The notes under the pieces were generated by a model. That model did not search any database and had not been told where the DNA came from. It worked only from the letters and a program-made list of their open reading frames with translations. DNA of 64,000 nucleotides, taken from the NCBI RefSeq assembly GCF_024330105.1, contig NZ_JANDHW010000006.1, positions 1 through 64,000 of the forward strand, read 5' to 3'. This document shows positions 1 to 64,000 of this stretch, one piece after another; the first letter of the stretch is position 1, and each line of letters opens with the position of its first letter. Source of the DNA: Coprobacter tertius. GTDB taxonomy: Bacteria; Bacteroidota; Bacteroidia; Bacteroidales; Coprobacteraceae. The position numbers and the translations under genes were made by a program.

Positions 1-6
1 AAATAT

Positions 7-40
7 AAAAAACGGAAGAATTTAAATTCTTCCGTTTTTT
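7..40 (-). terminator. Intrinsic terminator after the GH92 gene
   Basis: A perfect 34-base palindrome: an A-run followed by CGGAAGAATTT, then its exact complement ending in a T-run. Because it is symmetric it can stop transcription from either side. It starts 11 bases past the stop codon of the minus-strand GH92 gene. Confidence 0.85.
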
Positions 41-50
41 ATATTTTATA

Positions 51-2255
51 TTAACTTTTATACCACACAGGACCGGGATGATCCCCCATTTCAAATTCAA
101 TGGTATCTCCGTGCATAATCTGCTCATGCGTAATATAACTCTTATCATACGGTTTACCATTTAATTTAACAGATTGGATATATATATTTTTTGCATCAAC
201 TTTAGGTGCTAAAACCGTAAATACTTTTCCATTTGCCACTCTCATTTTAATTTCTGGGAAAAGAGGTGTACCGATCTCATATTGTCCACTAACAGGATCA
301 ACAGGATAAAAGCCCATCGCACTGAATACGAACCATGCCGACATCTGTCCACAATCTTCATTCCCGCAAAGACCTGCAGGCGTATTTAAGTAAAGTTGGT
401 GTAAAACTTCAGCTACATATTTTTGAGTTTTCCAGGGTTGCCCAATCTTATTATATAAATATATAACATGGTGACTCGGCTCGTTTCCATGTGCATATTG
501 TCCTATCATTCCTGTACTGAAAATAGGCAGGTCGTCTTTTGCATCGGGAGCATAAGTAAACATACTGTCGAGCTTTTGGGCAAACCGATCCTTGCTTCCT
601 AATAAACCGATAAGCCCGTCTATATCCTGAGGTACATACCAGAAGTACTGCCATCCGTTACTTTCAGTAATATGTGCAGAATAATCTTTCGCGTCGAATT
701 CCGGGATAAATTTCCCTTTGTCATCTTTAGGTTGTATAAATGATGTAGCCGGATTATATAAATTACGGTATGACTGGGATCTCTTATAATATCTATCGGC
801 AATTTCTTTCTTGCCCATCTTTTCAGCCATTTTGGCGATACAGTAATCATCATAAGCATATTCAAGTGTCTTAGAGAGCGATTCGCTTTCGAGATTATAA
901 GGGATATATCCGTATTTTTTATACAAACCTATTCCTCGGTAATCGTTGCGATCAGAAGAAGCGATACAGGCTTGTAATGCCTTTTCAGAATCGAAATCTC
1001 CAATGCCTTTAAGATATGCATCCACAATAACAGGTACTGCATGATAACCGATCATCATGTCGGTCTCATTTCCATATAAATTCCAAAGAGGTAAACTACC
1101 GTACTGATCGTAAAATGCAAGAAAGGATTTTACCATATCGTTGGTCTTTTCTGGTTCGGTATAGGTAAACAACGGGTGCGATGCCCGATATGTATCCCAT
1201 AAAGAGAATGTCGAATAATTCACCCATCCGTCGGTTTTATGAATTTGTTTGTCGGGTCCGAAATAAGAACCGTCTACATCACTGTATATCGTAGGAGCTA
1301 TCATCGTATGATATAAAGCAGTATAAAATTTCGTCCTATCATCGACACTTCCTCCTTTAACTTCGATAACAGACAATTGCTTATTCCAATCTGTAACAAC
1401 CTGGTCATGATATAAGTCGAAATCGTTCTTTGGAGCTTCAACATTCAGATTTTTTGAAGCACCTTCTATACTTACCCCCGAAATCCCGGTAAACACGACA
1501 ATTTGTTCCCGATCCTTCGTATCGAAATCAAAACGGGCAATATACGCTGTACCGATATGTTTACCATTTTCCACTATACTTGTAGTATCCAAACTATAAT
1601 CGACAAACGGTTTTGAAAAACGGGTCTCAAAATATACTCTCTGGTCTGGAGACCATCCTCGTGAAAAACGATATCCCCGGATAGTAACCGAATCGATTAC
1701 CTCGACATATGAATCGAGTGTAAAATCCCAGTTCATTGCTTTTTTCAGATTCAGAAATACCACAGCTTCCGCTTCAGGAAAAGTATATCGTTGTATACCG
1801 CAACGTTCGGTTGCGGTAAGTTCAACATTTATACCATAATCTTTGAGAAAGACACGATAATAGCCGGCCGAAGCTTTTTCATCTTCATGGGAAAAAGATG
1901 AATAAATACCCAAAGGAGCGGGCGCTTCTTTATAAGGCTTGGTCACAGGCATAAAAGATATATCATATAAATCTCCGGCACCGGTTCCCGATAAATGAGT
2001 ATGACTGAATCCCGCTATTGTAGAATCGGGATAAAAATACCCGGATATACGATCCCAACCGGGAAGACCGTTATCGGGGCTCAACTGGACCATTCCGAAT
2101 GGAGCCTGGGCTCCCGGATAAGTATTGCCCGTAAAATCGGTACCTATCATGGGATTCACATACTGGACAAAGTTATTACTATTTTCTGATTTTTTTAATG
2201 GATTACAAGCTATGAGAATCGAAAATGTCATAGCGCCCAAAGTGATGTACTTCAT
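51..2255 (-). CDS. GH92 alpha-mannosidase lipoprotein
   Basis: Glycoside hydrolase family 92, an exo-acting alpha-mannosidase that usually trims alpha-1,2 (or 1,3/1,4/1,6) mannose from N-glycans or yeast mannan using a calcium-dependent inverting mechanism. The protein has 734 residues, the normal family length. The N-terminus is a lipoprotein signal with lipobox LIAC, the lipidated cysteine being Cys17, followed by NPLKK, so it should sit in an outer or periplasmic membrane. The N-terminal beta-sandwich begins near VNPMIGTDFTGNTYPGAQ. Around residue 630 is the family hallmark GNEDCGQMSAWFVFSAMGFY, part of the catalytic (alpha/alpha)6 domain. A second glycosidase lies upstream on the same strand, separated by 166 bases with a hairpin and a likely promoter. 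The linkage specificity is not readable from sequence. Confidence 0.93.
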   Translation of the reverse strand: MKYITLGAMTFSILIACNPLKKSENSNNFVQYVNPMIGTDFTGNTYPGAQAPFGMVQLSPDNGLPGWDRISGYFYPDSTIAGFSHTHLSGTGAGDLYDISFMPVTKPYKEAPAPLGIYSSFSHEDEKASAGYYRVFLKDYGINVELTATERCGIQRYTFPEAEAVVFLNLKKAMNWDFTLDSYVEVIDSVTIRGYRFSRGWSPDQRVYFETRFSKPFVDYSLDTTSIVENGKHIGTAYIARFDFDTKDREQIVVFTGISGVSIEGASKNLNVEAPKNDFDLYHDQVVTDWNKQLSVIEVKGGSVDDRTKFYTALYHTMIAPTIYSDVDGSYFGPDKQIHKTDGWVNYSTFSLWDTYRASHPLFTYTEPEKTNDMVKSFLAFYDQYGSLPLWNLYGNETDMMIGYHAVPVIVDAYLKGIGDFDSEKALQACIASSDRNDYRGIGLYKKYGYIPYNLESESLSKTLEYAYDDYCIAKMAEKMGKKEIADRYYKRSQSYRNLYNPATSFIQPKDDKGKFIPEFDAKDYSAHITESNGWQYFWYVPQDIDGLIGLLGSKDRFAQKLDSMFTYAPDAKDDLPIFSTGMIGQYAHGNEPSHHVIYLYNKIGQPWKTQKYVAEVLHQLYLNTPAGLCGNEDCGQMSAWFVFSAMGFYPVDPVSGQYEIGTPLFPEIKMRVANGKVFTVLAPKVDAKNIYIQSVKLNGKPYDKSYITHEQIMHGDTIEFEMGDHPGPVWYKS

Positions 2256-2284
2256 ATTTATCTATCTTGTTTAGGATATGTGTA

Positions 2285-2316
2285 CAAACATAATCAAAAA
2301 ATCCCATAGGTTAAAA
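2285..2316 (-). promoter_or_regulatory. Putative Bacteroidota promoter for the GH92 gene
   Basis: On the minus strand TATGTTTG (2285-2292) matches the -7 consensus TAnnTTTG, with TTTT (2313-2316), a three-of-four match to the TTTG -33 box, 20 bases upstream. It lies about 30 bases before the GH92 start codon. Confidence 0.45.
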
Positions 2317-2355
2317 TATCCGTTTAAAAACCCCTGACATATCCATACATTACCA

Positions 2356-2395
2356 TTAAAGGCTTTATTCCCCGCATTGGGAATAAAGCCTTTAA
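2356..2395 (-). terminator. Hairpin terminator between the two glycosidase genes
   Basis: Perfect 17-bp stem (2356-2372 with 2379-2395) around a 6-base loop, 27 bases after the stop codon of the six-hairpin glycosidase gene. There is no long T-run beyond the stem on the minus strand, so efficiency is uncertain. Confidence 0.65.
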
Positions 2396-2421
2396 TAAAT
2401 ATAAAAATATAATATTATTTA

Positions 2422-3825
2422 TCAGAACTCATAAGTCACTGTAACCGGCTTTGATATATCTGCAGGAATAAATGCCTTTTTCATTTTTTTACCGTTTACA
2501 TAAACACCCTTAGGTTTATCGCCACAACCATTAAAAATAACAGAAATAGTATTGTTACGATAAGGAATCCCTGTAAGCTCTTTAAATCCTATCTGATTTA
2601 GCAAATCGAATGCAGGAGAAATACCTAATCCTTCTTCGGAAAAACTCATCCCCAGCAAATCGTTGAAAACCATACGAAGATATCCGGTAGCCGACCAGGT
2701 CTGCTCACGACACGAAGGCCAATGTCTGCCTACCTGCCAACCGCCATCCGGGTTACCCGTCACAGGATTGTATATTTCCCAAAATGAATGTTTACTTTTT
2801 ATCATAGCTAATTCGGTGAGGCTAACAAATTCTTTCATAAAACCTTCCGACTTTCCGCTCTTAAAACAAGCATCCGCCCAAAATGCGTTTACAAAAGGCC
2901 ATACTAAATTATTATGCCGTCCCGGTTTCTCTGTCGAATATCTTTTGAAATCGGGATATACAGAAGGTATACCGTAATTGCTTATATGAGCCTTTTCGAT
3001 AATCGATCTGGCTTCCTTTTTTGAAACGACTCCCGACAATATAGCAAAAGACAGCCCAAGTCCTTCCTGAAAATGATGTACATTTCCATCGGCATCTATC
3101 AAATAATTCAGTTTATTATTCTTTTTGTCATACAAATATTTGCGTATATTATCTTTCAATGCTGCCGCTTTCTTTTTATAAATTTTTTCTGCAGATTCAT
3201 TCCCCAATAATTCAGCCATATCGGCCAACCTCAAGTAAGCTTCATAATATATACAATTCGTACTCAAACATTTTATCTTTTTAGCCGCAGGAAAATCGAG
3301 TACATAAGAAGAGTTATTTTTCGGATCGAAAATAGGCTCTTCATAACCGGCAATCCCATCATTAAAAACCGACGGTCCTGTAAATAGGCCATAAATCGAA
3401 TCGAAAGCCTTGTTTTCAAGCTCATCCATCGTATTAGCGGAACATATAAAAGCCTCTTTCAGAAATTCTTTGTCTCCATTAATCAAATAATGATTATATG
3501 CTGCCGGCACCCAAATAATCTGATCCCAATACTGATGACCTATCTTCGAACGATTATCACGAGTAACGCTCCACATTGAATATTCGGCTGCTACCGGCCG
3601 TAAAAGACTACAGGCATTCCATGAATTGATAGATATATCCCGAGTCCACTCTCCACCATAATCAGCCCCCGCCTCTATCAAATTCGATTCGGTATTATCG
3701 TCAATCGTTTTCACAGCTACAGCAAAAGCCCCATCGATCAAAGGAGTTTCAGTTTTTATTTGCTGCGCCCATCCCAAGCCGGGGATAAGTACACAGGACA
3801 AAAAAATAATTTTTTTCATATTCAT
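2422..3825 (-). CDS. Secreted six-hairpin glycosidase family protein
   Basis: An exported (alpha/alpha)6-barrel protein of 467 residues. The N-terminus MKKIIFLSCVLIPGLGWA is a signal peptide with cleavage before QQIK; the second Met of MNMKK could also be the start. The segment GGEWTRD near residues 57-63 and WDQIIWVPAAYNHYL further on are typical of six-hairpin glycosidases (the broad group holding alpha-L-rhamnosidases, amylo-alpha-1,6-glucosidases and GH63/GH125-like enzymes). The region around WPFVNAFWADACF and NPDGGWQVGRHWPSCREQTW continues the barrel, and a short beta-rich C-terminus follows. The substrate is not determined. Being next to a GH92 mannosidase suggests a role in host or fungal glycan breakdown, but this is inference. 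It has its own likely promoter about 85 bases upstream. Confidence 0.75.
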   Translation of the reverse strand: MNMKKIIFLSCVLIPGLGWAQQIKTETPLIDGAFAVAVKTIDDNTESNLIEAGADYGGEWTRDISINSWNACSLLRPVAAEYSMWSVTRDNRSKIGHQYWDQIIWVPAAYNHYLINGDKEFLKEAFICSANTMDELENKAFDSIYGLFTGPSVFNDGIAGYEEPIFDPKNNSSYVLDFPAAKKIKCLSTNCIYYEAYLRLADMAELLGNESAEKIYKKKAAALKDNIRKYLYDKKNNKLNYLIDADGNVHHFQEGLGLSFAILSGVVSKKEARSIIEKAHISNYGIPSVYPDFKRYSTEKPGRHNNLVWPFVNAFWADACFKSGKSEGFMKEFVSLTELAMIKSKHSFWEIYNPVTGNPDGGWQVGRHWPSCREQTWSATGYLRMVFNDLLGMSFSEEGLGISPAFDLLNQIGFKELTGIPYRNNTISVIFNGCGDKPKGVYVNGKKMKKAFIPADISKPVTVTYEF

Positions 3826-3915
3826 TTTATCACACTTTAAAATATTCTTAGATTCTAATCAAATTAATCAGATACGGCAGATCGCATCTATTTCTTTATC
3901 ATGTAAACTGGTTGT

Positions 3916-3947
3916 CAAAGTTAATACATTAATAAGAATAAGCCAAT
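3916..3947 (-). promoter_or_regulatory. Bacteroidota promoter for the six-hairpin glycosidase gene
   Basis: Minus-strand TAACTTTG (3916-3923) is an exact TAnnTTTG -7 box; ATTG (3944-3947) lies 20 bases upstream as the -33 box. The predicted leader is about 80 nt. Confidence 0.6.
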
Positions 3948-4096
3948 ATAATATTATGATATAAAAAAACATTCATGAAAAAAGTAGTCGAAATCAACAA
4001 TACATATTAAAAAAATAGGACAAAATTCGACTATTTTACCTGTATTTTAGTCTGATTCGGACATTTTATCATTAACCTTTAAATATGGGAAAATTT

Positions 4097-4129
4097 ATTG
4101 TGAGGGATGCGATATTTATACTACATTTG
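4097..4129 (+). promoter_or_regulatory. Bacteroidota promoter for the structured RNA
   Basis: ATTG (4097-4100) and TACATTTG (4122-4129), 21 bases apart, match the -33 and -7 boxes. Transcription would start at about 4134-4137, exactly at the first bases of a long helix. The rest of the 462-base gap between 3826 and 4287 holds the glycosidase promoter and AT-rich sequence in which I see nothing else. Confidence 0.65.
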
Positions 4130-4133
4130 TAAT

Positions 4134-4267
4134 GTCTCACTTACTTAAGAAGCATATTAATCGCTGTATGCGAGCAAGAGGTATTATAAGCCTCCGCTGT
4201 GCACACAACGATTGTGTGTTTTAAAAAGTAAGTGAGACGACTTTATTCAGCGGAGGCTTTTTTTATT
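4134..4267 (+). ncRNA. Candidate structured RNA with interlocked helices
   Basis: Seen directly: GTCTCACTTACTT (4134-4146) is the exact complement of 4226-4238 (13 bp), and AAGCCTCCGCTG (4188-4199) is the exact complement of 4248-4259 (12 bp). The 5' arm of the second helix is inside the loop of the first and its 3' arm is outside, so the two helices form an H-type pseudoknot or are alternatives. Smaller hairpins lie in the loops: GCATA/TATGC (4152-4156, 4167-4171) and CACACAA/TTGTGTG (4202-4208, 4212-4218). The loop bases AATCG (4159-4163) can also pair with CGATT (4209-4213). A promoter sits right before it and a T-run right after it. I do not recognise a known family. It could be a free small RNA, or an attenuator in the leader of the sigma gene that starts 21 bases after it. 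Confidence 0.6.
4188..4266 (+). terminator. Intrinsic terminator of the candidate RNA
   Basis: A 12-bp GC-rich stem (4188-4199 with 4248-4259) directly followed by seven T (4258-4264). The loop is unusually long (48 bases) and contains the 3' arm of the first helix, so terminator formation and the first helix may influence one another. Confidence 0.7.
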
Positions 4268-4287
4268 ATATAATTTGCAAAAATAAA

Positions 4288-4713
4288 ATGAACCTTCTTA
4301 ATATCAATAGCAATCTGGTCGATTTACATAAACCGCTAATGCATTTTGCTTATTTTCTAACTTCAAATAAAGAAGATGCAGAAGATTTATTTCAAGATAC
4401 AATAGTTAAAACAATTGAGAACAAAGAAAAGTTCAGAGAAAACACAAATTTCAAAGCTTGGATTTTCACTATTATGAAAAATATCTTTATAAACGACTAT
4501 CGAAAACATAAAAACAGAATAACAATAGAAATAAACGAAGAAGCAACAGACTTTATTTCAGAAGGTACCTTTGATGAACTATACGATTATAAACTGATGA
4601 ATACCATGATCTCGAAACTAGATAAACAAAGCCGATTACTTTTTGGCATGTATATTTCCCAGTATAAATACGAAGAAATCGCAGAAGAAATGAATATTCC
4701 TATAGGAACGTAA
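4288..4713 (+). CDS. ECF-type RNA polymerase sigma factor, frameshifted at its C-terminus
   Basis: Sigma-70 family ECF factor. Region 2 is recognisable from DAEDLFQDTIVKTIENKEKF and FKAWIFTIMKNIFINDYRK (residues ~30-72), and region 4 from KLDKQSRLLFGMYISQYKYE followed by EIAEEMNIPIGT. The frame stops after 141 residues, exactly where the recognition helix (normally GTVKSR...) should continue. Shifting back one base at 4710 gives GTVKSKIHYIRLDLKKSLNE and then a stop at 4806-4808, for a total of 173 residues, a normal ECF length. So one base was lost (most simply one G of ACGGTAAAG), or a -1 frameshift is needed, or the base call is wrong. As read, the product would lack promoter -35 recognition. 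No anti-sigma factor or SusCD pair is next to it. The target genes are unknown. Confidence 0.85.
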   Translation: MNLLNINSNLVDLHKPLMHFAYFLTSNKEDAEDLFQDTIVKTIENKEKFRENTNFKAWIFTIMKNIFINDYRKHKNRITIEINEEATDFISEGTFDELYDYKLMNTMISKLDKQSRLLFGMYISQYKYEEIAEEMNIPIGT

Positions 4714-4808
4714 AGAGTAAAATTCATTATATACGACTCGATCTAAAAAAATCTTTAAACGAACGTTCGATTCCAAAAGGAAAAAATAACGTCCGAAACC
4801 ACATATAA
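4710..4808 (+). pseudogene. Out-of-frame C-terminal part of the ECF sigma factor
   Basis: In the -1 frame from 4710 the 32 codons encode VKSKIHYIRLDLKKSLNERS and a basic tail ending VRNHI, followed by TAA at 4806. The first residues are the typical start of the sigma region 4.2 recognition helix. The stop lies just before the terminator palindrome, which suggests this was the original gene end. Confidence 0.7.
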
Positions 4809-4844
4809 AAAAAGATGTCCGATATGTAATTACATATCGGACAT
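4807..4844 (-). terminator. Terminator of the perR-rubrerythrin operon
   Basis: Positions 4815-4844 form a perfect 30-base palindrome (ATGTCCGATATGTAA and its complement). On the minus strand it is followed by CTTTTTTTATA, a classic intrinsic terminator 30 bases after the rubrerythrin stop. It may also end plus-strand transcription of the sigma gene. Confidence 0.85.
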
Positions 4845-4874
4845 AAAGCATATTTAACCTATTACCTTAAAAAA

Positions 4875-5429
4875 TTATTTCTTGAAAAAGCGATTATAGA
4901 GTCCCTCGAAAGCTTTTCCATGACGAGCTTCGTCTTTACACATTTCGTGTACTGTATCATGGATAGCATCGAGGCCCAATTCTTTTGCACGAGTTGCAAT
5001 GCGTTTCTTATCTTCACAAGCCCCACTTTCAGCATCCATACGTGCCTTCAAATTCGTTTTGGTATCCCATACTACTTCACCCAGCAATTCAGCAAATTTA
5101 GCGGCATGTTCGGCTTCCTCCCAAGCAATACGTTTATATGCTTCTGCCACTTCAGGATACCCTTCACGATCGGCCTGACGACTCATAGCAAGATACATTC
5201 CAACTTCGGTACACTCCCCGTTAAAATGAGCTTTTAGTCCTTCCAAAACTTCAGCATCCACTCCCTTAGCAACGCCTATGCGATGTTCGTCTGCAAAAGT
5301 CAATGCACCTTCCGTCTCAACAACTTCCTTAAATTTACTTTTAGGCTGTTTACACTGAGGACAAAAATCAGGAGCTTCTTCTCCTTCATGAACATAACCA
5401 CATACGGTACAAATAAACTTCTTTTTCAT
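4875..5429 (-). CDS. rbr: Rubrerythrin with N-terminal rubredoxin domain
   Basis: Peroxide-scavenging non-haem iron protein of the cytoplasm of anaerobes, reducing hydrogen peroxide to water with electrons passed through its rubredoxin centre. The order of domains is reversed compared with classic rubrerythrin. The rubredoxin iron site comes first, with CTVC (Cys7, Cys10) and CPQC (Cys23, Cys26). The ferritin-like four-helix bundle with the di-iron site follows, with [10 protein letters not shown] and [10 protein letters not shown] giving the ExxH ligands. At 184 residues it fits the reverse-rubrerythrin group. It is the second gene of an operon with a PerR-like repressor 14 bases upstream, so peroxide induction is likely. 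Confidence 0.93.
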
Positions 5430-5443
5430 AATAATACTTCTAA

Positions 5444-5881
5444 TTAAGTTTTTGATATATTATCCGGGGCAAGCCCCAAACATTTTTTACAATATCCTTT
5501 ATAATAAATTTGAATATCCTCTATTTTAAAATCGATCGGATGCATTAAATCTACCAAAGCTCCCTTATTAAGAAGTATATCGTAGATTTCTCCACAAGTA
5601 ATACATCTAAAATGCGCATGAGGTGTTATATCCGCATCATAGCGTATATTTCTCTCATCAATAGTAAGCATTTGAGCTGCACCATTTTCTACAAATAATT
5701 TTAGTGTATTATAAACAGTCGTTTTCGATAAAGTCGGGATAGCAGAATATAAATCGTTAAAAATCGTATCAACAGAAGGATGCGTCGCATGGTTCATCAA
5801 ATATTCCATAATGGCTATTCTCTGTAACGATGGTTTTATCTGATGATGTATTAAATGTTCTGCAACTTGTCTTTGATACAT
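5444..5881 (-). CDS. perR: Fur family peroxide-responsive repressor (PerR-like)
   Basis: Metal-dependent transcription repressor of 145 residues with an N-terminal winged helix ([10 protein letters not shown] ... [14 protein letters not shown]) and a C-terminal dimerisation domain. Metal ligands are visible: HP after the first helices, RYD, PHAHFRC and an Asp in EIYD at the place where PerR proteins have Asp and Fur proteins have Glu. Structural zinc cysteines are CITC and CKKC. This pattern favours PerR over Fur or Zur. It heads the operon with rubrerythrin. A 19-base inverted repeat touching the start codon suggests autoregulation. PerR proteins sense peroxide by oxidation of the His ligands. 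Confidence 0.88.
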
Positions 5882-5900
5882 AATTGTAATTATTACAATT
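5882..5900 (-). promoter_or_regulatory. PerR/Fur-type operator
   Basis: AATTGTAAT-T-ATTACAATT is a perfect 9-1-9 inverted repeat, close to the 7-1-7 Per box of Bacillus (TTATAATnATTATAA). It lies between the perR promoter and the start codon, one base away from the ATG, so a bound repressor would block both transcription and its own synthesis. Confidence 0.75.
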
Positions 5901-5912
5901 TTAAATTTGATA

Positions 5913-5944
5913 CAAAAATAATAATTTTCGAATTATCGAGCAAA
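5913..5944 (-). promoter_or_regulatory. Promoter of perR-rbr
   Basis: Minus strand: TTTG (5941-5944), a 20-base spacer, then TATTTTTG (5913-5920), an exact match to both Bacteroidota promoter boxes. Transcription would start next to the operator at 5882-5900. Confidence 0.7.
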
Positions 5945-6028
5945 AAAACATTGTAAATTTAACACATATTTTAAGATAATATTAAGTTGTAGATATTCAT
6001 AAAATTTCTATATATCAAAAACATAAAA

Positions 6029-6060
6029 TTAAAAAAAAGCGTTTTCAATACTGAAAACGC
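6029..6060 (-). terminator. Terminator after lysA
   Basis: GCGTTTTCA (6039-6047) pairs with TGAAAACGC (6052-6060) over a 4-base loop, followed on the minus strand by eight T. It lies 26 bases after the lysA stop. Confidence 0.88.
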
Positions 6061-6085
6061 CTGATTTATTATACAATTCTATATT

Positions 6086-7240
6086 TTAAATATCATCGGA
6101 ATACCTTACTTTCGGCAATTCACGACAATTATATCTCGATGCCATAATTTCACCATAAGCACCAGCCGAACGTAAAGCTATAAGATCACCTCGCTTTGTT
6201 TCATTCAAAGAAACACATTTGCCGAAACAATCGCTCGACTCGCAAATAGGGCCTACTACATCATATTCCCTAACCGGACCTTCAGAAGAAAGATTTTCAA
6301 TTTTATGATAAGCCTGATATAAAGCCGGGCGTATAAGATCGGTCATCCCCGCATCAACAATAACAAATTTTTTATTTACTCCTTCTTTTACATACAACAC
6401 CTTGGTCATAAGACTCCCGCATTGACATACCAAAGAACGGCCCAATTCAAAATGAAGCTGCTGTTTAGGTCTTAACTTAAGATGACGATAAAATACTTCG
6501 AAATAGCTTTTAAATTCTGGAATCGGTTGGCGATCAGGGTTTTCGTAATCAACTCCTAAACCACCTCCTACATTGATTATATCTACGATAATATGGCGAC
6601 GATATAGTGTCTCTTGTATTTCGTTTATACGCACACAAAGGCTTTTAAAAGCATCCATATCGGTAATTTGCGAACCTATATGAAAATGCAATCCCACCAA
6701 TTTTACATTTTTCAATCCGGATAAATGATCGAGAACACCTTCGAGATGAATCAGATTAATGCCGAATTTATTTTCATTTAATCCCGTAGTAATATAATGG
6801 TGAGTATGAGCATCTACATTCGGATTGAGTCGAAGCGCAACCGGTGCAATTTTATTCTTTATAGAAGCTCTCTCATTAATTACGTTCAATTCAGGAATCG
6901 ATTCAACATTAAAGCAAAAAATATCGGTATCAAGTCCTAAATCAATTTCCCAATCCGATTTTCCGACCCCGGCATAAACAATTTTGTCGGCTGAGAAACC
7001 CGCTTTCAACGCAGCTTTTATTTCTCCTCCGCTTACACAATCGGCCCCTATACCATTCTCACAAATCACCGATAAAATACGTGAATTAGCATTGGCTTTT
7101 ACAGCATAATGCACATGATAATTATATTTTCCCGCCTCATGAGTCACAACACCGAGAGTTTCCCTCAATAAGGGTATATTATAATAATAAAACGGAGTCT
7201 CGATATTCTCTAATGCAGTTACAGGGAAATTTCCTTTCAT
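6086..7240 (-). CDS. lysA: Diaminopimelate decarboxylase
   Basis: PLP-dependent enzyme of the alanine-racemase fold (type III) that decarboxylates meso-diaminopimelate to L-lysine, the last step of lysine synthesis. HYAVKANAN near residue 44 carries the PLP-binding lysine; HFHIGSQ, GGGLGVDYE and FELGRSLV make the phosphate and glycine-rich sites; GPICESSDCFGK near residue 330 holds the conserved substrate-binding Cys-Glu-Ser-Ser-Asp. 384 residues is normal for the short Bacteroidota form. It follows lysC on the same strand, with 82 bases between them that include a hairpin with T-run, so the pair may be only partly co-transcribed. Confidence 0.95.
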   Translation of the reverse strand: MKGNFPVTALENIETPFYYYNIPLLRETLGVVTHEAGKYNYHVHYAVKANANSRILSVICENGIGADCVSGGEIKAALKAGFSADKIVYAGVGKSDWEIDLGLDTDIFCFNVESIPELNVINERASIKNKIAPVALRLNPNVDAHTHHYITTGLNENKFGINLIHLEGVLDHLSGLKNVKLVGLHFHIGSQITDMDAFKSLCVRINEIQETLYRRHIIVDIINVGGGLGVDYENPDRQPIPEFKSYFEVFYRHLKLRPKQQLHFELGRSLVCQCGSLMTKVLYVKEGVNKKFVIVDAGMTDLIRPALYQAYHKIENLSSEGPVREYDVVGPICESSDCFGKCVSLNETKRGDLIALRSAGAYGEIMASRYNCRELPKVRYSDDI

Positions 7241-7275
7241 CGCTTCAATTTTTTGGGTTTATTCGATCATATATT

Positions 7276-7309
7276 AGAAAAAAACACGAACTGAAAATTC
7301 AGCCCGTGT
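7276..7309 (-). terminator. Terminator-like hairpin between lysC and lysA
   Basis: On the minus strand ACACG pairs with CGTGT and, inside a small internal loop, CTGAA pairs with TTCAG; TTTTTTTC follows. It lies in the 82-base gap between lysC and lysA and could reduce or end read-through from lysC. Confidence 0.65.
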
Positions 7310-7322
7310 CTTCTCATTATTA

Positions 7323-8642
7323 TCATTTATTATTAAAAAGCGAATCGCTCAATGATTGTAGGGCAGCTTTCTTATCTTCCGCCTTTATAAGGAACGATAT
7401 ATTATAATTGCTTCCACCATAAGAAACCATTCGTACCGGAATTTTTCTCATCGCCTCCATCGCATTCGATTCAAACCCGATGTTATTCCACTCAAGATCG
7501 CCGACAACGCAGATAATTACCATATCTTTATCCACCGTAACGGTCCCGAATTTTTTCAAATCATCGAGAATTTCAGTCAAATGCTTCGTATTATCGATAG
7601 TTACCGATACTCCTACTTCAGATGTCGTCACCATATCGATGGCTGTCTGATAACTTTCAAATATTTCGAATACCTTACGGAGGAAACCGTATGCCAGCAA
7701 CATCCGGCTCGATTTTATTTTTATAGCCGTAATACCGTCTTTGGCAGCAACCGCTTTTATTTTTCCCCTTTCTGAATTATTATAAATCAGTGTTCCGGGA
7801 GCGTCGGGCTCCATTGTATTCAGTAATCTTACAGGTATATTTCCCAGTTTAGCCGGCAATATACAAGTAGGATGCAATATTTTCGCACCGAAATAAGCCA
7901 GTTCAGCAGCTTCTTCGAAATGCAATTGCCGTATAGGTGATGTATGTTCAACATAGCGGGGATCGTTATTGTGCATACCATCGATATCTGTCCATATCTG
8001 TATTTCTTCAGCATTTATAGCCGCTCCTACGAGAGATGCAGAATAATCGCTTCCGCCACGCTGTAAATTATCCACTTCTCCGTATGCATTGCGGCAAATA
8101 TAACCTTGTGTGATATAAATATCTACGTTCTTATTCGCTTCCAGCATATCACTCAGTTTATTTTTTACATAAACAGGATCAGGTTCCGCGTTTTTATCGG
8201 TTCGCATATATTCGAGGGCCGGTAACAACACCGATTTCACCCCTTGCTCTTTCAAATAGAGATCCATCATAGCAGTAGACATAAGTTCTCCCTGCGCAAG
8301 AACCACCTTTTCCTCAAACATCGTGAAAAGGTCTTTTGTAAACGTACGTATATAATCGAAATGAGACTTTATAATTTCAGCAGCTTGCTTTTTATAACTG
8401 TCGGCCGTATACAGTTCGTCAATTACCCCCATATATTTTTTCTCGAGGGCATTGATTACTTCATTGGCACCTACCGGATTTTTTTTGTATAAATAATCCG
8501 ATATCTCAACGAGTGTGTTGGTCGTACCCGACATTGCAGAAAGCACTACGATTTTACGCTCACCATCGCAGATCAGTTTAGCAACATCTTTAATTCGTTG
8601 AGCCGAACCTACAGACGTTCCACCAAATTTTAAAACTTTCAT
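7323..8642 (-). CDS. lysC: Aspartate kinase (monofunctional)
   Basis: Phosphorylates L-aspartate with ATP, the committed step towards lysine, diaminopimelate, threonine and methionine. The kinase domain starts with KVLKFGGTSVGS (residues 2-13), includes RGGSDYSASLVGAAINAEEI near the middle, and the C-terminal ~130 residues are two ACT domains, the usual sites of amino-acid feedback. At 439 residues it is of the LysC/aspartokinase III type, with no homoserine dehydrogenase fused. lysA follows. No lysine riboswitch fits in the 110-base upstream gap. Confidence 0.95.
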   Translation of the reverse strand: MKVLKFGGTSVGSAQRIKDVAKLICDGERKIVVLSAMSGTTNTLVEISDYLYKKNPVGANEVINALEKKYMGVIDELYTADSYKKQAAEIIKSHFDYIRTFTKDLFTMFEEKVVLAQGELMSTAMMDLYLKEQGVKSVLLPALEYMRTDKNAEPDPVYVKNKLSDMLEANKNVDIYITQGYICRNAYGEVDNLQRGGSDYSASLVGAAINAEEIQIWTDIDGMHNNDPRYVEHTSPIRQLHFEEAAELAYFGAKILHPTCILPAKLGNIPVRLLNTMEPDAPGTLIYNNSERGKIKAVAAKDGITAIKIKSSRMLLAYGFLRKVFEIFESYQTAIDMVTTSEVGVSVTIDNTKHLTEILDDLKKFGTVTVDKDMVIICVVGDLEWNNIGFESNAMEAMRKIPVRMVSYGGSNYNISFLIKAEDKKAALQSLSDSLFNNK

Positions 8643-8713
8643 TTCCGTTTTAATTAATTATTACTGTTGTTGTTACGTTCTAAATTACAAAAGGCAATTG
8701 CCCATAATGGGCA

Positions 8714-8744
8714 CAAAGTTACATTTTTTCTACCGAATAACCAA
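8714..8744 (-). promoter_or_regulatory. Promoter of lysC
   Basis: Minus strand TAACTTTG (8714-8721) with TTG (8742-8744) 20 bases upstream. Just downstream, around the predicted start, GCCCATAATGGGC (8700-8712) overlaps GGCAATTGCC (8693-8702), two short palindromes that share a GCCC and could be an operator or competing hairpins. Confidence 0.55.
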
Positions 8745-8752
8745 TCTTGTTT

Positions 8753-9439
8753 TTACTCTTTTACATCGCTAACCTCAACGAAACGCTTATTCTCACATTT
8801 AAGAATACGTCCGGGAAACTCCTCTACCAAGTGATGATTATGAGTCGTCATAATTACAGCCGTATCCTTACGACATATATCATGCAAAAGCGAAACAATC
8901 TGTTTCCCAGTTTGCGGATCAAGATTTCCGGTAGGCTCATCGGCCATAATTATTTTAGGAGAATTTAATAGTGCTCTGGCGATTACAATGCGTTGCTGCT
9001 CACCACCCGACAGTTCGTGAGGCATTTTATACGCCTTATTCTGCATACCGACTTGCACCAGTACTTCTTCGACGCGCTCTGCTATCTCTGCTTTATTTTT
9101 CCAACCGGTAGCTTTTAGAACAAACGACAAATTATCATTCACGGAGCGGTCGGTAAGTAATTGGAAATCCTGAAATACGATGCCTATCTGACGGCGAAGC
9201 ATGGGAACATCTTTACGGCGTAAAGCGTTCATATCGTATCCTAATACCGATGCCTCCCCACCCGAAACCGGTATCTCGGCATACATCGTCTTCAGAAGGC
9301 TACTTTTCCCAGTCCCCACACGACCTATAAAATAGACAAACTCACCGGTATATAATTTAAAATCCACATCTTTAAGGATAATAAGTTCCTGCCGGCAAAT
9401 TTCTACTTTATCATACTGCACCAATAGTTTCTGTTCCAT
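8753..9439 (-). CDS. ftsE: FtsE-like ABC transporter ATP-binding protein
   Basis: Cytoplasmic ATPase of the FtsE/LolD type, 228 residues. Walker A is GRVGTGKSS (the second residue is Arg where many have Pro or Arg), the Q-loop is FQDFQLL, the signature is LSGGEQQR, Walker B is IIMADEPTGNLD, and the H-loop is MTTHNHHLV. FtsE normally works with the membrane protein FtsX to activate peptidoglycan hydrolases at the division septum. No ftsX is next to it. It is the last gene of the histidine operon here, 10 bases after hisIE. A LolD-like lipoprotein exporter ATPase is the alternative, but overall wording (e.g. DVPMLRRQIGIVFQDFQLL) fits FtsE better. Confidence 0.85.
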   Translation of the reverse strand: MEQKLLVQYDKVEICRQELIILKDVDFKLYTGEFVYFIGRVGTGKSSLLKTMYAEIPVSGGEASVLGYDMNALRRKDVPMLRRQIGIVFQDFQLLTDRSVNDNLSFVLKATGWKNKAEIAERVEEVLVQVGMQNKAYKMPHELSGGEQQRIVIARALLNSPKIIMADEPTGNLDPQTGKQIVSLLHDICRKDTAVIMTTHNHHLVEEFPGRILKCENKRFVEVSDVKE

Positions 9440-9449
9440 CTGAAGTTTT

Positions 9450-10046
9450 TTATTCTTTATGTCTTTTTTTCAGTTCACAGGCAAGATCTTCGAGCCGGTA
9501 ACCTTTAGAAGTAAGCAATACGATAAGATGATAAATAAGATCGGATGCCTCGTATATCAACCGGTCATCGGTCCCGTTTGTAGCTTCAATAACCGTTTCT
9601 ACAGCTTCTTCGCCTACCTTTTGTGCCATACGGTTAATACCTTTTTTAAAAAGAGATGTCGTATAAGATCCTTCCGGCATTTCTTTTTTACGCCGGTCGA
9701 TAAAATCCTGTAAATACTTAAGGAACATTATATCTTCTGTATTAGATTCTCCGAAACAAGTATCGCTGCCGGTGTGACATACCGGACCGACCGGACGCAC
9801 TTTAATCAGAAGCGTATCCTTATCGCAATCTTCGGTTATAGAATCTACCATAAGAAAATTACCGCTTACCTCACCTTTTGTCCACAAGCGATTTTTCGTG
9901 CGGCTAAAGAAAGTAACTTTCCCCAATTCTTTTGTTTTTTGCAAGGCTTCAGCATTCATAAAACCTAACATAAGTACTTTAGAAGTAAAACTGTCCTGTA
10001 TAATAGCCGGCACCAAACCGCCCATCTTTTCAAAATCTATATTCAT
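9450..10046 (-). CDS. hisIE: Bifunctional phosphoribosyl-AMP cyclohydrolase / phosphoribosyl-ATP pyrophosphatase
   Basis: Steps 2 and 3 of histidine synthesis in one 198-residue protein. The N-terminal HisI part carries MLGFMNAEAL, FFSRTKNRLWTKGEVSGNFL and the zinc-binding GPVCHTGSDTCFGE. The C-terminal HisE part starts about residue 105 and includes SYTTSLFKKGINRMAQKVGE and EASDLIYHLIVLL. Fourth in the order hisH-hisA-hisF-hisIE with a gap of only 9 bases after hisF. Confidence 0.95.
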   Translation of the reverse strand: MNIDFEKMGGLVPAIIQDSFTSKVLMLGFMNAEALQKTKELGKVTFFSRTKNRLWTKGEVSGNFLMVDSITEDCDKDTLLIKVRPVGPVCHTGSDTCFGESNTEDIMFLKYLQDFIDRRKKEMPEGSYTTSLFKKGINRMAQKVGEEAVETVIEATNGTDDRLIYEASDLIYHLIVLLTSKGYRLEDLACELKKRHKE

Positions 10047-10055
10047 TTTATCCTT

Positions 10056-10811
10056 TTATTTTCGTACACAAATATTTTCTTTATCCAAATAATCTTTTAA
10101 TTCTCCGATAGGTATTTCTCCAAAATGAAAAACACTGGCGGCCAAAGCAGCATCGGCTTTTCCAATAATAAAAGCATCTCTGAAATGTTCTTTTTTACCA
10201 GCACCTCCCGATGCGATAACAGGTATTTGTAATAATTCGTTCAATCGGGCCAACGCCTCATTTGCATAGCCTTCTTTTACCCCGTCATGTGTCATACTGG
10301 TAAAGAGTATCTCACCGGCTCCCCTATTCTGAGCTTCCAATGCCCATTCGAACATATCCTTGCCAGTAGGTACCCTGCCACCATTGAGATAACATTTCCA
10401 TAATCCGCTTTCAAAGTTAGCATCAATAGCGACAACACAAACCTGATTCCCAAAATTTTTCGCAATTTCGTCAATCAACTCCGGACGTCTTAAAACGGAA
10501 GAATTAACCGAAACTTTATCGGCTCCGGCATTTAATAAACGATCGACATCCGATAATTCATTTATTCCACCACCAACAGTAAACGGTATACTTACTTTTG
10601 CGGCGACTTTTCTCACTAACTCCGTAAATGTTTTTCGTCCTTCAAAAGACGCTGTTATATCGAGATAAACCAGTTCGTCGGCACCTTGCTCACTATATGC
10701 ACGCCCCAGTTCTACCGGATCTCCGGCATCCCTGAAATTGACAAAGTTCACTCCTTTTACTGTTTTACCATCTTTTACATCGAGGCAAGGTATAATTCTT
10801 TTAGCTAACAT
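10056..10811 (-). CDS. hisF: Imidazole glycerol phosphate synthase cyclase subunit
   Basis: TIM-barrel subunit of IGP synthase, which uses ammonia from HisH to turn PRFAR into imidazole glycerol phosphate and AICAR. 251 residues, the family length. [17 protein letters not shown] at the start carries the catalytic Asp; VAIDANF holds the second catalytic Asp; FTVGGGI and [13 protein letters not shown] make the two phosphate sites. Preceded by hisA (12-base gap) and followed by hisIE. Confidence 0.97.
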
Positions 10812-10823
10812 ATAATTCTCTTT

Positions 10824-11543
10824 TTATAAAAAACGGCGTAAATCTTTTAAATCGATACATCCTTCATAAATAGCTCTACCAAAGATTACCGATTGTATGC
10901 CGTTCTCCTGTAATATTTCTATATCAGACACAGAACTCACGCCTCCACTGGCAATAAGATATAAGCCCTCTAACGATACAAGCATTTCTCGATAAAGATC
11001 GAGTGAAGGCCCTTGTAACATACCGTCTCTACTTATATCGGTAGTAATTACCTTTGTAATTCCGGCCTTAAGGTATTCGGATACAAAAGGGAATAATTCA
11101 TATTCAGACGATTCCTGCCACCCCGAAACCGCAATTTTTTTATCTTTTACATCGGCCCCTAATATTATACGGTCAGGGCCATATTTATCGATCCACGACA
11201 TAAATATCTCCCTGCTTTTAACAGCAATACTGCCTCCTGTTACCATTGTGGCCCCACTTTCGAATGCAATTTTTACATCCTCATCGGTTTTAAGTCCTCC
11301 GCCAAAATCGATCGTAAGCGACGTTTTTGCAGCAATACGTTCCAAAACTTTATAATTTACAATATGACTGGCTTTAGCACCATCAAGATCGACAACATGC
11401 AAACGAGTTATCCCATTATCTTCAAATGTTTTGGCAACCTCTAACGGATCTTCATTATAGATCGTTTTACGGTCATAATCTCCTTGTACGAGCCGTACAC
11501 ATTTACCGCCGATAATATCTATAGCCGGTACGATCTCTATCAT
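10824..11543 (-). CDS. hisA: ProFAR isomerase
   Basis: 1-(5-phosphoribosyl)-5-[(5-phosphoribosylamino)methylideneamino]imidazole-4-carboxamide isomerase, a TIM barrel of 239 residues. [20 protein letters not shown] holds the catalytic Asp at the N-terminus, [13 protein letters not shown] the second catalytic Asp, and IDFGGGLK and LIASGGVSS the phosphate-binding loops. The 3-base gap to hisH and 12-base gap to hisF show one operon. Confidence 0.97.
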
Positions 11544-11546
11544 AAA

Positions 11547-12134
11547 TTATAAATTTAAAAAATGAGTAAATATTTTTTCTCCCGCACTACCGCTCTTTTC
11601 GATATGAAATTGAGTCGCATAGAAATTATCTTTGTGCAATGCCGCACTGAAAGGCAAAATATACTCAGTTTTCGCCGACGTATATTCACATAAAGGGACA
11701 TAATAACTATGCACAAAATATACAAATTCATTTTCAAGACCAGACGGAAACATCCTTGTATCGACTCTGGTTATCGTATTCCATCCCATATGTGGAATTT
11801 TTTCTCCCGATACAGGTTTAAACCGTTTTACATCAATATCGAAAATTCCGAGTCCATCGACATCCCCTTCTTCAGAATGCCTGCACATAAGTTGCAAACC
11901 GATGCAAATACCCAAAACCGGTTGTTTTAACGATTTTATCAACCGATCTAACCCTGTTTCTCTCAAATAGGCCATAGTCGAGGCAGCCTCACCTACACCG
12001 GGAAAAATTATTTTATCGGCCGAACGCAATATTTTCTCATCATCGGTAATTACAGCTTCTACTCCGACTCGTTTTAGCGCACAATCTACCGAATAGATAT
12101 TTCCGGCATTATATTTTATTATCGCAACCTGCAT
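11547..12134 (-). CDS. hisH: Imidazole glycerol phosphate synthase glutaminase subunit
   Basis: Class I glutamine amidotransferase that supplies ammonia to HisF. GICIGLQLMCRHSEEG contains the nucleophile Cys; the C-terminal FYATQFHIEKSGSAG carries the catalytic His-Glu pair. An open frame extends to 12185 but the usual HisH start is MQVAIIKYNAGNIYSVDC at 12134; the upstream residues (hydrophobic, no homology) are left out. First gene of the his operon. The upstream 263 bases hold a -7-like TATATTTG (12306-12313) with no clear -33 box, implying a leader of about 165 nt. I see no histidine-rich leader peptide and no clear attenuator in it. Confidence 0.94.
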   Translation of the reverse strand: MQVAIIKYNAGNIYSVDCALKRVGVEAVITDDEKILRSADKIIFPGVGEAASTMAYLRETGLDRLIKSLKQPVLGICIGLQLMCRHSEEGDVDGLGIFDIDVKRFKPVSGEKIPHMGWNTITRVDTRMFPSGLENEFVYFVHSYYVPLCEYTSAKTEYILPFSAALHKDNFYATQFHIEKSGSAGEKIFTHFLNL

Positions 12135-12397
12135 TTTGTTAGTTATTACTTTAATAAAGAATGGCAAATAATTAAATAAATACAAGATTTTTTTACCATT
12201 TTCATCTAAAAAAATCCATTGTGACGATTACTGCCGATAAAAACTCCGAATACCATTTTTATAAAAAGACTTTCGGAACGACTGTATCTTCCTGTTTTTG
12301 CGAAGCAAATATAACAAAATAAAAGTAAATATTACCCTTATTATCGATCTTGTTCAGTGTTTTATAAAATTCTTGTACTTTATGATATCAAACATTC

Positions 12398-12751
12398 TTA
12401 TTTCAAACATTCCCAGTCTGTCGGTTTAAAGCCGACCAATACTTTGTTATCCCCCACAATTAACGGTCTTTTAATTAGTTTCCCATTTGAAGATAGTAAA
12501 CGTATTTGTTCCTCTTCGGACATCGAAGATAATTTATCTTTCAAATTTAGTTCTTTATATACCTGACCGCTCGTATTAAAAAAACTCTTAACCGGTAAGC
12601 CACTGCTTTTAATCCATTTTTTAAGTTCCTCATACGTCGGATTTTGTTCGGTTATATGACGTTTCTTATAAAGTACATTTCGTTCATCGAGCCATTTACC
12701 AGCTTTACGACAGGTATCACATGTGGGATACTGCAAAAAAAGATATTCCAT
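12398..12751 (-). CDS. ArsC/Spx/MgsR family thioredoxin-fold protein
   Basis: 117-residue protein of the Spx/ArsC superfamily. The redox motif CDTC is at residues 11-14 in YPTCDTCRKAGKWL, followed by the family pattern ending LIKRPLIVGDNKVLVGF, which is the usual RP loop. A CxxC in this position is seen in Spx and YffB-like proteins rather than true arsenate reductases, which have a single Cys; its activity (glutathione- or thiol-dependent reductase, or transcriptional Spx-like regulator) cannot be fixed. It follows the antiporter gene by 21 bases on the same strand, probably co-transcribed. Confidence 0.8.
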   Translation of the reverse strand: MEYLFLQYPTCDTCRKAGKWLDERNVLYKKRHITEQNPTYEELKKWIKSSGLPVKSFFNTSGQVYKELNLKDKLSSMSEEEQIRLLSSNGKLIKRPLIVGDNKVLVGFKPTDWECLK

Positions 12752-12772
12752 AATTATATTTTTACAAAAAAA

Positions 12773-13729
12773 CTAACGCATTATCAGCCATATTATATAA
12801 GCTACATACAAAAGTAAAAAAACAATTCCTTCTATACGGTCAGCCGCCCGCTTTTTAAATGTGTAAGCCGTTAAAAAAATCAACAACGAACTTATTGTAA
12901 GTACTACCATATCGGCAGGGAGTATATTCCCTAATTTCAAAGGATGAATAGATGCACTTAAACCAAGTATTAGAAAAATATTAGAGATATTAGATCCGAT
13001 TACATTGCCCAGCGCCATCTGAGGCTTACCTTTTAAAGCAGATACTACACATGCCGCTAATTCGGGCAAGGATGTCCCTCCGGCCATAAGAGTAATAGCA
13101 ATAACAGATTCGCTGATTCCTATAGAACGAGCAAGAGATATCCCGCTATCAAGAAACAATTTTCCACCATAAATCAAACCGACTAAACCCAACCCGATCA
13201 TTAATAGCATCAACCATATACTTTTAGAAACCGTATTTTCTTTAGAGGTTTCGGGAGAAACTCCATTCTTGGCTGAAAACAAAGTATAAACCATAAATAC
13301 AATCCAGAAAAAAAGCATCAATATTCCTTCTCCCCGGCTAATCACACCTTCAGTACTATCTTTTAAATAAACATCAGAAACCACAACCAATAGAATAAAC
13401 GAAGCCAATAAAGCAAAAGGAATATCTTTTCGAATATTGTCAGCAGTAAAAGGAACCGGGATAATTATTGCCGTAATGCCTATAATAACAAGAGTATTGA
13501 ACATATTAGAGCCTAAGATATTCCCCACGGCTACATCTCCGTTTCCCTGCACTGCAGATATAACACTTACAACCAGTTCGGGAGCAGATGTACCTATTGC
13601 TACGATAGTAAGACCAATAACAAATTCAGATAAACCGAAACGTTTGGCCAATGCAGCCGACCAGTCTGTAAGCATATTTGCCCCTAAAAGAACCAGGCCT
13701 AAACCTGCAATCAACAATACTATATCCAT
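12773..13729 (-). CDS. Calcium/sodium antiporter, CaCA (YrbG) family
   Basis: Inner-membrane cation exchanger of 318 residues with about ten transmembrane segments. The two inverted alpha repeats are visible: IGTSAPELVVSVIS with GNILGSNMFN in the first half and GGTSLPELAACVVSALKG with GNVIGSNISN in the second. These Glu residues normally coordinate the transported cation. The protein is acidic-loop poor and short, so it fits the bacterial YrbG group. Possibly an operon with the Spx-like gene downstream. Confidence 0.9.
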   Translation of the reverse strand: MDIVLLIAGLGLVLLGANMLTDWSAALAKRFGLSEFVIGLTIVAIGTSAPELVVSVISAVQGNGDVAVGNILGSNMFNTLVIIGITAIIIPVPFTADNIRKDIPFALLASFILLVVVSDVYLKDSTEGVISRGEGILMLFFWIVFMVYTLFSAKNGVSPETSKENTVSKSIWLMLLMIGLGLVGLIYGGKLFLDSGISLARSIGISESVIAITLMAGGTSLPELAACVVSALKGKPQMALGNVIGSNISNIFLILGLSASIHPLKLGNILPADMVVLTISSLLIFLTAYTFKKRAADRIEGIVFLLLYVAYIIWLIMR

Positions 13730-13802
13730 TATTACAATCGATTATAATCCTTATTTTAACAAATACAGGCATCTATTGGTTTAATACCACAGAGCTGCTT
13801 CT

Positions 13803-15710
13803 TCAATAATTATATAACGACCTGTAATTAGCTTCATTGCGAGGATTTTTACCTTCTGCCGTATACAAAAAATCAATTCGATCACGATATGACTTCTCTA
13901 TCTTTCCCCGTACCATTTTCATCGTGCTGTTAATCATTTGGTTTTGTTCACTAAATGGTTCTGGTAATACGGCAAAAGCAGCTGGTAGCCATCTTCCCGG
14001 GAATAACGCACTGTAAGGGCCTCCCGCTTTAAAACGATTTATCTGAGTTTCGATAATACGTATCGCTTCTGAAGCAGCTTCAGGAGTACCCTGTTTAACT
14101 TTGTGTGTTACCCATTTTTTTCTTAACATTTCCCGGTTCGGCACGATAAGAGCCACTGTATAAGCATTCTGATTATTATACAACATAACCTGACTAATAC
14201 AGGATGAATGTTCTACAATGGCTTCCTCGATACCTTCAGGACTATACTTTTCTCCATCATTTCCAATAAGCAAACTTTTGAAACGGCCTAAAACATATAA
14301 TAATCCGTCGGTACCTATATAACCCAAATCACCAGTATATAACCAACCGTTTTTTACAGTAGAAGCCGTGGCCTCCGCATTTTTCCAGTATCCGGCCATA
14401 ACATTTTCACCTTTTACTACAATTTCTCCTTTTTCTCCCGGAGGCAGCATTTTTCCGTCAGAATCACATATTTTAATATCTAATGGTTTCACTAACACAC
14501 CACTGGAACCAAATGTATGACGACGAGGCCCGTTAGAAGAAATAATAGGTGTCGCCTCACTCAACCCATATCCCTGATACATAGGAATACCTATCGCATA
14601 ATAAAACTTTTGGAGATCTCTATCGAGTAACGCCCCACCCCCTATAAAAAAACGTAATTCTCCTCCGAAATTTTCACGAATTTTAGAAAATAATATTTTA
14701 TCGAAAAGTGAAACCAATGGTTTTAAAAATATACGGGCACCCTTCCCTTTATTATCCCCTTCGGCATTATATACTTCGGAAACCTTTATCCCCGCCTTAA
14801 ATAATTTATATGCAAATTTCCCCTGAGAACGGATACCATTCTCGATATTTTTTTTGAAATTTTTAGCTAAAGCCGGCACGCTCAGTATCAAATAAGGTTT
14901 TACTTCTTTAATATTTACCGGTATATTTTTTAATGTATCGAGAGGTGTACGTCCATTCTGTACAGTTGCTACAGACGCTCCCTGAGACATAAAAATATAA
15001 AAACCGACGACATGTGCAAAACAATGGTCGAGTGGTAAAATAATTAACGTACGCCAATTCTCATCTATATCGACTAAGGTCAAGGCTTGTTCTACATTTG
15101 CAGTATAATTACGATGTGTGAGTATAACACCTTTCGGATCGGCAGTCGTTCCCGAGGTATAAGTAATTGTCGCGTAATCTTCATTCTTAATACTTTTGCT
15201 TATGCTTAGAAATTCATCCTGCGTATGCGCACTCAGAAATTCGTTTCCCATACACATTATTTCAGAAAGTGAAACCTCTTTTTCTTCATAATGATCAATT
15301 TCATCAAATATAATTACTTTTTCAACATCCGGTAAATCTTTCACAATCGCCCTTATTTTCTTTATTTGTGTTCCGGATGTCATGATAAACTTTGTATCCG
15401 AATGTTTCAATCTAAACAATAAATCATTATTTTCTTCGAGCTTTACCGAAAGAGGGACATTTACCGCTCCAGCATAAAACATAGCCAATTCTCCGATAAT
15501 CCACATATTGCGACCCTCGGATAATAATGCCATATTATCTCCTTTTTTTACACCGAGTGCCTGAAGACCCGCCCCTAAGACATAAACTTTTTCCTTTACC
15601 TGAGAGTAAGTAGTAGGTTCGAACCGATCAGCTGTTTTTTCGAGTAAAAATATATTATTCGCATATTTATTTACCGATTCTTCAAATAAATCTATGATAG
15701 TTTTTTTCAT
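13803..15710 (-). CDS. Long-chain fatty acid-CoA ligase (AMP-binding)
   Basis: Adenylate-forming enzyme of 635 residues that activates fatty acids to acyl-CoA through an acyl-AMP. Motifs: TYTSGTTADPKGVILTHRNY (AMP/ATP P-loop), YQGYGLSEATPI (A5), GWLYTGDLGYI and GRFKSLLI (A7/A8 hinge). The first segment, KTIIDLFEESVNKYAN, is typical of the Bacteroidota FadD-like proteins. It stands alone; a TAnnTTTG box (TATTTTTG, 15735-15742 on the minus strand) lies about 25 bases before the start. Acyl chain preference is not readable. Confidence 0.9.
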   Translation of the reverse strand: MKKTIIDLFEESVNKYANNIFLLEKTADRFEPTTYSQVKEKVYVLGAGLQALGVKKGDNMALLSEGRNMWIIGELAMFYAGAVNVPLSVKLEENNDLLFRLKHSDTKFIMTSGTQIKKIRAIVKDLPDVEKVIIFDEIDHYEEKEVSLSEIMCMGNEFLSAHTQDEFLSISKSIKNEDYATITYTSGTTADPKGVILTHRNYTANVEQALTLVDIDENWRTLIILPLDHCFAHVVGFYIFMSQGASVATVQNGRTPLDTLKNIPVNIKEVKPYLILSVPALAKNFKKNIENGIRSQGKFAYKLFKAGIKVSEVYNAEGDNKGKGARIFLKPLVSLFDKILFSKIRENFGGELRFFIGGGALLDRDLQKFYYAIGIPMYQGYGLSEATPIISSNGPRRHTFGSSGVLVKPLDIKICDSDGKMLPPGEKGEIVVKGENVMAGYWKNAEATASTVKNGWLYTGDLGYIGTDGLLYVLGRFKSLLIGNDGEKYSPEGIEEAIVEHSSCISQVMLYNNQNAYTVALIVPNREMLRKKWVTHKVKQGTPEAASEAIRIIETQINRFKAGGPYSALFPGRWLPAAFAVLPEPFSEQNQMINSTMKMVRGKIEKSYRDRIDFLYTAEGKNPRNEANYRSLYNY

Positions 15711-15810
15711 CTATGTCGTCGAATTAATTTGTTGCAAAAATAAAGATAAGTTACATAAAAGATAGTACATTACCCTATAAAAAGGTATATTTGCATATAA
15801 ACTCGATATA

Positions 15811-16017
15811 ATGAGAAAAAAAATTTGTCCGCAGTGTAAAATTCCTTCACTGTATATTAAAAATACTGCAGGTGAACGCATCCCGGTATATGTTACCGCA
15901 GAAGGTAAAGTCATATCGCGTAATGGAAATGTATTACCCGAAGGATCGGACACCGATACTGTTTATTGTATGGGATGTTCCTGGAGTGGCTCCCCACAAA
16001 AACTCTCTAACTATTAA
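15811..16017 (+). CDS. Small zinc-ribbon-like protein of unknown function
   Basis: 68 residues with an N-terminal CPQC (Cys6, Cys9) and a C-terminal CMGC near residues 53-56, which together look like a zinc ribbon, a fold often used to bind nucleic acid or protein. No other domain is seen. A TATATTTG box at 15786-15793, about 17 bases before the ATG, may be its promoter, facing the promoter of the acyl-CoA ligase gene. The next gene starts 34 bases downstream on the same strand. I do not recognise a named family. Confidence 0.7.
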   Translation: MRKKICPQCKIPSLYIKNTAGERIPVYVTAEGKVISRNGNVLPEGSDTDTVYCMGCSWSGSPQKLSNY

Positions 16018-16051
16018 ATAACAAATTTACACTATAAATATTATAAAAACC

Positions 16052-16882
16052 ATGGGATTATTCGACTTCCTATCCGATAAAAAGAATACAAAAAAATTGC
16101 CGGAGAATGTTGCTGAAAAAGTATTAATCGAAATAAAGCATCAAATATCGAAACCCTGTATATCACTAATTTTCAAGGATGAAGAAACCTCTGTATTTAA
16201 TAGCAAAATTGCCGGAGAACCATTTTTACCGGAAGGATTTATTTATCCTGTCGATAAATCATCGGGAGAACCACTCGTATTTCTGGCCCAGATAAATTTC
16301 TCGGAACTTCCTCGTATCGAAGGATTCCCGGCAAACGGTATCCTGCAATTCTATATAAAAGACAAAATGTTTTACGGGATGGATTTTGATAACAGAATAA
16401 ATCAAAATTCTTTTCGTGTCTGTTTCCACCCGGGAATAACTGGAAATGAAACGACCTATTCATCACCTGTAAAGACTTATGACAAAGAAATGTTTCCGGT
16501 ACACAAAACTTGTAAAATAGAAGGCCGTATTACCACCGACTATATCAGCCATTGGATATGGAACTTTAGAGAAAAACTCTTGCCGGTTTACCAGCAGGTA
16601 ACCGGGTCCAATGTAGATACGGTTCCCGAAAAAGTTATAGAATTTATAGAAGAAAATCTTCACCCGACTGTAGAAAGCAAAATCGGTGGATACCCTTCAT
16701 TTACCCAAGAAGACCCCCGTTATGAATACAAAGACTACTCTATCTTACTTTTACAATTGGTCTCTGAAGAATCATCGGGATTGATGTGGGGTGATTGCGG
16801 TATCGCTAATTTTTTTATTACTCCTGATGATTTTAAGCGCCTCGACTTTGACAATGTTTTATATAGTTGGGATTGCTATTAA
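16052..16882 (+). CDS. DUF1963 (YwqG-like) protein
   Basis: 276 residues with the YwqG signature SGEPLVFLAQINFSELP near residue 75 and GIANFFITPDDFKRLDF near the C-terminus; the domain is a beta-rich fold of unknown role. No signal peptide, so cytoplasmic. Probably co-transcribed with the small zinc-ribbon gene just upstream. Its end converges with the MBL hydrolase gene (16 bases apart), and no terminator is visible between them. Confidence 0.8.
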   Translation: MGLFDFLSDKKNTKKLPENVAEKVLIEIKHQISKPCISLIFKDEETSVFNSKIAGEPFLPEGFIYPVDKSSGEPLVFLAQINFSELPRIEGFPANGILQFYIKDKMFYGMDFDNRINQNSFRVCFHPGITGNETTYSSPVKTYDKEMFPVHKTCKIEGRITTDYISHWIWNFREKLLPVYQQVTGSNVDTVPEKVIEFIEENLHPTVESKIGGYPSFTQEDPRYEYKDYSILLLQLVSEESSGLMWGDCGIANFFITPDDFKRLDFDNVLYSWDCY

Positions 16883-16897
16883 AAACGTTAATAAATT

Positions 16898-17605
16898 TTA
16901 TAGATAATAAATCTGGCCCGGTTTCTCCCATTTGACGAATTGCGATCCATGTTTTTCAGCAATCAGCTGAAAAGCAGCTGCTGCATCATAATCATCCCAG
17001 AAATGCATCGGAATGAAAACACCTACTTTTATTGTATCCAAAAATTCCTCAGCACCAAGTGCATAATCTTTCCCCATTCTCGGATCGACCGGAAAAAAAG
17101 CGACATCAAAAGCCTGAACATCTTTAACAATATCTGCCAACTCCGCCTTAAATGCATTACGAGCTTCCTTTACCTCCTGAAGAGAAGATTCTTCATTCCA
17201 GTGCCAATCGTTAAGATCGCCTGCATGAAAAACAGACTGTTGACCGTTCCGAATCCAAAAAGAATCTCCCGAATCGGTAGAGCCAAAAGCCTTTATATCG
17301 ATTAAATCATCGGAATAAATATCTCCTTTTTTCAAAAATGTAATTCCATCGGAAACAATCCTGCGATGTTTTTTGATATCATGGGATAAAATATAATGAA
17401 TATCGGGCCGCAATTCTTTCCATTCGAATATCTCAGGATTGAAATGATCTGAGTGAAAATGAGTAGACAAAACATATACCGGTTTAAAGGCACTGCTCAA
17501 TAAGCCCGGCACGATACTGGCAGGATCTTTATAAAAATCGATGACAACCAGCACTGTTTCTGTTTCTATCGTAAAACCGCTATGATATATATATGTTATT
17601 TTCAT
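16898..17605 (-). CDS. Metallo-beta-lactamase fold hydrolase
   Basis: MBL-fold enzyme of about 235 residues. The dinuclear metal site is clear: THFHSDHFN (HxHxDH), FHAGDLNDWHW (Asp), and PMHFWDDYD (last His). The best start is Met at 17605, giving MKITYIYHSGFTIETE; a longer frame to 17668 is possible but it would run through a terminator hairpin (17626-17649) and overlap the preceding gene. The substrate is unknown; relatives include UlaG-like and other beta-lactamase superfamily II hydrolases. Follows the NADPH oxidoreductase gene on the same strand, with the terminator in between. Confidence 0.8.
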   Translation of the reverse strand: MKITYIYHSGFTIETETVLVVIDFYKDPASIVPGLLSSAFKPVYVLSTHFHSDHFNPEIFEWKELRPDIHYILSHDIKKHRRIVSDGITFLKKGDIYSDDLIDIKAFGSTDSGDSFWIRNGQQSVFHAGDLNDWHWNEESSLQEVKEARNAFKAELADIVKDVQAFDVAFFPVDPRMGKDYALGAEEFLDTIKVGVFIPMHFWDDYDAAAAFQLIAEKHGSQFVKWEKPGQIYYL

Positions 17606-17620
17606 TCCTTCATTACATTT

Positions 17621-17649
17621 TAAAATATCCCGACCGTTTGGCCGGGATA
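17621..17649 (-). terminator. Terminator after the NADP oxidoreductase gene
   Basis: A 10-bp stem (17626-17635 with 17640-17649, one G-U pair) around a 4-base loop, followed by TTTTA on the minus strand. It starts 12 bases after the oxidoreductase stop codon at 17661 and before the MBL start at 17605. Confidence 0.75.
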
Positions 17650-17660
17650 AAGATACGTTT

Positions 17661-18665
17661 TTATTCATTTACACGCACAAGCATTTTTCCGATATTACGC
17701 CCTTCGAAAAGATCTAAAAAAGCCCGGGGCAATTCTTCGAAACCATCTATAATCGTTTCGGTATAATGCATCTTTCCTTCTTTTAACCAGGTCATCAAAT
17801 GAGACAATCCTTCAAGATACCGACGCTGGTAATCTCCGACGATAAACTCTTTAAAATGTCCTCCTTTTTCCAGCACCATCGCCGTAAGCCCAGGTTTTTC
17901 CTTATCACCGGTTTCATTATAATAAGCAATACTACCGCTGAACGCTACCCTCCCATGATAATTAAGATGTGCAATTACAGCTTCGGATATCTCACCTCCA
18001 ACATTATCGAAATAACAATCGACTCCTTTCGGGCATAATTCCGAAATAGCACCCGATAGATCTTTTGTCGTTTTATAATTAATTACATCATCGAATCCAA
18101 ACTCTTTCCTCAAAATATCGACTTTTTCATCAGAGCCTGTAATACCTATTACCCGACAGTTCATTATACGGGCAATCTGTCCGGCAACTAATCCGACAGA
18201 TCCGGCAGCGGCAGAAACAAGAACCGCTTCACGAGGTTTAGGGCGACAAATTTCAACCATTCCGAAATAAGCCGTTAAACCCGGCATACCTAAAACACCA
18301 AGATAATAGCCATCGGGAAATTCATCGGTATATATTTTTCTTAAACGCTCTACCGAATCAATAGAATAGGTTGCCCAAGGTAACATTCCCACCACGCGGT
18401 CTCCTTTAATTAAAGCATCGCTTTTGCTTTCTACCACTGTAGCTACCATACCACCATCAATGGGTTTTCCTACTTCATACGGCCATATAAACGTATTCGA
18501 TTCATTCATACGCCCTCTCATATAAGCATCGACCGATATAAACTTTGCTTTCAGTAGAACCTCACCGTCTTTTATCTCTCTTAAATGTATATCCTCAAAT
18601 GCGAAATTATCTTTTACGGGCATTCCCTGCGGACGAGATCGCAATATTATCTGTTTAGCTTTCAT
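17661..18665 (-). CDS. NADP-dependent oxidoreductase, medium-chain (CurA/YncB-like)
   Basis: 334-residue zinc-free MDR protein of the leukotriene B4 dehydrogenase / curcumin reductase type, which reduces the C=C bond of enones with NADPH. SVDAYMRGRMNESN and EVGKPIDGG mark the N-terminal catalytic fold; SAAAGSVGLVAGQIARI is the nucleotide-binding AxxGxxG loop; DCYFDNVGGE and GRIV-like GRVAFSGSIAYYN follow. It has no zinc-binding cysteines. The physiological substrate is not known. Confidence 0.88.
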   Translation of the reverse strand: MKAKQIILRSRPQGMPVKDNFAFEDIHLREIKDGEVLLKAKFISVDAYMRGRMNESNTFIWPYEVGKPIDGGMVATVVESKSDALIKGDRVVGMLPWATYSIDSVERLRKIYTDEFPDGYYLGVLGMPGLTAYFGMVEICRPKPREAVLVSAAAGSVGLVAGQIARIMNCRVIGITGSDEKVDILRKEFGFDDVINYKTTKDLSGAISELCPKGVDCYFDNVGGEISEAVIAHLNYHGRVAFSGSIAYYNETGDKEKPGLTAMVLEKGGHFKEFIVGDYQRRYLEGLSHLMTWLKEGKMHYTETIIDGFEELPRAFLDLFEGRNIGKMLVRVNE

Positions 18666-18669
18666 AGAT

Positions 18670-18706
18670 AAAACCTTTTATTATTTCTTTATAAAACAAT
18701 AAAAGG
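18670..18706 (-). terminator. Terminator after the PAP2 gene
   Basis: CCTTTTATT (18674-18682) pairs with AATAAAAGG (18698-18706) over a 15-base AT-rich loop, followed by TTTTATC on the minus strand, between the PAP2 stop and the oxidoreductase start. Confidence 0.6.
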
Positions 18707-18745
18707 AGGCGAAACGTTCGTCTTTTATCTTAATTTGACAACTAA

Positions 18746-19441
18746 TTACTTAATCGCAAAATTTATAAGAGGTGACGCAATTAAAATGAAAATAAATATA
18801 AAGTAGATCATACCCATTACATAAATAGAATCATTAGATCTTTCATATACAGGTCGTGCAGAGGGAAAAATACCTTTGACAAAAAATATCCGGTGTAACG
18901 GTAAATATAGACAATAATATACGAAAAGCGCCATTACAGTGCCGATGATAAGGCCGCCAAGGATGTCTCCAGGATAATGTACGCCTACATACATACGTGA
19001 ATAGCACGAAATCGCAGCCCACAAAAAAGCAGTAAACGTATACCATTTTCTACGAAACAACAACGAGGTAAATAAAGCTAAAGCGATTCCATTAGCCGCA
19101 TGGCTCGAAGCAAATCCGTAACGTCCTCCCGTATAACCATTCACAATCGTTACATAAGGCGAAAAATCAGGATCCCAAGCCGGTCTCAAACGTTCGAACA
19201 ACGGCTTAAATACGGCCGAAGCAGTTTGGTCGCTCAGTGTTACCGCCAACCCGATCATCACAGCGGCAAATAAGCCTTCTTTCCAATTCTTTTTAAAAAG
19301 AACATATGCCAACATCAATACCAATGGTATCCATATGATACGACCGGTATAAACCCACATTACCTGATCCCAATAAAGACTATGATGACGGTTAAAGAAC
19401 AAAAAAACAGAGCGATCGAGAGAAATCAGGTTTTCAAACAT
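18746..19441 (-). CDS. PAP2 family phosphatase
   Basis: Membrane phosphatase of the type-2 phosphatidic acid phosphatase group, acting on lipid phosphates or undecaprenyl pyrophosphate. The three catalytic motifs are visible: KPLFERLRP (Kx6RP), SSHAANG (PSGH-like), and SRMYVGVHYPGDILGG (SRx5HxxxD). About six transmembrane segments. The start MFENLISLDRS at 19441 is preferred over an upstream ATG at 19465, which sits only seven bases after the T-run of a terminator-like repeat. Role could be lipid A 1-phosphatase, undecaprenyl recycling or lipid turnover; the sequence alone does not say. Confidence 0.85.
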   Translation of the reverse strand: MFENLISLDRSVFLFFNRHHSLYWDQVMWVYTGRIIWIPLVLMLAYVLFKKNWKEGLFAAVMIGLAVTLSDQTASAVFKPLFERLRPAWDPDFSPYVTIVNGYTGGRYGFASSHAANGIALALFTSLLFRRKWYTFTAFLWAAISCYSRMYVGVHYPGDILGGLIIGTVMALFVYYCLYLPLHRIFFVKGIFPSARPVYERSNDSIYVMGMIYFIFIFILIASPLINFAIK

Positions 19442-19471
19442 GCCTAAATATTTAATGATTTGCATTTCTGC

Positions 19472-19565
19472 AAAAAAAATTTCACGGAATAACGGCTGTA
19501 AATATAAAGATTTTTATCATAAATATATATATCTTCGTATCTACAATTCCTTTATTCCGTGAAAT
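19472..19565 (-). terminator. Long-loop terminator at the end of the bat operon
   Basis: On the minus strand ATTTCACGGAATAA-type arm (19552-19565) pairs over 14 bp with 19479-19492, followed at once by eight T. The loop is 59 bases and AT-rich, with an inner AAGAT/ATCTT pairing. It begins 13 bases after the batE stop. It may be a plain terminator or the 3' end of a small RNA. Confidence 0.55.
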
Positions 19566-19577
19566 CAAAATTTTCGC

Positions 19578-20333
19578 TTATATTATTTCCAGTTTATCCG
19601 AAGGCATCCATCCTCGATTTCCATCTTCCAGTAAAATCTCAGACCAACCTGCAACTTTACTAAGTACCGAAACCTTAGTTCCTTCATGAAGGACAAATAG
19701 GTTGGTCCCGCTTTCTGCCGGAGAACTTTTAACAGTTATAGTAGGTGCAAAAACAATTGCTTTATTCCTATCGATCATTTTATCTTTTTGTTCGAAAGCA
19801 AAACAATTAGAAACTGCCGATACGAATAATAAAAATAATCCCAGAAAAAATCCGAGTTTTTTAATCACGACACGACGGGTAAAGAAATAAAGATAAGCTC
19901 CAGCAATAAAAAGAATAAAACTTATAATACCGATTACGGCCCAGCTATTGGAAGACAATCCATCACGCACGGTTTCTATCCATATCGTAAGAAAAAATTT
20001 CCCCACAGGCTCGATCTTATCGGTAATCTTTGTTTTTGCCAATTCAAGATTGAAACGAGTGTCAGCATCACCGGGAGAAAGTAATAATGATCTCTCATAA
20101 TTAAGTATCGCCCGGGGATATTCTTTATTTTTATAATATGCATTTCCGAGATTATAGTACAAATCGGGTGAACTACCTTTCTCTTTCAATACTTTTTCGT
20201 ATAACATTATCGCTTTCTGATACTCCTGCTTGCTATAAGCATCATTGGCTTCCTGCAAAATATCTTGTGAAAATACAGCCTGGAAGCTCGATAAACACAA
20301 AATTAGATATATATATATTACTTTTATCTTCAT
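19578..20333 (-). CDS. batE: BatE: TPR and SH3 domain protein
   Basis: Last gene of the Bacteroides aerotolerance operon, 251 residues. Signal peptide at the start, then tetratricopeptide repeats (NDAYSKQEYQKAIMLYEKVL, DLYYNLGNAYYKNKEYPRAI), then two close transmembrane segments (about residues 135-180), and a C-terminal bacterial SH3-like domain (TNLFVLHEGTKVSVLSKVAG, NRGWMPSDKLE). The TPR part should face the periplasm and bind partner proteins or peptidoglycan. The 4-base gap after batD supports co-transcription. Function of the Bat complex is not settled; mutants in Bacteroides fragilis were first reported as oxygen sensitive. Confidence 0.88.
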   Translation of the reverse strand: MKIKVIYIYLILCLSSFQAVFSQDILQEANDAYSKQEYQKAIMLYEKVLKEKGSSPDLYYNLGNAYYKNKEYPRAILNYERSLLLSPGDADTRFNLELAKTKITDKIEPVGKFFLTIWIETVRDGLSSNSWAVIGIISFILFIAGAYLYFFTRRVVIKKLGFFLGLFLLFVSAVSNCFAFEQKDKMIDRNKAIVFAPTITVKSSPAESGTNLFVLHEGTKVSVLSKVAGWSEILLEDGNRGWMPSDKLEII

Positions 20334-20337
20334 AGCT

Positions 20338-22131
20338 TTATCTCTTTTTTACGGTATTTTCCATTTTACCTATCGCATCGATCGTTTCTTCATATAGTTT
20401 ATCCATAGCCTCATCCGACTGAGAAGGTGCATAACGGGCAAATTCACATGTATCGAGAATATTCATGAAACGATCCGTTAACTCGTCCCCTGCTCCGTAT
20501 TTATTCAGTTCTGAAGCCACGTTTTCTCTGGTAAGTTCCGATAAAGGCAAACTCAGTTTATCGCTAAGATATCCCCATACTGCCTTCAAGACTTCTTCAT
20601 AGAACATTCCCGTATTGTGTTCTTTTAAATATTTACCGGCTTGCTTAAGTCGTCTCGAAGCCACCTTATTTGCTTTTTTGGTCTTCATCAACGCAATATT
20701 GGCATTTTCACGGGCTTGTTTCCTGTTCACTATAATAAATATAATAAACAATAATGCCGGTACAATATACCATAACCAATATCCAATACCACCATAAAAC
20801 GCAGACTGATCTTTTTTCAGATTCTGTTTACCGAGTTTTATAAAATGTATATCTTGGTTGAGTAGCTTCAGGGCCTCCTTATCGGTATAATCCGAAATAG
20901 CGGCATTTCCGCCACCGGTACCTTTTTCGACTTTCAAATGGTAAACCGGAGTAGACGTTGTTTTATATGATTTACTTTCAGGATCGAAATAAGAAAACTC
21001 GACCGGTGCGATTGTAAAATCCCCGGCATGCCGTGCTATAGCCGTATATTCTATTGTTTTCGTACCCTCCAATCCACTAATTTGTACATCTATTTTAGGA
21101 TCATAAACTTCAAAATCTTCCGGGAATTTAACTTCAGGAGTCTTCGTAAATTTTACATTTCCTTTTCCTTTCAAAACCAATTTTATTGTGACAGCGTCAT
21201 TCGTTTTCAATTTTTCCCGGTTAATTGTCGAAGTAAGAGAAAATTCTCCTACAGCCCCCATATAAGTAGCAGGCTTTCCAGCCGGTAATGGCATTACATT
21301 AATAGTTGCGGCTTGTGTAGACACCGTTTTTGTCACATCGGAGTAAATAACTGTAGGACCAAAAATTCCTTGTACTTTTCTGGGAACCGGTATAATAAGG
21401 TCGTATTTTCCTGAAGTAATCTTTAAGTTTCCAGCATGTTGTGGAAATAACAGGTATTTTCTAACTACAGCCACCTGATAATTTTTACCCTGATAGTTTT
21501 CCAGGTCTACCGAAATATTTTTTAAATCTATCTCTTGTACTGCAAATCCCTCGAAAGTAGGATCCTGATAGTTGCCGGATCCTGAAATCTGAGTGCGTGA
21601 ATACAGTTTTATCGATGCAACGATTGCCTGTTGTTCGTAAACATGAGTATTTGATAAAATAAGACGCGCAAAAACTTCCGGATCCGAAGATGATGTCGCA
21701 GCTACGTCGGGATTATTGCCGGTATTTCCTGCTTGCTTATCGGGAGGTAATATCTGTAAAGAAACCGGAGATGTCGAATATTGCTTTCCATTAATTTTTA
21801 TCGTAGCTGCGCCTATACGAAACGTACCTTCCTGAATCGCCCTTAATGTATAAGTGTAAGATTCTTCGGTTTGAGATGTCGTTCGTCCATTCACAGACAC
21901 AATCTGACTGCCCTGAGTCACTCCAGGCCCGTACAATAGCTTACAACCCTGAAAATCAGGCACTCTAAGATCCTGTCCCGAACCGTTTATCACGGTATAA
22001 GTTACTTGAAAAGACTGTCCTTTAATAACCTGTTTCGGGATAGAAGCTTCGAACTTCGTTTCGTCGGCCCATACTCCCGAAACAAAGAACAATAAAATCG
22101 AAAATATGAAAAACAGCTTTTTCACCATCAT
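20338..22131 (-). CDS. batD: BatD: oxygen-tolerance membrane protein
   Basis: 597-residue protein with a signal peptide (LFFVSGVWADE), several beta-sandwich repeats (such as VTYTVINGSGQDLRVPDFQG), one transmembrane helix near residue 450 (YWLWYIVPALLFIIFIIVN), and a cytoplasmic helical tail (FYEEVLKAVWGYLSDKLSLP). This matches BatD, which anchors in the inner membrane with its large N-terminal part in the periplasm. Sits between a shorter BatD-like gene and batE in one operon. The exact partner is unknown. Confidence 0.9.
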   Translation of the reverse strand: MMVKKLFFIFSILLFFVSGVWADETKFEASIPKQVIKGQSFQVTYTVINGSGQDLRVPDFQGCKLLYGPGVTQGSQIVSVNGRTTSQTEESYTYTLRAIQEGTFRIGAATIKINGKQYSTSPVSLQILPPDKQAGNTGNNPDVAATSSSDPEVFARLILSNTHVYEQQAIVASIKLYSRTQISGSGNYQDPTFEGFAVQEIDLKNISVDLENYQGKNYQVAVVRKYLLFPQHAGNLKITSGKYDLIIPVPRKVQGIFGPTVIYSDVTKTVSTQAATINVMPLPAGKPATYMGAVGEFSLTSTINREKLKTNDAVTIKLVLKGKGNVKFTKTPEVKFPEDFEVYDPKIDVQISGLEGTKTIEYTAIARHAGDFTIAPVEFSYFDPESKSYKTTSTPVYHLKVEKGTGGGNAAISDYTDKEALKLLNQDIHFIKLGKQNLKKDQSAFYGGIGYWLWYIVPALLFIIFIIVNRKQARENANIALMKTKKANKVASRRLKQAGKYLKEHNTGMFYEEVLKAVWGYLSDKLSLPLSELTRENVASELNKYGAGDELTDRFMNILDTCEFARYAPSQSDEAMDKLYEETIDAIGKMENTVKKR

Positions 22132-22152
22132 TATATATTTTATTTTATCATC

Positions 22153-22893
22153 TTACACTTCATAAAAGGGCATTCTCTTTCGAATTTTTTGCATGTCAGG
22201 CTCCACATTTATTTCTGTCCCTTTTACTTTATATTTCTTATTTCCTGTTTTCAAACTGGTTGCCGATATTTTTATACGACCTTTATCCCCAGCTTTCAGA
22301 ACATAAACATAACTCCATACTTCCTCAACTTTTTGGACGCCATTTTTATCTTTTACTAACTGACGCGTATGATAAGGTTGATATTTAGATATGATTTCGG
22401 CATTTTTTATTTCAGGCAGTTCAATATCCGCTTCATATCCATTATACTGAACATACACAATCTTGAATACCTCACCGGGTTCTACATTATCGGGTACCGT
22501 AAGGGCAACTTTAACCGAGGGATTATCTTTTCTATTTGTCTTTATTTTTACTTTTTTCGAGGCACTTTTCCAAACTTTACCATCGGCATAAACCGTAGCC
22601 GACGGTATCTTTATCGTACCTTCGTTTCCTGCCTGTAATATAATTGTATATATACTGGAAAATATTCCCGATTTCACTACATAATCGGAATAATTATATA
22701 CGACCTCGGCATTTTTTATACCCGATAATTTAAAATCATACCCACGGGCATTAGACAAAATATAATTTACCCGAAACCGGCTCCCGGGAAGAACTCTGGC
22801 TGGTACCTCCACCTCGAACCCAATATCAGATCCTCCTGCAAAAACCGGCATCAATCCGGTTATTAATAATACTAATATAAGAAACCGTTTCAT
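22153..22893 (-). CDS. BatD-like periplasmic protein (short paralogue)
   Basis: 246 residues with a signal peptide (ending around TGLMPVFAGG) and two copies of the BatD-type beta-sandwich repeat: PARVLPGSRFRVNYILSNAR then PDNVEPGEVFKIVYVQYNGY, each followed by a pattern LSGIKNAEVV or LPEIKNAEII. It lacks the transmembrane helix and helical tail of BatD, so it should be a soluble periplasmic or secreted protein. Lies between batC and batD with gaps of 11 and 21 bases. I infer a duplication of the BatD N-terminus. Confidence 0.75.
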   Translation of the reverse strand: MKRFLILVLLITGLMPVFAGGSDIGFEVEVPARVLPGSRFRVNYILSNARGYDFKLSGIKNAEVVYNYSDYVVKSGIFSSIYTIILQAGNEGTIKIPSATVYADGKVWKSASKKVKIKTNRKDNPSVKVALTVPDNVEPGEVFKIVYVQYNGYEADIELPEIKNAEIISKYQPYHTRQLVKDKNGVQKVEEVWSYVYVLKAGDKGRIKISATSLKTGNKKYKVKGTEINVEPDMQKIRKRMPFYEV

Positions 22894-22904
22894 TATAAAT
22901 TATT

Positions 22905-23669
22905 TTACCATTCTTTATCGGTTTTCTTTTTCTTTTGTTGCTGCATCAATGCTTTTTTCACCTTTTCTTGAGTATTACGCTCATCCTGTTGTATAGCATC
23001 TAGTATTTGCTGCGCATTCTCTTTCGACATTTGGGAAGACGACTGTTGCTGCTGTTGATCTTTCTTATCTTCTTGGTCTTTATTATTTTTGTTATCTTGA
23101 GGATTTTGCTTTCCCTGATCGTTTTTCTTATCTTTTTCCTGCTGATCTTTATTATTTTTATCTTTATCCTTATCTTGCTGTTTGTCCTTATCTTGCTGTT
23201 GCTGCTGTTGCTTCAACAATAATTGAGCCATTCTTAAATTATAACGCGTCTCATTATCGGAAGGATTCAATCTTAAAGAATTTTTATAAGCCTCGATACT
23301 CTCGGCATATTGCTTGTTATGCATAAATATATTTCCGATATTATGCCATGTTTCAGCAAGTTTCCGAGAATCTTTCTCATTAACGACCACTTTTTTATAC
23401 TCCTCGAGTGCCGCATCGAATTTTTCCTGTTTATATAAAGCATTTCCCAAATTATATGTTCCCATCCATGAATCGGGATTAGCATCGAGCGATTTTCTAT
23501 AATCGATTTCTGCTTCGGTATATTTTTTATCTTTATATAAATTGTTTCCGCTTCTTATACTATTCCGTTCTAATTTCGGATTTGCCTTTTTATCCACCGG
23601 TGCAGCATTTTCCTGAGCAAAAGTCACCGATGAGACGCATGCCAGTAATATAATTATTTTATCTTTCAT
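22905..23669 (-). CDS. batC: BatC: TPR protein with low-complexity tail
   Basis: Start taken at Met 23669 (MKDKIIILLACVSSVTFAQE, a normal signal peptide); an upstream ATG at 23687 would add six residues. Two or more tetratricopeptide repeats (SIRSGNNLYKDKKYTEAEID, MGTYNLGNALYKQEKFDAALEEY, NIGNIFMHNKQYAESIEAY) are followed by a long Gln/Lys/Asp/Asn-rich segment of about 80 residues and a basic end. The hydrophilic tail is a hallmark of BatC and makes the opposite strand appear to encode a false hydrophobic frame. Likely periplasmic, partnering with BatA/B. Gap of 70 bases to batB. Confidence 0.88.
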   Translation of the reverse strand: MKDKIIILLACVSSVTFAQENAAPVDKKANPKLERNSIRSGNNLYKDKKYTEAEIDYRKSLDANPDSWMGTYNLGNALYKQEKFDAALEEYKKVVVNEKDSRKLAETWHNIGNIFMHNKQYAESIEAYKNSLRLNPSDNETRYNLRMAQLLLKQQQQQQDKDKQQDKDKDKNNKDQQEKDKKNDQGKQNPQDNKNNKDQEDKKDQQQQQSSSQMSKENAQQILDAIQQDERNTQEKVKKALMQQQKKKKTDKEW

Positions 23670-23739
23670 TTTCAGGTTACCAATCATAACTCTTAAACAT
23701 AATTCAAAACGTTATTATTTTTACATAATAAAACATTCT

Positions 23740-24771
23740 TCAAGAGAAAAAATTAATTTTCTTCATCAATTTATTCTTTCGATCGAGAATAAATACATCG
23801 GCTAACAATAATAAAAGTGCGATCCAGGCAAGTCCCTGAAATTGTTCGTCATATTCCGAATACACTTTACTTTCGATATCCGATTTCTTCATTTTCTTTA
23901 CTTCCGACATCAAAGCTCTCAAGGCACTACCTGTATTATCGGCTCCAATGTATATTCCTCCTCCGGCCTGTGCTATTTCACGGCCCAAAGTCTCATTTAA
24001 TTTTGTAATCACGACATTACCCTGATCGTCTTTTCGTAGTGTATTACTATTTTTACCCATCGGTATAGGAGCACCCTGCGTAGAACCGATTCCGATAACG
24101 TCGACCATAATACCTTTCTTGGCTGCCTCCTTGGCTGCTTGCACCGCATCGTCTTCATGATTTTCGGCATCGGTAATTACAATAATCGCTTTATCCGCAC
24201 TCTTATCTGTTGTAAATGAGCTCATTGCCACATCTATTGCTTTTCCTATAGCCGTCCCCTGAGTGGGAACCATCTCAGGGCTTATACTCGAAAGAAACAT
24301 TTTCGCCGATACGAAATCGGAGGTAATAGGAAGCTGTGTATAAGCATCTCCGGCAAATACGATCAACCCGACTTTATCGTTATCCAACCCATCTACCAAC
24401 TTCGAAAGCATTTGTTTTGCTTTTTCGAGTCGGCTCGGCTGTATATCACGGGCCAACATCGAATTAGATACATCGAGCGCCACAACTATCTCAACACCCT
24501 GTTTCTTTACAGTTTCCACTTTTGCTCCCATCTGAGGCCGTGCAAGGATAAAAATCAATACAATAAACGCCAGTTGTTGAAGAAAAAATTTTGCTCCCGG
24601 TTTATATTTCGATACATCGGGGGATAAATCGTCCAAAATCGAAGGATTTCCGTATTTTTTAAGATTTTTCTTATTACGGTACACGCTATAAATATACACC
24701 GCCCATAAAAGAGGTACGATGAACAACAGATATAAATATTCGGGTTGTGCAAATCGAAACATAATCAACAA
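23740..24771 (-). CDS. batB: BatB: VWA domain membrane protein
   Basis: 343 residues with an N-terminal membrane segment (LYLLFIVPLLWAVYIYSVY), a second one (FLQQLAFIVLIFILARPQ), a von Willebrand factor A domain whose metal site DVSNSM begins near residue 95 with later T and D ligands, and a C-terminal membrane helix (LAWIALLLLLADVFIL). The MIDAS residues DxSxS look complete. Starts three bases after batA ends. VWA domains of the Bat system are thought to work with the MoxR ATPase in protein maturation at the membrane. Confidence 0.92.
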   Translation of the reverse strand: MLIMFRFAQPEYLYLLFIVPLLWAVYIYSVYRNKKNLKKYGNPSILDDLSPDVSKYKPGAKFFLQQLAFIVLIFILARPQMGAKVETVKKQGVEIVVALDVSNSMLARDIQPSRLEKAKQMLSKLVDGLDNDKVGLIVFAGDAYTQLPITSDFVSAKMFLSSISPEMVPTQGTAIGKAIDVAMSSFTTDKSADKAIIVITDAENHEDDAVQAAKEAAKKGIMVDVIGIGSTQGAPIPMGKNSNTLRKDDQGNVVITKLNETLGREIAQAGGGIYIGADNTGSALRALMSEVKKMKKSDIESKVYSEYDEQFQGLAWIALLLLLADVFILDRKNKLMKKINFFS

Positions 24772-24774
24772 TTT

Positions 24775-25758
24775 TTATGGGATATTCCTCAAAACCGTAT
24801 TTCGCAAAAGGATTTCAGCACCCAATAATATGAATGCCAATAAAGCCCAAGGCATATAATTTTCTTCTCTGCGACTATACTCTTTTACTGAAAGTTTGGT
24901 CTTTTCCAATTTATCTATTTCCTGAAAAATATCTTTCAGCACGCTCTTATTCGTTGCTCTAAAATATTTTCCGTCTGTTTCGGCAGCAATCTGCCTCAAT
25001 GTCGTTTCATCTATTTTCACTTCAGCTTTTTCGTACATCACTCCATAAGGTGTCTGCACCGGATATTCTGCCATGCCCTGCGTTCCTACCCCGATAGTAT
25101 ATACTCTAATACCGAATTGTTTTGCTATTTCCGCTGCTGTTAAAGGAGAGATATCTCCCGCGTTATTCGTTCCATCGGTCAACAATATAATCGTTTTCGA
25201 TTTTGCGGGTCCGTCTTTTATACGGTTAATAGCCGTAGCCAAGCCGTCTCCGATTGCAGTCATATCCTCGATCATTCCGGGATTTACTTCCCTCAGTAGA
25301 TTAAGTAAAGCTGCATGATCGGTAGTCATAGGACACATAGTAAAACTTTCTCCGGCAAATATCACCAACCCGATATTATCATTGGGACGTCCCGTAATAA
25401 ACTGTGCAGCCACATCTTTAGCAGCCTGTATACGGTCGGGCTTGAAATCCCGGGCTAACATACTGGTAGAAATATCGAGTGTAACAACGATATCGACACC
25501 TTCTCTTGTCTGATTTTCCCAACTGTCGGTCGATTGCGGACGCGCAAGTACAATAATAATACTGGCAATAACCACCATACGCAGAAAAAAAAGAAAGTGA
25601 CGCAAATAAAATTTCCAAGAACGCGGCAATTTGTCAAACGGCTGCGTAGTAGAAACCTGCAATGCTGCCTGAGCCTTCTTTTGCTTAAAAATATACCATG
25701 CGATTGCCGGTATAAGCAAAAGTAACAAAAACAGATATAGAGGATTAGCAAATACCAT
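24775..25758 (-). CDS. batA: BatA: VWA domain membrane protein
   Basis: 327 residues. Two membrane helices at the start (LYLFLLLLLIPAIAWYIF; FLFFLRMVVIASIIIVLARP), then a VWA domain with a full MIDAS (DISTSM, TDHAAL, TDGTNN) and a C-terminal helix (PWALLAFILLGAEILLR). Paired with batB. It stands after a 72-base gap from the preceding gene, in the same direction. The role is as part of the envelope Bat complex; the gene product is of normal length. Confidence 0.92.
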   Translation of the reverse strand: MVFANPLYLFLLLLLIPAIAWYIFKQKKAQAALQVSTTQPFDKLPRSWKFYLRHFLFFLRMVVIASIIIVLARPQSTDSWENQTREGVDIVVTLDISTSMLARDFKPDRIQAAKDVAAQFITGRPNDNIGLVIFAGESFTMCPMTTDHAALLNLLREVNPGMIEDMTAIGDGLATAINRIKDGPAKSKTIILLTDGTNNAGDISPLTAAEIAKQFGIRVYTIGVGTQGMAEYPVQTPYGVMYEKAEVKIDETTLRQIAAETDGKYFRATNKSVLKDIFQEIDKLEKTKLSVKEYSRREENYMPWALLAFILLGAEILLRNTVLRNIP

Positions 25759-25830
25759 CTTTTTATATTTTTTCTTTGTAAGAACAAACAGTCCGCCCGA
25801 TCGCAGACTATTACGTATCTTTTTAAATTT

Positions 25831-26841
25831 TTAATTCACAACAGAGTCCGAATCATTCTCTTCTTTCCCGGTCGTACCTTCCTGTGCTACTTCCTGCGGT
25901 TTTGTTTCTTCGATAAAACGAATCGCATTACGCATAACCGCCTCATTATCTTCGGGTAATGGTCTCATTTTTGCAAATTTCACGAAATCTGCTACTTCAA
26001 GAATACTCTTCAGATGTTTATTAACAAGACGTGTTTCTTCGTTACGATGCAAAACAGACATAATCTGAGACGAAGTCATTTCCATCGCATTTATTTGAAA
26101 ACGGTCGTCGATATAAGTTCTAAGAATATCGGTCACTTGTGTATAATATTCTTTTTCCTGCCCATTTTGCCACAACTTGCTTTCTTTCAGTTTATCAAGA
26201 GCCTGCAAAGCCTTTTCATACGGTGGCAATTTAGATTCGGAAGACTCTTCTTCTTCGGTTCGTTTTCGTTTACTCCACCAAAACCAGAAAAGTAAACCTG
26301 CTGCTCCCAAAAACAATATCAGACCGATAATAATTAGTGCCGCATCTGAGATAAAATCTCTCAATACGAACGGAGGAGCCTGTACTCCTTTTATATCGAA
26401 AGGAGCGGCTGTCGTATCTACTTCGAGCGGAACAACTTTGAGACTTAATGTACCGGTACTGAAAGTATCTTTATTCAATACATATTTAAATGGCGGAATA
26501 TAATAAAATCCCGAATCGAATGAAGTCACCAGAATATTCTGATTTATCTGAATACGGGAATCAGATAACTCGGTAGTATCAGGTTTAGATATATTCAGTA
26601 TTTCGACACCGGTAACCAACGAGTCGGAAAATAGTGGAAATTGTACGATCTTTCCTTTATCCTGAGCAACTTCAAGATGTATAAAAGTTTGCTCACCCAT
26701 CCAAATCGCAGTAGAATCCATCTTCGCACTAACGACAACATTGTCGGCAAATGTCGGAAGAGCAATACAAACGCAAATTCCCAATAAAGCCGTTTTCAAT
26801 ATCGATTTGTTATGTTTCACATCCATAATTAATTTTTTCAC
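25831..26841 (-). CDS. Bat-operon membrane protein of unknown function
   Basis: 336 residues. Near the N-terminus is a signal peptide (LKTALLGICVCIALPTFAD), then a beta-rich periplasmic part of about 150 residues, one transmembrane helix near residue 175 (LIIIGLILFLGAAGLLFWFW), and a basic, helical cytoplasmic region ending in a Glu/Gly-rich tail. The helical part (YTQVTDILRTYIDDRFQINA) resembles the cytoplasmic end of BatD. It is placed between the DUF58 and batA genes, where Bacteroidota operons often hold a protein of this shape. It may help anchor the complex. Confidence 0.7.
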   Translation of the reverse strand: MKKLIMDVKHNKSILKTALLGICVCIALPTFADNVVVSAKMDSTAIWMGEQTFIHLEVAQDKGKIVQFPLFSDSLVTGVEILNISKPDTTELSDSRIQINQNILVTSFDSGFYYIPPFKYVLNKDTFSTGTLSLKVVPLEVDTTAAPFDIKGVQAPPFVLRDFISDAALIIIGLILFLGAAGLLFWFWWSKRKRTEEEESSESKLPPYEKALQALDKLKESKLWQNGQEKEYYTQVTDILRTYIDDRFQINAMEMTSSQIMSVLHRNEETRLVNKHLKSILEVADFVKFAKMRPLPEDNEAVMRNAIRFIEETKPQEVAQEGTTGKEENDSDSVVN

Positions 26842-26865
26842 AATTTATCGAAAAGCATGTGTCAT

Positions 26866-27735
26866 TCAGCTACGACGTTTAAACAAATTCATTAATGCGA
26901 TTACATAGTCTTCATCGGTAGAAACAGAAGCGACATCTACCCGGCTCTTACGCATATAATCGAGCATTCTCCCCTGACGGTCATTCCACCAGGCCGAATA
27001 TGCCTTACGCACTTTTTGAGAAGAAGAATCGACCCAATTCTCTACATTTCGCTCGGCATCGCACATTTTTATTAAACCGACATCGGGCAACACTGTTTCT
27101 CTTTTATCATATACCTGAATACCCACCATATCATGTTTACGATTGGCAATCGATAACGCATTTTTAAAATTATCATTCGTAATAAAATCAGAGATCAAAA
27201 AAGCCGTACACCGTTTCTTTATCGCATTGGTCATATACTCCAGTACGAGACTAAGATCGGTACCCTTGCTTTCCGGTTGGAAATCGATTAATTCACGAAT
27301 AATATATAGTATATGCTTTCTTCCTTTTTTAGGAGGAATAAACTTTTCAATCCGGTCTGAAAAGAAAATAACGCCGATTTTATCGTTATTCTGTATCGCT
27401 GAAAAAGCTAAAGTAGCGGCAATTTCGGTCATGATAGACTTTTTCATTTCACCTACCGCACCAAAATTACGACTGGCCGATACATCGACAAGCAGCATGA
27501 CTGTCAGTTCACGTTCCTCTTCAAAAACCTTAATATACGGTTTATTGTGCCGGGCCGTTACATTCCAGTCGATATCCCTCACATCGTCCCCGTACTGATA
27601 TTCTCTTACTTCAGAAAAAGCCATACCCCGACCCTTAAAAGCCGAATGATATTGCCCCGCAAAAATATTACGGGAAAGCCCCCGGGTTTTTATCTCGATG
27701 TGACGTACTTTCTTTAATAACTCACTTGTTTCCAT
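26866..27735 (-). CDS. DUF58 protein (MoxR-partner)
   Basis: 289 residues, DUF58 family. It contains the domain hallmark GDDVRDIDWNVTARHNKPYI and a VWA-like DVSAS motif (MLLVDVSASRNFGAVGE), so it is a metal-binding scaffold that typically pairs with a MoxR ATPase. No signal peptide or transmembrane helix is visible. Between moxR and the membrane protein gene, with gaps of 26 and 24 bases. Confidence 0.9.
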   Translation of the reverse strand: METSELLKKVRHIEIKTRGLSRNIFAGQYHSAFKGRGMAFSEVREYQYGDDVRDIDWNVTARHNKPYIKVFEEERELTVMLLVDVSASRNFGAVGEMKKSIMTEIAATLAFSAIQNNDKIGVIFFSDRIEKFIPPKKGRKHILYIIRELIDFQPESKGTDLSLVLEYMTNAIKKRCTAFLISDFITNDNFKNALSIANRKHDMVGIQVYDKRETVLPDVGLIKMCDAERNVENWVDSSSQKVRKAYSAWWNDRQGRMLDYMRKSRVDVASVSTDEDYVIALMNLFKRRS

Positions 27736-27761
27736 ACACTCGTTTTATACAGTGTAAAGCA

Positions 27762-28757
27762 TCAAGGTACTTCAACTTTATTCAAGATTTCGCTGATAAT
27801 TTCTTCAGCGGTCATATTATTCGCTTCAGCCTCATAACTCAGTCCGATACGATGGCGCATAACGTCGTAACATACGGCACGAACATCTTCGGGAATAACA
27901 TAACCTCTTTGTTTGAGGAATGCATACGAACGCGAAGCTAAAGCCAAATTAATAGAAGCACGAGGAGATGCTCCGAATGAGATCATTTCTTTCAGCTCAT
28001 TTAACCCATGATCCTGTGGGAAACGAGTAGCAAAAACTATATCTACAATATATTTTTCTATCTTTTCATCGATATAAACCTTACGCACGATATCTCGTGT
28101 TTCAATAATTTCTTCAGATTTTATAACCGGCTGTATCGAAGGACGATCTCCCGAAATATTCTGTCTTATGATCATTTTTTCTTCCTCTTTCTTCGGATAC
28201 CCGATTACGACCTTCAGCATAAAACGATCGACCTGAGCTTCAGGTAACGGATAAGTACCTTCCTGCTCGATCGGGTTCTGCGTCGCCATCACGAGAAAAG
28301 GATCATCTAACTTGTATGTAGTTTCGCCGATCGTCACCTGACGTTCCTGCATTGCTTCGAGTAAAGCACTTTGTACTTTTGCCGGTGCACGGTTTATTTC
28401 ATCCGCCAATACGAAGTTAGCAAAAATAGGTCCTTTTTTTACCACAAATTCTTCTTTCGCCTGACTGTACACCATCGTACCTACCACATCGGCAGGAAGC
28501 AAGTCGGGGGTAAATTGTATTCGGTTATATTTTGCATCGACTAAAGACGCCAATGTTTTAATAGCGAGAGTCTTTGCCAGACCCGGAACCCCTTCGAGCA
28601 AGATATGTCCATTAGAAAGAAGGCCTATCATCAGAGAATCTACCAAATGTTTCTGACCAACGATTACCTGATCCATACCTTGTGTAATCATATTCACAAA
28701 AGAACTCTTACTAGCAATCAACTCATTAAGTTCCCGAATATCTACTGTTTGACCCAT
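27762..28757 (-). CDS. moxR: MoxR family AAA+ ATPase
   Basis: 331 residues. Walker A is EGVPGLAKT (near residue 55), Walker B is VLADEINRAPAKVQSALLEA, and sensor 1 MATQNPIEQEGTYPLPEAQ follows; the C-terminal lid helices are also present. MoxR proteins act as chaperones that insert cofactors or mature partner VWA proteins. It is the first gene of the bat operon; a TAATTTTG box (minus strand, 28819-28826) about 60 bases upstream may be the promoter, though the -33 box is weak. Confidence 0.93.
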   Translation of the reverse strand: MGQTVDIRELNELIASKSSFVNMITQGMDQVIVGQKHLVDSLMIGLLSNGHILLEGVPGLAKTLAIKTLASLVDAKYNRIQFTPDLLPADVVGTMVYSQAKEEFVVKKGPIFANFVLADEINRAPAKVQSALLEAMQERQVTIGETTYKLDDPFLVMATQNPIEQEGTYPLPEAQVDRFMLKVVIGYPKKEEEKMIIRQNISGDRPSIQPVIKSEEIIETRDIVRKVYIDEKIEKYIVDIVFATRFPQDHGLNELKEMISFGASPRASINLALASRSYAFLKQRGYVIPEDVRAVCYDVMRHRIGLSYEAEANNMTAEEIISEILNKVEVP

Positions 28758-28880
28758 ATTATTTTAGTTTTAAAAATAAGTTATTATCGTATTTAATTCA
28801 GACCTTGAAGATAGAATGCAAAATTAGCCACGAAGTCTTTACTTTTAACACTTCAAGAGTTAAAAAAGGCTAAGTTATTA

Positions 28881-28920
28881 TTAAAAAATAAGCCGCCTTA
28901 AAATGGTTAGACGACTTATT
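28881..28920 (-). terminator. Terminator after the HU-LysM gene
   Basis: AATAAGCCG (28887-28895) pairs with CGACTTATT (28912-28920) with one G-U pair on the minus strand, followed by six T. It lies 11 bases after the stop codon of the HU-LysM gene and before the moxR promoter region. Confidence 0.7.
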
Positions 28921-28930
28921 TATTGCAATT

Positions 28931-30193
28931 CTACTCATATTCCGACAGTATTTCCGTAGCTAATGCTTTCGCTTTTTCTATCGCATTTTTATCATCAGCA
29001 TTTATCCCGTATTTCGATTTTTCGGGAATTATCAACTTTGTTCCCACCGGAACGTGATTGGGGTTGGGTATAACCGACTTATTTTCACGATAAATATATA
29101 CCCAAAAAGCCTTATTCCCATAATGTTTTAATGCAATCGTCGTCAGGAATACTCCAGGACGCACAACCTCGGTAACTACATCTTGTCTAATTTTACTTTC
29201 AGTCGTCTGCCGTTTATCAACATTCATTAGTCCGGCTTTTTCAGTCTCACTTTCCTGTATTGCCGTTGCACCAATATCTTGCCCTTTACCGGCAACTACC
29301 ACATTCCTATCTTTTACAACCGCTGTTGTTTTTATCGAATCTGTTACTAAAGTACCAACAAGTGAAACGGTATCTTTGTTTTTGTCGGCATCTTCATTTT
29401 GTTTTTTAATAGTCACCGTTACAGGATCAATAGCAACATTTACTTTTCGCTCATTTTCATATCCCTGAAAATATATAAACAACAAAATACAGGCAATAAT
29501 TATAACAGAGGCCGTAAGAAATCCGGCCCAAAAATTAACCCGGCCTTTATATCGCGAAGAAACGGCAGAATATTCTTCTTCCATTTCTTTTTCATCTTCA
29601 GAAATTTCGTCTTCTCTTTCGGTAAAGACAGCTTCTCTCCCTTCCACCGATTTCACAACTTCATCTTCCTTTATTTCCAGATCTTCTTCAGGAACTTCCA
29701 TATTTGAACTTTCGATCTTTTCCGGCTCTATATTTTTAACGGTCTCAAACTTAAATTCTTCTTCAATAACCTCCTTTTCATTCTCAGTTATTCGTACTTC
29801 AACAGGAGAATCGTTTTCTGCTGAAACTTCAGCTTCTTCCTGTACCGTTCCGGTCACATTCAAAGGTGAATCATCCGGTAATATTTCCGACTCAAAAAAA
29901 GCAAACGGTGCATTTACAGCATCACGCATACTCTTATCAGGAACAAAAGACAATTTATAATGTCCCGGAATTTCATAAGGCAAACCTGTCTGCACATTTA
30001 TGCTACTGCGTTTTTCCACCCACACCCGCTTAAATATACCCAAGCCATTTATTTTCAAAAAATCTTCAGACAACAACACATCCAATGCCAATCCGAACAG
30101 TTCCCTCAGAAACGATTCCGAATCTTTTTTAGTACGGCCCGACTTTTGCGATAACAAATCGACCAACTCCGGTAAGGATATTTTACTGTTCAT
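28931..30193 (-). CDS. HU-domain, transmembrane, LysM-like fusion protein
   Basis: 420 residues with an unusual order. Residues 1-95 look like a HU/IHF DNA-binding domain (ELVDLLSQKSGRTKKDSESF, INGLGIFKRVWVEKRSSINV). Residues ~105-210 are highly acidic (Glu-rich). A single transmembrane helix lies at ~217-241 (NFWAGFLTASVIIIACILLF). The C-terminus at ~340-395 resembles a LysM-type module (LTTIALKHYGNKAFWVYIYR, NPNHVPVGTKLIIPEKS). The topology suggests the HU part in the cytoplasm and the LysM part in the periplasm, which would link chromosome and cell wall; this is inference. Overlaps the upstream HU gene by 11 bases. Confidence 0.75.
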   Translation of the reverse strand: MNSKISLPELVDLLSQKSGRTKKDSESFLRELFGLALDVLLSEDFLKINGLGIFKRVWVEKRSSINVQTGLPYEIPGHYKLSFVPDKSMRDAVNAPFAFFESEILPDDSPLNVTGTVQEEAEVSAENDSPVEVRITENEKEVIEEEFKFETVKNIEPEKIESSNMEVPEEDLEIKEDEVVKSVEGREAVFTEREDEISEDEKEMEEEYSAVSSRYKGRVNFWAGFLTASVIIIACILLFIYFQGYENERKVNVAIDPVTVTIKKQNEDADKNKDTVSLVGTLVTDSIKTTAVVKDRNVVVAGKGQDIGATAIQESETEKAGLMNVDKRQTTESKIRQDVVTEVVRPGVFLTTIALKHYGNKAFWVYIYRENKSVIPNPNHVPVGTKLIIPEKSKYGINADDKNAIEKAKALATEILSEYE

Positions 30194-30476
30194 TATCTGT
30201 ACTTTCTTTTAATTTGTTTTTAATCAATGTGCCCGGCTTAAACGTAAGCACGATTTTAGGGGGAATAAGCATTCTTTTCCCGGTAGCAGGATTTACGGAT
30301 ACCCGTTCGGCCCGTTTGCGAGGTTCAAAAGTACCGAAACCCTGAATCGCAAAAGAGTCCATTACTACACTACGTTCTTTTATAATTTGTAATGTATCGG
30401 ATAAAAGGCCATCGACATCTTTTCGAGACATCCCCAGACGCTTTTGTAACTCTTCGATAAATTGTTTGTGTTCCAC
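30183..30476 (-). CDS. HU family DNA-binding protein
   Basis: 97-residue HU/IHF type histone-like protein (IQGFGTFEPRKRAERVSVNP and MLIPPKIVLTFKPG are typical of the beta-arm region). Binds and bends DNA. First gene of a pair; its last 11 bases overlap the start of the HU-TM-LysM gene, so translation is probably coupled. It starts 182 bases from the divergent ppk gene; no clear promoter boxes were seen. Confidence 0.88.
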   Translation of the reverse strand: MEHKQFIEELQKRLGMSRKDVDGLLSDTLQIIKERSVVMDSFAIQGFGTFEPRKRAERVSVNPATGKRMLIPPKIVLTFKPGTLIKNKLKESTDNEQ

Positions 30477-30657
30477 CTTCGTTTCTTTTAATAAACGATG
30501 CTATATTACGATTTTTTTCCGAATATTCAAAATAAAGGTTCGTGAAACGTTAAAAAAGAGAACTTTACATTATAATACCGAGAAATATTTATCTTTTTGA
30601 TACTAAAAAAATAAAAAATGGCTATATTTACGTTACGATGATAAACCCCTTCGGATC

Positions 30658-32745
30658 ATGGAAACATTGCGTAGATACTTTAAACGTGATATCAGTTGGC
30701 TTTCTTTTAACAGAAGAGTCTTGCTAGAATCTCGAAATAAGGAGATACCGTTATTCGAGCGTATTAAATTCTTATCTATCTATTCGTCGAATCTCGAAGA
30801 ATTCTATCGTATCCGTATTTCAGAGCATCGCCTCAACGCATATGACCAGGAAATATGTGAAGAAGACCGAAAAAAAGCCCGTCAAACACTGAATGAAATA
30901 AATTCGGAAGTAAGCCGCCAGGTTGCAGAATTCTCAAAAATATTTGCAGAAGAAATACTTCCCGATCTCGAACATAACAATATCATATTATATCAGGGAC
31001 AACCGGTTATAGAAAATCATAAAAACGCTATACAGCAATATTTTTTGGATGAAATCTTCCCTTTTTTACAGCCGGTCTTAATTGAAAAAGACGATATCAG
31101 ATCGTTTCTTAGAGACAATCGGCTTTATCTCGCCATAAAACTTTTTAAGCGCAAAAAAAATGGTTCTGTCGAAAAAGATCCACAATACGCCCTTATTAAG
31201 ATTCCATTTTCTAAGGTTCCCAGATTTATTACTCTTCCTCCTTATAATGCAAATCATTATCTGATATTTATCGACGATGCTATCGGAATGCATTTAGATA
31301 TTATTTTTCCAGGATTCAAGGTCGACTCGTATTTCAGTATCCGCGTGTCGAGAGATGCCGATTTCTCGATCGAATCCGTCAAAAAAGAACAAGTCGTAGA
31401 AGAAATAAAGAAAAGGGTAAAAAAAAGAAAAACAGGAAGTACCAACCGTATGGTTTATAACGCCATGATGCCGGAAGATATGCTCAGGTATCTTTGTGAG
31501 GCTTATAACATACCCATGGAACAATGCATCCCCGCAGGAAGATATCTGACACTCGAAGACTTGATAAAACTACCCAATCCGACCGAAAAAGAACTTACTC
31601 GTAAATCTCCCACTCCACTGCGTGTTCCTGAATTCGATCGGTCAGGTTCTATATTCAAGGTCATCAAAAATCATGATATGCTATTGCATTTCCCATATCA
31701 ATCGTTCGATTACCTGATACGTTTTCTTATGGAATCGGCCTATGATCCCAAAGTAGAAGAAATAAAACTTACTCAGTACCGGGTCGCCGAAAACTCCGAC
31801 GTTATAAATTCTCTTATCACAGCGGCGAGAAACGGGAAAAAAGTAACTGTTTATGTAGAGCTGAAAGCCCGTTTCGATGAAGAAAACAATATTGCTACTG
31901 CCGAACTGATGAAACAGGCCGGCATAAATATCATTTACGGCATGACCGGATTAAAAGTACATGCCAAAGTAGCACTCGTCCTTCGGAGAACAGACGGCGG
32001 AAACAATATAGAAAAAAGTTTTGCTTTCTTAAGTACCGGAAATTTCAATGAAAAAACGGCCAAAATTTATTCCGACATGGGGCTTTTTACTTACGATACG
32101 AATATCATTCGTGAACTAAACCGCTTGTTTGAAATTCTCGAAGGGAAAAATGTACCGGCCGAATTTTCAACGCTATTAGTAGCCCAATATAATATGTTAC
32201 CTGAACTGAATGCCAAAATAGACCGGGAAATTAAGGCTGCAAAGGAAGGGAAAAAAGCATACATTATACTTAAAATGAATGCCTTACAAGATCAGGAGAT
32301 GATTAATAAATTATATGATGCCAGTGAAGCAGGTGTGAAAATAGACCTCATTGTAAGAGGTATTTGCTGTCTCATCCCTAATCAGCCATATAGCCGAAAC
32401 ATTACGATAACACGTATTATCGACGAGTTCCTCGAACACGCACGCGTCTGGTATTTTTATGCCGGAGGTAAAGAAGAAATATATCTTACCTCAGCCGACT
32501 GGATGAAAAGGAATTTATCGAGACGTATCGAGACAGCATTTCCCATACTTTCTTCCCGTTGGAAAAAAGAAATTATCGAAATCCTGTCTATTCAATTACA
32601 AGACAATGTTCAAGCCTGTCATATAGACGAACACTTGAATAATATATATGTTCAAAACGATAATCCCAAACGCATACGGGCACAACAAGAAATTTATAAA
32701 ATACTAAGCCACCGAGAGATTATTTCACAGGAAACAAACAAATAA
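30658..32745 (+). CDS. ppk1: Polyphosphate kinase 1
   Basis: Cytoplasmic/membrane-associated enzyme that makes inorganic polyphosphate from ATP. 695 residues, the normal length. The two conserved histidines of PPK1 are visible: His438 (LKVHAKVALVLRR, the phosphorylated residue in this family) and His594 (FLEHARVWYFYA). LSTGNFNEKTAKIYSDMGLF and VELKARFDEENN complete the C-terminal catalytic domains. The ppk stop codon is immediately next to the stop codon of the convergent panE gene, leaving no intergenic space. Confidence 0.96.
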   Translation: METLRRYFKRDISWLSFNRRVLLESRNKEIPLFERIKFLSIYSSNLEEFYRIRISEHRLNAYDQEICEEDRKKARQTLNEINSEVSRQVAEFSKIFAEEILPDLEHNNIILYQGQPVIENHKNAIQQYFLDEIFPFLQPVLIEKDDIRSFLRDNRLYLAIKLFKRKKNGSVEKDPQYALIKIPFSKVPRFITLPPYNANHYLIFIDDAIGMHLDIIFPGFKVDSYFSIRVSRDADFSIESVKKEQVVEEIKKRVKKRKTGSTNRMVYNAMMPEDMLRYLCEAYNIPMEQCIPAGRYLTLEDLIKLPNPTEKELTRKSPTPLRVPEFDRSGSIFKVIKNHDMLLHFPYQSFDYLIRFLMESAYDPKVEEIKLTQYRVAENSDVINSLITAARNGKKVTVYVELKARFDEENNIATAELMKQAGINIIYGMTGLKVHAKVALVLRRTDGGNNIEKSFAFLSTGNFNEKTAKIYSDMGLFTYDTNIIRELNRLFEILEGKNVPAEFSTLLVAQYNMLPELNAKIDREIKAAKEGKKAYIILKMNALQDQEMINKLYDASEAGVKIDLIVRGICCLIPNQPYSRNITITRIIDEFLEHARVWYFYAGGKEEIYLTSADWMKRNLSRRIETAFPILSSRWKKEIIEILSIQLQDNVQACHIDEHLNNIYVQNDNPKRIRAQQEIYKILSHREIISQETNK

Positions 32746-33672
32746 TTACAATTTCTTTTTCAGGGCCTGATACATAGCAGTATATAACGGGGCAGAAATT
32801 CCCATATCGGCAGCAGAATGCACGACATACCCGGTTAAGGTTTCCAATTCGTTACGCCCCCCTTTCTTAAAATCGGTATGCATCGATGTCGTAGCCCCCA
32901 CCGGCATCATCGATTGTGCTTTTACAGATTTATCTATGATATCAGCCGGCAGATCTATCCCTTTTGCCCGGGCAACATTCAACAATTCTCTGCCCAAAGA
33001 ATCGAAATCATCGGAATGATTCTTTAACACATTCCCAATATTATCATCATAATAAGCGGTTATAGTAGCCGCTATCGATATCATAAAAAATTTCTTCCAG
33101 ATACGTACTGTAATATCCTCGGGATTTACCGCATTTATACCGGCATCTGTCAATATCTTTACGAACTGTTTTTGTCGATCATGATCCTCTTTTCCTCCGA
33201 AAAACAACATTTCTTTATTTGAAAATAATGAAACGACACCCGGCTCTCTTAATCGTGCACCAATGTAGACACAACCTTCCCAAACATCATTTCCAGGGAG
33301 AAGAGTCCGTATATGCTCTGAGATATTCACTCCGTTCAATAAAGGCAATATAATTGTCTGTTGACCTATAACCGGCTCGAGTTCTTTCAGATTATCATCG
33401 AGATCATACGATTTCGTACAACAAATCAAATAATCGGCAACACCGGCAGACTCCGGTTTATCGGTTACTAACATAGGAACAGCAACAATCTTTTTATCGG
33501 ACATTTCAATCATCAATCCCTCTTTCCGTATTTTATCAAGATTGGCTCCTCTCGAAATAAATATAATTTCCACATCTTCCGAATTTTTATAAAATGCAGC
33601 CAGCATTCCTCCGTAATAACCACCTACCGCACCTATTCCAGAAATAACGATCTTTATTTTTTTATTATCCAT
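32746..33672 (-). CDS. panE: 2-dehydropantoate 2-reductase (ketopantoate reductase)
   Basis: NADPH-dependent reductase making pantoate for vitamin B5 and CoA. 308 residues, with the Rossmann motif GIGAVGGYYGGMLA at residues ~11-24, LNGVNISEHI near the middle, and the C-terminal KPTSMHTDF-like GATTSMHTDFKKGGRNELET that holds the catalytic Lys/Asp/Glu region typical of the family. A TATATTTG box is on the minus strand at 33693-33700. Other members reduce different 2-oxo acids, so the exact substrate is inferred. Confidence 0.85.
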   Translation of the reverse strand: MDNKKIKIVISGIGAVGGYYGGMLAAFYKNSEDVEIIFISRGANLDKIRKEGLMIEMSDKKIVAVPMLVTDKPESAGVADYLICCTKSYDLDDNLKELEPVIGQQTIILPLLNGVNISEHIRTLLPGNDVWEGCVYIGARLREPGVVSLFSNKEMLFFGGKEDHDRQKQFVKILTDAGINAVNPEDITVRIWKKFFMISIAATITAYYDDNIGNVLKNHSDDFDSLGRELLNVARAKGIDLPADIIDKSVKAQSMMPVGATTSMHTDFKKGGRNELETLTGYVVHSAADMGISAPLYTAMYQALKKKL

Positions 33673-33847
33673 TACAAAATATTTTTAAATGCCAAATATA
33701 TTTATTTCTTTTACAAAATAAACAATAACCTTGCAAATAGGTTTACCTAAAATATACCGTAACATAAATGTAATATATATTAAACATCTTTATAATACCT
33801 AAGACATAATTTTGCGCAACAGATAAAAACCTTTAAAACAGTTTTAC

Positions 33848-35107
33848 ATGCAGGCACATTCAAAATGCAATCTCCTTCTCTTATTTTATTTAATCTGTAG
33901 TATAAATGCGACAGCTTCTGTTAATTACGACAATGACAGTCTTCTTATCGACCCGAAAGAGAAAGAGTCGTTGGTAGATAAAATCAGAAATATGCCTAAT
34001 ATCGAAGTCGGTAAAGGGATTACCTTTCAGCCTAAAAACGAAAGTTACAAGATAACCATGCGTATCCGAATGCAAAATATGGTAAGCGCTACTTTCGACA
34101 AAAAATTTTCCAACACCGATATCGAAGCACAAGTAAAACGACTCAGATTGAGATTCGATGGGTATGTATATTCTCCTAAACTAACCTACTCGATACAATT
34201 AGGTTTTACTCCTTACGACACGAAATCTCTCCCCAACGGAAATATGAATTTCGTACGTGACGCCATGATTTATTATATACCGTCACCTACATGGAACATA
34301 GGTTTCGGACAAACAAAAATAAAAGCAAACAGAGCCCGAATCAACTCATCGAGCGCATTGCAATTCGTTGATCGGTCTATCGTCAATTCCGAGTTTAATC
34401 TCGACCGGGATTTCGGTATCTTCGGAGAATATAACAAACGGCTCTTTTCCGATTTTAATATCGGCATAAGAGGCTCGGTTACTTTAGGTGAAGGCCGTAA
34501 TTGGGTATCTTCTTCAAAAAGCGGTCTTGCCTATACGGGGCGTCTCGAGCTATTCCCTCTTGGCCGATTCAAATCGATGGGTGATATCGCTGAAGGTGAT
34601 TTCGAACGAGAACAGACTCCTAAGATACTTCTTGCCGGAGCCTTTAGCTATAACGATCGTGCAAAACGGGTTCAAGGTCAAAACGGGGCACTGATCGAAA
34701 ACAACATGTCACGCAATATTTCTTCTTACTTTTTCGATTTCATTTTTAAATACAACGGCTTTGCCTTTTATACCGACCTAATGGGTCGATTATGCAAAAG
34801 CCCCGTATTACATAATGTAGAAAATCAATATATTTATGCCGGTAAAGGGGTAAACATACAAACCAGTTATCTCTTCCCAAAAAACTGGGAAATCGCATTG
34901 CGAAATTCTACATTGTTACCCGACGACGATGTAAAAAACTTAGTGGGATATAATTTTTATAATCAAAGTACATTCGGTGTTACCCGCTATCTGATCGGTC
35001 ACAGCCTAAAAATACAAGCCGACGCCTCCTTTAACTATAAGAAACAGGCCATCGACCCCCAATATAGCCGCTGGATGCTGCGTTTCCAAATAGAACTCGG
35101 ATTCTGA
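33848..35107 (+). CDS. Phosphate-selective porin (OprO/OprP-like)
   Basis: 419-residue outer-membrane beta barrel with a signal peptide (LLLLFYLICSINATAS). The segment IRMRIQM-like YKITMRIRMQNMVSATFDKK and LRLRFDGYVYSPKLTYSIQL are the early strands of the OprO/P family; the chain ends with an aromatic residue (ELGF), as expected of a barrel protein. Porins of this family in Bacteroidota often have unknown solutes, so the phosphate assignment is by homology. Close to ppk1, on the same strand, 1.1 kb downstream, with its own upstream TAATTTTG box (33807-33814). Confidence 0.8.
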   Translation: MQAHSKCNLLLLFYLICSINATASVNYDNDSLLIDPKEKESLVDKIRNMPNIEVGKGITFQPKNESYKITMRIRMQNMVSATFDKKFSNTDIEAQVKRLRLRFDGYVYSPKLTYSIQLGFTPYDTKSLPNGNMNFVRDAMIYYIPSPTWNIGFGQTKIKANRARINSSSALQFVDRSIVNSEFNLDRDFGIFGEYNKRLFSDFNIGIRGSVTLGEGRNWVSSSKSGLAYTGRLELFPLGRFKSMGDIAEGDFEREQTPKILLAGAFSYNDRAKRVQGQNGALIENNMSRNISSYFFDFIFKYNGFAFYTDLMGRLCKSPVLHNVENQYIYAGKGVNIQTSYLFPKNWEIALRNSTLLPDDDVKNLVGYNFYNQSTFGVTRYLIGHSLKIQADASFNYKKQAIDPQYSRWMLRFQIELGF

Positions 35108-35165
35108 TAAATGCAAAACACTAACCGGCACGAAATAAATAAACAGTTAAAAACATACTCGAATA

Positions 35166-36353
35166 TCATCTGGCTATAGGTTGAATATCTCGTCTCACCG
35201 CCTTTGATATTTCGAGATACATATAAAATTTTTTACGAGCTTCTATATTTTTCTTGTTTTGTTCATATTTTTGGTTGGCATACTCCTTCGATTTATCGAA
35301 AGTAAGCCGGGATATCTGATTCTGAGATTTACCGACCATTGTAGAATCGATTTGTTCATCGGGAAAAAATTCATCGAGATTTACATCCCCGATCATAGTC
35401 GTTTCGAGAAAATTTTTACGAGTATGTTTTTTATCAAGATAATACCCTACAAACATATGCCCAGGCATGCGCACTAATATAGGATCTATATTTATCGCTC
35501 TCAATAAAGAAGCGAATAACACACTGCCATCGACACAATTTATTTGGGAAGACTTTATCGCATCATCGAATAAACGTACCCTCTGCGAATAAATCACATT
35601 TGAAGAGAGACTCGAAATCGATACCGAACTATATTTAAAATTTCTTTTTTGCAACGCATTCCAAATTGCATAAACCTGCCGATCGACCGAACTGTCTTTT
35701 CCGAGTTGATAACCTAAAAAGCGATTTACAATACGGGTATTCAGAGCCTCTCTCAATATGACATCGATCATCGGATGATCTTCATTTACATATGCTGCAA
35801 AAAATATACCGGTTTCGTGAAAATGCTGTTTCGAATCGTTATACCCTAAAAGACACTCATTAATACTCCTCACCGAAAACGTGCGTACTTTCTGACCTAA
35901 ATTCTCAGAATTCAGTTCGGCTCCTATCGCCACACTTACCGGAGTCGGTTGTATATTATCTTTTAAAGCCTGATACTTCCACACGATATCGGGATAAACC
36001 AAATATTCGGTTTTCGACTTCGGTAAAATAAACTCCGACACCGATTCGCTAAAAAAAGGCGTTTCAGATACCTTAATACGTAATTTACTATTCACTTTCC
36101 CCGATTTTACTTTTATCGCTATGCAAGATTTCGGATTTCCCAGATATGGAGTATCTGCAGGCATTACGATCACCGTATCGGTAACGGCTACCGATAAAAC
36201 CGCCGACGGAAAAATATTTCCACCCAATTCATCGACAATTTCAAAAGGGGTACTCCATACATTATATTTATATATATACAAGCCTCCTACCAATATAAAA
36301 AAGAAAAGCAATACCAATGTCGAGACTTTCCAAATATTACAATCTAACCGCAT
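35166..36353 (-). CDS. Membrane-anchored transglutaminase-like protein
   Basis: 395 residues. One N-terminal transmembrane helix (STLVLLFFFILVGGLYIY), a beta-rich region of about 110 residues, then an alpha-helical segment and a papain/transglutaminase-like core: Cys273 in NCVDGSVLFASLL, His299 in RMPGHMFVGYY and Glu317 in NFLETTM. This Cys-His-Glu/Asp order is the catalytic triad of the transglutaminase-like superfamily. It should lie outside the inner membrane. Substrate and true activity (peptidase, transamidase, structural) are unknown. A TATCTTTG box (minus, 36377-36384) is upstream. Confidence 0.7.
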   Translation of the reverse strand: MRLDCNIWKVSTLVLLFFFILVGGLYIYKYNVWSTPFEIVDELGGNIFPSAVLSVAVTDTVIVMPADTPYLGNPKSCIAIKVKSGKVNSKLRIKVSETPFFSESVSEFILPKSKTEYLVYPDIVWKYQALKDNIQPTPVSVAIGAELNSENLGQKVRTFSVRSINECLLGYNDSKQHFHETGIFFAAYVNEDHPMIDVILREALNTRIVNRFLGYQLGKDSSVDRQVYAIWNALQKRNFKYSSVSISSLSSNVIYSQRVRLFDDAIKSSQINCVDGSVLFASLLRAINIDPILVRMPGHMFVGYYLDKKHTRKNFLETTMIGDVNLDEFFPDEQIDSTMVGKSQNQISRLTFDKSKEYANQKYEQNKKNIEARKKFYMYLEISKAVRRDIQPIAR

Positions 36354-36490
36354 AAAATAATCTTCTTATTTACAACCAAAGATAAATATAAAAACCGAAA
36401 AATAAGACCGATATCCAAAGACAAAAAATTATCTTATTTTTCCCCATAAAATCCGACCTATTTATATATACACAAGACTATGTCTAAATA

Positions 36491-36525
36491 AAAACATCCC
36501 GTGGAAATATTCCACGGGATGTTTT
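36491..36525 (-). terminator. Bidirectional terminator after the PepSY-like gene
   Basis: A perfect 16-bp stem (36491-36506 with 36510-36525), AAAACATCCCGTGGAA and its complement, around a 3-base loop; T-runs follow on either strand. Confidence 0.88.
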
Positions 36526-36540
36526 TATAATTTTAAGCAA

Positions 36541-36981
36541 TTAATCGTCGATATCAATCAGATTGAATTTAAGATCGAAGGTCAATTCGAGTCCGTTTGT
36601 AAGTTTTACTTCATAATCCCGTTTATCGCGGTCGATTTGAACAACAGATACATCCGGATAATTTTGCTTGATATATTTCATTATTTGAGAAGGTATAATC
36701 GCAACAGGTACTGTAGAATATTTACAGTCGACTTCTTTCCAATCGCCATTTTTCAGGAATTCCACTTTGGAACTATTAGTGAATACCACTTCATATTTCG
36801 TTTCGAGAAAATCGCGTTCCAATTTCGCAAAAGCCACCTTTTCTTTCGGGAAATGTTGTTTTATAAATTGTTGGGACTTCTGAGGTAACTGATCTACAGT
36901 TATGGGTTTGTCATTATCTGCATGAGCGAATGTAATACCGAACATCAATAAGACAACTGAAATAAACATGATCTTTTTCAT
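36541..36981 (-). CDS. PepSY-like (DUF2874) periplasmic protein
   Basis: 146 residues with a clear signal peptide (FISVVLLMFGITFAHA) and two PepSY-like repeats: LPQKSQQFIKQHFPKEKVAF then IPSQIMKYIKQNYPDVSVVQ, each followed by a YEVKLT/YEVVFT strand pair. Such proteins are periplasmic and often inhibit proteases or bind ligands; the exact role is unknown. It follows a two-component system by 123 bases on the same strand, so that system may regulate it, as often seen for PepSY-like genes near sensor kinases in Bacteroidota. Confidence 0.8.
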   Translation of the reverse strand: MKKIMFISVVLLMFGITFAHADNDKPITVDQLPQKSQQFIKQHFPKEKVAFAKLERDFLETKYEVVFTNSSKVEFLKNGDWKEVDCKYSTVPVAIIPSQIMKYIKQNYPDVSVVQIDRDKRDYEVKLTNGLELTFDLKFNLIDIDD

Positions 36982-37104
36982 AACATTTCAAATTTTATTT
37001 ATTAAACTCTGTTTTTAATTACTGGAACAAAATTGAAACATGATTTTAAAATGAATTTGTAATTTTCGGATCGCCTCAATAAATTAACTTTTTTTATATT
37101 TAAA

Positions 37105-38376
37105 TCATGGCCAAACTACAGTGAAACAATGTCGCCCCCGAGAAAAACGATATTCGATATGTAGCCCGTAATACCTGACGACCGAGTTGACCAGAGATAA
37201 ACCTAACCCGGTAGAACCTTCTTTTTTATTTCCCTGATAAAAACGATCGAAAATACGTTCAGCATCGAGTGCATAATTTCCATCATTTTCGATACTTAAT
37301 GTCCTGTTGTTTACAGTTATTTTTATATTACCGCCTTCCGGTGTATGTACATATGCATTTTTTATCAAATTCGTAACCAGAGTAGTTCCCAGAGATTCAT
37401 TCATCTTTACTATAAAAGATCCCGAAATATCGGTTTCACATACAATTTTACGCGATGCATAAATCTCATCATACACTTCAATCTGGTTACCTATCATCGA
37501 AGCAATATCGATATCATCATTTTCAGGAAATTGGCCATTCTCTATCTTCGAAAGAAACAATAAAGTTTTATTAAGCTTTATAATATGAGATAATGTGCGT
37601 TGCATTTTAAAAAGTTCATTCATTTGCTCCTCGGTAAGCTCTGTATTATCCAATAACCACTCGAGACGATTACCTAAAACAGCCAACGGAGTCTGCAATT
37701 CATGAGATGCATTCCCGATAAATTGTTTCTGCTGTTCAAAAAGTTCTTCAGAACGGTCGACCGCCTGTTGAGCGGCTGCATTCAACTTTCGAAATTCGGG
37801 TATACGTGTATTATCGGGTATGAGTGTATTTTTCTTTCCCGGCATATAACTATCGAGCCAATGCAACAAATCATATAACGGACGCATACTCCTGTGGAAT
37901 ACCCATAAGGTTACTCCGATTATCACTATCAGTAGCAAAAAATAAAGAATTACTATCCAATACAGAATTGCCCGGAGAAGATCATCTTTTTCGAAAGTAG
38001 GGGTCGCTACTTTCAATTCATAATAAACTCCCTGATTATCCATAAAAATAGTAGTAAGAATACGAGCCGGCTCTGTTTCTTCTTTCTCAGGGATATATAC
38101 TTCAGCATCATAATAATCGATATGAGGATGGGAATCGGCATATGCTTTATTTACCGGAGTAATCGAATAGCTATTGTTCGAACCATTATTAAGTGAGGGT
38201 AATTCTCGTCCGGCAAGCATTCGTATAATAATCAGTTCCGAATAATCTTCGAGAGAATCATCGGCTTCGTCGTTAATTTCCTCTATCATTGTAAAATAAA
38301 ATAATACAGCCCATAATGCGATAAGAGGCAACAAGACTACCGAAAGACGTAAAGCGACACGATAGATTAGTTTCAT
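37105..38376 (-). CDS. Sensor histidine kinase
   Basis: 423-residue membrane sensor. Two transmembrane helices (near residues 10-30 and 140-165) flank a small periplasmic sensor domain of about 110 residues. The dimerisation/phosphoacceptor box is FIGNASHELQTPLAVLGNRL with His225. The ATPase N box is TNLIKNAYVHTPEGG and the G box is GSTGLGLSLVNSVVRYYG. No HAMP signature is clear. Follows its response regulator by 16 bases. The stimulus is not known. Confidence 0.93.
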   Translation of the reverse strand: MKLIYRVALRLSVVLLPLIALWAVLFYFTMIEEINDEADDSLEDYSELIIIRMLAGRELPSLNNGSNNSYSITPVNKAYADSHPHIDYYDAEVYIPEKEETEPARILTTIFMDNQGVYYELKVATPTFEKDDLLRAILYWIVILYFLLLIVIIGVTLWVFHRSMRPLYDLLHWLDSYMPGKKNTLIPDNTRIPEFRKLNAAAQQAVDRSEELFEQQKQFIGNASHELQTPLAVLGNRLEWLLDNTELTEEQMNELFKMQRTLSHIIKLNKTLLFLSKIENGQFPENDDIDIASMIGNQIEVYDEIYASRKIVCETDISGSFIVKMNESLGTTLVTNLIKNAYVHTPEGGNIKITVNNRTLSIENDGNYALDAERIFDRFYQGNKKEGSTGLGLSLVNSVVRYYGLHIEYRFSRGRHCFTVVWP

Positions 38377-38392
38377 AAAGACATAGAATTAT

Positions 38393-39076
38393 TTAAGATT
38401 CCGAAGAAACAAGTTTGTACCCAAATCCGTATATAGCTTTTATTTCAACCGTTGCCCGGGCTTCGATAAGTTTATGTCGTAAGTTTTTCATTTGGGAATA
38501 CACAAAATGAAAACTGTCTGCCTGGTCGGCATGATCTCCCCATACAGCTTCTGCTAACACCGACTTATCTACCAAATGATTGGGACGTTGCATGAAATAA
38601 AAAAGAATATCGAATTCTTTTTTAAGTAAAGGAAGATCTTTCCCGTCTATCGTCACCCGCCGACTTTCCGGTTCGAGAGAAACATTTCCTTGCGAAAGTA
38701 CAAGTTCTCCCCCACTTCGTCCACGACGTAAAACACTTTTAATACGAGCTTTGAGTTCAGCTGTATGAAATGGCTTGGGAAGATAATCGTCGGCCCCTTG
38801 CTCCAATCCCAAAACTTTATCTTCAAGAGAATCGCGAGCCGAAATTATAATTACATTTTCACGTTTACGTAATTCCTTTATACGTTCGAGTAATTTAAGA
38901 CCATTGCCATCGGGCAACATTATATCGAGCAAGATGCAATCATAGCTGTATCCCGCAATTTTAGCATCAGCTTCGGAAAATGTGCCGACAGCTTCTACTA
39001 CATACCGTTCCTGAATAAGAGCCCGTTGCATTATCTCTCTTAAAGAGGGCTCGTCTTCTACAATAAGAATTTTCAT
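38393..39076 (-). CDS. OmpR family response regulator
   Basis: 227 residues. Receiver domain with phosphoacceptor Asp51 (CILLDIMLPDGNG), the acidic pair EDE at residues 7-9, and KPFH later; C-terminal winged-helix DNA-binding domain (PESRRVTIDGKDLPLLKKEF, then NLRHKLIEARATVEIKAIYG). First gene of the two-gene system, upstream of the histidine kinase. Targets unknown; the PepSY-like gene downstream is a candidate. Confidence 0.95.
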   Translation of the reverse strand: MKILIVEDEPSLREIMQRALIQERYVVEAVGTFSEADAKIAGYSYDCILLDIMLPDGNGLKLLERIKELRKRENVIIISARDSLEDKVLGLEQGADDYLPKPFHTAELKARIKSVLRRGRSGGELVLSQGNVSLEPESRRVTIDGKDLPLLKKEFDILFYFMQRPNHLVDKSVLAEAVWGDHADQADSFHFVYSQMKNLRHKLIEARATVEIKAIYGFGYKLVSSES

Positions 39077-39344
39077 GTAACAAATTTATACATTAGATTT
39101 TGTAATGAAATTAAAATGAGGAGAAAATAAGTTTATACTCCAAAACATCCACTATATAGCCTTTATTTATTCCACTTTTGTATGACAGGCCATTTTGCCA
39201 AATTTACCGCAGATTTTTAACATACTTATATCTTAATTATCGCTTTCATCAATGAAATACTTTGCAAAATTCAATTTATATATATAAAAACCGAACAAAC
39301 ATATTTCCAATTCAGTTGTTTCTCTTAAATAAACATATTATCGT

Positions 39345-39830
39345 ATGGACAGGATAGCAATGCACATAAGAATATTGAATATCAGAGAAATATCATTTAT
39401 CGATTTTCTTAAAGAAAAAAATGAAAAACCCGTAGGAGAAATAAATGTAAGGCTTTCGATAAAACCGATCCCCGAGCTCGACAATCACACCATTACCCTC
39501 GAACTGGGCCTCTTCTATTATACAGGCAATAAAAGAAATCCTCATCCTGTATTGGATTATAAGATCGCGACTTTGTTCGATGTCGCCAATCTCGACGAAC
39601 TTACCCGCGTAAAACACGAATGGCTGGTTATAAGCCCCGAACTGCTTACCATTATGGCCGGAGTTTCGATCGGATCGTTAAGAGGCATGCTCGCTTTACG
39701 TACGCAAGGTAGCTACTACGAAAATCATCCTCTCCCTATTATCAACATATCGCAACTTGTAGCCAATATGCAAGGTACAACACTCAAAGAAACGGTTTCT
39801 GAACCTCTATTGAAATTCAAATATGAATAA
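39345..39830 (+). CDS. SecB-like protein (tentative)
   Basis: 161 residues, no signal peptide. The second half (PELLTIMAGVSIGSLRGMLA, LPIINISQLVANMQG) resembles the C-terminal part of SecB-type export chaperones, which ends in a conserved FPxLNLxPVNFxAL pattern. The first half is beta rich (LELGLFYYTGNKRNPHPVLD). I did not recognise a strict named family and the match is by eye. If it is SecB-like it would bind unfolded precursor proteins in the cytoplasm. Stands alone, converging with the LysR gene at its 3' end. Confidence 0.5.
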   Translation: MDRIAMHIRILNIREISFIDFLKEKNEKPVGEINVRLSIKPIPELDNHTITLELGLFYYTGNKRNPHPVLDYKIATLFDVANLDELTRVKHEWLVISPELLTIMAGVSIGSLRGMLALRTQGSYYENHPLPIINISQLVANMQGTTLKETVSEPLLKFKYE

Positions 39831-39832
39831 AT

Positions 39833-40726
39833 TTACAACTTTTTATTATGAGATGCAAACTGCATAAATGCAGAAGCAAGTCCGGCCTCCTGCCCATAAT
39901 GTTGTACAAAACAAAATTGTCTATTGATACGTGCCTCTTTCAGTTCGATAATTTTAAATTTTCCAGCTGTAAGTTCTTGCTGCAATGCCCTGATCGAAAC
40001 AACACCCATACAGTCTGAATATTCGAGATAATTCTTTATACTTTCGGTACTTCCCAAAAACATTTGTACGTTTAATGAGGAAAGCTTTATCGCATATTGC
40101 TGTAAAACAGATTCAAAAACATCGAGCGTTCCCGAACCTCTCTCCCGAAGAACCAATGGAATTCCGGGCAAATCATACAAACTAATTTCATCGAACCGTG
40201 ATAATCGGCTTCGAGTACTGGTTATGAGTACCAGTTCGTCTTCCATAAAGGGCATATATTTCATTCCGGTTGTACGCTGAATTCCCTCAACTACTCCCAA
40301 ATCGATACGATGTTCGGCAAGAGCGGACTCTATTTCTCGGGTATTACCACTCAATAAAGAAAGTCTGACATTTGGAAATTTTTCAAGAAAACATGCTAAT
40401 AATGCCGGAATTACATATTGTGAAATTGTAGTACTTGCTCCTAAACGCAACTCTCCCGAATGAGTGTTATGCAACAAATTCAACTCATATTCGAGTCGTT
40501 TGTAATCATCAATAATACGCTCACTATGTTCGAGCAATATTTCCCCCGCTTTAGTCAATTTTATCCGATTCCCTAATCTTTCGAATAAAGAAACCTGATA
40601 TTGGGTTTCCAATTCCTGTATATGTTTCGTTATCGCAGGTTGACTAACAAAAAGTTCTTTCGAAGCTTTTGTAAAGCTCAAATTTTTCGCTACACTGATA
40701 AAAACCTTCAGTCTGAAATCGGACAT
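39833..40726 (-). CDS. LysR family transcriptional regulator
   Basis: 297 residues. The N-terminal winged helix-turn-helix (FRLKVFISVAKNLSFTKASK, then FVSQPAITKHIQELETQYQV) occupies residues 3-60; the effector-binding domain of the PBP2 type follows. Not linked to an obvious target, as the flanking genes run in other directions or converge. An excellent promoter is visible 40-70 bases upstream of the start. Confidence 0.93.
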   Translation of the reverse strand: MSDFRLKVFISVAKNLSFTKASKELFVSQPAITKHIQELETQYQVSLFERLGNRIKLTKAGEILLEHSERIIDDYKRLEYELNLLHNTHSGELRLGASTTISQYVIPALLACFLEKFPNVRLSLLSGNTREIESALAEHRIDLGVVEGIQRTTGMKYMPFMEDELVLITSTRSRLSRFDEISLYDLPGIPLVLRERGSGTLDVFESVLQQYAIKLSSLNVQMFLGSTESIKNYLEYSDCMGVVSIRALQQELTAGKFKIIELKEARINRQFCFVQHYGQEAGLASAFMQFASHNKKL

Positions 40727-40763
40727 GGTTAAATATTTATATATGCATTTTAATACGATTATA

Positions 40764-40795
40764 CAAATCTACAATTTCTAAACGAGATTTTCAAA
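40764..40795 (-). promoter_or_regulatory. Promoter of the LysR gene
   Basis: Minus strand TTTG (40792-40795), 20-base spacer, TAGATTTG (40764-40771); both boxes match the consensus. Confidence 0.65.
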
Positions 40796-40829
40796 TATGC
40801 CTTTTTACAAAACCGATTCTACCTTCTGG

Positions 40830-40863
40830 AAAAAACAAAGGCCGCATAAAAATGCAGCCTTTG
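40830..40863 (-). terminator. Terminator after rpoZ
   Basis: CAAAGGCCGCAT (40836-40847) pairs with ATGCAGCCTTTG (40852-40863) with one G-U pair, 4-base loop, followed on the minus strand by a run of T. Thirty bases after the rpoZ stop. Confidence 0.8.
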
Positions 40864-40893
40864 AAAATATCATTACGAGAAAACAGACTATAA

Positions 40894-41226
40894 TTAAAGA
40901 TTTTCCTTTTCTTTTGCAGGATTCTTATGATATACCCGTCCCTCTATGTACTCTTGAGTTGCGATCAACGTCGGTTTAGGAAGTTTTTCATAATACCTCG
41001 AAATTTCGATCTGCTCACGATTTTCAAATACCTCTTCGAGGTTATCATTAAAAGAAGCGAACTCCTGTAATTTTTTCTCGAGATCAGCTTTCATTTCGAC
41101 AGCTATTTGATTAGCTCTCTTACCGATAATTGCCACCGTTTCGTATACATTGCCCGTATCACTGGACAAAGCCATCATATCACGTGTTACGGTGTTAGTT
41201 GGCGCATTGGTCTTTTTGTAATCCAT
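40894..41226 (-). CDS. rpoZ: DNA-directed RNA polymerase omega subunit (Bacteroidota type)
   Basis: 110 residues. SDTGNVYETVAIIGKRANQI with AVEMKADLEKKLQEFASFND matches the omega/Rpb6-like fold in the form that Bacteroidota proteins have. It helps assemble the beta' subunit of RNA polymerase. Twelve bases after bamD on the same strand, the conserved order in this phylum. No signal peptide. Confidence 0.85.
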   Translation of the reverse strand: MDYKKTNAPTNTVTRDMMALSSDTGNVYETVAIIGKRANQIAVEMKADLEKKLQEFASFNDNLEEVFENREQIEISRYYEKLPKPTLIATQEYIEGRVYHKNPAKEKENL

Positions 41227-41238
41227 TATTATATTCGA

Positions 41239-42045
41239 TTAATCTTTAACATATTTATTCGCTACACTGAATATCTTCTTCGCCTCCTTCATATTGGGAG
41301 AGTCGGGATAATCATTTACAAAACCGTAATATTCATCTATTACTTCTCTAAAACGATCTTCCTTCTTTGCATCGATACTATGCAGGGCCTCTTCGTATTT
41401 CGATTTTAAAATCAGAAAAGAGAAATCCTGACTATATTTCGAGTACGGATAATCCTTGAGAGCATTCTGAGCCGTTATAACGGCAGCCTCATAATTGTTT
41501 TTCCCCATCAGGAATCCCAAATTATAATATAGCTGTACACTATAAAGTTCTTTTTCGGCCAGTTTCTCCTGAAGTTCTATGATTATATCCTGTGCTTCTT
41601 TTGCTTTTTCACTATTGGGATAGTATTCGAGAAACATCTGTAATTCATCGATCGCTTTATAAGTCCCCGATTGATCGAGACGAGCCTCGGGAGAATCGAG
41701 ATAATAACCGTAGCCGGCATAAAAACGAGCCAACTCGGCATATTGCCCTCTCGGATAACTTTTATAGTATGTAGTAAAATATTCTCCAGAAGTAACATAA
41801 TCTTTAGCTAAGAAATAACTGCGTGCCAAAAGATACAACGATTCTTCTGCTTTATCGGTTCCTTTAAAAGGTGTAACCAAATCAGATAATAAGGTATATG
41901 CTCTCGAATACTTTTTCTGGTCGAAATATTTTTTTGCGTATTCGTATTTCAGATCATTATCTGTACTTTTGAGTATTTTATTATACTCTCCGCACGATGT
42001 AATGCACAGAACCAGAACCAGTAAATACAGAGTTTTTTTCATCAT
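41239..42045 (-). CDS. bamD: Outer membrane protein assembly factor BamD
   Basis: 268-residue lipoprotein of the BAM complex that inserts beta-barrel proteins. The signal ends in the lipobox TSC with lipidated Cys18, followed by GEYNKILKS. Tetratricopeptide repeats include YEYAKKYFDQKKYSRAYTLL, ESLYLLARSYFLAKDYVTSG, and NSEKAKEAQDIIIELQEKLA. Length fits the family. A TACATTTG box on the minus strand at 42063-42070 is close upstream. Followed by rpoZ. Confidence 0.93.
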   Translation of the reverse strand: MMKKTLYLLVLVLCITSCGEYNKILKSTDNDLKYEYAKKYFDQKKYSRAYTLLSDLVTPFKGTDKAEESLYLLARSYFLAKDYVTSGEYFTTYYKSYPRGQYAELARFYAGYGYYLDSPEARLDQSGTYKAIDELQMFLEYYPNSEKAKEAQDIIIELQEKLAEKELYSVQLYYNLGFLMGKNNYEAAVITAQNALKDYPYSKYSQDFSFLILKSKYEEALHSIDAKKEDRFREVIDEYYGFVNDYPDSPNMKEAKKIFSVANKYVKD

Positions 42046-42170
42046 ATGCTTTAATAATTGTGCAAATGTAGGAAATACGTTTGAATAACAAAAACAAAAA
42101 AATGAATTTTAACGGAATTACGGCTCTCACCTTGCACAACATTAACAATACGGTTTTTCACCGTCGCTTT

Positions 42171-42596
42171 TCATAACCGATATAATTGATGTGCAGCCAT
42201 TAATTCGAGACTATGGCTATGCAACACTTCTATACAATTTTCAATATTATTAGGCCGTATAACGATGTGTGCCACATCTCCCGACGCAAATGCGTACATA
42301 TACTCGATAAAAACACCTGCCTCAGAAAGGTATCCCAATGCTTTAGAAAGGGCACCCGGAGTATTCGGACAATTCAGGCAAACCACATCGGTAAGGGTTA
42401 CGGCAAAATGATTTTCCTTTAATATCTTATACGCTTTATCAGGATCGGATACGATAACCCTCAAAATACCGAATTCAGCATTTTCAGCCATACTGAACGC
42501 CGATAAATTTATACCCGCCTCACCAAGCACCGTAGTCACTTCATTTATACGCCCCGCCTTATTTTCGAGGAATACCGATAACTGTTTTATAATCAT
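42171..42596 (-). CDS. ACT domain protein
   Basis: 141 residues made of two ACT modules in tandem (LSVFLENKAGRINEVTTVLG, then PGALSKALGYLSEAGVFIEY). ACT pairs bind amino acids and regulate enzymes. It follows a phenylacetate-CoA-ligase-like gene by 58 bases on the same strand, a pair often found beside indolepyruvate ferredoxin oxidoreductase genes in Bacteroidota; those are not next to it here. It may sense an aromatic or branched amino acid. Confidence 0.82.
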   Translation of the reverse strand: MIIKQLSVFLENKAGRINEVTTVLGEAGINLSAFSMAENAEFGILRVIVSDPDKAYKILKENHFAVTLTDVVCLNCPNTPGALSKALGYLSEAGVFIEYMYAFASGDVAHIVIRPNNIENCIEVLHSHSLELMAAHQLYRL

Positions 42597-42654
42597 ATCT
42601 GTATATTTTTAATAAGACATATTTATATCATGGCTCATCAACCGGAAGAACGCT

Positions 42655-43956
42655 TTATTCCATCTTACGATTGTCGATAACCCGTTTCGACTTACCCTCA
42701 CTCCGAGCCAAACTACGCGGTTCTACCAGCTTTATCGTAGCAGCCAAACCCAATACGCTTTGTAAACGGTGGCCGATTTTCTTTTTTAATTCCATCATTT
42801 GGCTTATCTCATCAGAATAATAATTTTCCCGTACTTCTACCTGCACCTCTAACGTATCGAGGTTATTTTTACGGTCTACGACTAACATATAATGAGGCTC
42901 GAATTCCTCTAATTCGAGAATTACACTTTCAACTTGAGAAGGGAATACATTCACACCGCGTATTATTAGCATGTCGTCACTTCGACCTTTGATACGAGTC
43001 ATTCGCACAGTTGTCCGACCGCATTCGCATTTATCATAGATCAAAGAACAAAGATCTTTTGTTCGATATCTCAATAAAGGCAAACCTTCCTTTGTAATCG
43101 TTGTAAAAACCAATTCTCCCTGTTGACCGGGGGCTACAGGATCGAAAGTATCAGGATCGATTATCTCGGGATAAAAATGGTCTTCACTGATATGGGCACC
43201 ATTCTGGCATTCACATTCATGTGAAACTCCAGGCCCCATCACTTCACTTAAGCCATATATATCGTATGCTTTAATTCCGAGTTTTGTCTCTATTTCTTTT
43301 CGCATATTTTCGGTCCAGGGTTCTGCACCGAACATACCTACACGCAGCTTAAACTCTTCTCTCGGTATACCCGAATCCCGTATTGCATCAGCCAAATATA
43401 AAGCATACGAAGGGGTACAGGCTATAGCTGTAGGGCCAAAATCATGCATCAATTGTATCTGCTTCGCCGTATTACCACTCGACATCGGAATCACAGTCGC
43501 TCCCAGATTCTCAACTCCATAATGAAGTCCCAAACCGCCTGTAAATAAACCATATCCATACGAAACATGAAATATATCATTCTTATCGGTACCATAAGCC
43601 GAAAGACACCTTGCCACTGCTTCGGCCCAAGTTACAAGATCTTGCCGAGTATAACCGACTACTGTCGGTCTTCCTGTCGTCCCAGAAGATGCATGCAAAC
43701 GAACGATTTCTGACATAGGGACTGCAAATAACCCAAAAGGATAATTATCCCGTAAATCCTGTTTTGTAGTAAATGGGAGTTTAACGATATCGTCGATACT
43801 ATTTATGTCGTTGGGAGTCAATCCGACTTCCTGCATTTTTTTTCGATAAAAAGGAGTATTATGATATACACGTTCAACGGTCTTTTTCAGTCTTATTCCT
43901 TGCAATTTACGCATGTCGTCACGCTTCATGCACTCCATCGTTTCATTCCAGATCAT
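42655..43956 (-). CDS. paaK: Phenylacetate-CoA ligase family protein
   Basis: 433-residue adenylating ligase. [20 protein letters not shown] is the AMP-binding loop, [14 protein letters not shown] the A5 motif, [20 protein letters not shown] and [20 protein letters not shown] the A7/A8 hinge. It should form aryl-acetyl-CoA (phenylacetate or indole-acetate) from the acid, CoA and ATP. Paired with the ACT gene. Substrate inferred from family only. Confidence 0.88.
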
Positions 43957-44199
43957 GGTATTCTCTATTCCTGTTTATTTTATGATTTAAATTCCTATTT
44001 TGCACAAAGGAAATAAAAAAAGGCCGTATTACCGGCATTTAGCCATCAAAAAGTTATAATATATAAGGAAAATGATATAAAAAATACTAATCTACAAAAT
44101 CTGATTTTTATCTTTTTCCCTTTCTTCTTAAATCACTTAAAAAAGAACTCCGGTATCTTCTTTTTTTAGTATATTCGCATTTAAATAAATAGAAAAATT

Positions 44200-44394
44200 A
44201 TGAGCGAAAAAAAATTAACCCGATCGTCGAATAGGATGATAGCCGGTATTTGCGGCGGCATTGCCGAATACCTCAATGTAGACCCGACTGTAGTACGGTT
44301 GGTTACTATACTGATTGCTTTTATTACCGGTATCATTCCGTTAACATTAACTTACATCATCTCCATTTTTATTATTCCCGACTCCAAACGCTGA
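44200..44394 (+). CDS. PspC domain protein
   Basis: 64-residue PspC-type membrane protein: RSSNRMIAGICGGIAEYLNV then a transmembrane segment (LVTILIAFITGIIPLTLTYI). In Gram-negative bacteria PspC senses envelope stress; here it is a minimal single-domain version. First gene of the plus-strand group; uvrB starts 9 bases after its stop. Confidence 0.85.
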   Translation: MSEKKLTRSSNRMIAGICGGIAEYLNVDPTVVRLVTILIAFITGIIPLTLTYIISIFIIPDSKR

Positions 44395-44403
44395 TTGTCA
44401 CGA

Positions 44404-46431
44404 ATGGAATTTAAGATCGTATCACCATACAAACCTACCGGAGACCAGCCTGAAGCCATAGAAGAACTCAGCCGGGGCATAAATGACGGTATTCCGTACC
44501 AAACCCTACTCGGTGTTACGGGTTCGGGGAAGACATTTACGATGGCCAATGTGATCGAGAAAGTACAAAAACCGACCTTGATATTAAGCCACAACAAAAC
44601 CTTAGCAGCACAACTTTACGGAGAATTTAAAAATTTCTTTCCAGATAATGCTGTCGAGTATTTCGTCTCGTATTACGATTATTATCAGCCTGAGGCATAC
44701 ATTCCTACGACCGATACTTATATCGAAAAAGACCTTGCTATTAATGACGAAATAGAAAAACTACGTCTTTCCACTACGTCTTCGTTACTTTCGGGAAGAA
44801 AAGATGTCGTTGTAGTATCTTCAGTATCGTGTCTGTACGGTATCGGAAATCCAGAAGATTTTCACAGCAACGTCATAGAATTGAAAACAGGCATGAGCAT
44901 AGAACGTAATCGGTTTCTCAGGATGTTGGTAGATAGTCTCTACTCTCGCAATGAAATACAACTCGACCGGGGTAATTTTAGAGTAAAAGGCGATACGGTA
45001 GATATATTTCTCGCCTATGCCGATACGATTATCCGGGTCATATTCTGGGGAGAAGAAATCGAATCGATCGAAAGTGTAGACCCGATAAGCGGTCATACTC
45101 TTTCGATATTTAACGAATATAAAATATATCCGGCAAATCTTTTCGTAACGACTAAAGAACGTATCGACAGAGCTATCGGTGAAATCGAGATCGATTTGGG
45201 GAAACAGGTAGAATATTTTAATTCTATCGGTAAACAACTCGAAGCAAAACGGTTACAGGAAAGAGTCACTTATGACCTCGAAATGATACGGGAAGTAGGG
45301 CATTGCTCGGGAATAGAAAATTATTCCCGCTATTTCGACGGAAGATTAGCCGGCACACGCCCCTTTTGCCTAATGGATTATTTTCCGAAAGATTTTCTTG
45401 TCATCATTGACGAAAGCCATGTAACGATTCCTCAGATACGAGCTATGTACGGAGGGGATTTCTCCCGAAAATCGAATCTCGTAGAATATGGTTTCAGGTT
45501 GCCGGCAGCAATAGATAATCGACCTCTGAAGTTTCCCGAATTCGAAGAAATGGCCCGACAAGTCATTTACGTAAGCGCAACACCAGCTGATTATGAACTC
45601 GAAAAGAGCGAAGGGATTATCGTAGAACAGGTGATACGCCCCACCGGATTACTCGATCCGGTAATAGAAGTTCGCCCCAGCTTAAATCAGATTGACGATT
45701 TACTGGAGGAAATACAATTACGTATCGAAAAAGACGAAAGAGTATTGGTCACCACTCTCACCAAACGAATGGCAGAAGAATTAAACACCTATCTTTTGCG
45801 TCTCGATATACGTTGCAACTACATCCATTCTGATGTAGATACTCTCGAACGAATAAAGATAATAGACGAATTACGAAACGGATTTTATGACGTTTTAGTG
45901 GGGGTAAACCTATTACGCGAAGGGCTCGATCTTCCCGAAGTTTCCCTCGTTGCCATTCTCGATGCTGATAAAGAGGGATTTTTGCGTTCGCACAGGTCCC
46001 TTACCCAAACAGCGGGACGTGCCGCCCGTAACCTTAATGGAATGGTTATCATGTATGCCGATAAAATAACAGAAAGCATGCAGAAAACAATCGACGAAAC
46101 AAATCGCAGAAGAGAAAAACAATTAGCCTATAACGAAACTCATCATATTATACCACAGGCAATACAAAAAGCCAAAACCTCGGTTTTAAACCGGGAAACA
46201 GGTGAATCGATTTCCGAAAACAAAGCTCTATACACCGATGATTTCAATCCCGACATCAGCATTGCTGCTGATCCCGTGATTCAGTATATGACACAAGAAC
46301 AATTGAGGAAAACGATTGAGAAAACCCGAAAAGCGATGGTTGATGCAGCAAAAAAAATGGAATTTATCGAAGCTGCTCGCCTTCGTGACGAACTGGTCAT
46401 TCTCGAAGAAAGATTTGCCGCAAAAAATTAA
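44404..46431 (+). CDS. uvrB: Excinuclease ABC subunit B
   Basis: DNA-damage recognition helicase of nucleotide excision repair. Start taken at ATG 44404 (MEFKIVSPYKPTGDQPEAIE); a TTG three codons upstream gives only three more residues. Walker A GVTGSGKTFTMANV, DEXH-type IIDESHVTIPQIR, the beta-hairpin region YYDYYQPEAYIPTTDTYIEK, QTAGRAARN and the C-terminal UVR motif (EFIEAARLRDELVILEERF) are all in place. About 675 residues, normal length. Fhs follows by 9 bases. Confidence 0.97.
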   Translation: MEFKIVSPYKPTGDQPEAIEELSRGINDGIPYQTLLGVTGSGKTFTMANVIEKVQKPTLILSHNKTLAAQLYGEFKNFFPDNAVEYFVSYYDYYQPEAYIPTTDTYIEKDLAINDEIEKLRLSTTSSLLSGRKDVVVVSSVSCLYGIGNPEDFHSNVIELKTGMSIERNRFLRMLVDSLYSRNEIQLDRGNFRVKGDTVDIFLAYADTIIRVIFWGEEIESIESVDPISGHTLSIFNEYKIYPANLFVTTKERIDRAIGEIEIDLGKQVEYFNSIGKQLEAKRLQERVTYDLEMIREVGHCSGIENYSRYFDGRLAGTRPFCLMDYFPKDFLVIIDESHVTIPQIRAMYGGDFSRKSNLVEYGFRLPAAIDNRPLKFPEFEEMARQVIYVSATPADYELEKSEGIIVEQVIRPTGLLDPVIEVRPSLNQIDDLLEEIQLRIEKDERVLVTTLTKRMAEELNTYLLRLDIRCNYIHSDVDTLERIKIIDELRNGFYDVLVGVNLLREGLDLPEVSLVAILDADKEGFLRSHRSLTQTAGRAARNLNGMVIMYADKITESMQKTIDETNRRREKQLAYNETHHIIPQAIQKAKTSVLNRETGESISENKALYTDDFNPDISIAADPVIQYMTQEQLRKTIEKTRKAMVDAAKKMEFIEAARLRDELVILEERFAAKN

Positions 46432-46440
46432 AGTAAAATT

Positions 46441-48108
46441 ATGAAAACTGACATTGAAATCGCCCGCGAGACTAAGCTCAGCAAAATTAAAAAGGTCGCT
46501 TTATCTGTAGGAATCTCAGAAGACGACGTAATCAATTACGGAAAATATATTGCAAAAGTCCCTACCGAGCTAATCGATGAAAATAAAGTAAAAAAAAATC
46601 ATCTCATACTGGTTACGTCAATTTCTCCTACACGGAAAGGAATTGGGAAAACAACTGTAAGTATCGGCTTAGCTCTTGGGTTGAATAAAATCGGTAAAAA
46701 AGCGATTGTAGCATTACGAGAGCCTTCTTTAGGTCCCTGTTTCGGTGTAAAGGGGGGGGCTGCAGGAGGAGGGTATGCACAAGTACTTCCCATGGAAGAT
46801 ATCAACCTGCATTTTACAGGAGATTTTCATGCGATTACTTCTGCACATAATATGATAGCAGCTTTACTCGACAATTACCTTTATCAAAACCGGGAACAAG
46901 GTCATATTCTTAAAAACATTGTCTGGAGACGTGTGCTCGATGTAAACGATCGTTCCCTTCGTCAAATCATAACCGGATTGGGAGGTAATTCAAACGGGAT
47001 TCCTGCCGAGGCCGGTTTCGATATTACACCAGCCTCTGAACTAATGGCCATCCTTTGTTTAGCAAAAGATCTGAATGATCTACGTCGCAGAATCGACAAT
47101 ATAATATTAGGATATCGTTTCGATGATACCCCTTTCACTGTTAAAGAGCTGGGAACAGGCGGTTCTATTGTCGCACTATTAAAGAACGCAATAAACCCCA
47201 ATCTGGTACAAACAACCGAAAATACAGCTGCTTTTGTGCATGGAGGTCCATTCGCTAACATCGCTCATGGCTGTAATTCGATAAATGCTACGAAAATGGC
47301 TCTTACATTCGGTGAATATGTTATTACTGAAGCCGGTTTTGGAGCTGACCTCGGAGCCGAAAAATTCTTTAATATAAAATGCCGTCAATCAGGCCTAAAT
47401 CCCGATCTTACAGTAGTTGTAGCAACCCTACAAGGATTAAAACTCCACGGAGAAGTTCCCGACAAAGAAATTGAAATGCCTAACACCGAAGGTGTAAAAC
47501 GAGGATTAGGTAACTTGAAAAAACACCTGAAAAATCTTCAATCTTTCGGGCAAACTTTATTAGTGGCTATAAATCGTTTTGCAAATGATACCGAAGAAGA
47601 ACTCGAAATAATAAAAGATTTTTGTCGAAAAGAAAATGTGCATTTTGCTGTGAACAACGCTTTTGCCAAAGGCGGTGAAGGAGCCCGTAAACTGGCAGAA
47701 GAAGCTGTGAAATGCATCGAAAACAATCCCTCGGAGATACTGCAGTTTACCTATACTAACGAAGATGCTCCAAAAATAAAAATAGAAAAAATCGCTCGTA
47801 ACATATACGGAGCGGGTGAAGTCATCTTTAGTGATAAGGCCAAGAAAAAGCTGGCACTTGTCGAGAAACTCGGACTGACTCACTATCCTATTTGTATCGC
47901 AAAAACACAATTTTCATTTACCAACGACCCTAAAAAAACAGGTTTAGAAGAAAATTTCGACTTTGTTATCAATGACATTATCATTAATAACGGAGCCGAA
48001 TTTCTTGTCGCAATGGGAGGTGATATCATGAGAATGCCGGGATTACCCAAAAATCCTTCGGCAAACCACATCGATGTGGTAAACGGCGAAATTACCGGTC
48101 TGAGCTAA
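46441..48108 (+). CDS. fhs: Formate-tetrahydrofolate ligase
   Basis: 555-residue ATP-dependent enzyme joining formate to tetrahydrofolate to give 10-formyl-THF. [20 protein letters not shown] is the ATP-binding P-loop; [42 protein letters not shown] and [17 protein letters not shown] are family hallmarks. Part of the uvrB-fhs-ygiQ group with gaps of 9 and 10 bases. Supplies one-carbon units for purine and formyl-Met synthesis. Confidence 0.97.
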
Positions 48109-48118
48109 TAAACGACAA

Positions 48119-50014
48119 ATGAGAGAATACAAATTACAGGATTGGCTACCAACAACTAAAAAAGAGATCGAACTACGCGGGTGGGACCGACCCGATGTAA
48201 TTCTGTTTTCAGGAGACGCTTACATCGACCACCCTTCTTTCGGATCTGCGGTTATCGGGCGTGTACTCGAAGCCCAAGGGTTACGCGTCGCAATCGTGCC
48301 ACAACCTAATTGGCGCGATGATTTACGTGACTTCCGAAAGTTGGGAGAACCCCGTCTTTTTTTTGGAATTTCAGCCGGCGCTATGGATTCCATGGTCAAC
48401 CATTATACTGCGAACAAAAGACTACGTTCCGACGATGCTTATACCCCAGATGGTCGCCCCGGCATGCGACCCGATTACCCGACTATCGTTTATAGCCAGA
48501 TTCTGAAAAAAATATATCCTCATATACCTGTTGTTATCGGTGGTATAGAGGCCTCATTACGAAGACTTACCCATTATGATTATTGGGAAGACCGTCTGCG
48601 GCCAGGCATACTCACAGAAAGCGGAGCGGACATGCTAATTTACGGCATGGGAGAAAAACCGATAAAAGAACTGATAAACCGATTACAAAAAGGAGATCAA
48701 TTCCACTCAATTACAGATGTAAAACAGACTGTCGTATTAACAGAAAAAGACCGAATACCGAAAGAAAAAGAATCGGACACGGACGTATTACTGGCTTCAC
48801 ACGAAGAATGCCTAAAAAATAAACGTCTGCAATCGGAAAATTTCAAATATATTGAGGAAGAATCTAATAAATACGAAGCACGCCGACTTTGGCAAGTATG
48901 CGGAAATAAAGTATTACTGGTTAATCCACCTTTTCCACCTATGGACGAAACGGAAATCGATGCCTCATTCGATTTACCGTACACTCGCTTACCTCATCCC
49001 AGATATAAAGGCAAAACTATCCCGGCTTACGAAATGATTAAATTTTCGGTAAATTTACACCGAGGTTGTTTCGGGGGATGTGCATTTTGTACAATTTCCG
49101 CACATCAAGGGAAATTTATTGCTTCACGTTCGAAAAGGTCGATTCTTAACGAGGTAAAACAAATTATCGAAATGCCCGACTTTAAAGGCTATCTAAGCGA
49201 TTTAGGTGGACCATCGGCCAACATGTACAAAATGAAAGGACATAACACTGATATTTGCCGTAAATGCAAACGGCCGTCCTGCATTCATCCCGCAATCTGT
49301 TCCAATCTCGATAACGACCACCGTCCCTTACTCGATATATACCGATCGGTTGATTCGATAAAAGGCATTAAAAAATCATTTATCGGCAGTGGTGTACGGT
49401 ATGACTTACTACAACATCGGAATAAAGATGAAAATATAAACAATGCCAGTAGCCAATATACACGAGAATTGATATGCAACCATGTTTCGGGACGACTTAA
49501 AGTAGCTCCAGAACATACATCAGATAATGTTTTATCGGTAATGCGGAAACCCTCTTTCAAACAATTCGAATCGTTTAAAAAGACTTTTGACCGAATAAAT
49601 AACGAAAATGGACTACGCCAACAACTGATTCCCTATTTTATTTCGAGTCACCCCGGCTGCCAAGAAGAAGATATGGCTGAGCTGGCGGCCATTACTAAAA
49701 ATATGAATTTTCACCTCGAACAAGTTCAAGATTTCACACCGACTCCCATGACACTGGCAACCGAAATTTATTATAGCGGATATCACCCTTATACCGGAGA
49801 AAAACTATACACAGCCCATACGCGTGATGAAAAACTGAAACAAAGACAATTTTTCTTTTGGTACAAACCCGAATCAAGAAAAGAAATACAGAAAATCTTG
49901 TCGAATATGGGTCGACGAGACTTACTTCAATGTCTGTACGGGAATGCTCATCCGATAAAAGATTTTGTACCTGATAATCCTAAAAGCAAGAAAAAAAGGA
50001 CACATAAATCATAA
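48119..50014 (+). CDS. ygiQ: YgiQ family radical SAM protein
   Basis: 631 residues. Radical SAM iron-sulfur ligands CFGGCAFC (Cys317, Cys321, Cys324); N-terminal segment with LFSGDAYIDHPSFGSAVIGR and IPVVIGGIEASLRRLTHYDY; additional cysteines CRKCKRPSC in the middle that may bind a second cluster. YgiQ proteins are widespread radical SAM proteins of unclear substrate. Followed by the peptidase gene, 14 bases later. Confidence 0.92.
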   Translation: MREYKLQDWLPTTKKEIELRGWDRPDVILFSGDAYIDHPSFGSAVIGRVLEAQGLRVAIVPQPNWRDDLRDFRKLGEPRLFFGISAGAMDSMVNHYTANKRLRSDDAYTPDGRPGMRPDYPTIVYSQILKKIYPHIPVVIGGIEASLRRLTHYDYWEDRLRPGILTESGADMLIYGMGEKPIKELINRLQKGDQFHSITDVKQTVVLTEKDRIPKEKESDTDVLLASHEECLKNKRLQSENFKYIEEESNKYEARRLWQVCGNKVLLVNPPFPPMDETEIDASFDLPYTRLPHPRYKGKTIPAYEMIKFSVNLHRGCFGGCAFCTISAHQGKFIASRSKRSILNEVKQIIEMPDFKGYLSDLGGPSANMYKMKGHNTDICRKCKRPSCIHPAICSNLDNDHRPLLDIYRSVDSIKGIKKSFIGSGVRYDLLQHRNKDENINNASSQYTRELICNHVSGRLKVAPEHTSDNVLSVMRKPSFKQFESFKKTFDRINNENGLRQQLIPYFISSHPGCQEEDMAELAAITKNMNFHLEQVQDFTPTPMTLATEIYYSGYHPYTGEKLYTAHTRDEKLKQRQFFFWYKPESRKEIQKILSNMGRRDLLQCLYGNAHPIKDFVPDNPKSKKKRTHKS

Positions 50015-50028
50015 TTTATCATACCAGA

Positions 50029-52137
50029 ATGAAACAATTAATAAACAAATGTATTATGGCCGGAGTTATTGCATTGTCTGCCTGCCAGACACCCGGAAAA
50101 GGAACCGATGAGATAATCGGGAAAAATAATCCCGAAATTATAAACGGACTCATGACTCCCGAAGTCTTAATGAGCTTCGGACGAGTGAGCGGTGCAGAAT
50201 TATCTCCCGACAAGCAGAAAATACTTTTCGGTGTTACGTACGTAAGTGTTCCCGAAAACAAAAGCAATCGTGAATTATTTGTTATGAATGTCGATGGAAG
50301 CGACAAACAACAAATCACGCACACATCAAAATCGGAACAAAATGCCGTATGGTTGAATGGAGGAGAACAAATTGCATTTCTGACATCGGAAAGCGGAAGC
50401 TCTCAAATCTGGATTATGAACGCCGATGGAAGTAATCGCAAACAAATAACCGATATGGGAAAAGGGATCGACGGGTTCTCTGTATCTCCAGATGGCAAAA
50501 AGATCGTATTTATACAAAATGTCAAATATGGCAAAAGATCTGTAGATGTTTATCCCGATCTTCCCAAAGCAACAGGACGTATCATCGACGATCTGATGTA
50601 TAAACACTGGGATGAATGGGTAGAAGAAATTCCACATCCTTTCATAGCCGATTTCAATGGAAAAGAAATTATGAATATTTCGGATATTCTCGAGGGACAA
50701 CCTTATGAAGCCCCGATGAAACCTTTCGGAGGAATAGAAGATTTCGCCTGGACAAGCGATAGCAAAAAAATAGCATATACTTGTCGTAAAAAAACCGGAA
50801 AAGCTTATGCATTATCTACAAATTCCGATATTTATTTATACGACATCGAATCTAAAACCGATAAAAATCTTACCGAAGGAATGATGGGATACGATACTAA
50901 TCCGAGGATATCTCCCGATGGCCGCTATATGGCATGGATGAGTATGGAACGCGATGGATACGAATCAGATAAAAACCGGCTGTTTGTAATGAATCTTACT
51001 ACGGGAGAAAAACAATATCTCACCGATAAATTCGATTATAGTCTCGATGTATTACAATGGGGAACAGATAATAATACCCTGTTTTTTATCTGTGCTTATA
51101 AAGGAACCGAACAAATCTTCCGTATCGACCGTATAACAAAACAAATTACCCTTGTTACCGAGGGTGATTATGACTATGCCTCTATTTGTCCGGTTTCAAA
51201 TGATCTCCTGATTACCCAGCGCCACTCTTTATCGATGCCTGACGAAATTTATTCGATAAATATTCCCGAAAAAAAAGTCAGTGAATTATCATTCGAGAAT
51301 AAAGAGATTCTTGAAAAGCTGAATATGGGTAAAGTAGAAGGAAGATGGATAGGAACAACCGATAACAAAAAAATGCTTACCTGGATCGTTTACCCACCTC
51401 ATTTCGATCCTAATAAAAAATATCCTACTTTGCTTTATTGCCAAGGAGGACCTCAAAGTCCCGTAACTCAATTTTGGTCGTACCGATGGAACCTGCAAAT
51501 TATGGCAGCTAACGGATATATCGTAGTAGCTCCCAATCGTAGAGGATTATATGGATTCGGACAGGAATGGCTCGAACAAATCAGCGGTGATTACGGAGGA
51601 CAATGCATGCTCGATTATTTCTCGGCCATAGATACCGTAAAACAAGAACGTTACGTAGATGCCGACCACCTGGGAGCCGTCGGAGCCAGTTTCGGCGGAT
51701 ATTCGGTTTACTGGCTGGCAGGACATCATAATAAAAGATTTAAAGCTTTTATCGCCCACGCCGGAATTTTCAATACCGAACAACAATACGTAGAAACGGA
51801 AGAAATGTGGTTTGCCAACTGGGATTTAGGAGGTCCGTTTTGGGACAAAAATAATCCCGTCGCTCAACGCTCATATGCCAATTCGCCACATAAATTCGTC
51901 GATAAATGGGATACTCCTATTCTGGTTAGCCATGGCGAACGCGATTACCGTATACTCGCATCTCAAGGTATGGCTGCGTATGATGCCGCTATGCTACGCG
52001 GTATTCCGGCCGAGCTGCTCATCTTCCCAGACGAAAACCATTGGGTCGCCCAACCTCAAAATGCAGTTTTATGGCAACGTGTATTTTTCCGTTGGCTCGA
52101 TCATTGGCTAAAACCAGAATCTACCAATAAAAAATAA
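50029..52137 (+). CDS. S9 family prolyl oligopeptidase lipoprotein
   Basis: 702-residue serine peptidase (dipeptidyl peptidase IV/ACER-type). Lipobox LSAC at the N-terminus (IALSACQTPGKG) suggests anchoring in the membrane. Beta-propeller segments (WTSDSKKIAYTCRKKT, RISPDGRYMAWMSMER) precede the alpha/beta hydrolase domain. Catalytic triad: Ser554 in GASFGGYSVY, Asp639 in GERDYRIL, His671 in DENHWVA. Likely releases dipeptides or oligopeptides in the periplasm. Last gene of its operon, with a terminator hairpin just after it. Confidence 0.93.
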   Translation: MKQLINKCIMAGVIALSACQTPGKGTDEIIGKNNPEIINGLMTPEVLMSFGRVSGAELSPDKQKILFGVTYVSVPENKSNRELFVMNVDGSDKQQITHTSKSEQNAVWLNGGEQIAFLTSESGSSQIWIMNADGSNRKQITDMGKGIDGFSVSPDGKKIVFIQNVKYGKRSVDVYPDLPKATGRIIDDLMYKHWDEWVEEIPHPFIADFNGKEIMNISDILEGQPYEAPMKPFGGIEDFAWTSDSKKIAYTCRKKTGKAYALSTNSDIYLYDIESKTDKNLTEGMMGYDTNPRISPDGRYMAWMSMERDGYESDKNRLFVMNLTTGEKQYLTDKFDYSLDVLQWGTDNNTLFFICAYKGTEQIFRIDRITKQITLVTEGDYDYASICPVSNDLLITQRHSLSMPDEIYSINIPEKKVSELSFENKEILEKLNMGKVEGRWIGTTDNKKMLTWIVYPPHFDPNKKYPTLLYCQGGPQSPVTQFWSYRWNLQIMAANGYIVVAPNRRGLYGFGQEWLEQISGDYGGQCMLDYFSAIDTVKQERYVDADHLGAVGASFGGYSVYWLAGHHNKRFKAFIAHAGIFNTEQQYVETEEMWFANWDLGGPFWDKNNPVAQRSYANSPHKFVDKWDTPILVSHGERDYRILASQGMAAYDAAMLRGIPAELLIFPDENHWVAQPQNAVLWQRVFFRWLDHWLKPESTNKK

Positions 52138-52155
52138 CCCGATGATCTTATAAAA

Positions 52156-52190
52156 AAACACCTGTTACTATTATAAAACAGGTGTTTCTT
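52156..52190 (+). terminator. Terminator after the S9 peptidase gene
   Basis: AAACACCTGTT (52156-52166) pairs with AACAGGTGTTT (52177-52187), 10-base loop, followed by CTTTAAC. Nineteen bases after the stop codon. Confidence 0.75.
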
Positions 52191-52206
52191 TAACAAAATT
52201 ATATTA

Positions 52207-52240
52207 AAAAGGGGACTGTAATATCTTACAGTCCCCTTTT
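52207..52240 (-). terminator. Terminator after the tRNA cluster
   Basis: AAAAGGGGACTGTAA (52207-52221) and its perfect complement (52226-52240), a 15-bp stem with 4-base loop, T-rich on both outsides. Six bases after the last tRNA on the minus strand; works in both directions. Confidence 0.88.
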
Positions 52241-52245
52241 AGTTG

Positions 52246-52330
52246 TGTCCGGGATGAGATTCGAACTCACACGATCGTAATGATCACTACCCCCTCAAAG
52301 TAGCGTGTCTACCAATTTCACCACCCGGAC
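52246..52330 (-). tRNA. tRNA-Leu (GAG)
   Basis: 85 nt with acceptor GTCCGGG/CCCGGAC and discriminator A. D-arm GGTGAAATTGGTAGAC, anticodon stem CTACT/GGTAG with loop TTGAGGG (anticodon GAG), long variable arm typical of class II leucine tRNA, and T-loop GTTCGAATC. CCA is not encoded. Last in a four-tRNA cluster. Confidence 0.95.
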
Positions 52331-52348
52331 ATCTTTGTTTTTGAAGCG

Positions 52349-52433
52349 TGCCCAAAACAGGACTCGAACCTGCACGTTCGTAATGAACACTAGTCCCTGA
52401 AACTAGCGCGTCTACCAATTCCGCCATTTGGGC
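52349..52433 (-). tRNA. tRNA-Leu (CAG)
   Basis: 85 nt. Acceptor GCCCAAA/TTTGGGC, discriminator A; D-arm with GGCGGAATTGGTAGACG; anticodon stem CTAGT/ACTAG with loop TTCAGGG (anticodon CAG); long variable arm; T-loop GTTCGAGTC. CCA is not encoded. Eighteen bases upstream of the other tRNA-Leu. Confidence 0.95.
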
Positions 52434-52459
52434 CCATCTATCCAAAATAGATATCGTAG

Positions 52460-52532
52460 AGCGAAAGACGGGACTCGAACCCGCGACCCTAACCTTGGCA
52501 AGGTTATGCTCTACCAACTGAGCTACTTTCGC
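52460..52532 (-). tRNA. tRNA-Gly (GCC), copy 2
   Basis: 73 nt. Acceptor GCGAAAG/CTTTCGC, discriminator T; D-arm TAGCTCAGTTGGTAGAGC; anticodon stem TAACC/GGTTA with loop TTGCCAA (anticodon GCC); T-arm GGGTTCGAACCC. Identical to the upstream copy. Confidence 0.97.
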
Positions 52533-52580
52533 ATTTCACAGTACGTTACAAAATAAAACCCCTCCTCTGAAAAAGTTTTG

Positions 52581-52653
52581 AGCGAAAGACGGGACTCGAA
52601 CCCGCGACCCTAACCTTGGCAAGGTTATGCTCTACCAACTGAGCTACTTTCGC
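52581..52653 (-). tRNA. tRNA-Gly (GCC), copy 1
   Basis: 73 nt, the same sequence as the next copy (acceptor GCGAAAG, anticodon GCC). First in the cluster, with the promoter about 12-40 bases upstream. The 48-base spacer to copy 2 is AT-rich and unrelated. Confidence 0.97.
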
Positions 52654-52664
52654 ATTTGCGAGTG

Positions 52665-52696
52665 CAAATATAAACCGATATTTTGAGTTGTGCAAA
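52665..52696 (-). promoter_or_regulatory. Promoter of the tRNA cluster
   Basis: Minus strand TTTG (52693-52696), 20-base spacer, TATATTTG (52665-52672); both are exact Bacteroidota consensus boxes. The 651-base gap between the S9 peptidase (ends 52137) and folE (begins 52789) is filled by two terminators, four tRNAs and this promoter. Confidence 0.75.
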
Positions 52697-52788
52697 TGCT
52701 TTACCTAATTTTTTTCACCTTTGCAAACCATTGTTTTCTTATGTTTTGGCTGTTAATAATTTAACAGAACAAAATTTTTACAGCCCCC

Positions 52789-53391
52789 TTATAAAGAACC
52801 TTTTTTTATCAGAGAAATAAATTCTTCCCGCGTTTTAAGATCCCTAAATGCTCCGGTAAAATCAGACGTCGTAGTTGTAGAATGCTGTTTTTCGACACCA
52901 CGCATCTGCATACACATATGTTGAGCTTCGATTACAACCATAACTCCAAGCGGATTTAAGGTTTGCTGTAAACATTCTTTAATTTGCAACGTCATACGTT
53001 CCTGCACCTGAAGACGACGGGCATAAACTTCGACAATACGTGCAATCTTACTTAATCCTGTAATATATTTATCGGGAATATAGGCAACATGAGCTTTCCC
53101 GAAAAAAGGCAACATATGATGTTCACACAAAGAATAAAAATCGATATCTTTCACAATAACCATCTGACGGTAATCTTCGCGAAACATTGCCGAAGAAATA
53201 ATCTGCTGAGGAGATTGCTCATACCCTTTAGTCAAAAACTGCATCGCTTTCGCTACTCGTTCGGGAGTTTTAATCAGCCCTTCACGATCGACATCTTCTC
53301 CCAAAAGCGATAATATACATTTATAATGATAAGCCAATTGTTCCCGTATTTTCAATTTCTCGGGAGTGAGACTATCATTGCTTTCTTCCAT
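52789..53391 (-). CDS. folE: GTP cyclohydrolase I
   Basis: 200-residue homodecameric enzyme turning GTP to 7,8-dihydroneopterin triphosphate, the first step of folate synthesis. The zinc/GTP site is [18 protein letters not shown]; the family helix [20 protein letters not shown] and the second Cys in [10 protein letters not shown] follow. Last gene of the tpiA group with 11 bases from the SPOR gene. Confidence 0.96.
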
Positions 53392-53402
53392 AACGTTATA
53401 TT

Positions 53403-53927
53403 TTAATCAAGAGGTTCATACTGTGGAATACGTACAGTTTCTCGTACAATACGCATCTCTTTTGCAAACTCAGGAAATGCAGTTTTTAGATCCCGCATCC
53501 TCGCATTCGCTTCTTCAAATGTTCTGAAATCTCCAACCCGCAAACGCCAAAAAGGAGAAGTATAAGTCACATATGTCTCTATATCAGGAACCGAACTACG
53601 AATAAGACTTGCTTTACGAGTTGCTTCATCTTTTGATTTACGCTGGTTGTTATCTGAAAATACTTGAATACGATAACCACTTACTGTTACATAAGACGAA
53701 GGTAAACCATTCTCCCCCACAAATGTTCCCGAAGACTTAAACGCAGTAGCGTTACGGCTGAGTTTACTTGCCAGACGCGCATCCTGAAAAATGCGTACCC
53801 TCCCCTCTTCTCCTATTCGGGTAAGATGTTGCACGATAGACGTATCGGCAACTGCTGTTTGCATCGAAAATACGGATGGGATAAATAATCCGCAAAATAT
53901 CGGAATTAAAAATACGGCCTTTTTCAT
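53403..53927 (-). CDS. SPOR domain protein
   Basis: 174 residues. N-terminal signal peptide ([17 protein letters not shown]), a middle region, and a C-terminal SPOR module ([40 protein letters not shown]) that binds denuded peptidoglycan at division sites. Likely periplasmic. Between tpiA and folE. Confidence 0.85.
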
Positions 53928-53948
53928 TATTCGCTCATATTAATCAGT

Positions 53949-53990
53949 AAGGCTGCAAAAATAAGAAAACTCTCTTACTTTTGCAGCCTT
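53949..53990 (-). terminator. Long hairpin after tpiA
   Basis: An 18-bp stem (53949-53966 with 53973-53990, one G-U pair on the minus strand), 6-base loop, in the 82-base gap between tpiA and the SPOR gene. No T-run on the minus strand, so it could be an RNA stabiliser or partial terminator. Confidence 0.5.
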
Positions 53991-54009
53991 TTATCTTTAT
54001 TTTAATTCA

Positions 54010-54765
54010 TTAAAATGCATCGATGATAGCAGTGAAAGTATCTACTTTCAGTGATGCACCGCCAATGAGACCGCCGTCAACATCGGTATTCGAGAATAAT
54101 TCTTTAGCATTTGAAGGATTGCAACTTCCACCATAAAGTATAGAGCAGTTATCCGCAACTTCTTTACCGTATTTATCAGCAAGTGTTTTACGAATAAACG
54201 CATGCATTTCCTGAGCTTGTTCGGCCGTAGCTGTTTTGCCGGTACCGATTGCCCAAACAGGCTCGTATGCAAGAATAATTTTACCGAAATCTTCAGCTGA
54301 AAGATCGAATAAAGAATGCTCGATTTGTGATTTTACAACCTCAAAATGTTTTCCGGATTCTCTTTCTTCCAAAACCTCACCAATACAAAAAATAGGAGTA
54401 AGACCATTTGCTAAAGCCAATTTTACTTTCTCTTTCAGTATTTCGGGAGTTTCATGATAATAAGCCCGACGTTCCGAATGACCTAATATCACATATTTTG
54501 CACCTGTAGAAGCAACCATTTCGGCAGAAACTTCTCCGGTATAAGCCCCTGATGCCTTATCGGCACAGTTTTCAGCGGCTACACCTATTTTTTTCGTATC
54601 TATAGCTTCTACGACACTGGCAAGATGAATAAACGGAGTACCGATAATCACATCACAATTGGGATTTTTCCCGGCCAAAGCTTTATCGATTCCTTTTGCC
54701 AATTCAAGACCTTCCTGAAGTGTCTTGTTCATTTTCCAGTTTCCTGCAACAATGTTCTTTCTCAT
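54010..54765 (-). CDS. tpiA: Triose-phosphate isomerase
   Basis: 251-residue TIM barrel of glycolysis. NWKMNK has the catalytic lysine at residue 11, ILGHSERR the catalytic histidine, and [10 protein letters not shown] the catalytic glutamate; [20 protein letters not shown] and LIGGASLK bind phosphate. 29 bases after the DoxX gene on the same strand. Confidence 0.97.
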
Positions 54766-54794
54766 AATTAATATTATATGTGTTATAAAAATAG

Positions 54795-56201
54795 TTATTT
54801 ATCGTTTTGTTCACCCGTACGCAAGCTGTCATCCTCAGATTCTAATTTCCGGAATGCTTTCTTGGCTTCTCTCCGTGCCCGTCTTCGTGCCCGCCAATTT
54901 TTTAAATTAATAATAATCGCCGCAACCGTTTTTTCAGTCAGCAATAACAATAACATAGGAACCAAAAAAGCCAATGAAATATACCAAATACGTAATTCGG
55001 CATTATAAGTTCTCTGTTTTCCCCACACCAATTCATTTAACGGTGCAGTAAGATCCGACTCATCCGGTAATTCCGTTTCACTAAGTTTCCAATATATAGT
55101 ACCGTCCTTCAACAACAGCATTCCGGGATTTGCCCTTATAATGGTTTTTATAGCGATTTCATCCATATAAAGGAACGGATATTCGGCTCCGGTATCATCT
55201 TGCCAGCGTTTTATATCTTTCATCGAAGATGAAGTTACACAATAAAAACCGTATCCATGAGCCTGCGCATAATCATATATATCGTTAATTCGATCTATTT
55301 CACTATCATCCGCCTTATTAATATCAGCAGAAAACATTAGAAAAACATAATTCGTATCGGCCAGAATATCGGTTGTCATATCTCCTTCGGGCGACGATAT
55401 ATTAAAATCTTTAATTTTCGGTTCTAAATTTTCAACCGATACTTTTTCCACACGGTCAACAAATGTCCAAGTCGAGTCATCGGAAGGATAATCATCAATC
55501 GAAAATTCTTTTTTTATTCCATCTTTCTCATATATAAAAACGAAATTATCTTCACCTGTATGAGACTTACCTGCCGTCACCATTTCTTTCGGAATATTCA
55601 CACCATTTTTATAAGGCCTGAAATCGAGTAACGGCAACCGATTATAACCGACCCAAGTTACCGACAAAACAAATGCAAGAATGAATATAACGGTTACCCA
55701 TTGTACCGGTTTATTGTATATACCACGTACCCGCTCATTGAAACGGAATAAAAATACCGATAACAAGAGTAGAACGATATTTTTAAAAAAAGTCTCCCAG
55801 TTCGTTATCACTAAAGCATCTCCGAAACATCCGCAATCGCTTACCGGATTCTTTATGGCAAGATAAAGGGTAAACGGTGTCATAAATGACATAACAAGTA
55901 ATATCAACCACGAGGTAAGTTTACGATAAGAACCCAGGAACATATTTACTCCAAGCAAAAATTCGAAAGCAGCCAGTACGACAGCGAATAAAAGTGCGAG
56001 TGGAGCCAAAAACTCCCATCCGAAAGCCGAAAAATAATCCTCGAATTTATAAACCGTTCCCATCGGATCGATGGCCTTCACAAACCCGGAAAAGACAAAC
56101 GTAGCACCTACCGTCATCCTTGCCAAGACAATAAGTAACGTAAGCCACCATTTATTATTTTTATCCGTCGTTTTAACGGTCTGTTCGGTTTTATTCTCCA
56201 T
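54795..56201 (-). CDS. DoxX family membrane protein with thioredoxin-like C-terminus
   Basis: 468 residues. Four or five transmembrane helices in the first half ([40 protein letters not shown]) with a SDCGCFGD motif typical of DoxX/MauE-type proteins, then a hydrophilic, thioredoxin-like fold ([20 protein letters not shown], then [20 protein letters not shown]) without a CxxC, and a final helix before a basic tail. Part of a conserved Bacteroidota group with tpiA. Role unknown; may be redox related. Overlaps DUF1599 by 11 bases. Confidence 0.8.
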
Positions 56202-56733
56202 ATTCGATTTTAATCAATCCGAAAAGCGAATAGTTTATCATATCCATATAATTGGCATCGATGCCCTCTGAAACAATGGTTTTACCTTGATTATTCTCAA
56301 TTTGTTTGGTCCGGTAAATTTTCATTAAAATGAGATCGGTATAAGAACTGATACGCATACTGCGCCATGCCTCGTCATAATCATGGTTTTTGGCATACAT
56401 CAATTCTTTTGTAATCGTCATATATTTATCATACAGATCGAGAGCTTCTTCTATCGTAATATCCTCACAATCGGAATATCCTTTTTCAAGCTGTATAAGA
56501 CCTATAATGCCATAATTAACGATAGCAATAAATTCGGAACGTATTCCTTCATCTATTTTCGATTCACCTTTGGTCTCAAGACATCTTATCCGATTAGTTT
56601 TTATAAATATCTGATCTGTAACCGATCTCGGACGCATAATACGCCACGAAGGCCCATAATCTTGCAATTTTTTAGCATACAAGTCGCGACAAAGGCCTAT
56701 AACATGCTCGAATTGTGTAACGGTATCTGGCAT
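56191..56733 (-). CDS. DUF1599 protein
   Basis: 180 residues made of two similar halves: YAKKLQDYGPSWRIMRPRSV and MYAKNHDYDEAWRSMRISSY, each followed by LI(F/L)MKTxR-like motifs. DUF1599 is a helical family without a known role. No signal peptide. First gene of the group DUF1599-DoxX-tpiA-SPOR-folE. A TAACTTTG box (minus, 56755-56762) is upstream but its -33 box is poor. Confidence 0.8.
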   Translation of the reverse strand: MPDTVTQFEHVIGLCRDLYAKKLQDYGPSWRIMRPRSVTDQIFIKTNRIRCLETKGESKIDEGIRSEFIAIVNYGIIGLIQLEKGYSDCEDITIEEALDLYDKYMTITKELMYAKNHDYDEAWRSMRISSYTDLILMKIYRTKQIENNQGKTIVSEGIDANYMDMINYSLFGLIKIEYGE

Positions 56734-56822
56734 AGGTTTTATTTTTTACTGTCGCAAAGTTACAAAATATAGTGAAGAAAACCGATAATCGGAGAAGCAA
56801 AAAGATTATGTTGTACCTATAT

Positions 56823-56866
56823 AAAAAAATTGTCGGCCACAGAATATATATCCTGTGGCCGACAAT
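56823..56866 (-). terminator. Terminator after the outer-membrane protein gene
   Basis: A 14-bp stem (56829-56842 with 56853-56866, around TTGTCGGCCACAG) with a 10-base loop; on the minus strand a run of seven T follows. Thirteen bases after the stop. Confidence 0.88.
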
Positions 56867-56879
56867 CCTAAATCCCATA

Positions 56880-57452
56880 TCAGAATTTCCACCCCACCGA
56901 AAGTTGGAACATCTGGTTCTTACAATTATCTCCCATCGCATAACTGTTTTTCAGAGAATTCGTAAATCCTATTCCATATCGGATATCGGTTACAAGACCA
57001 AAATTAAATTCATAACCCAAACCGACCACAAAACCAACTTCGAAACTATTGAAGGCTTTTGTATCCCGATTATTTCCTTCTCCATATACATGTACATTAT
57101 CATACACTTTCACCCCTATTTGCGGCCCTAACTGCAAATTGAGATTACGGTACAAATATACTTTACCCATGATGGGCAACGTAAGGTAGTTTACCCTCAT
57201 ATTTCCATCAGCGTAATTCGCACCCATCTGCGAAAACATCAAATCTACTTCTGCTCCCCAGAAATCGTTATAACGGTACATCGCAAAAAGCCCGACATTA
57301 GCACCGCCTCTCCAAGATGAAAAACTCGATTTTGTGATCGAAGCAATATTCAACCCTATTTTCGGCCCCCAGTACATTCTGTTTTCTTGAGCCGATACAG
57401 CCGCTGCACTCAAAAAGAGGACAGCAAACAATAATAAAAATTTACGTTTCAT
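56880..57452 (-). CDS. Outer-membrane beta-barrel protein
   Basis: Start at Met 57452 (MKRKFLLLFAVLFLSAAAVSAQ, signal peptide). An upstream ATG would add four residues. About 190 residues; repeated amphipathic strands such as WGAEVDLMFSQMGANYADGN, MRVNYLTLPIMGKVYLYRNL, FNSFEVGFVVGLGYEFNFGL and a C-terminal VGWKF, the typical ending of small OMP beta-barrels (PorT/OmpX-like). Function unknown. Confidence 0.82.
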   Translation of the reverse strand: MKRKFLLLFAVLFLSAAAVSAQENRMYWGPKIGLNIASITKSSFSSWRGGANVGLFAMYRYNDFWGAEVDLMFSQMGANYADGNMRVNYLTLPIMGKVYLYRNLNLQLGPQIGVKVYDNVHVYGEGNNRDTKAFNSFEVGFVVGLGYEFNFGLVTDIRYGIGFTNSLKNSYAMGDNCKNQMFQLSVGWKF

Positions 57453-57580
57453 AGATTCTCTCATTAATTAAGTTTTATAATAAGCTTTATTCTATATAAC
57501 ACCACCGATCACAAAAAGTTGAAATAAGACAATCGGGGTTATAAGTTAATAACAAGAACCAGGGATAAAATAACCTTTAT

Positions 57581-58852
57581 TTAAAAGTTATACTGTATCA
57601 TAGCCTGTATACGATTAGCATGACCTTTTTCTTTATTTAAATCTTCACGAATACCATGCAGATATTCGACTCCCAGCATACATTCTTTAGTCAAGTTCAT
57701 AAAAGCATTCGTACATATGTACTGTCCTTGCCTATAGCCATCGGGTACGGTAAACCCTTTTTCATAATAGGCGTGAGCAAGGCTATAGTTTGCAGAAACA
57801 AAGAATTTGGGAGAAATAGTCCACTGAAGCCCCCCTACCACACCCAAAACAGGCATCGGCTGTAATTGCCCGGGCCTTTCAGTATTAGGAACAAGATCTA
57901 AATTATTTCCGGAAACATCGCTTATATATTGTGCGATTCCCTTTCCATAGGTTCCCTGATAAAAAAATGTCAAAGGTCCTAAGCCGGCTAATCCACTTAA
58001 TTGCACACCCCAACCCATTTTCATCTTATTTTTCTCCAACAGATCATTCCGATACGACAATCCACGTAATAACCCTGAAGCTCTTATATGACTGTTTTTC
58101 CCCCAATTAAATTGAATCCACATAGGTATATCAGGCATACGTTGATGTATTTGAGACGTTTCATCAGAAAATGTACCGGTTACATCAGGAGCTTCAGCTG
58201 CAACAGCCGCTTTCCAATGTTTTCCCATCGAAAATTCATATCTGAGCTGTACATTCCTAAGATCCGTATTGCCATTCGGCCCATTAAAGTCTATCGTAGG
58301 AGGCAAAGCTGCCAGATCGGAAAAAGTACTCCACGACATTCCCAACAAAAATCCCTTCATCGAAACATATGCCTGCCTGAGACGGAGGGTATGATGAGGA
58401 CCGCGGAAATCAGTTTCTAAGTAAGCCGTGTATTTACCTAATGCATGATTATTCCCTACCAATTTTAAAAATAAACGAGAAGTAAATACGTCCATCTGAT
58501 ATTGTCCGTTATCTCGGTGATTATTGGGAACCGAAATATCGTAAGGAATAAAGTCAAGATCGTCAGAGATGCCTTTAAAATCAGAAGAAACCGTCATTTT
58601 CACATATCCTCCAATACCGAGAGCCACTTTTCTTTTCTGGTCTATTAATAAAAAACGGGGAGCACGAGGATCCTGAAAATGAGGAAGCTGCGTTTCTTTA
58701 AACAAGCCGATAATTTCATCATTTCCTTTATGGTCTTTTCCCAGAATACAAATAAATGCTCCTTTTTCAACCGTCGTATCCTCTTGTGCTTTTGTAAAAC
58801 CAGGATACAAACTTCCCATAAGAAGCATTAATATCAAAACACGTTTTTTCAT
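57581..58852 (-). CDS. Porin of the DcaP/outer-membrane type
   Basis: Start at Met 58852 (MKKRVLILMLLMGSLYPGFT, signal peptide); an open frame to 59017 has no signal and is left out. About 423 residues. Periplasmic coiled-coil-like region absent; the barrel shows LGIGGYVKMTVSSDFKGISD, FTSRLFLKLVGNNHALGKYT, LETDFRGPHHTLRLRQAYVS and ends with QYNF. This pattern resembles DcaP-type porins in Bacteroidota. The solute is unknown. A near palindrome, AACTATAA/TTATAGTT (58885-58904), lies 33 bases upstream. Confidence 0.75.
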   Translation of the reverse strand: MKKRVLILMLLMGSLYPGFTKAQEDTTVEKGAFICILGKDHKGNDEIIGLFKETQLPHFQDPRAPRFLLIDQKRKVALGIGGYVKMTVSSDFKGISDDLDFIPYDISVPNNHRDNGQYQMDVFTSRLFLKLVGNNHALGKYTAYLETDFRGPHHTLRLRQAYVSMKGFLLGMSWSTFSDLAALPPTIDFNGPNGNTDLRNVQLRYEFSMGKHWKAAVAAEAPDVTGTFSDETSQIHQRMPDIPMWIQFNWGKNSHIRASGLLRGLSYRNDLLEKNKMKMGWGVQLSGLAGLGPLTFFYQGTYGKGIAQYISDVSGNNLDLVPNTERPGQLQPMPVLGVVGGLQWTISPKFFVSANYSLAHAYYEKGFTVPDGYRQGQYICTNAFMNLTKECMLGVEYLHGIREDLNKEKGHANRIQAMIQYNF

Positions 58853-58947
58853 CTTTTCATCTTTTCGGTTAAACATACATCTCGAACTATAACTTATTAT
58901 AGTTTCGAAATAACATCCCAAAAAGAAGAATAGTTTAATGCTTTCAC

Positions 58948-58970
58948 AAAAAAAGACACTCCCGTGCCTT
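58948..58970 (-). terminator. Second (minor) terminator downstream of guaA
   Basis: On the minus strand GGCAC pairs with GUGUC (58955-58968, 4-base loop), followed by TTTTTTTG. Tandem to the stronger hairpin at 59005-59030. Confidence 0.55.
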
Positions 58971-59000
58971 TTATTTATCAGTATTTTCCTATTTATACAT

Positions 59001-59030
59001 AAAAACGGCTGCCTCATAAAAAGCAGCCGT
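59001..59030 (-). terminator. Terminator of guaA
   Basis: ACGGCTGC (59005-59012) pairs with GCAGCCGT (59023-59030) over 10 bases, followed on the minus strand by TTTTTA. Nineteen bases after the guaA stop. Confidence 0.85.
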
Positions 59031-59048
59031 CATATTTACGTATCGACA

Positions 59049-60572
59049 TTATTCCCACTCGATCGTGGCAGGGGGTTTAGAACTGATATCATACACAACG
59101 CGATTTACCCCCCGCACTTTGTTGATTATATCGTTAGAAACCTTACCCAAAAAATCATAAGGTAATTTGGCCCAGTCGGCCGTCATACCATCGGTAGAAA
59201 GGACAGCTCGCAATGCGACTGCATTTTCATAAGTACGCTCATCCCCCATCACTCCAACCGATTGTACCGGAAGTAAGATAGCACCCGCCTGCCATACCTC
59301 CTTGTAAAGACCCGTATCTATAAGCCCTTGTATAAAAATATGGTCGGCTTCTTGCAAAACACGCACTTTTTCGGGAGTAATATCGCCTAAAATACGTACA
59401 CCCAAACCAGGTCCCGGGAAGGGATGTCGTCCGATAAGGTCTTCAGTAATTTTCAATTCTCTACCTACACGACGTACCTCATCTTTAAATAACAGTCGCA
59501 AAGGTTCTACCAGTTTCAAATTCATCTTCTGCGGTAAACCACCGACATTGTGATGCGATTTTATCACCATACCGGTAATCGACAGAGACTCTATTACATC
59601 AGGGTATATCGTACCCTGAGCCAGCCATTTTATATCTTTGAGTTTACGCGCTTCCTCATCGAAAACCTCAATAAATCCTTTTCCTATGATCTTACGTTTT
59701 TTCTCAGGTTCGGTAACTCCGGCAAGAGCTTTATAAAATTTATCCTTAGCATCTATTCCTAGTACGTTTAATCCCATGTGCTCATAATTTTTCAGCACAT
59801 TTTCAAATTCATTTTTACGTAAAAGGCCATTATCTACAAATATACAAACAAGGTTACGACCGATCGCTTTATTCAACAAAACGGCAGCTACCGTAGAATC
59901 TACTCCACCCGATAATGCAAGTACGACTTTATCATTACCTATTTTTTCTTTCAACATAGCTACGGTACTTTCGATAAAAGAAGCCGGAGTCCAATCCTGT
60001 GCACAACCACATACATCTTTAACAAAATTATTAAGTAATATCTTCCCGTCTTCGCTGTGATATACTTCCGGATGAAATTGCACTCCCCAAGTTTTTTCCC
60101 CTTCTATCTTAAAACCCGCGACACGTACCTCATCGGTACTGGCAACCAATTTAAAAGAATCGGGTACTGAAGTAATCGTATCGCCGTGCGACATCCATAC
60201 GGTAGAGTTGTTCCTTACTCCTTTAAAAAGAGTGTCGTCCTCGTCATGCCATTTAAGTTGGGCACGACCATACTCCCGGCTATCGGCCGATTCGACTTTA
60301 CCCCCGGAAGTATGTGCCAGAAATTGAGCACCATAACAAACTCCCAGTACCGGATATTTTCCTCTTATACCCGAAAGATCGGTATAAAGAGCGTTCGGAT
60401 CATTCACCGAGAAAGGGCTTCCGGACAAAATCACGCCTTTAATGCCATCTCTATCCTCAGGAAACTTATTAAAAGGAACTATTTCACAATACGTGTTCAA
60501 CTCTCGTACTCTACGAGCAATCAACTGCGTATATTGTGAACCGAAATCAAGAATGATAATCTTTTCCTGCAT
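59049..60572 (-). CDS. guaA: GMP synthase (glutamine-hydrolysing)
   Basis: 507 residues. N-terminal class I amidotransferase domain with GVCYGAQ (nucleophile Cys) and [11 protein letters not shown] (His-Glu), ATP pyrophosphatase domain with the P-loop [14 protein letters not shown], and the C-terminal dimerisation domain ending KPPATIEWE. Makes GMP from XMP with glutamine and ATP. Strong promoter 35-65 bases upstream; double terminator downstream. Confidence 0.97.
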
Positions 60573-60606
60573 CAGGTTATATATGTTTATTGGTTTTTAT
60601 TTTGGA

Positions 60607-60637
60607 CAAAAATAATCATAATGAATCAATCTGCCAA
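60607..60637 (-). promoter_or_regulatory. Promoter of guaA
   Basis: Minus strand TATTTTTG (60607-60614) with TTG (60635-60637) 20 bases upstream. The -33 box lies inside the 3' end of the antiporter gene. Confidence 0.55.
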
Positions 60638-62875
60638 GTCAGGACCATTCATTATCTTATCAATTTTAGCATCCTCTCCGACAATCCATAAAAGATCTCC
60701 TGCTTCAAAAACCGTTTGTCCGGTAGGTTGAATAAAAGTTCCGTCTTTACGTTCTATCCCTACTAAAAGACAAGATTCCTTATCTCGAATTCCAGACTCA
60801 CTTACTGTTTTACCGATCAGATAAGAATCAGAAGCTATTGCAAAACTTTCAAAAGATACTTTTACCGATTCTGCTTCCGGTTCATCTTCAGGAACAGGAG
60901 GTTCTACAACCGTAAGGAACTTTTGTATCTGGTCGTCAGTTCCAATGACACTTACCACATCCCCCGGGAAAATACGACTTTCACCATCGGGTATATTCAT
61001 CCGTTTATTTCCCCGTTTGATACTTACGACATTCACCCCGTATTCTTTTCTAATATTGGCATCCCGAAGCCGTTTTCCTACAAATTTGCAATCTCCGGAT
61101 ACTTCCATATGAGCCAGATGCATATTCCGTATCAGACTATTTTTTTTACCCGTACGCCTCAATTCACGTTCGTTCAAGTTATTCATAAACATATCTTCCA
61201 TACGCGACACCTGTCTCTGCACTTTTTTGGAAAATATAATAAACAACAATATAAACACCGATACGACGATTATAATACCCAATCGCTGAGAATATATACC
61301 ACTCAGGAAATAGGCAACAAATCCGACTCCCAATATAATACGGAAGATAATCATAATTATCAATGGCATCTGATTTCCCCTGTCTTCTCTTTTTAATTGA
61401 TCCAACAGGTCTCGTTTTACCCTTTTCATCGAAAGGCCCCATAAAAACGGCGACATCGTCATTAAAGATATAACAGTAGCTAAAAGAGTTCCCCAAAAAG
61501 TCGGTAAATGATCATTTACCATAGGAATAAACCATTTTTTTGACAATATTATCAATGCGATCAGAATCGTAGAATACAAGGCAATCTTACCCACATACAT
61601 ACCCAATACCTTTTTCCATGTATTTTCGGGCTGTATAGCCATAGCATTCGCACTATAGCGCGAAAGTATCAAATTCATCCGTTCGGGTAAATGTCTCTCG
61701 AGCCAACGATATACAGGGTCGGCCATTTTTATAAAATACGGAGTTGTAAAAGTCGTTACAACCGAAACCGCAACGACAATCGGATATAAAAAACTATCGA
61801 TCACCTTCAGTGTCATCCCCAAGGTGGCGATAATAAAAGCAAATTCCCCGATTTGTGCAAGGCTAAAACCTGATTTAACAGCTACTTGCAACGATTGTCC
61901 TGAAATAAGCATACCGCTTGTTCCGAAAAATATCTGGCCGACTATTACGACTGCCGACAAAATGACAATAGGAACTGCATACTCTACCAATGCTTCAGGG
62001 CTAACCAGCATTCCCACTGATATAAAAAACACTGCACCAAATAAATCCTTAACCGGTTGAACGACTTTAGAAATGCGTTCCGCCTCATTCGTACCCGCTA
62101 ATATCGATCCCATGACAAAGGCTCCTAAAGCAGCTGAGAACCCCACATAAGAAGCTAAAACGACCATTCCTAAACATAGTCCCATAGATACGATAAGCAA
62201 TGTTTCGGAATTCAGAAATTTCCTGGCTTTTTTCAAAATTGTCGGTAACATAAATATTCCGATAAGAAACCACATAATAAGAAAAAAAGCCAATTTAAAA
62301 ACACTGTATATCAATTCCTTTCCTTCAAGATCATGATTTACGGCTATAGATGATAACAATACCATCATCAAAACGGCAAACATATCTTCTACGATAAGTA
62401 CTCCGAATACAAGAGAAGTAAATTTCTGTTTTCTCATATTCAGATCGGTAAATGCCTTTATAATAATGGTCGTCGATGACATCGAAAGCATACCTCCTAA
62501 AAATAAACTATCGAGATATGAAAAATGCAACAAACGTCCTGTCGCATATCCTAACATCATCATTCCGCACACAATTACTGAAGCCGTTATAAAAGCCGAA
62601 CCTCCCACATTCAACAATTTACGGAAACTAAATTCCAAACCCAATGAAAAAAGCAAAATGATTATCCCGATATTCGCCCATATATCGATATCGGCAGCAT
62701 CGGTTATCGTAGGAAAAAAAACGAAATGGGGACCTGCTAAAAATCCGGCGACTATATACCCCAAAACTACTGGTTGTTTTAACCACTTAAATAGTAAAGA
62801 AATTATTCCGGCTAAGATTAAAATTAACGCCAGATCCGATATCAGGGGATTAAGATTCTCCATATCATCTGCCAA
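60626..62875 (-). CDS. CPA2 cation:proton antiporter with TrkA-C domains (KefB-like)
   Basis: 749 residues. About 12 transmembrane helices in the first 400 residues (FSLGLEFSFRKLLNVGGSAF, MSSTTIIIKAFTDLNMRKQK, FSAALGAFVMGSILAGTNEA), then another membrane segment and two C-terminal TrkA-C modules (CKFVGKRLRDANIRKEYGVN; SYLIGKTVSESGIRDKESCL). Exchanges K+ or Na+ for protons. The TrkA-C pair probably binds nucleotide or divalent ligand. Separated from prfC by 50 bases holding a terminator. Confidence 0.88.
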   Translation of the reverse strand: MADDMENLNPLISDLALILILAGIISLLFKWLKQPVVLGYIVAGFLAGPHFVFFPTITDAADIDIWANIGIIILLFSLGLEFSFRKLLNVGGSAFITASVIVCGMMMLGYATGRLLHFSYLDSLFLGGMLSMSSTTIIIKAFTDLNMRKQKFTSLVFGVLIVEDMFAVLMMVLLSSIAVNHDLEGKELIYSVFKLAFFLIMWFLIGIFMLPTILKKARKFLNSETLLIVSMGLCLGMVVLASYVGFSAALGAFVMGSILAGTNEAERISKVVQPVKDLFGAVFFISVGMLVSPEALVEYAVPIVILSAVVIVGQIFFGTSGMLISGQSLQVAVKSGFSLAQIGEFAFIIATLGMTLKVIDSFLYPIVVAVSVVTTFTTPYFIKMADPVYRWLERHLPERMNLILSRYSANAMAIQPENTWKKVLGMYVGKIALYSTILIALIILSKKWFIPMVNDHLPTFWGTLLATVISLMTMSPFLWGLSMKRVKRDLLDQLKREDRGNQMPLIIMIIFRIILGVGFVAYFLSGIYSQRLGIIIVVSVFILLFIIFSKKVQRQVSRMEDMFMNNLNERELRRTGKKNSLIRNMHLAHMEVSGDCKFVGKRLRDANIRKEYGVNVVSIKRGNKRMNIPDGESRIFPGDVVSVIGTDDQIQKFLTVVEPPVPEDEPEAESVKVSFESFAIASDSYLIGKTVSESGIRDKESCLLVGIERKDGTFIQPTGQTVFEAGDLLWIVGEDAKIDKIMNGPDLAD

Positions 62876-62880
62876 TATTG

Positions 62881-62910
62881 AAAAAACATACGGCCGGAGT
62901 TTCCGACCGT
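62881..62910 (-). terminator. Terminator after prfC
   Basis: A 9-bp stem (62890-62898 with 62902-62910, one G-U pair) around a 3-base loop; ATGTTTTTTC follows on the minus strand. Sixteen bases after the prfC stop, before the antiporter start. Confidence 0.78.
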
Positions 62911-62925
62911 GATATATACATTAGT

Positions 62926-64000
62926 TTAGAATTCCGACGTAAAATGGAATTTTATTTTGGGGAAATCACTTTGCGCCATTTGCAATACATAATTAGAATC
63001 AGCTAAAAATACATCCCGATTTTCTTTATCTTTAGCCATAAACTGAAATTTCCTCCGTTTGAAATTCTCCAGCGCTTCTGTATCGTCACTTTCAATCCAA
63101 CAGGCCTTATAAAGACTTATCGGTTCCCATCGACACTGAGCACCATATTCATGCAATAGTCTGTATTGTATTACTTCGAACTGTAACTGGCCTACCGTAC
63201 CAACGATCTTGCGACCGTTAAACTGATGCGAAAACAATTGGGCTACCCCCTCATCCATCAACTGGTCGAGGCCCTTATTCAACTGTTTTGTTTTCATAGG
63301 ATCGGTATTCTCAATATATTTAAACATCTCGGGAGAAAAACTCGGTAATCCTTTAAAATGCAATTCTTCCCCACCCGTTAGCGTATCTCCAATTTTAAAA
63401 TTACCCGTATCAGGTAATCCGACGATATCTCCGGGATATGCTTCGTCCACCGTCGATTTTTTTTGTGCCATAAAAGCCGTCGGACTGGAAAATCGCATCA
63501 TTTTACCATTCCGCACGTGTTTATAATTGGCATTCCGTTCGAATTTCCCCGAACATATCTTAACAAATGCGATACAACTACGATGGTTAGGATCCATATT
63601 GGCATGTATCTTGAATACAAATCCCGAAAAGTTCTCTTCTTCGGGCTTAACAACCCTTTCCAAAGCTTGTACCGGGCGTGGAACAGGTGCAATCTGCACA
63701 AAACAATCGAGTAATTCTTTTACCCCGAAATTATTTAACGCCGATCCGAAAAATACCGGAGCTAAATTACCCTGTAAATAATCATCGACACTAAAATCGG
63801 AATAAACTCCTTCGATCAATTCCAAATCGTTCCTTAATTTCTTAGCATCATCTTCTCCTATATAACGTTCGAGTTCTGGATTATTTATATCCTTAAATTC
63901 TACCGATTCGGTTACAACCTGTTTACTGGGAGTGTATAAATTAAGATTTTCCTCAAAAATATTATATACCCCTTTAAATCGTTGTCCTATATTTATAGGC
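62926..64000 (-). CDS. prfC: Peptide chain release factor 3 (partial, 5' end beyond window)
   Basis: The frame is open to the right edge of the window, giving the C-terminal 358 residues of RF3; about 170 N-terminal residues (most of the GTPase domain) are outside. Visible: PINIGQRFKGVYNIFEENLN, GSALNNFGVKELLDCF, HANMDPNHRSCIAFVKICSG, the RF3 part with LPSFSPEMFKYIENTDPMKT, and VGTVGQLQFEVIQYRLLHEY. RF3 is a GTPase that removes RF1/RF2 from the ribosome after termination. Nothing suggests that it is broken. Confidence 0.96.
   Translation of the reverse strand, partial: PINIGQRFKGVYNIFEENLNLYTPSKQVVTESVEFKDINNPELERYIGEDDAKKLRNDLELIEGVYSDFSVDDYLQGNLAPVFFGSALNNFGVKELLDCFVQIAPVPRPVQALERVVKPEEENFSGFVFKIHANMDPNHRSCIAFVKICSGKFERNANYKHVRNGKMMRFSSPTAFMAQKKSTVDEAYPGDIVGLPDTGNFKIGDTLTGGEELHFKGLPSFSPEMFKYIENTDPMKTKQLNKGLDQLMDEGVAQLFSHQFNGRKIVGTVGQLQFEVIQYRLLHEYGAQCRWEPISLYKACWIESDDTEALENFKRRKFQFMAKDKENRDVFLADSNYVLQMAQSDFPKIKFHFTSEF

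Follow-up and report, generated by a model that had tools for sequence, protein, structure and literature searches.

The window is a 64,000 nucleotide stretch of the Coprobacter tertius genome (contig NZ_JANDHW010000006.1, positions 1–64,000). An ECF sigma factor gene is encoded on its plus strand at positions 4288–4713 (Pfam Sigma70_r2, 9.9e-16; r4_2, 5.4e-6), and positions 4134–4267 of the same strand display two long perfect helices that cross each other. The sigma gene is frameshifted. There is a 1-nt deletion at about position 4710 (between GGAAC and GTAAAG), with one TAA inside, and the frame resumes at positions 4710–4808 with the continuation VKSKIHYIRLDLKK... The main locus in five Coprobacter species has an ECF sigma gene with the Sigma70_r2 and r4 domains; it is broken only in the window genome, and the frame is open in the four congeners. 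The other PF08281 matches listed for the window genome and for genome G001 have no internal stop. Since the frameshift lies outside a homopolymer run, it is possibly a real mutation, yet the RNA element is intact. Between the sigma gene and a rubrerythrin gene there is a perfect palindrome at positions 4815–4844 (ATGTCCGATATGTAATTACATATCGGACAT) with A-run and T-run flanks, which is likely a bidirectional terminator.

A −7 promoter box, TACATTTG, is found at positions 4122–4129 of the plus strand. It is of the Bacteroidetes sigma-ABfr type and is an exact match to the Bacteroides promoter consensus TAnnTTTG (PMC7366714). Four nucleotides later the first helix, P1, starts; its 5′ arm at positions 4134–4146 would be the first bases of the predicted RNA and pairs perfectly (13/13) with positions 4226–4238. 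The second helix, B, is of 12 bp and joins positions 4188–4199 (AAGCCTCCGCTG) with positions 4248–4259 (CAGCGGAGGCTT). It is followed by a U-run at positions 4258–4264, which makes B a terminator-like hairpin. The promoter box and both helices had been described in a reading of the sequence alone, and the helices are exactly where that reading placed them. Between positions 3900 and 4400 no other perfect inverted repeat reaches 12 bp.

Two further helices were missed by the sequence-only reading. P2 (positions 4149–4175 with 4196–4222 in the minimum-energy fold, interrupted by small bulges) continues P1 inward, so that P1 and P2 are predicted to form a continuous rod, at whose tip the B 5′ arm lies. 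There the B arm has a weak local partner in this fold, P4, where GAGGU at positions 4178–4182 pairs with positions 4190–4194; the strength of P4 varies among other copies. P3 is an alternative to P1. Its 5′ arm, AAAGT at positions 4225–4229, overlaps the 3′ arm of P1 (P1′), and its 3′ arm, ACTTT at positions 4240–4244, is within the linker between P1 and B. Two small hairpins with complementary tips, AATCG and CGATT, had been pointed out earlier; both tips exist, and the predicted fold pairs them within P2 rather than as a loop-loop contact.

The folding energy of positions 4134–4267 is −51.8 kcal/mol, compared with −27.6 ± 3.4 for shuffled sequences (z = −7.1). A descriptor free of sequence (a −7 box, a helix starting 2–9 nt later, a second helix that crosses the first, and a T-run) matches once in the 64-kb window, at the 4134 element, and not at all in the reversed window; reversed control sequence totalling 2.03 Mb yields one match, i.e. 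a false-positive rate of about one per 2 Mb. The element is nearly palindromic. Antisense matches to the covariance models described below (e.g. at loci L036, L037 and L069) reflect this same symmetry and were excluded. A 30 amino acid open reading frame, MSHLLKKHINRC (MSHLLKKHINRCMRARGIISLRCAHNDCVF), is found inside the RNA at positions 4132–4224. It has no counterpart in the congeners, and a leader-peptide attenuator was rejected as an explanation.

Distribution and gene contexts

About 75 distinct copies of the element were found in Coprobacter, in a second Bacteroidales genus and in transposable Bacteroides phages. Blast searches of related genomes detect it in three congeners, and a phage copy is found in 18 phage records, including hankyphage p00 (BK010646.1). 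A covariance model built from four sequences finds it in all five Coprobacter genomes examined, with second copies in two, and also matches four genomes of other Bacteroidales families; a model built from 12 sequences added further copies. The second genus has five copies in one genome and one in another. Viral contigs were scanned by pattern twice, which picked out 10 and 110 of them; of the larger set, nearly all of the 80 contigs listed score with the model. A phylum-wide search of 395 genomes shows no copies beyond the window genome, and at 30 loci that encode the most similar sigma-like proteins of the order there are none besides those already known. A genome-wide pattern scan gave 74 matches; three of the 40 scored by the model are clearly above background and all three are known loci. 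As far as these models see, the family does not extend beyond Coprobacter, a second genus, and the phages and prophages of Bacteroidales.

The promoter box is common to nearly all copies. Of 74 copies, 72 have a TAnnTTT box in the 75 nt ahead of them; the box ends in TTTG in 67, and in nearly all copies it lies 1–7 nt before P1. The T-rich tail after B is present in every aligned copy. In one viral contig (L058, positions 136–310) the 3′ half of the RNA is intact and the 5′ half has been exchanged for unrelated sequence; this copy appears to be recombined or decayed.

The chromosomal copies share one arrangement. Downstream sequence was read for 11 chromosomal copies outside prophages. In every one of these the next gene is on the same strand and is a sigma or sigma-like gene, and the spacing is 21–42 nt where the start codon is clear. 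This would place the RNA in a 5′ leader, i.e. in an attenuator-like position. In two species the rubrerythrin gene is upstream rather than downstream, and the position of the RNA is kept. No such RNA was found beside the other sigma genes read in the window genome and in G001. Outside the main Coprobacter locus the downstream proteins differ. In the second genus and at one Coprobacter second copy they are about 140–165 amino acids long with a region-4-like domain only, and at the other Coprobacter second copy the downstream protein displays no Pfam sigma domain. With no recognisable region 2 in any of these, their role is uncertain. The sigma and sigma-like open reading frames are under purifying selection, with dN/dS values of 0.04–0.22 in Coprobacter (where computable) and 0.32–0.49 in the other genus.

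Genome G279 (Bacteroidaceae, from roe deer) has five units of RNA plus sigma-like gene (L039, L042, L043, L071 and L072). Three of these encode similar proteins, yet their RNA helices differ by compensated changes. The genome has a sixth sigma-like open reading frame, at the end of contig C74.

Dozens of transposable, hankyphage-like Bacteroides phages carry the RNA. In hankyphage p00 it is in an unannotated stretch between a gene 3′ of the reverse transcriptase of the diversity-generating retroelement (DGR) and a small hypothetical gene. Of 62 viral copies, 57 are followed by a gene on the opposite strand. These lack the 5′ leader position, and the phage RNA appears to stand alone, in antisense orientation to the block of genes around it. 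Just upstream, also on the opposite strand, a gene of about 80 codons for a helix-turn-helix (HTH) protein (phrog_17790, weakly Mor-like) is found in 53 of the 62, and beyond it are a thymidylate-synthase-like gene and a Dam-type methylase gene. Since there is no downstream gene to attenuate in the phages, the RNA would also have to act in a free form; this is the main argument that it has a function of its own. The sequence-only reading had offered an attenuator or a free small RNA. Both arrangements occur, an attenuator-like position in the chromosomes and a free-standing one in the phages.

Some phage copies, e.g. L040 and L062, display a C-rich stretch 5–30 nt after the U-run (CCCCCG, or CCCCGAC in L040). 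It could pair with the 3′ arm of B and seems to track the changes of that arm (GTCGGGG/CCCCGAC), and a third state, limited to phages, is possible. In one hankyphage-like phage (L064, positions 4365–4540) an RT-3 RNA (RF03068, 131.9 bits) is found just upstream of the DGR reverse transcriptase, on the strand opposite to the present RNA and about 2 kb away from it.

Covariation and competing folds

An alignment was made of 73 distinct copies, both viral and chromosomal. Compensatory changes are abundant, and the comparison among relatives that had been proposed as a check on the helices therefore bears them out. P1 shows changes on both sides at 13 of 13 pairs and is 97.3% paired. The corresponding figures are 10 of 10 core pairs and about 94% of cells for P2, and 4 of 8 pairs and 89% for B, where, for example, U-A replaces C-G in 12 copies. 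Because P1 and P2 guided the alignment, the values of both are inflated; B played no part in the fitting. For P1, P2 and B together, 94% of cells are paired, compared with 68% in shuffled alignments and 38%–46% with slid partners, and the covariation score is 0.663, compared with 0.196 and 0.05–0.10, respectively. An alignment-free test gives the same picture for P1: of 9 positions, 8.76 pair when an arm is set against its own partner and 4.12 when the partner comes from another copy. P1 is rich in G-U pairs (e.g. 15 U-G at one pair) and occurs in a few recurring types (GTCTCACTTA.., GCCAATCA.., ATCTCACTTAC.. and CTCTTACC..). The P2 sequence is hypervariable. The 5′ arm of B is identical in the four aligned Coprobacter species and is of the GCCCCCGG type in phages.

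P3 joins the start of P1′ to the part of the linker just 5′ of the B 3′ arm and is incompatible with P1. It shows changes on both sides at 6 of 7 pairs and is 76.5% paired, with phage variants such as GTTAATA/TATTAAC, GTTAGTA/TACTAAC and GTTTGTA/TACAAAC. In the chromosomal copies 6 of 2000 shuffles of the linker reach the observed pairing. The covariation score of the alternative state, P3 plus B, is 0.174 versus 0.117 when shuffled. The A/T-rich P3 is the weakest-supported of the helices, and the comparison argues for it moderately.

The P1-P2 rod and the combination of B and P3 are mutually exclusive folds, and there are compensatory changes in both. This agrees with one of the two possibilities raised in the sequence-only reading, that the helices are alternative states rather than one compact pseudoknot. 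The other, an H-type pseudoknot of P1 with B, is disfavoured. The stacked P1 and P2 form a rod of about 30 pairs, and the linker from its foot to the B 3′ arm is of 9 nt in Coprobacter to 13 nt in phages. By helix geometry, for such a linker to span the rod to its tip in a P1 and B pseudoknot would be sterically excluded or barely possible. For a pseudoknot of P2 with B, formed in the absence of P1, 69 of 74 copies have a modelled junction of 0–2 nt, and the median length of loop 1 is about 13 nt; the arms of B were forced open in these models, which favours a short junction. These values are suggestive that the H-type pseudoknot would be P2 with B and not P1 with B.

Energy estimates indicate when each fold might form. 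As long as the B 3′ arm has yet to be made, the nascent RNA of 72 of 74 copies has the rod as its minimum-energy fold. When the 5′ strand is blocked, the P2 and B pseudoknot has an estimated median of −45.8 kcal/mol (with a fixed penalty of 9.6), compared with −41.6 kcal/mol for the best nested fold, and is better in 64 of 74. The preference for the rod early and for the pseudoknot when the 5′ strand is blocked is the basis for placing a gate in the first 13–18 nt. In all 74 copies the rod is thermodynamically better than nested B, and thus B might never form in cis.

A proposed switch and its rivals

We propose a structured RNA with two mutually exclusive states that would act as an attenuator in the chromosomes and as a stand-alone RNA in the phages, and we rate this reading at about even odds (a probability near 0.5). 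In the first state the 5′-terminal strand would pair with P1′, and P1 and P2 would stack as a long rod. The tip of the rod would hold the 5′ arm of B, no hairpin would form at the U-run, and the polymerase would read on. The second state would arise when a ligand, a protein, a ribosome or another RNA keeps the 5′ strand from pairing. P1′ would then fold into P3, and B would pair with the P2 tip to give an H-type pseudoknot or hairpin beside the U-run, followed by termination. The first 13–18 nt of the RNA would in this way choose between readthrough and termination. In the chromosomes the attenuator would control the downstream sigma or sigma-like gene. In the hankyphage-like phages the stand-alone transcript would presumably act in trans, e.g. 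as a competitor for a factor that reads the host copies.

It is possible, at clearly longer odds, that the RNA acts in trans as a free small RNA wherever it occurs. Base-pairing with target mRNAs would start from the 5′ strand, the rod tip or both, B would be a terminator only, and proximity to a sigma gene would be incidental or reflect a target. The stand-alone phage copies suit this explanation, as do the few recurring types of P1 beside a hypervariable P2. So does the unchanged B 5′ arm in four Coprobacter species in which the synonymous sites of the sigma gene are near saturation, and in the window itself the sigma gene is broken and the RNA intact. Against it, the spacing of 21–42 nt to a sigma or sigma-like open reading frame recurs in all 11 chromosomal loci examined, five of them in one genome, and the genome that encodes the RNA shows no other long stretch matching the P1 or B arm. 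A small DNA-binding type of protein adjoins most copies (the region-4-like protein on the 3′ side in chromosomes, the divergent phrog_17790 HTH protein upstream in phages), and the order of promoter, structured RNA, terminator and gene for about 150 amino acids resembles type III toxin-antitoxin loci. This would fit a module in which the neighbouring protein binds the RNA, as an RNA antitoxin, an anti-sigma RNA or an autoregulator, with the phage copy as a decoy. We regard such a module as unlikely, for there are no matches to toxin, nuclease or defence families and no tandem RNA repeats, and the phage HTH and sigma-like proteins may not be homologous. A related reading, that the RNA fold controls or is read by the host sigma-like protein and that the stand-alone phage copy hijacks or decoys this circuit, is equally doubtful.

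The recurrence of the P1 arms as a few sequence types is also what protein sites would look like, and the element might then work as DNA, where a protein would recognise paired operators or a cruciform and the RNA structure would be a side effect. The many G-U pairs in P1, covariation of P2 without conserved sequence, the promoter box just before P1 and the T-run after B on one strand only make this improbable. Bacteroidales have many terminators of the GCCTCC/GGAGGC type, seen here as weak matches, and an ordinary one could by chance stand beside an unrelated inverted repeat. This last idea is refuted by the covariation in 73 aligned copies and by the rarity of false positives of the descriptor, and its probability is negligible. 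The two-state RNA is the reading that we prefer.

Comparison with known systems

The absence of a known family at this locus, as first supposed, was confirmed in Rfam 15, where neither the window element nor the copies at 12 further loci match a family above the gathering cut-off; RT-3, elsewhere in those loci, is the only match. The accessible portions of two hankyphage papers (PMC6199706, PMC12135933) make no mention of such an RNA. Fremin and Bhatt (2021) list 3161 candidate RNAs without names, drawn from human microbiomes and in part located near phage domains (PMC8040213). With this structure and distribution the family appears to be undescribed in the sources available to us, but it may be among those candidates.

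Attenuators and riboswitch platforms, e.g. Phe_leader (RF01859), likewise have exclusive antiterminator and terminator helices before a regulated gene. The present RNA differs in that it has no conserved leader peptide and no large conserved ligand core, and in that the arms of its terminator cross the main stem. Its match to the Phe_leader model is at chance level (16.2 bits, cut-off 55). 6S RNA (RF01693, Bacteroidales-1) is also a long-stem RNA of 130–180 nt in the same genome in which a conformational change is possible; however the element here does not match the 6S model and its fold has no central open bubble. The sole 6S match of the genome is elsewhere (C3, positions 328475–328654, 161.6 bits), and 6S RNA was rejected as its identity.

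Type III toxin-antitoxin systems (ToxIN, CptIN) share the series of promoter, pseudoknot-capable RNA, terminator and small gene. Here, however, every copy read is a single RNA unit with no tandem repeats, and the gene downstream encodes a sigma-region-4-like protein instead of a ToxN-type nuclease. The downstream proteins match sigma-factor models or nothing, and show no matches to toxin, nuclease or defence families. The RT-3 RNA of diversity-generating retroelements (RF03068) occurs together with the present RNA in one phage, but the two are separate RNAs, and the present family also occurs where no reverse transcriptase is near, both in phages and in chromosomes.

Few bacterial RNAs display such clear covariation for two competing folds and have neither a name nor a function. 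Bacteroides lysogens and Coprobacter offer a small system that can be tested genetically, both for the gating of a pseudoknot terminator by the 5′ strand and for the reason why phages keep a free copy. It is a well-supported RNA family, absent from Rfam 15, that precedes sigma or sigma-like genes in relatives of the phage hosts and is carried by one of the most widespread phage groups of the human gut, the hankyphages.

Follow-up and report, generated by a model that had tools for sequence, protein, structure and literature searches.

In the window, by which we mean the whole stretch of 64,000 nucleotides of Coprobacter tertius DNA analysed here, two overlapping genes, HU1 and HU2.TM.LysM, lie on the reverse strand (Table 1). 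Computation shows the domain order of the HU2.TM.LysM protein to be HU, acidic linker, single membrane helix, a predicted periplasmic linker and LysM module. Both proteins match Pfam PF00216 above its curated cut-off of 22.4 bits, HU1 with an E-value of 5.4e-22 (78.3 bits) and HU2 with 6.1e-15 over residues 9-94 (55.7 bits), confirming the N-terminal HU domain proposed in an earlier sequence-only reading. Residues 101-217 of the linker (117 aa) contain 34 E and 7 D against 8 K and 4 R (D+E, 35%), and residues 221-242 are the sole hydrophobic segment, with a Kyte-Doolittle value of 2.6 over 19 residues and a runner-up of 1.16; the Glu-rich linker and the single transmembrane helix of that reading were thus found as described. 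The LysM-type module carries a motif kept in the family, YG...FW.YIY..N...I.NP.....G...IP. With the window protein and L007 as its only input rows, AlphaFold2 gave a mean pLDDT of 37.3 for the full length and 51.5 for the LysM part.

Table 1 Features of the HU1-HU2 unit and its neighbour in the window
Feature	Coordinates	Strand	Description or basis
HU1, soluble HU/IHF-type subunit, dedicated partner of HU2	30183..30476	-	97 aa, GTG start, PF00216
Overlap of HU1 and HU2 frames	30183..30193	-	11 bases, sequence ATGAACAGTAA
HU2.TM.LysM, anchored subunit	28931..30193	-	420 aa; ORF read with Pfam, NCBIfam, profiles and hydropathy
HU2 HU domain, residues 1-97	29903..30193	-	Arm tip NVQTG replacing NPxTG
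Acidic cytoplasmic linker (predicted side), residues about 98-217	29543..29902	-	Composition, hydropathy
Membrane helix, residues 221-242	29468..29533	-	Hydropathy; RYKGR just before
Periplasmic linker (predicted side), residues about 243-336	29186..29467	-	Hydropathy, sequence
LysM-type module, residues about 337-392	29018..29185	-	Family profile A2 and conserved motif
moxR, frequent downstream neighbour, outside the unit	27762..28757	-	Neighbourhood comparison

Pairing of HU1 with HU2

The frames of HU1 and HU2 share exactly 11 bases, as had been reported. The neighbour had been called a normal HU gene, a description that does not hold: it belongs to a dedicated HU1 clade, which the HU1 profile (E<=1e-20) detected in 26 of 198 genomes of the window's order, directly adjoining HU2 in all 26. 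No solitary HU1 was found in the 198 genomes at this threshold; as the A6 rows came partly from the same genomes, recovery of those was expected, and the lack of a solitary HU1 is the informative part. In a tree of 78 HU rows, HU1 and HU2 formed separate groups (support 90/61 and 100/98), the tree having few columns and weak inner forks. An initial count covered 33 pairs of the order, with overlaps of 4, 8 or 11 bases in 29 and gaps of 6-14 bases in four; the coordinates of four further pairs show three overlaps and a single 3-base gap.

At four loci in two families, L111 and L118 (f31) and L119 and L126 (f132), HU1 and HU2 are fused into a single chain. The first halves score 47.5, 52.1, 29.1 and 21.0 bits with the HU1 profile against 18.6, 20.0, 14.9 and 7.4 with the HU2 profile, in that order of loci; the second halves score 50.4, 39.8, 22.1 and 19.5 bits with the HU2 profile against 11.0, 15.9, 3.5 and 4.8 with the HU1 profile. 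Pfam detects no HU in L126, whose assignment as a fusion comes solely from these two profiles. HU1 and HU2 are therefore a two-subunit HU head on a membrane-LysM tail and, from the pairing and the fusions, we infer that they probably form a heterodimer of the IHF type. The best PDB match of HU2 is integration host factor 2iie (204 aa, two matched stretches, E 3.9e-20), which we take to be a single-chain IHF. Like the pair, IHF alpha/beta and the single-chain form consist of two diverged HU subunits working together, but IHF is soluble, whereas HU2 is membrane-anchored; neither HU1 (58.4 bits) nor HU2 (20.8 bits) reaches the 111-bit cut-off of the NCBIfam IHF alpha/beta equivalog.

Distribution, membrane topology and LysM identity

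The 198 genomes, taken evenly from the window's order, were searched with the HU2 profile and the A2 LysM profile. The former gave 27 matches at E<1e-22, each within a frame of 313-726 aa that also has an A2 LysM match. Divergent or arm-less forms were recognised through LysM matches, followed by reading of the loci, in nine more genomes (G029, G426, G459, G372, G034, G430, G380, G464 and G431), bringing the carriers of the HU-TM-LysM plan to 36 of 198. With G003, G004 and G015, and G628 and G649, these provide 41 main loci, of which 37 are two-gene pairs and four are fused. L100 (on the contig of L007), the OmpA proteins L108 and L125, and the paralogues L127 and L133 were dropped from this set. 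Weak LysM matches in short frames (115-176 aa) of G019, G369, G393, G395, G439, G458, G473 and G495 were not counted as carriers; the one in G019 (L021) is, by eye, a 147-aa BON-LysM-like protein. Additional LysM matches beyond the main locus occur in G340, G421, G430, G468 and G492. The second copy in G468 (L127:2654-4540, +) has a long EEAKR-rich stretch, a membrane helix and a LysM, preceded by a degenerate N-terminal HU-like part, and gave no clear case of a fused pair. At L133:3060-4456 (+), an arm-less HU-TM-LysM stands in tandem with a TM-LysM protein lacking HU, in a genome that has the usual pair elsewhere.

Among 247 genomes of the class, all seven matches at E<1e-29 fell in the window's order, and the other listed frames had 191 aa or less. 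In 296 genomes of the phylum, a long HU2 frame (351-577 aa) was present in 30 genomes of family f60, which belongs to another class; a profile built mainly from f60 returned the same 30 and three of the window's order as the only listed frames above 171 aa. Restriction of the pair to the window's order is thereby ruled out. Twenty of the 30 f60 loci were fetched, and each has HU1 immediately upstream, with an overlap in 18 and a 2-base gap in two, together with a single strong membrane segment and a match to the A2 LysM profile at E 2.8e-4 or better. As the 41 main loci of the order and all 20 of these share the HU-TM-LysM plan, it lies far beyond chance.

In the order, 28 of the 41 loci have moxR downstream on the same strand, at 59-244 bp in 27 and 1653 bp in one; of the 13 loci without it, L137 offered just 223 bases of room. 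Other neighbours are rimO, upstream in 15 of the 41, and ppk, divergent in six. None of the 20 fetched f60 loci yielded a moxR, and at the four with listed flanks the pair sits between unrelated genes. Because the other class keeps the pair without the moxR-bat neighbourhood, what is conserved is the pair itself rather than its surroundings. The HU1-HU2 unit is genuine and widely distributed, and its interest lies more in the pairing than in the oddity of a single protein.

Membrane topology was scored on 39 ORFs (37 main ones, L127 and one of L133). All 39 have one segment above 1.5 and no second above 1.6; L134-L137, for which second-best values were also computed, have one strong segment each, as do the 20 other-class loci, scored for their best segment. 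The positive-inside bias is modest, basic residues before the helix exceeding those after it in 27 of 39, with three ties and nine reversals, and in 33 of 39 the linker preceding the helix is the more acidic of the two. A topology with the N terminus inside and the C terminus outside is supported by the single membrane segment of all 39 and by the LysM evidence given below. The acidic linker, 55-441 aa long across the 39 members, keeps its composition and no conserved sequence. Of the two roles suggested for it earlier, a spacer fits, whereas a conserved DNA mimic is not supported.

The LysM-like nature proposed for the C-terminal module was upheld by profile comparison. Pfam PF01476 gave no match in the window protein, even at E<=10 on the C-terminal 91 aa, and the NCBIfam YgaU/LysM model matched with E 5.6e-7, under its cut-off. 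Family profile A2 matched the LysM of Kbp (E 3.5e-8), a phage tail LysM (9g8s, 8.6e-5) and fungal Ecp6 (0.0022) in the PDB, and homologue L135 passes the Pfam cut-offs for both LysM (30.1 against 20.9 bits) and HU in one chain. In L134 (G628), neither A2 nor Pfam detects the LysM, which is LysM-like by eye only. The nearest solved LysM by sequence is thus that of Kbp/YgaU, a BON-LysM protein that differs in having neither HU nor membrane helix; Kbp binds potassium and is not known to bind the wall. The LysM subtype of HU2 is also found at the end of two OmpA-barrel proteins (L108:4253-5938, -; L125:4076-5752, -), beside their OmpA wall-binding domain. As these must face the periplasm, the LysM module of HU2 is likely to be periplasmic as well.

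Among the closest known designs is HU-CCDC81_bac (PF18174/PF18175)-TM-SPOR of Bacteroidetes, which likewise combines a pair of HU domains with a membrane helix and a module that binds the wall. It differs in carrying both HU domains in one chain and SPOR as wall module, whereas the HU1/HU2 pair is IHF-like, has LysM in that place and is encoded by overlapping genes that only some lineages have fused. The window genome itself encodes such a protein on contig C5 (L034:664-1677, -; 337 aa), with the two HU-CCDC81 domains (PF18174, E 4.7e-24; PF18175, 3.5e-9), a membrane helix by eye and SPOR (8.1e-7), and PF18174 is present in 38 of 41 related genomes. PF18174, PF18175 and SPOR have no match in the window HU2.TM.LysM protein; some homologues touch PF18175 under the cut-off (best 6.1e-5, 23.3 against 35 bits). 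Kinship of the pair with CCDC81 HU domains was unsupported by hhalign, the probabilities being 43.5 for HU1, 0.9 for HU2 and 3.0 for the fused form in a comparison against a single CCDC81 sequence (motif recovered one of four). Burroughs et al. (2017, Cell Cycle) reportedly predicted a chromosome-partition role for the CCDC81-type HU proteins of Bacteroidetes, so the idea of a wall-tied HU head is probably already in print. A literature search at the level of result listings met no paper on HU joined to LysM.

What the HU head may bind

In the window, the arm tip of HU1 (NPATG) has the proline, and that of HU2 (NVQTG) has V where HU/IHF proteins have a kinking proline. Across the 37 pairs of the order, the HU2 tip is V in 25, I in five, E in one and P in two, with none in four. 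The two P-tipped proteins, L136 and L137, belong to families f96 and f32 and group with none of the other HU2 rows in the tree, and in the other class the tip reads NPQT by eye in 20 of 20. On the simplest reading, the arm proline of HU2 would be ancestral and another hydrophobic residue replaced it in most of the order. HU1 has its proline by pattern in 29 of 37 pairs and by eye also in L115, L134, L135 and L137. The arm of HU1 in the other class (L138-L157) is unusual and mostly reads YNPHY instead of NPxTG.

The HU2 arm is deleted at four loci (L105, L114, L115 and L116) that represent two families and hence at most two events. These deletions coincide with loci where the NP motif of HU1 is lost or changed, which suggests that the two arms change together. 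With the arm lost, some lineages may use the HU head for protein binding. In the order, HU2 is nearly neutral to acidic (net charge -12 to +3) and HU1 ranges from -2 to +10; in the other class the ranges are -7 to +3 for HU1 and -6 to +9 for HU2.

The reading that we prefer is a two-subunit HU/IHF-type head, ancestrally DNA-binding, held to the cell wall, and as a whole we consider it about evenly balanced. Soluble HU1 and anchored HU2, whose frames overlap, would be co-produced and pair as a heterodimer on the cytoplasmic side of the inner membrane, where the acidic linker of variable length would act as a flexible spacer holding the head off the membrane. One helix would span the membrane, and a second linker would reach the LysM module, which would grip peptidoglycan. 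If the ancestral and commonest form of the head binds DNA, the nucleoid would be loosely tied to the wall, with a possible role in nucleoid positioning or segregation. A DNA-to-wall tether is plausible from the anatomy. In favour of the model as a whole we counted the constant position of HU1 beside HU2, their separate groups on the tree, the fusions, the LysM match in every strong HU2 frame, the other-class pair with NPQT arms, the IHF match and the periplasmic LysM subtype. Against it we counted the V tip of HU2, the arm deletions, the low HU2 charge, Kbp as the closest LysM, the modest charge bias and the failure of AlphaFold2 to give a structure of useful quality. That some lineages have lost the arm argues against such a tether being universal.

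The main rival, which we think unlikely, is that the HU pair is a protein-binding head, as in a RodZ-like or CCDC81-like adaptor, linking a cytoplasmic machine (MreB, division or MoxR-Bat) rather than DNA to the wall. RodZ likewise has a cytoplasmic DNA-binding-type fold, one membrane helix and a periplasmic part, but with HTH instead of HU and no LysM. A RodZ-type HTH_25 was not found in the window genome, whereas 13 of 14 controls have one (the exception being Bacteroides ihuae). This observation would fit an adaptor, as would the HU2 arm deletions, the degenerate HU halves of fused L119 and L126, the low HU2 charge and the moxR gene downstream at 28 of 41 loci. However, the HU2 of the other class has canonical NPQT arms and no moxR neighbour, and HU1 keeps NP arms at most loci. 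Much less probable is a membrane-bound regulator in which LysM senses the state of the wall and the HU head alters nearby transcription, for example of moxR-bat: membrane-bound one-component regulators exist and moxR is within 244 bp at most loci of the order, but HU-type heads show little sequence preference in their DNA binding and the neighbourhood is not retained in the other class. Least probable of all is a LysM module acting as a small-ligand sensor rather than a wall binder, for although Kbp is its best PDB match, fungal and phage LysM proteins match too, and in L108 and L125 the subtype lies next to the OmpA domain, a fold that itself binds the wall.

Returning to the wall-held head, we regard it as possible, at somewhat less than an even chance, that, in addition to HU-CCDC81-SPOR, a wall-anchored, IHF-like heterodimer serves as a second tether between nucleoid and wall, with a two-gene unit encoding it in no fewer than two classes of the phylum and one chain mechanically holding DNA to peptidoglycan. 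The pair would explain the purpose of an HU gene that otherwise looks like an orphan. It bears on how bacteria hold and move their chromosome relative to the envelope and, if one protein does reach across DNA, membrane and wall, direct anchoring would be testable by a single deletion.
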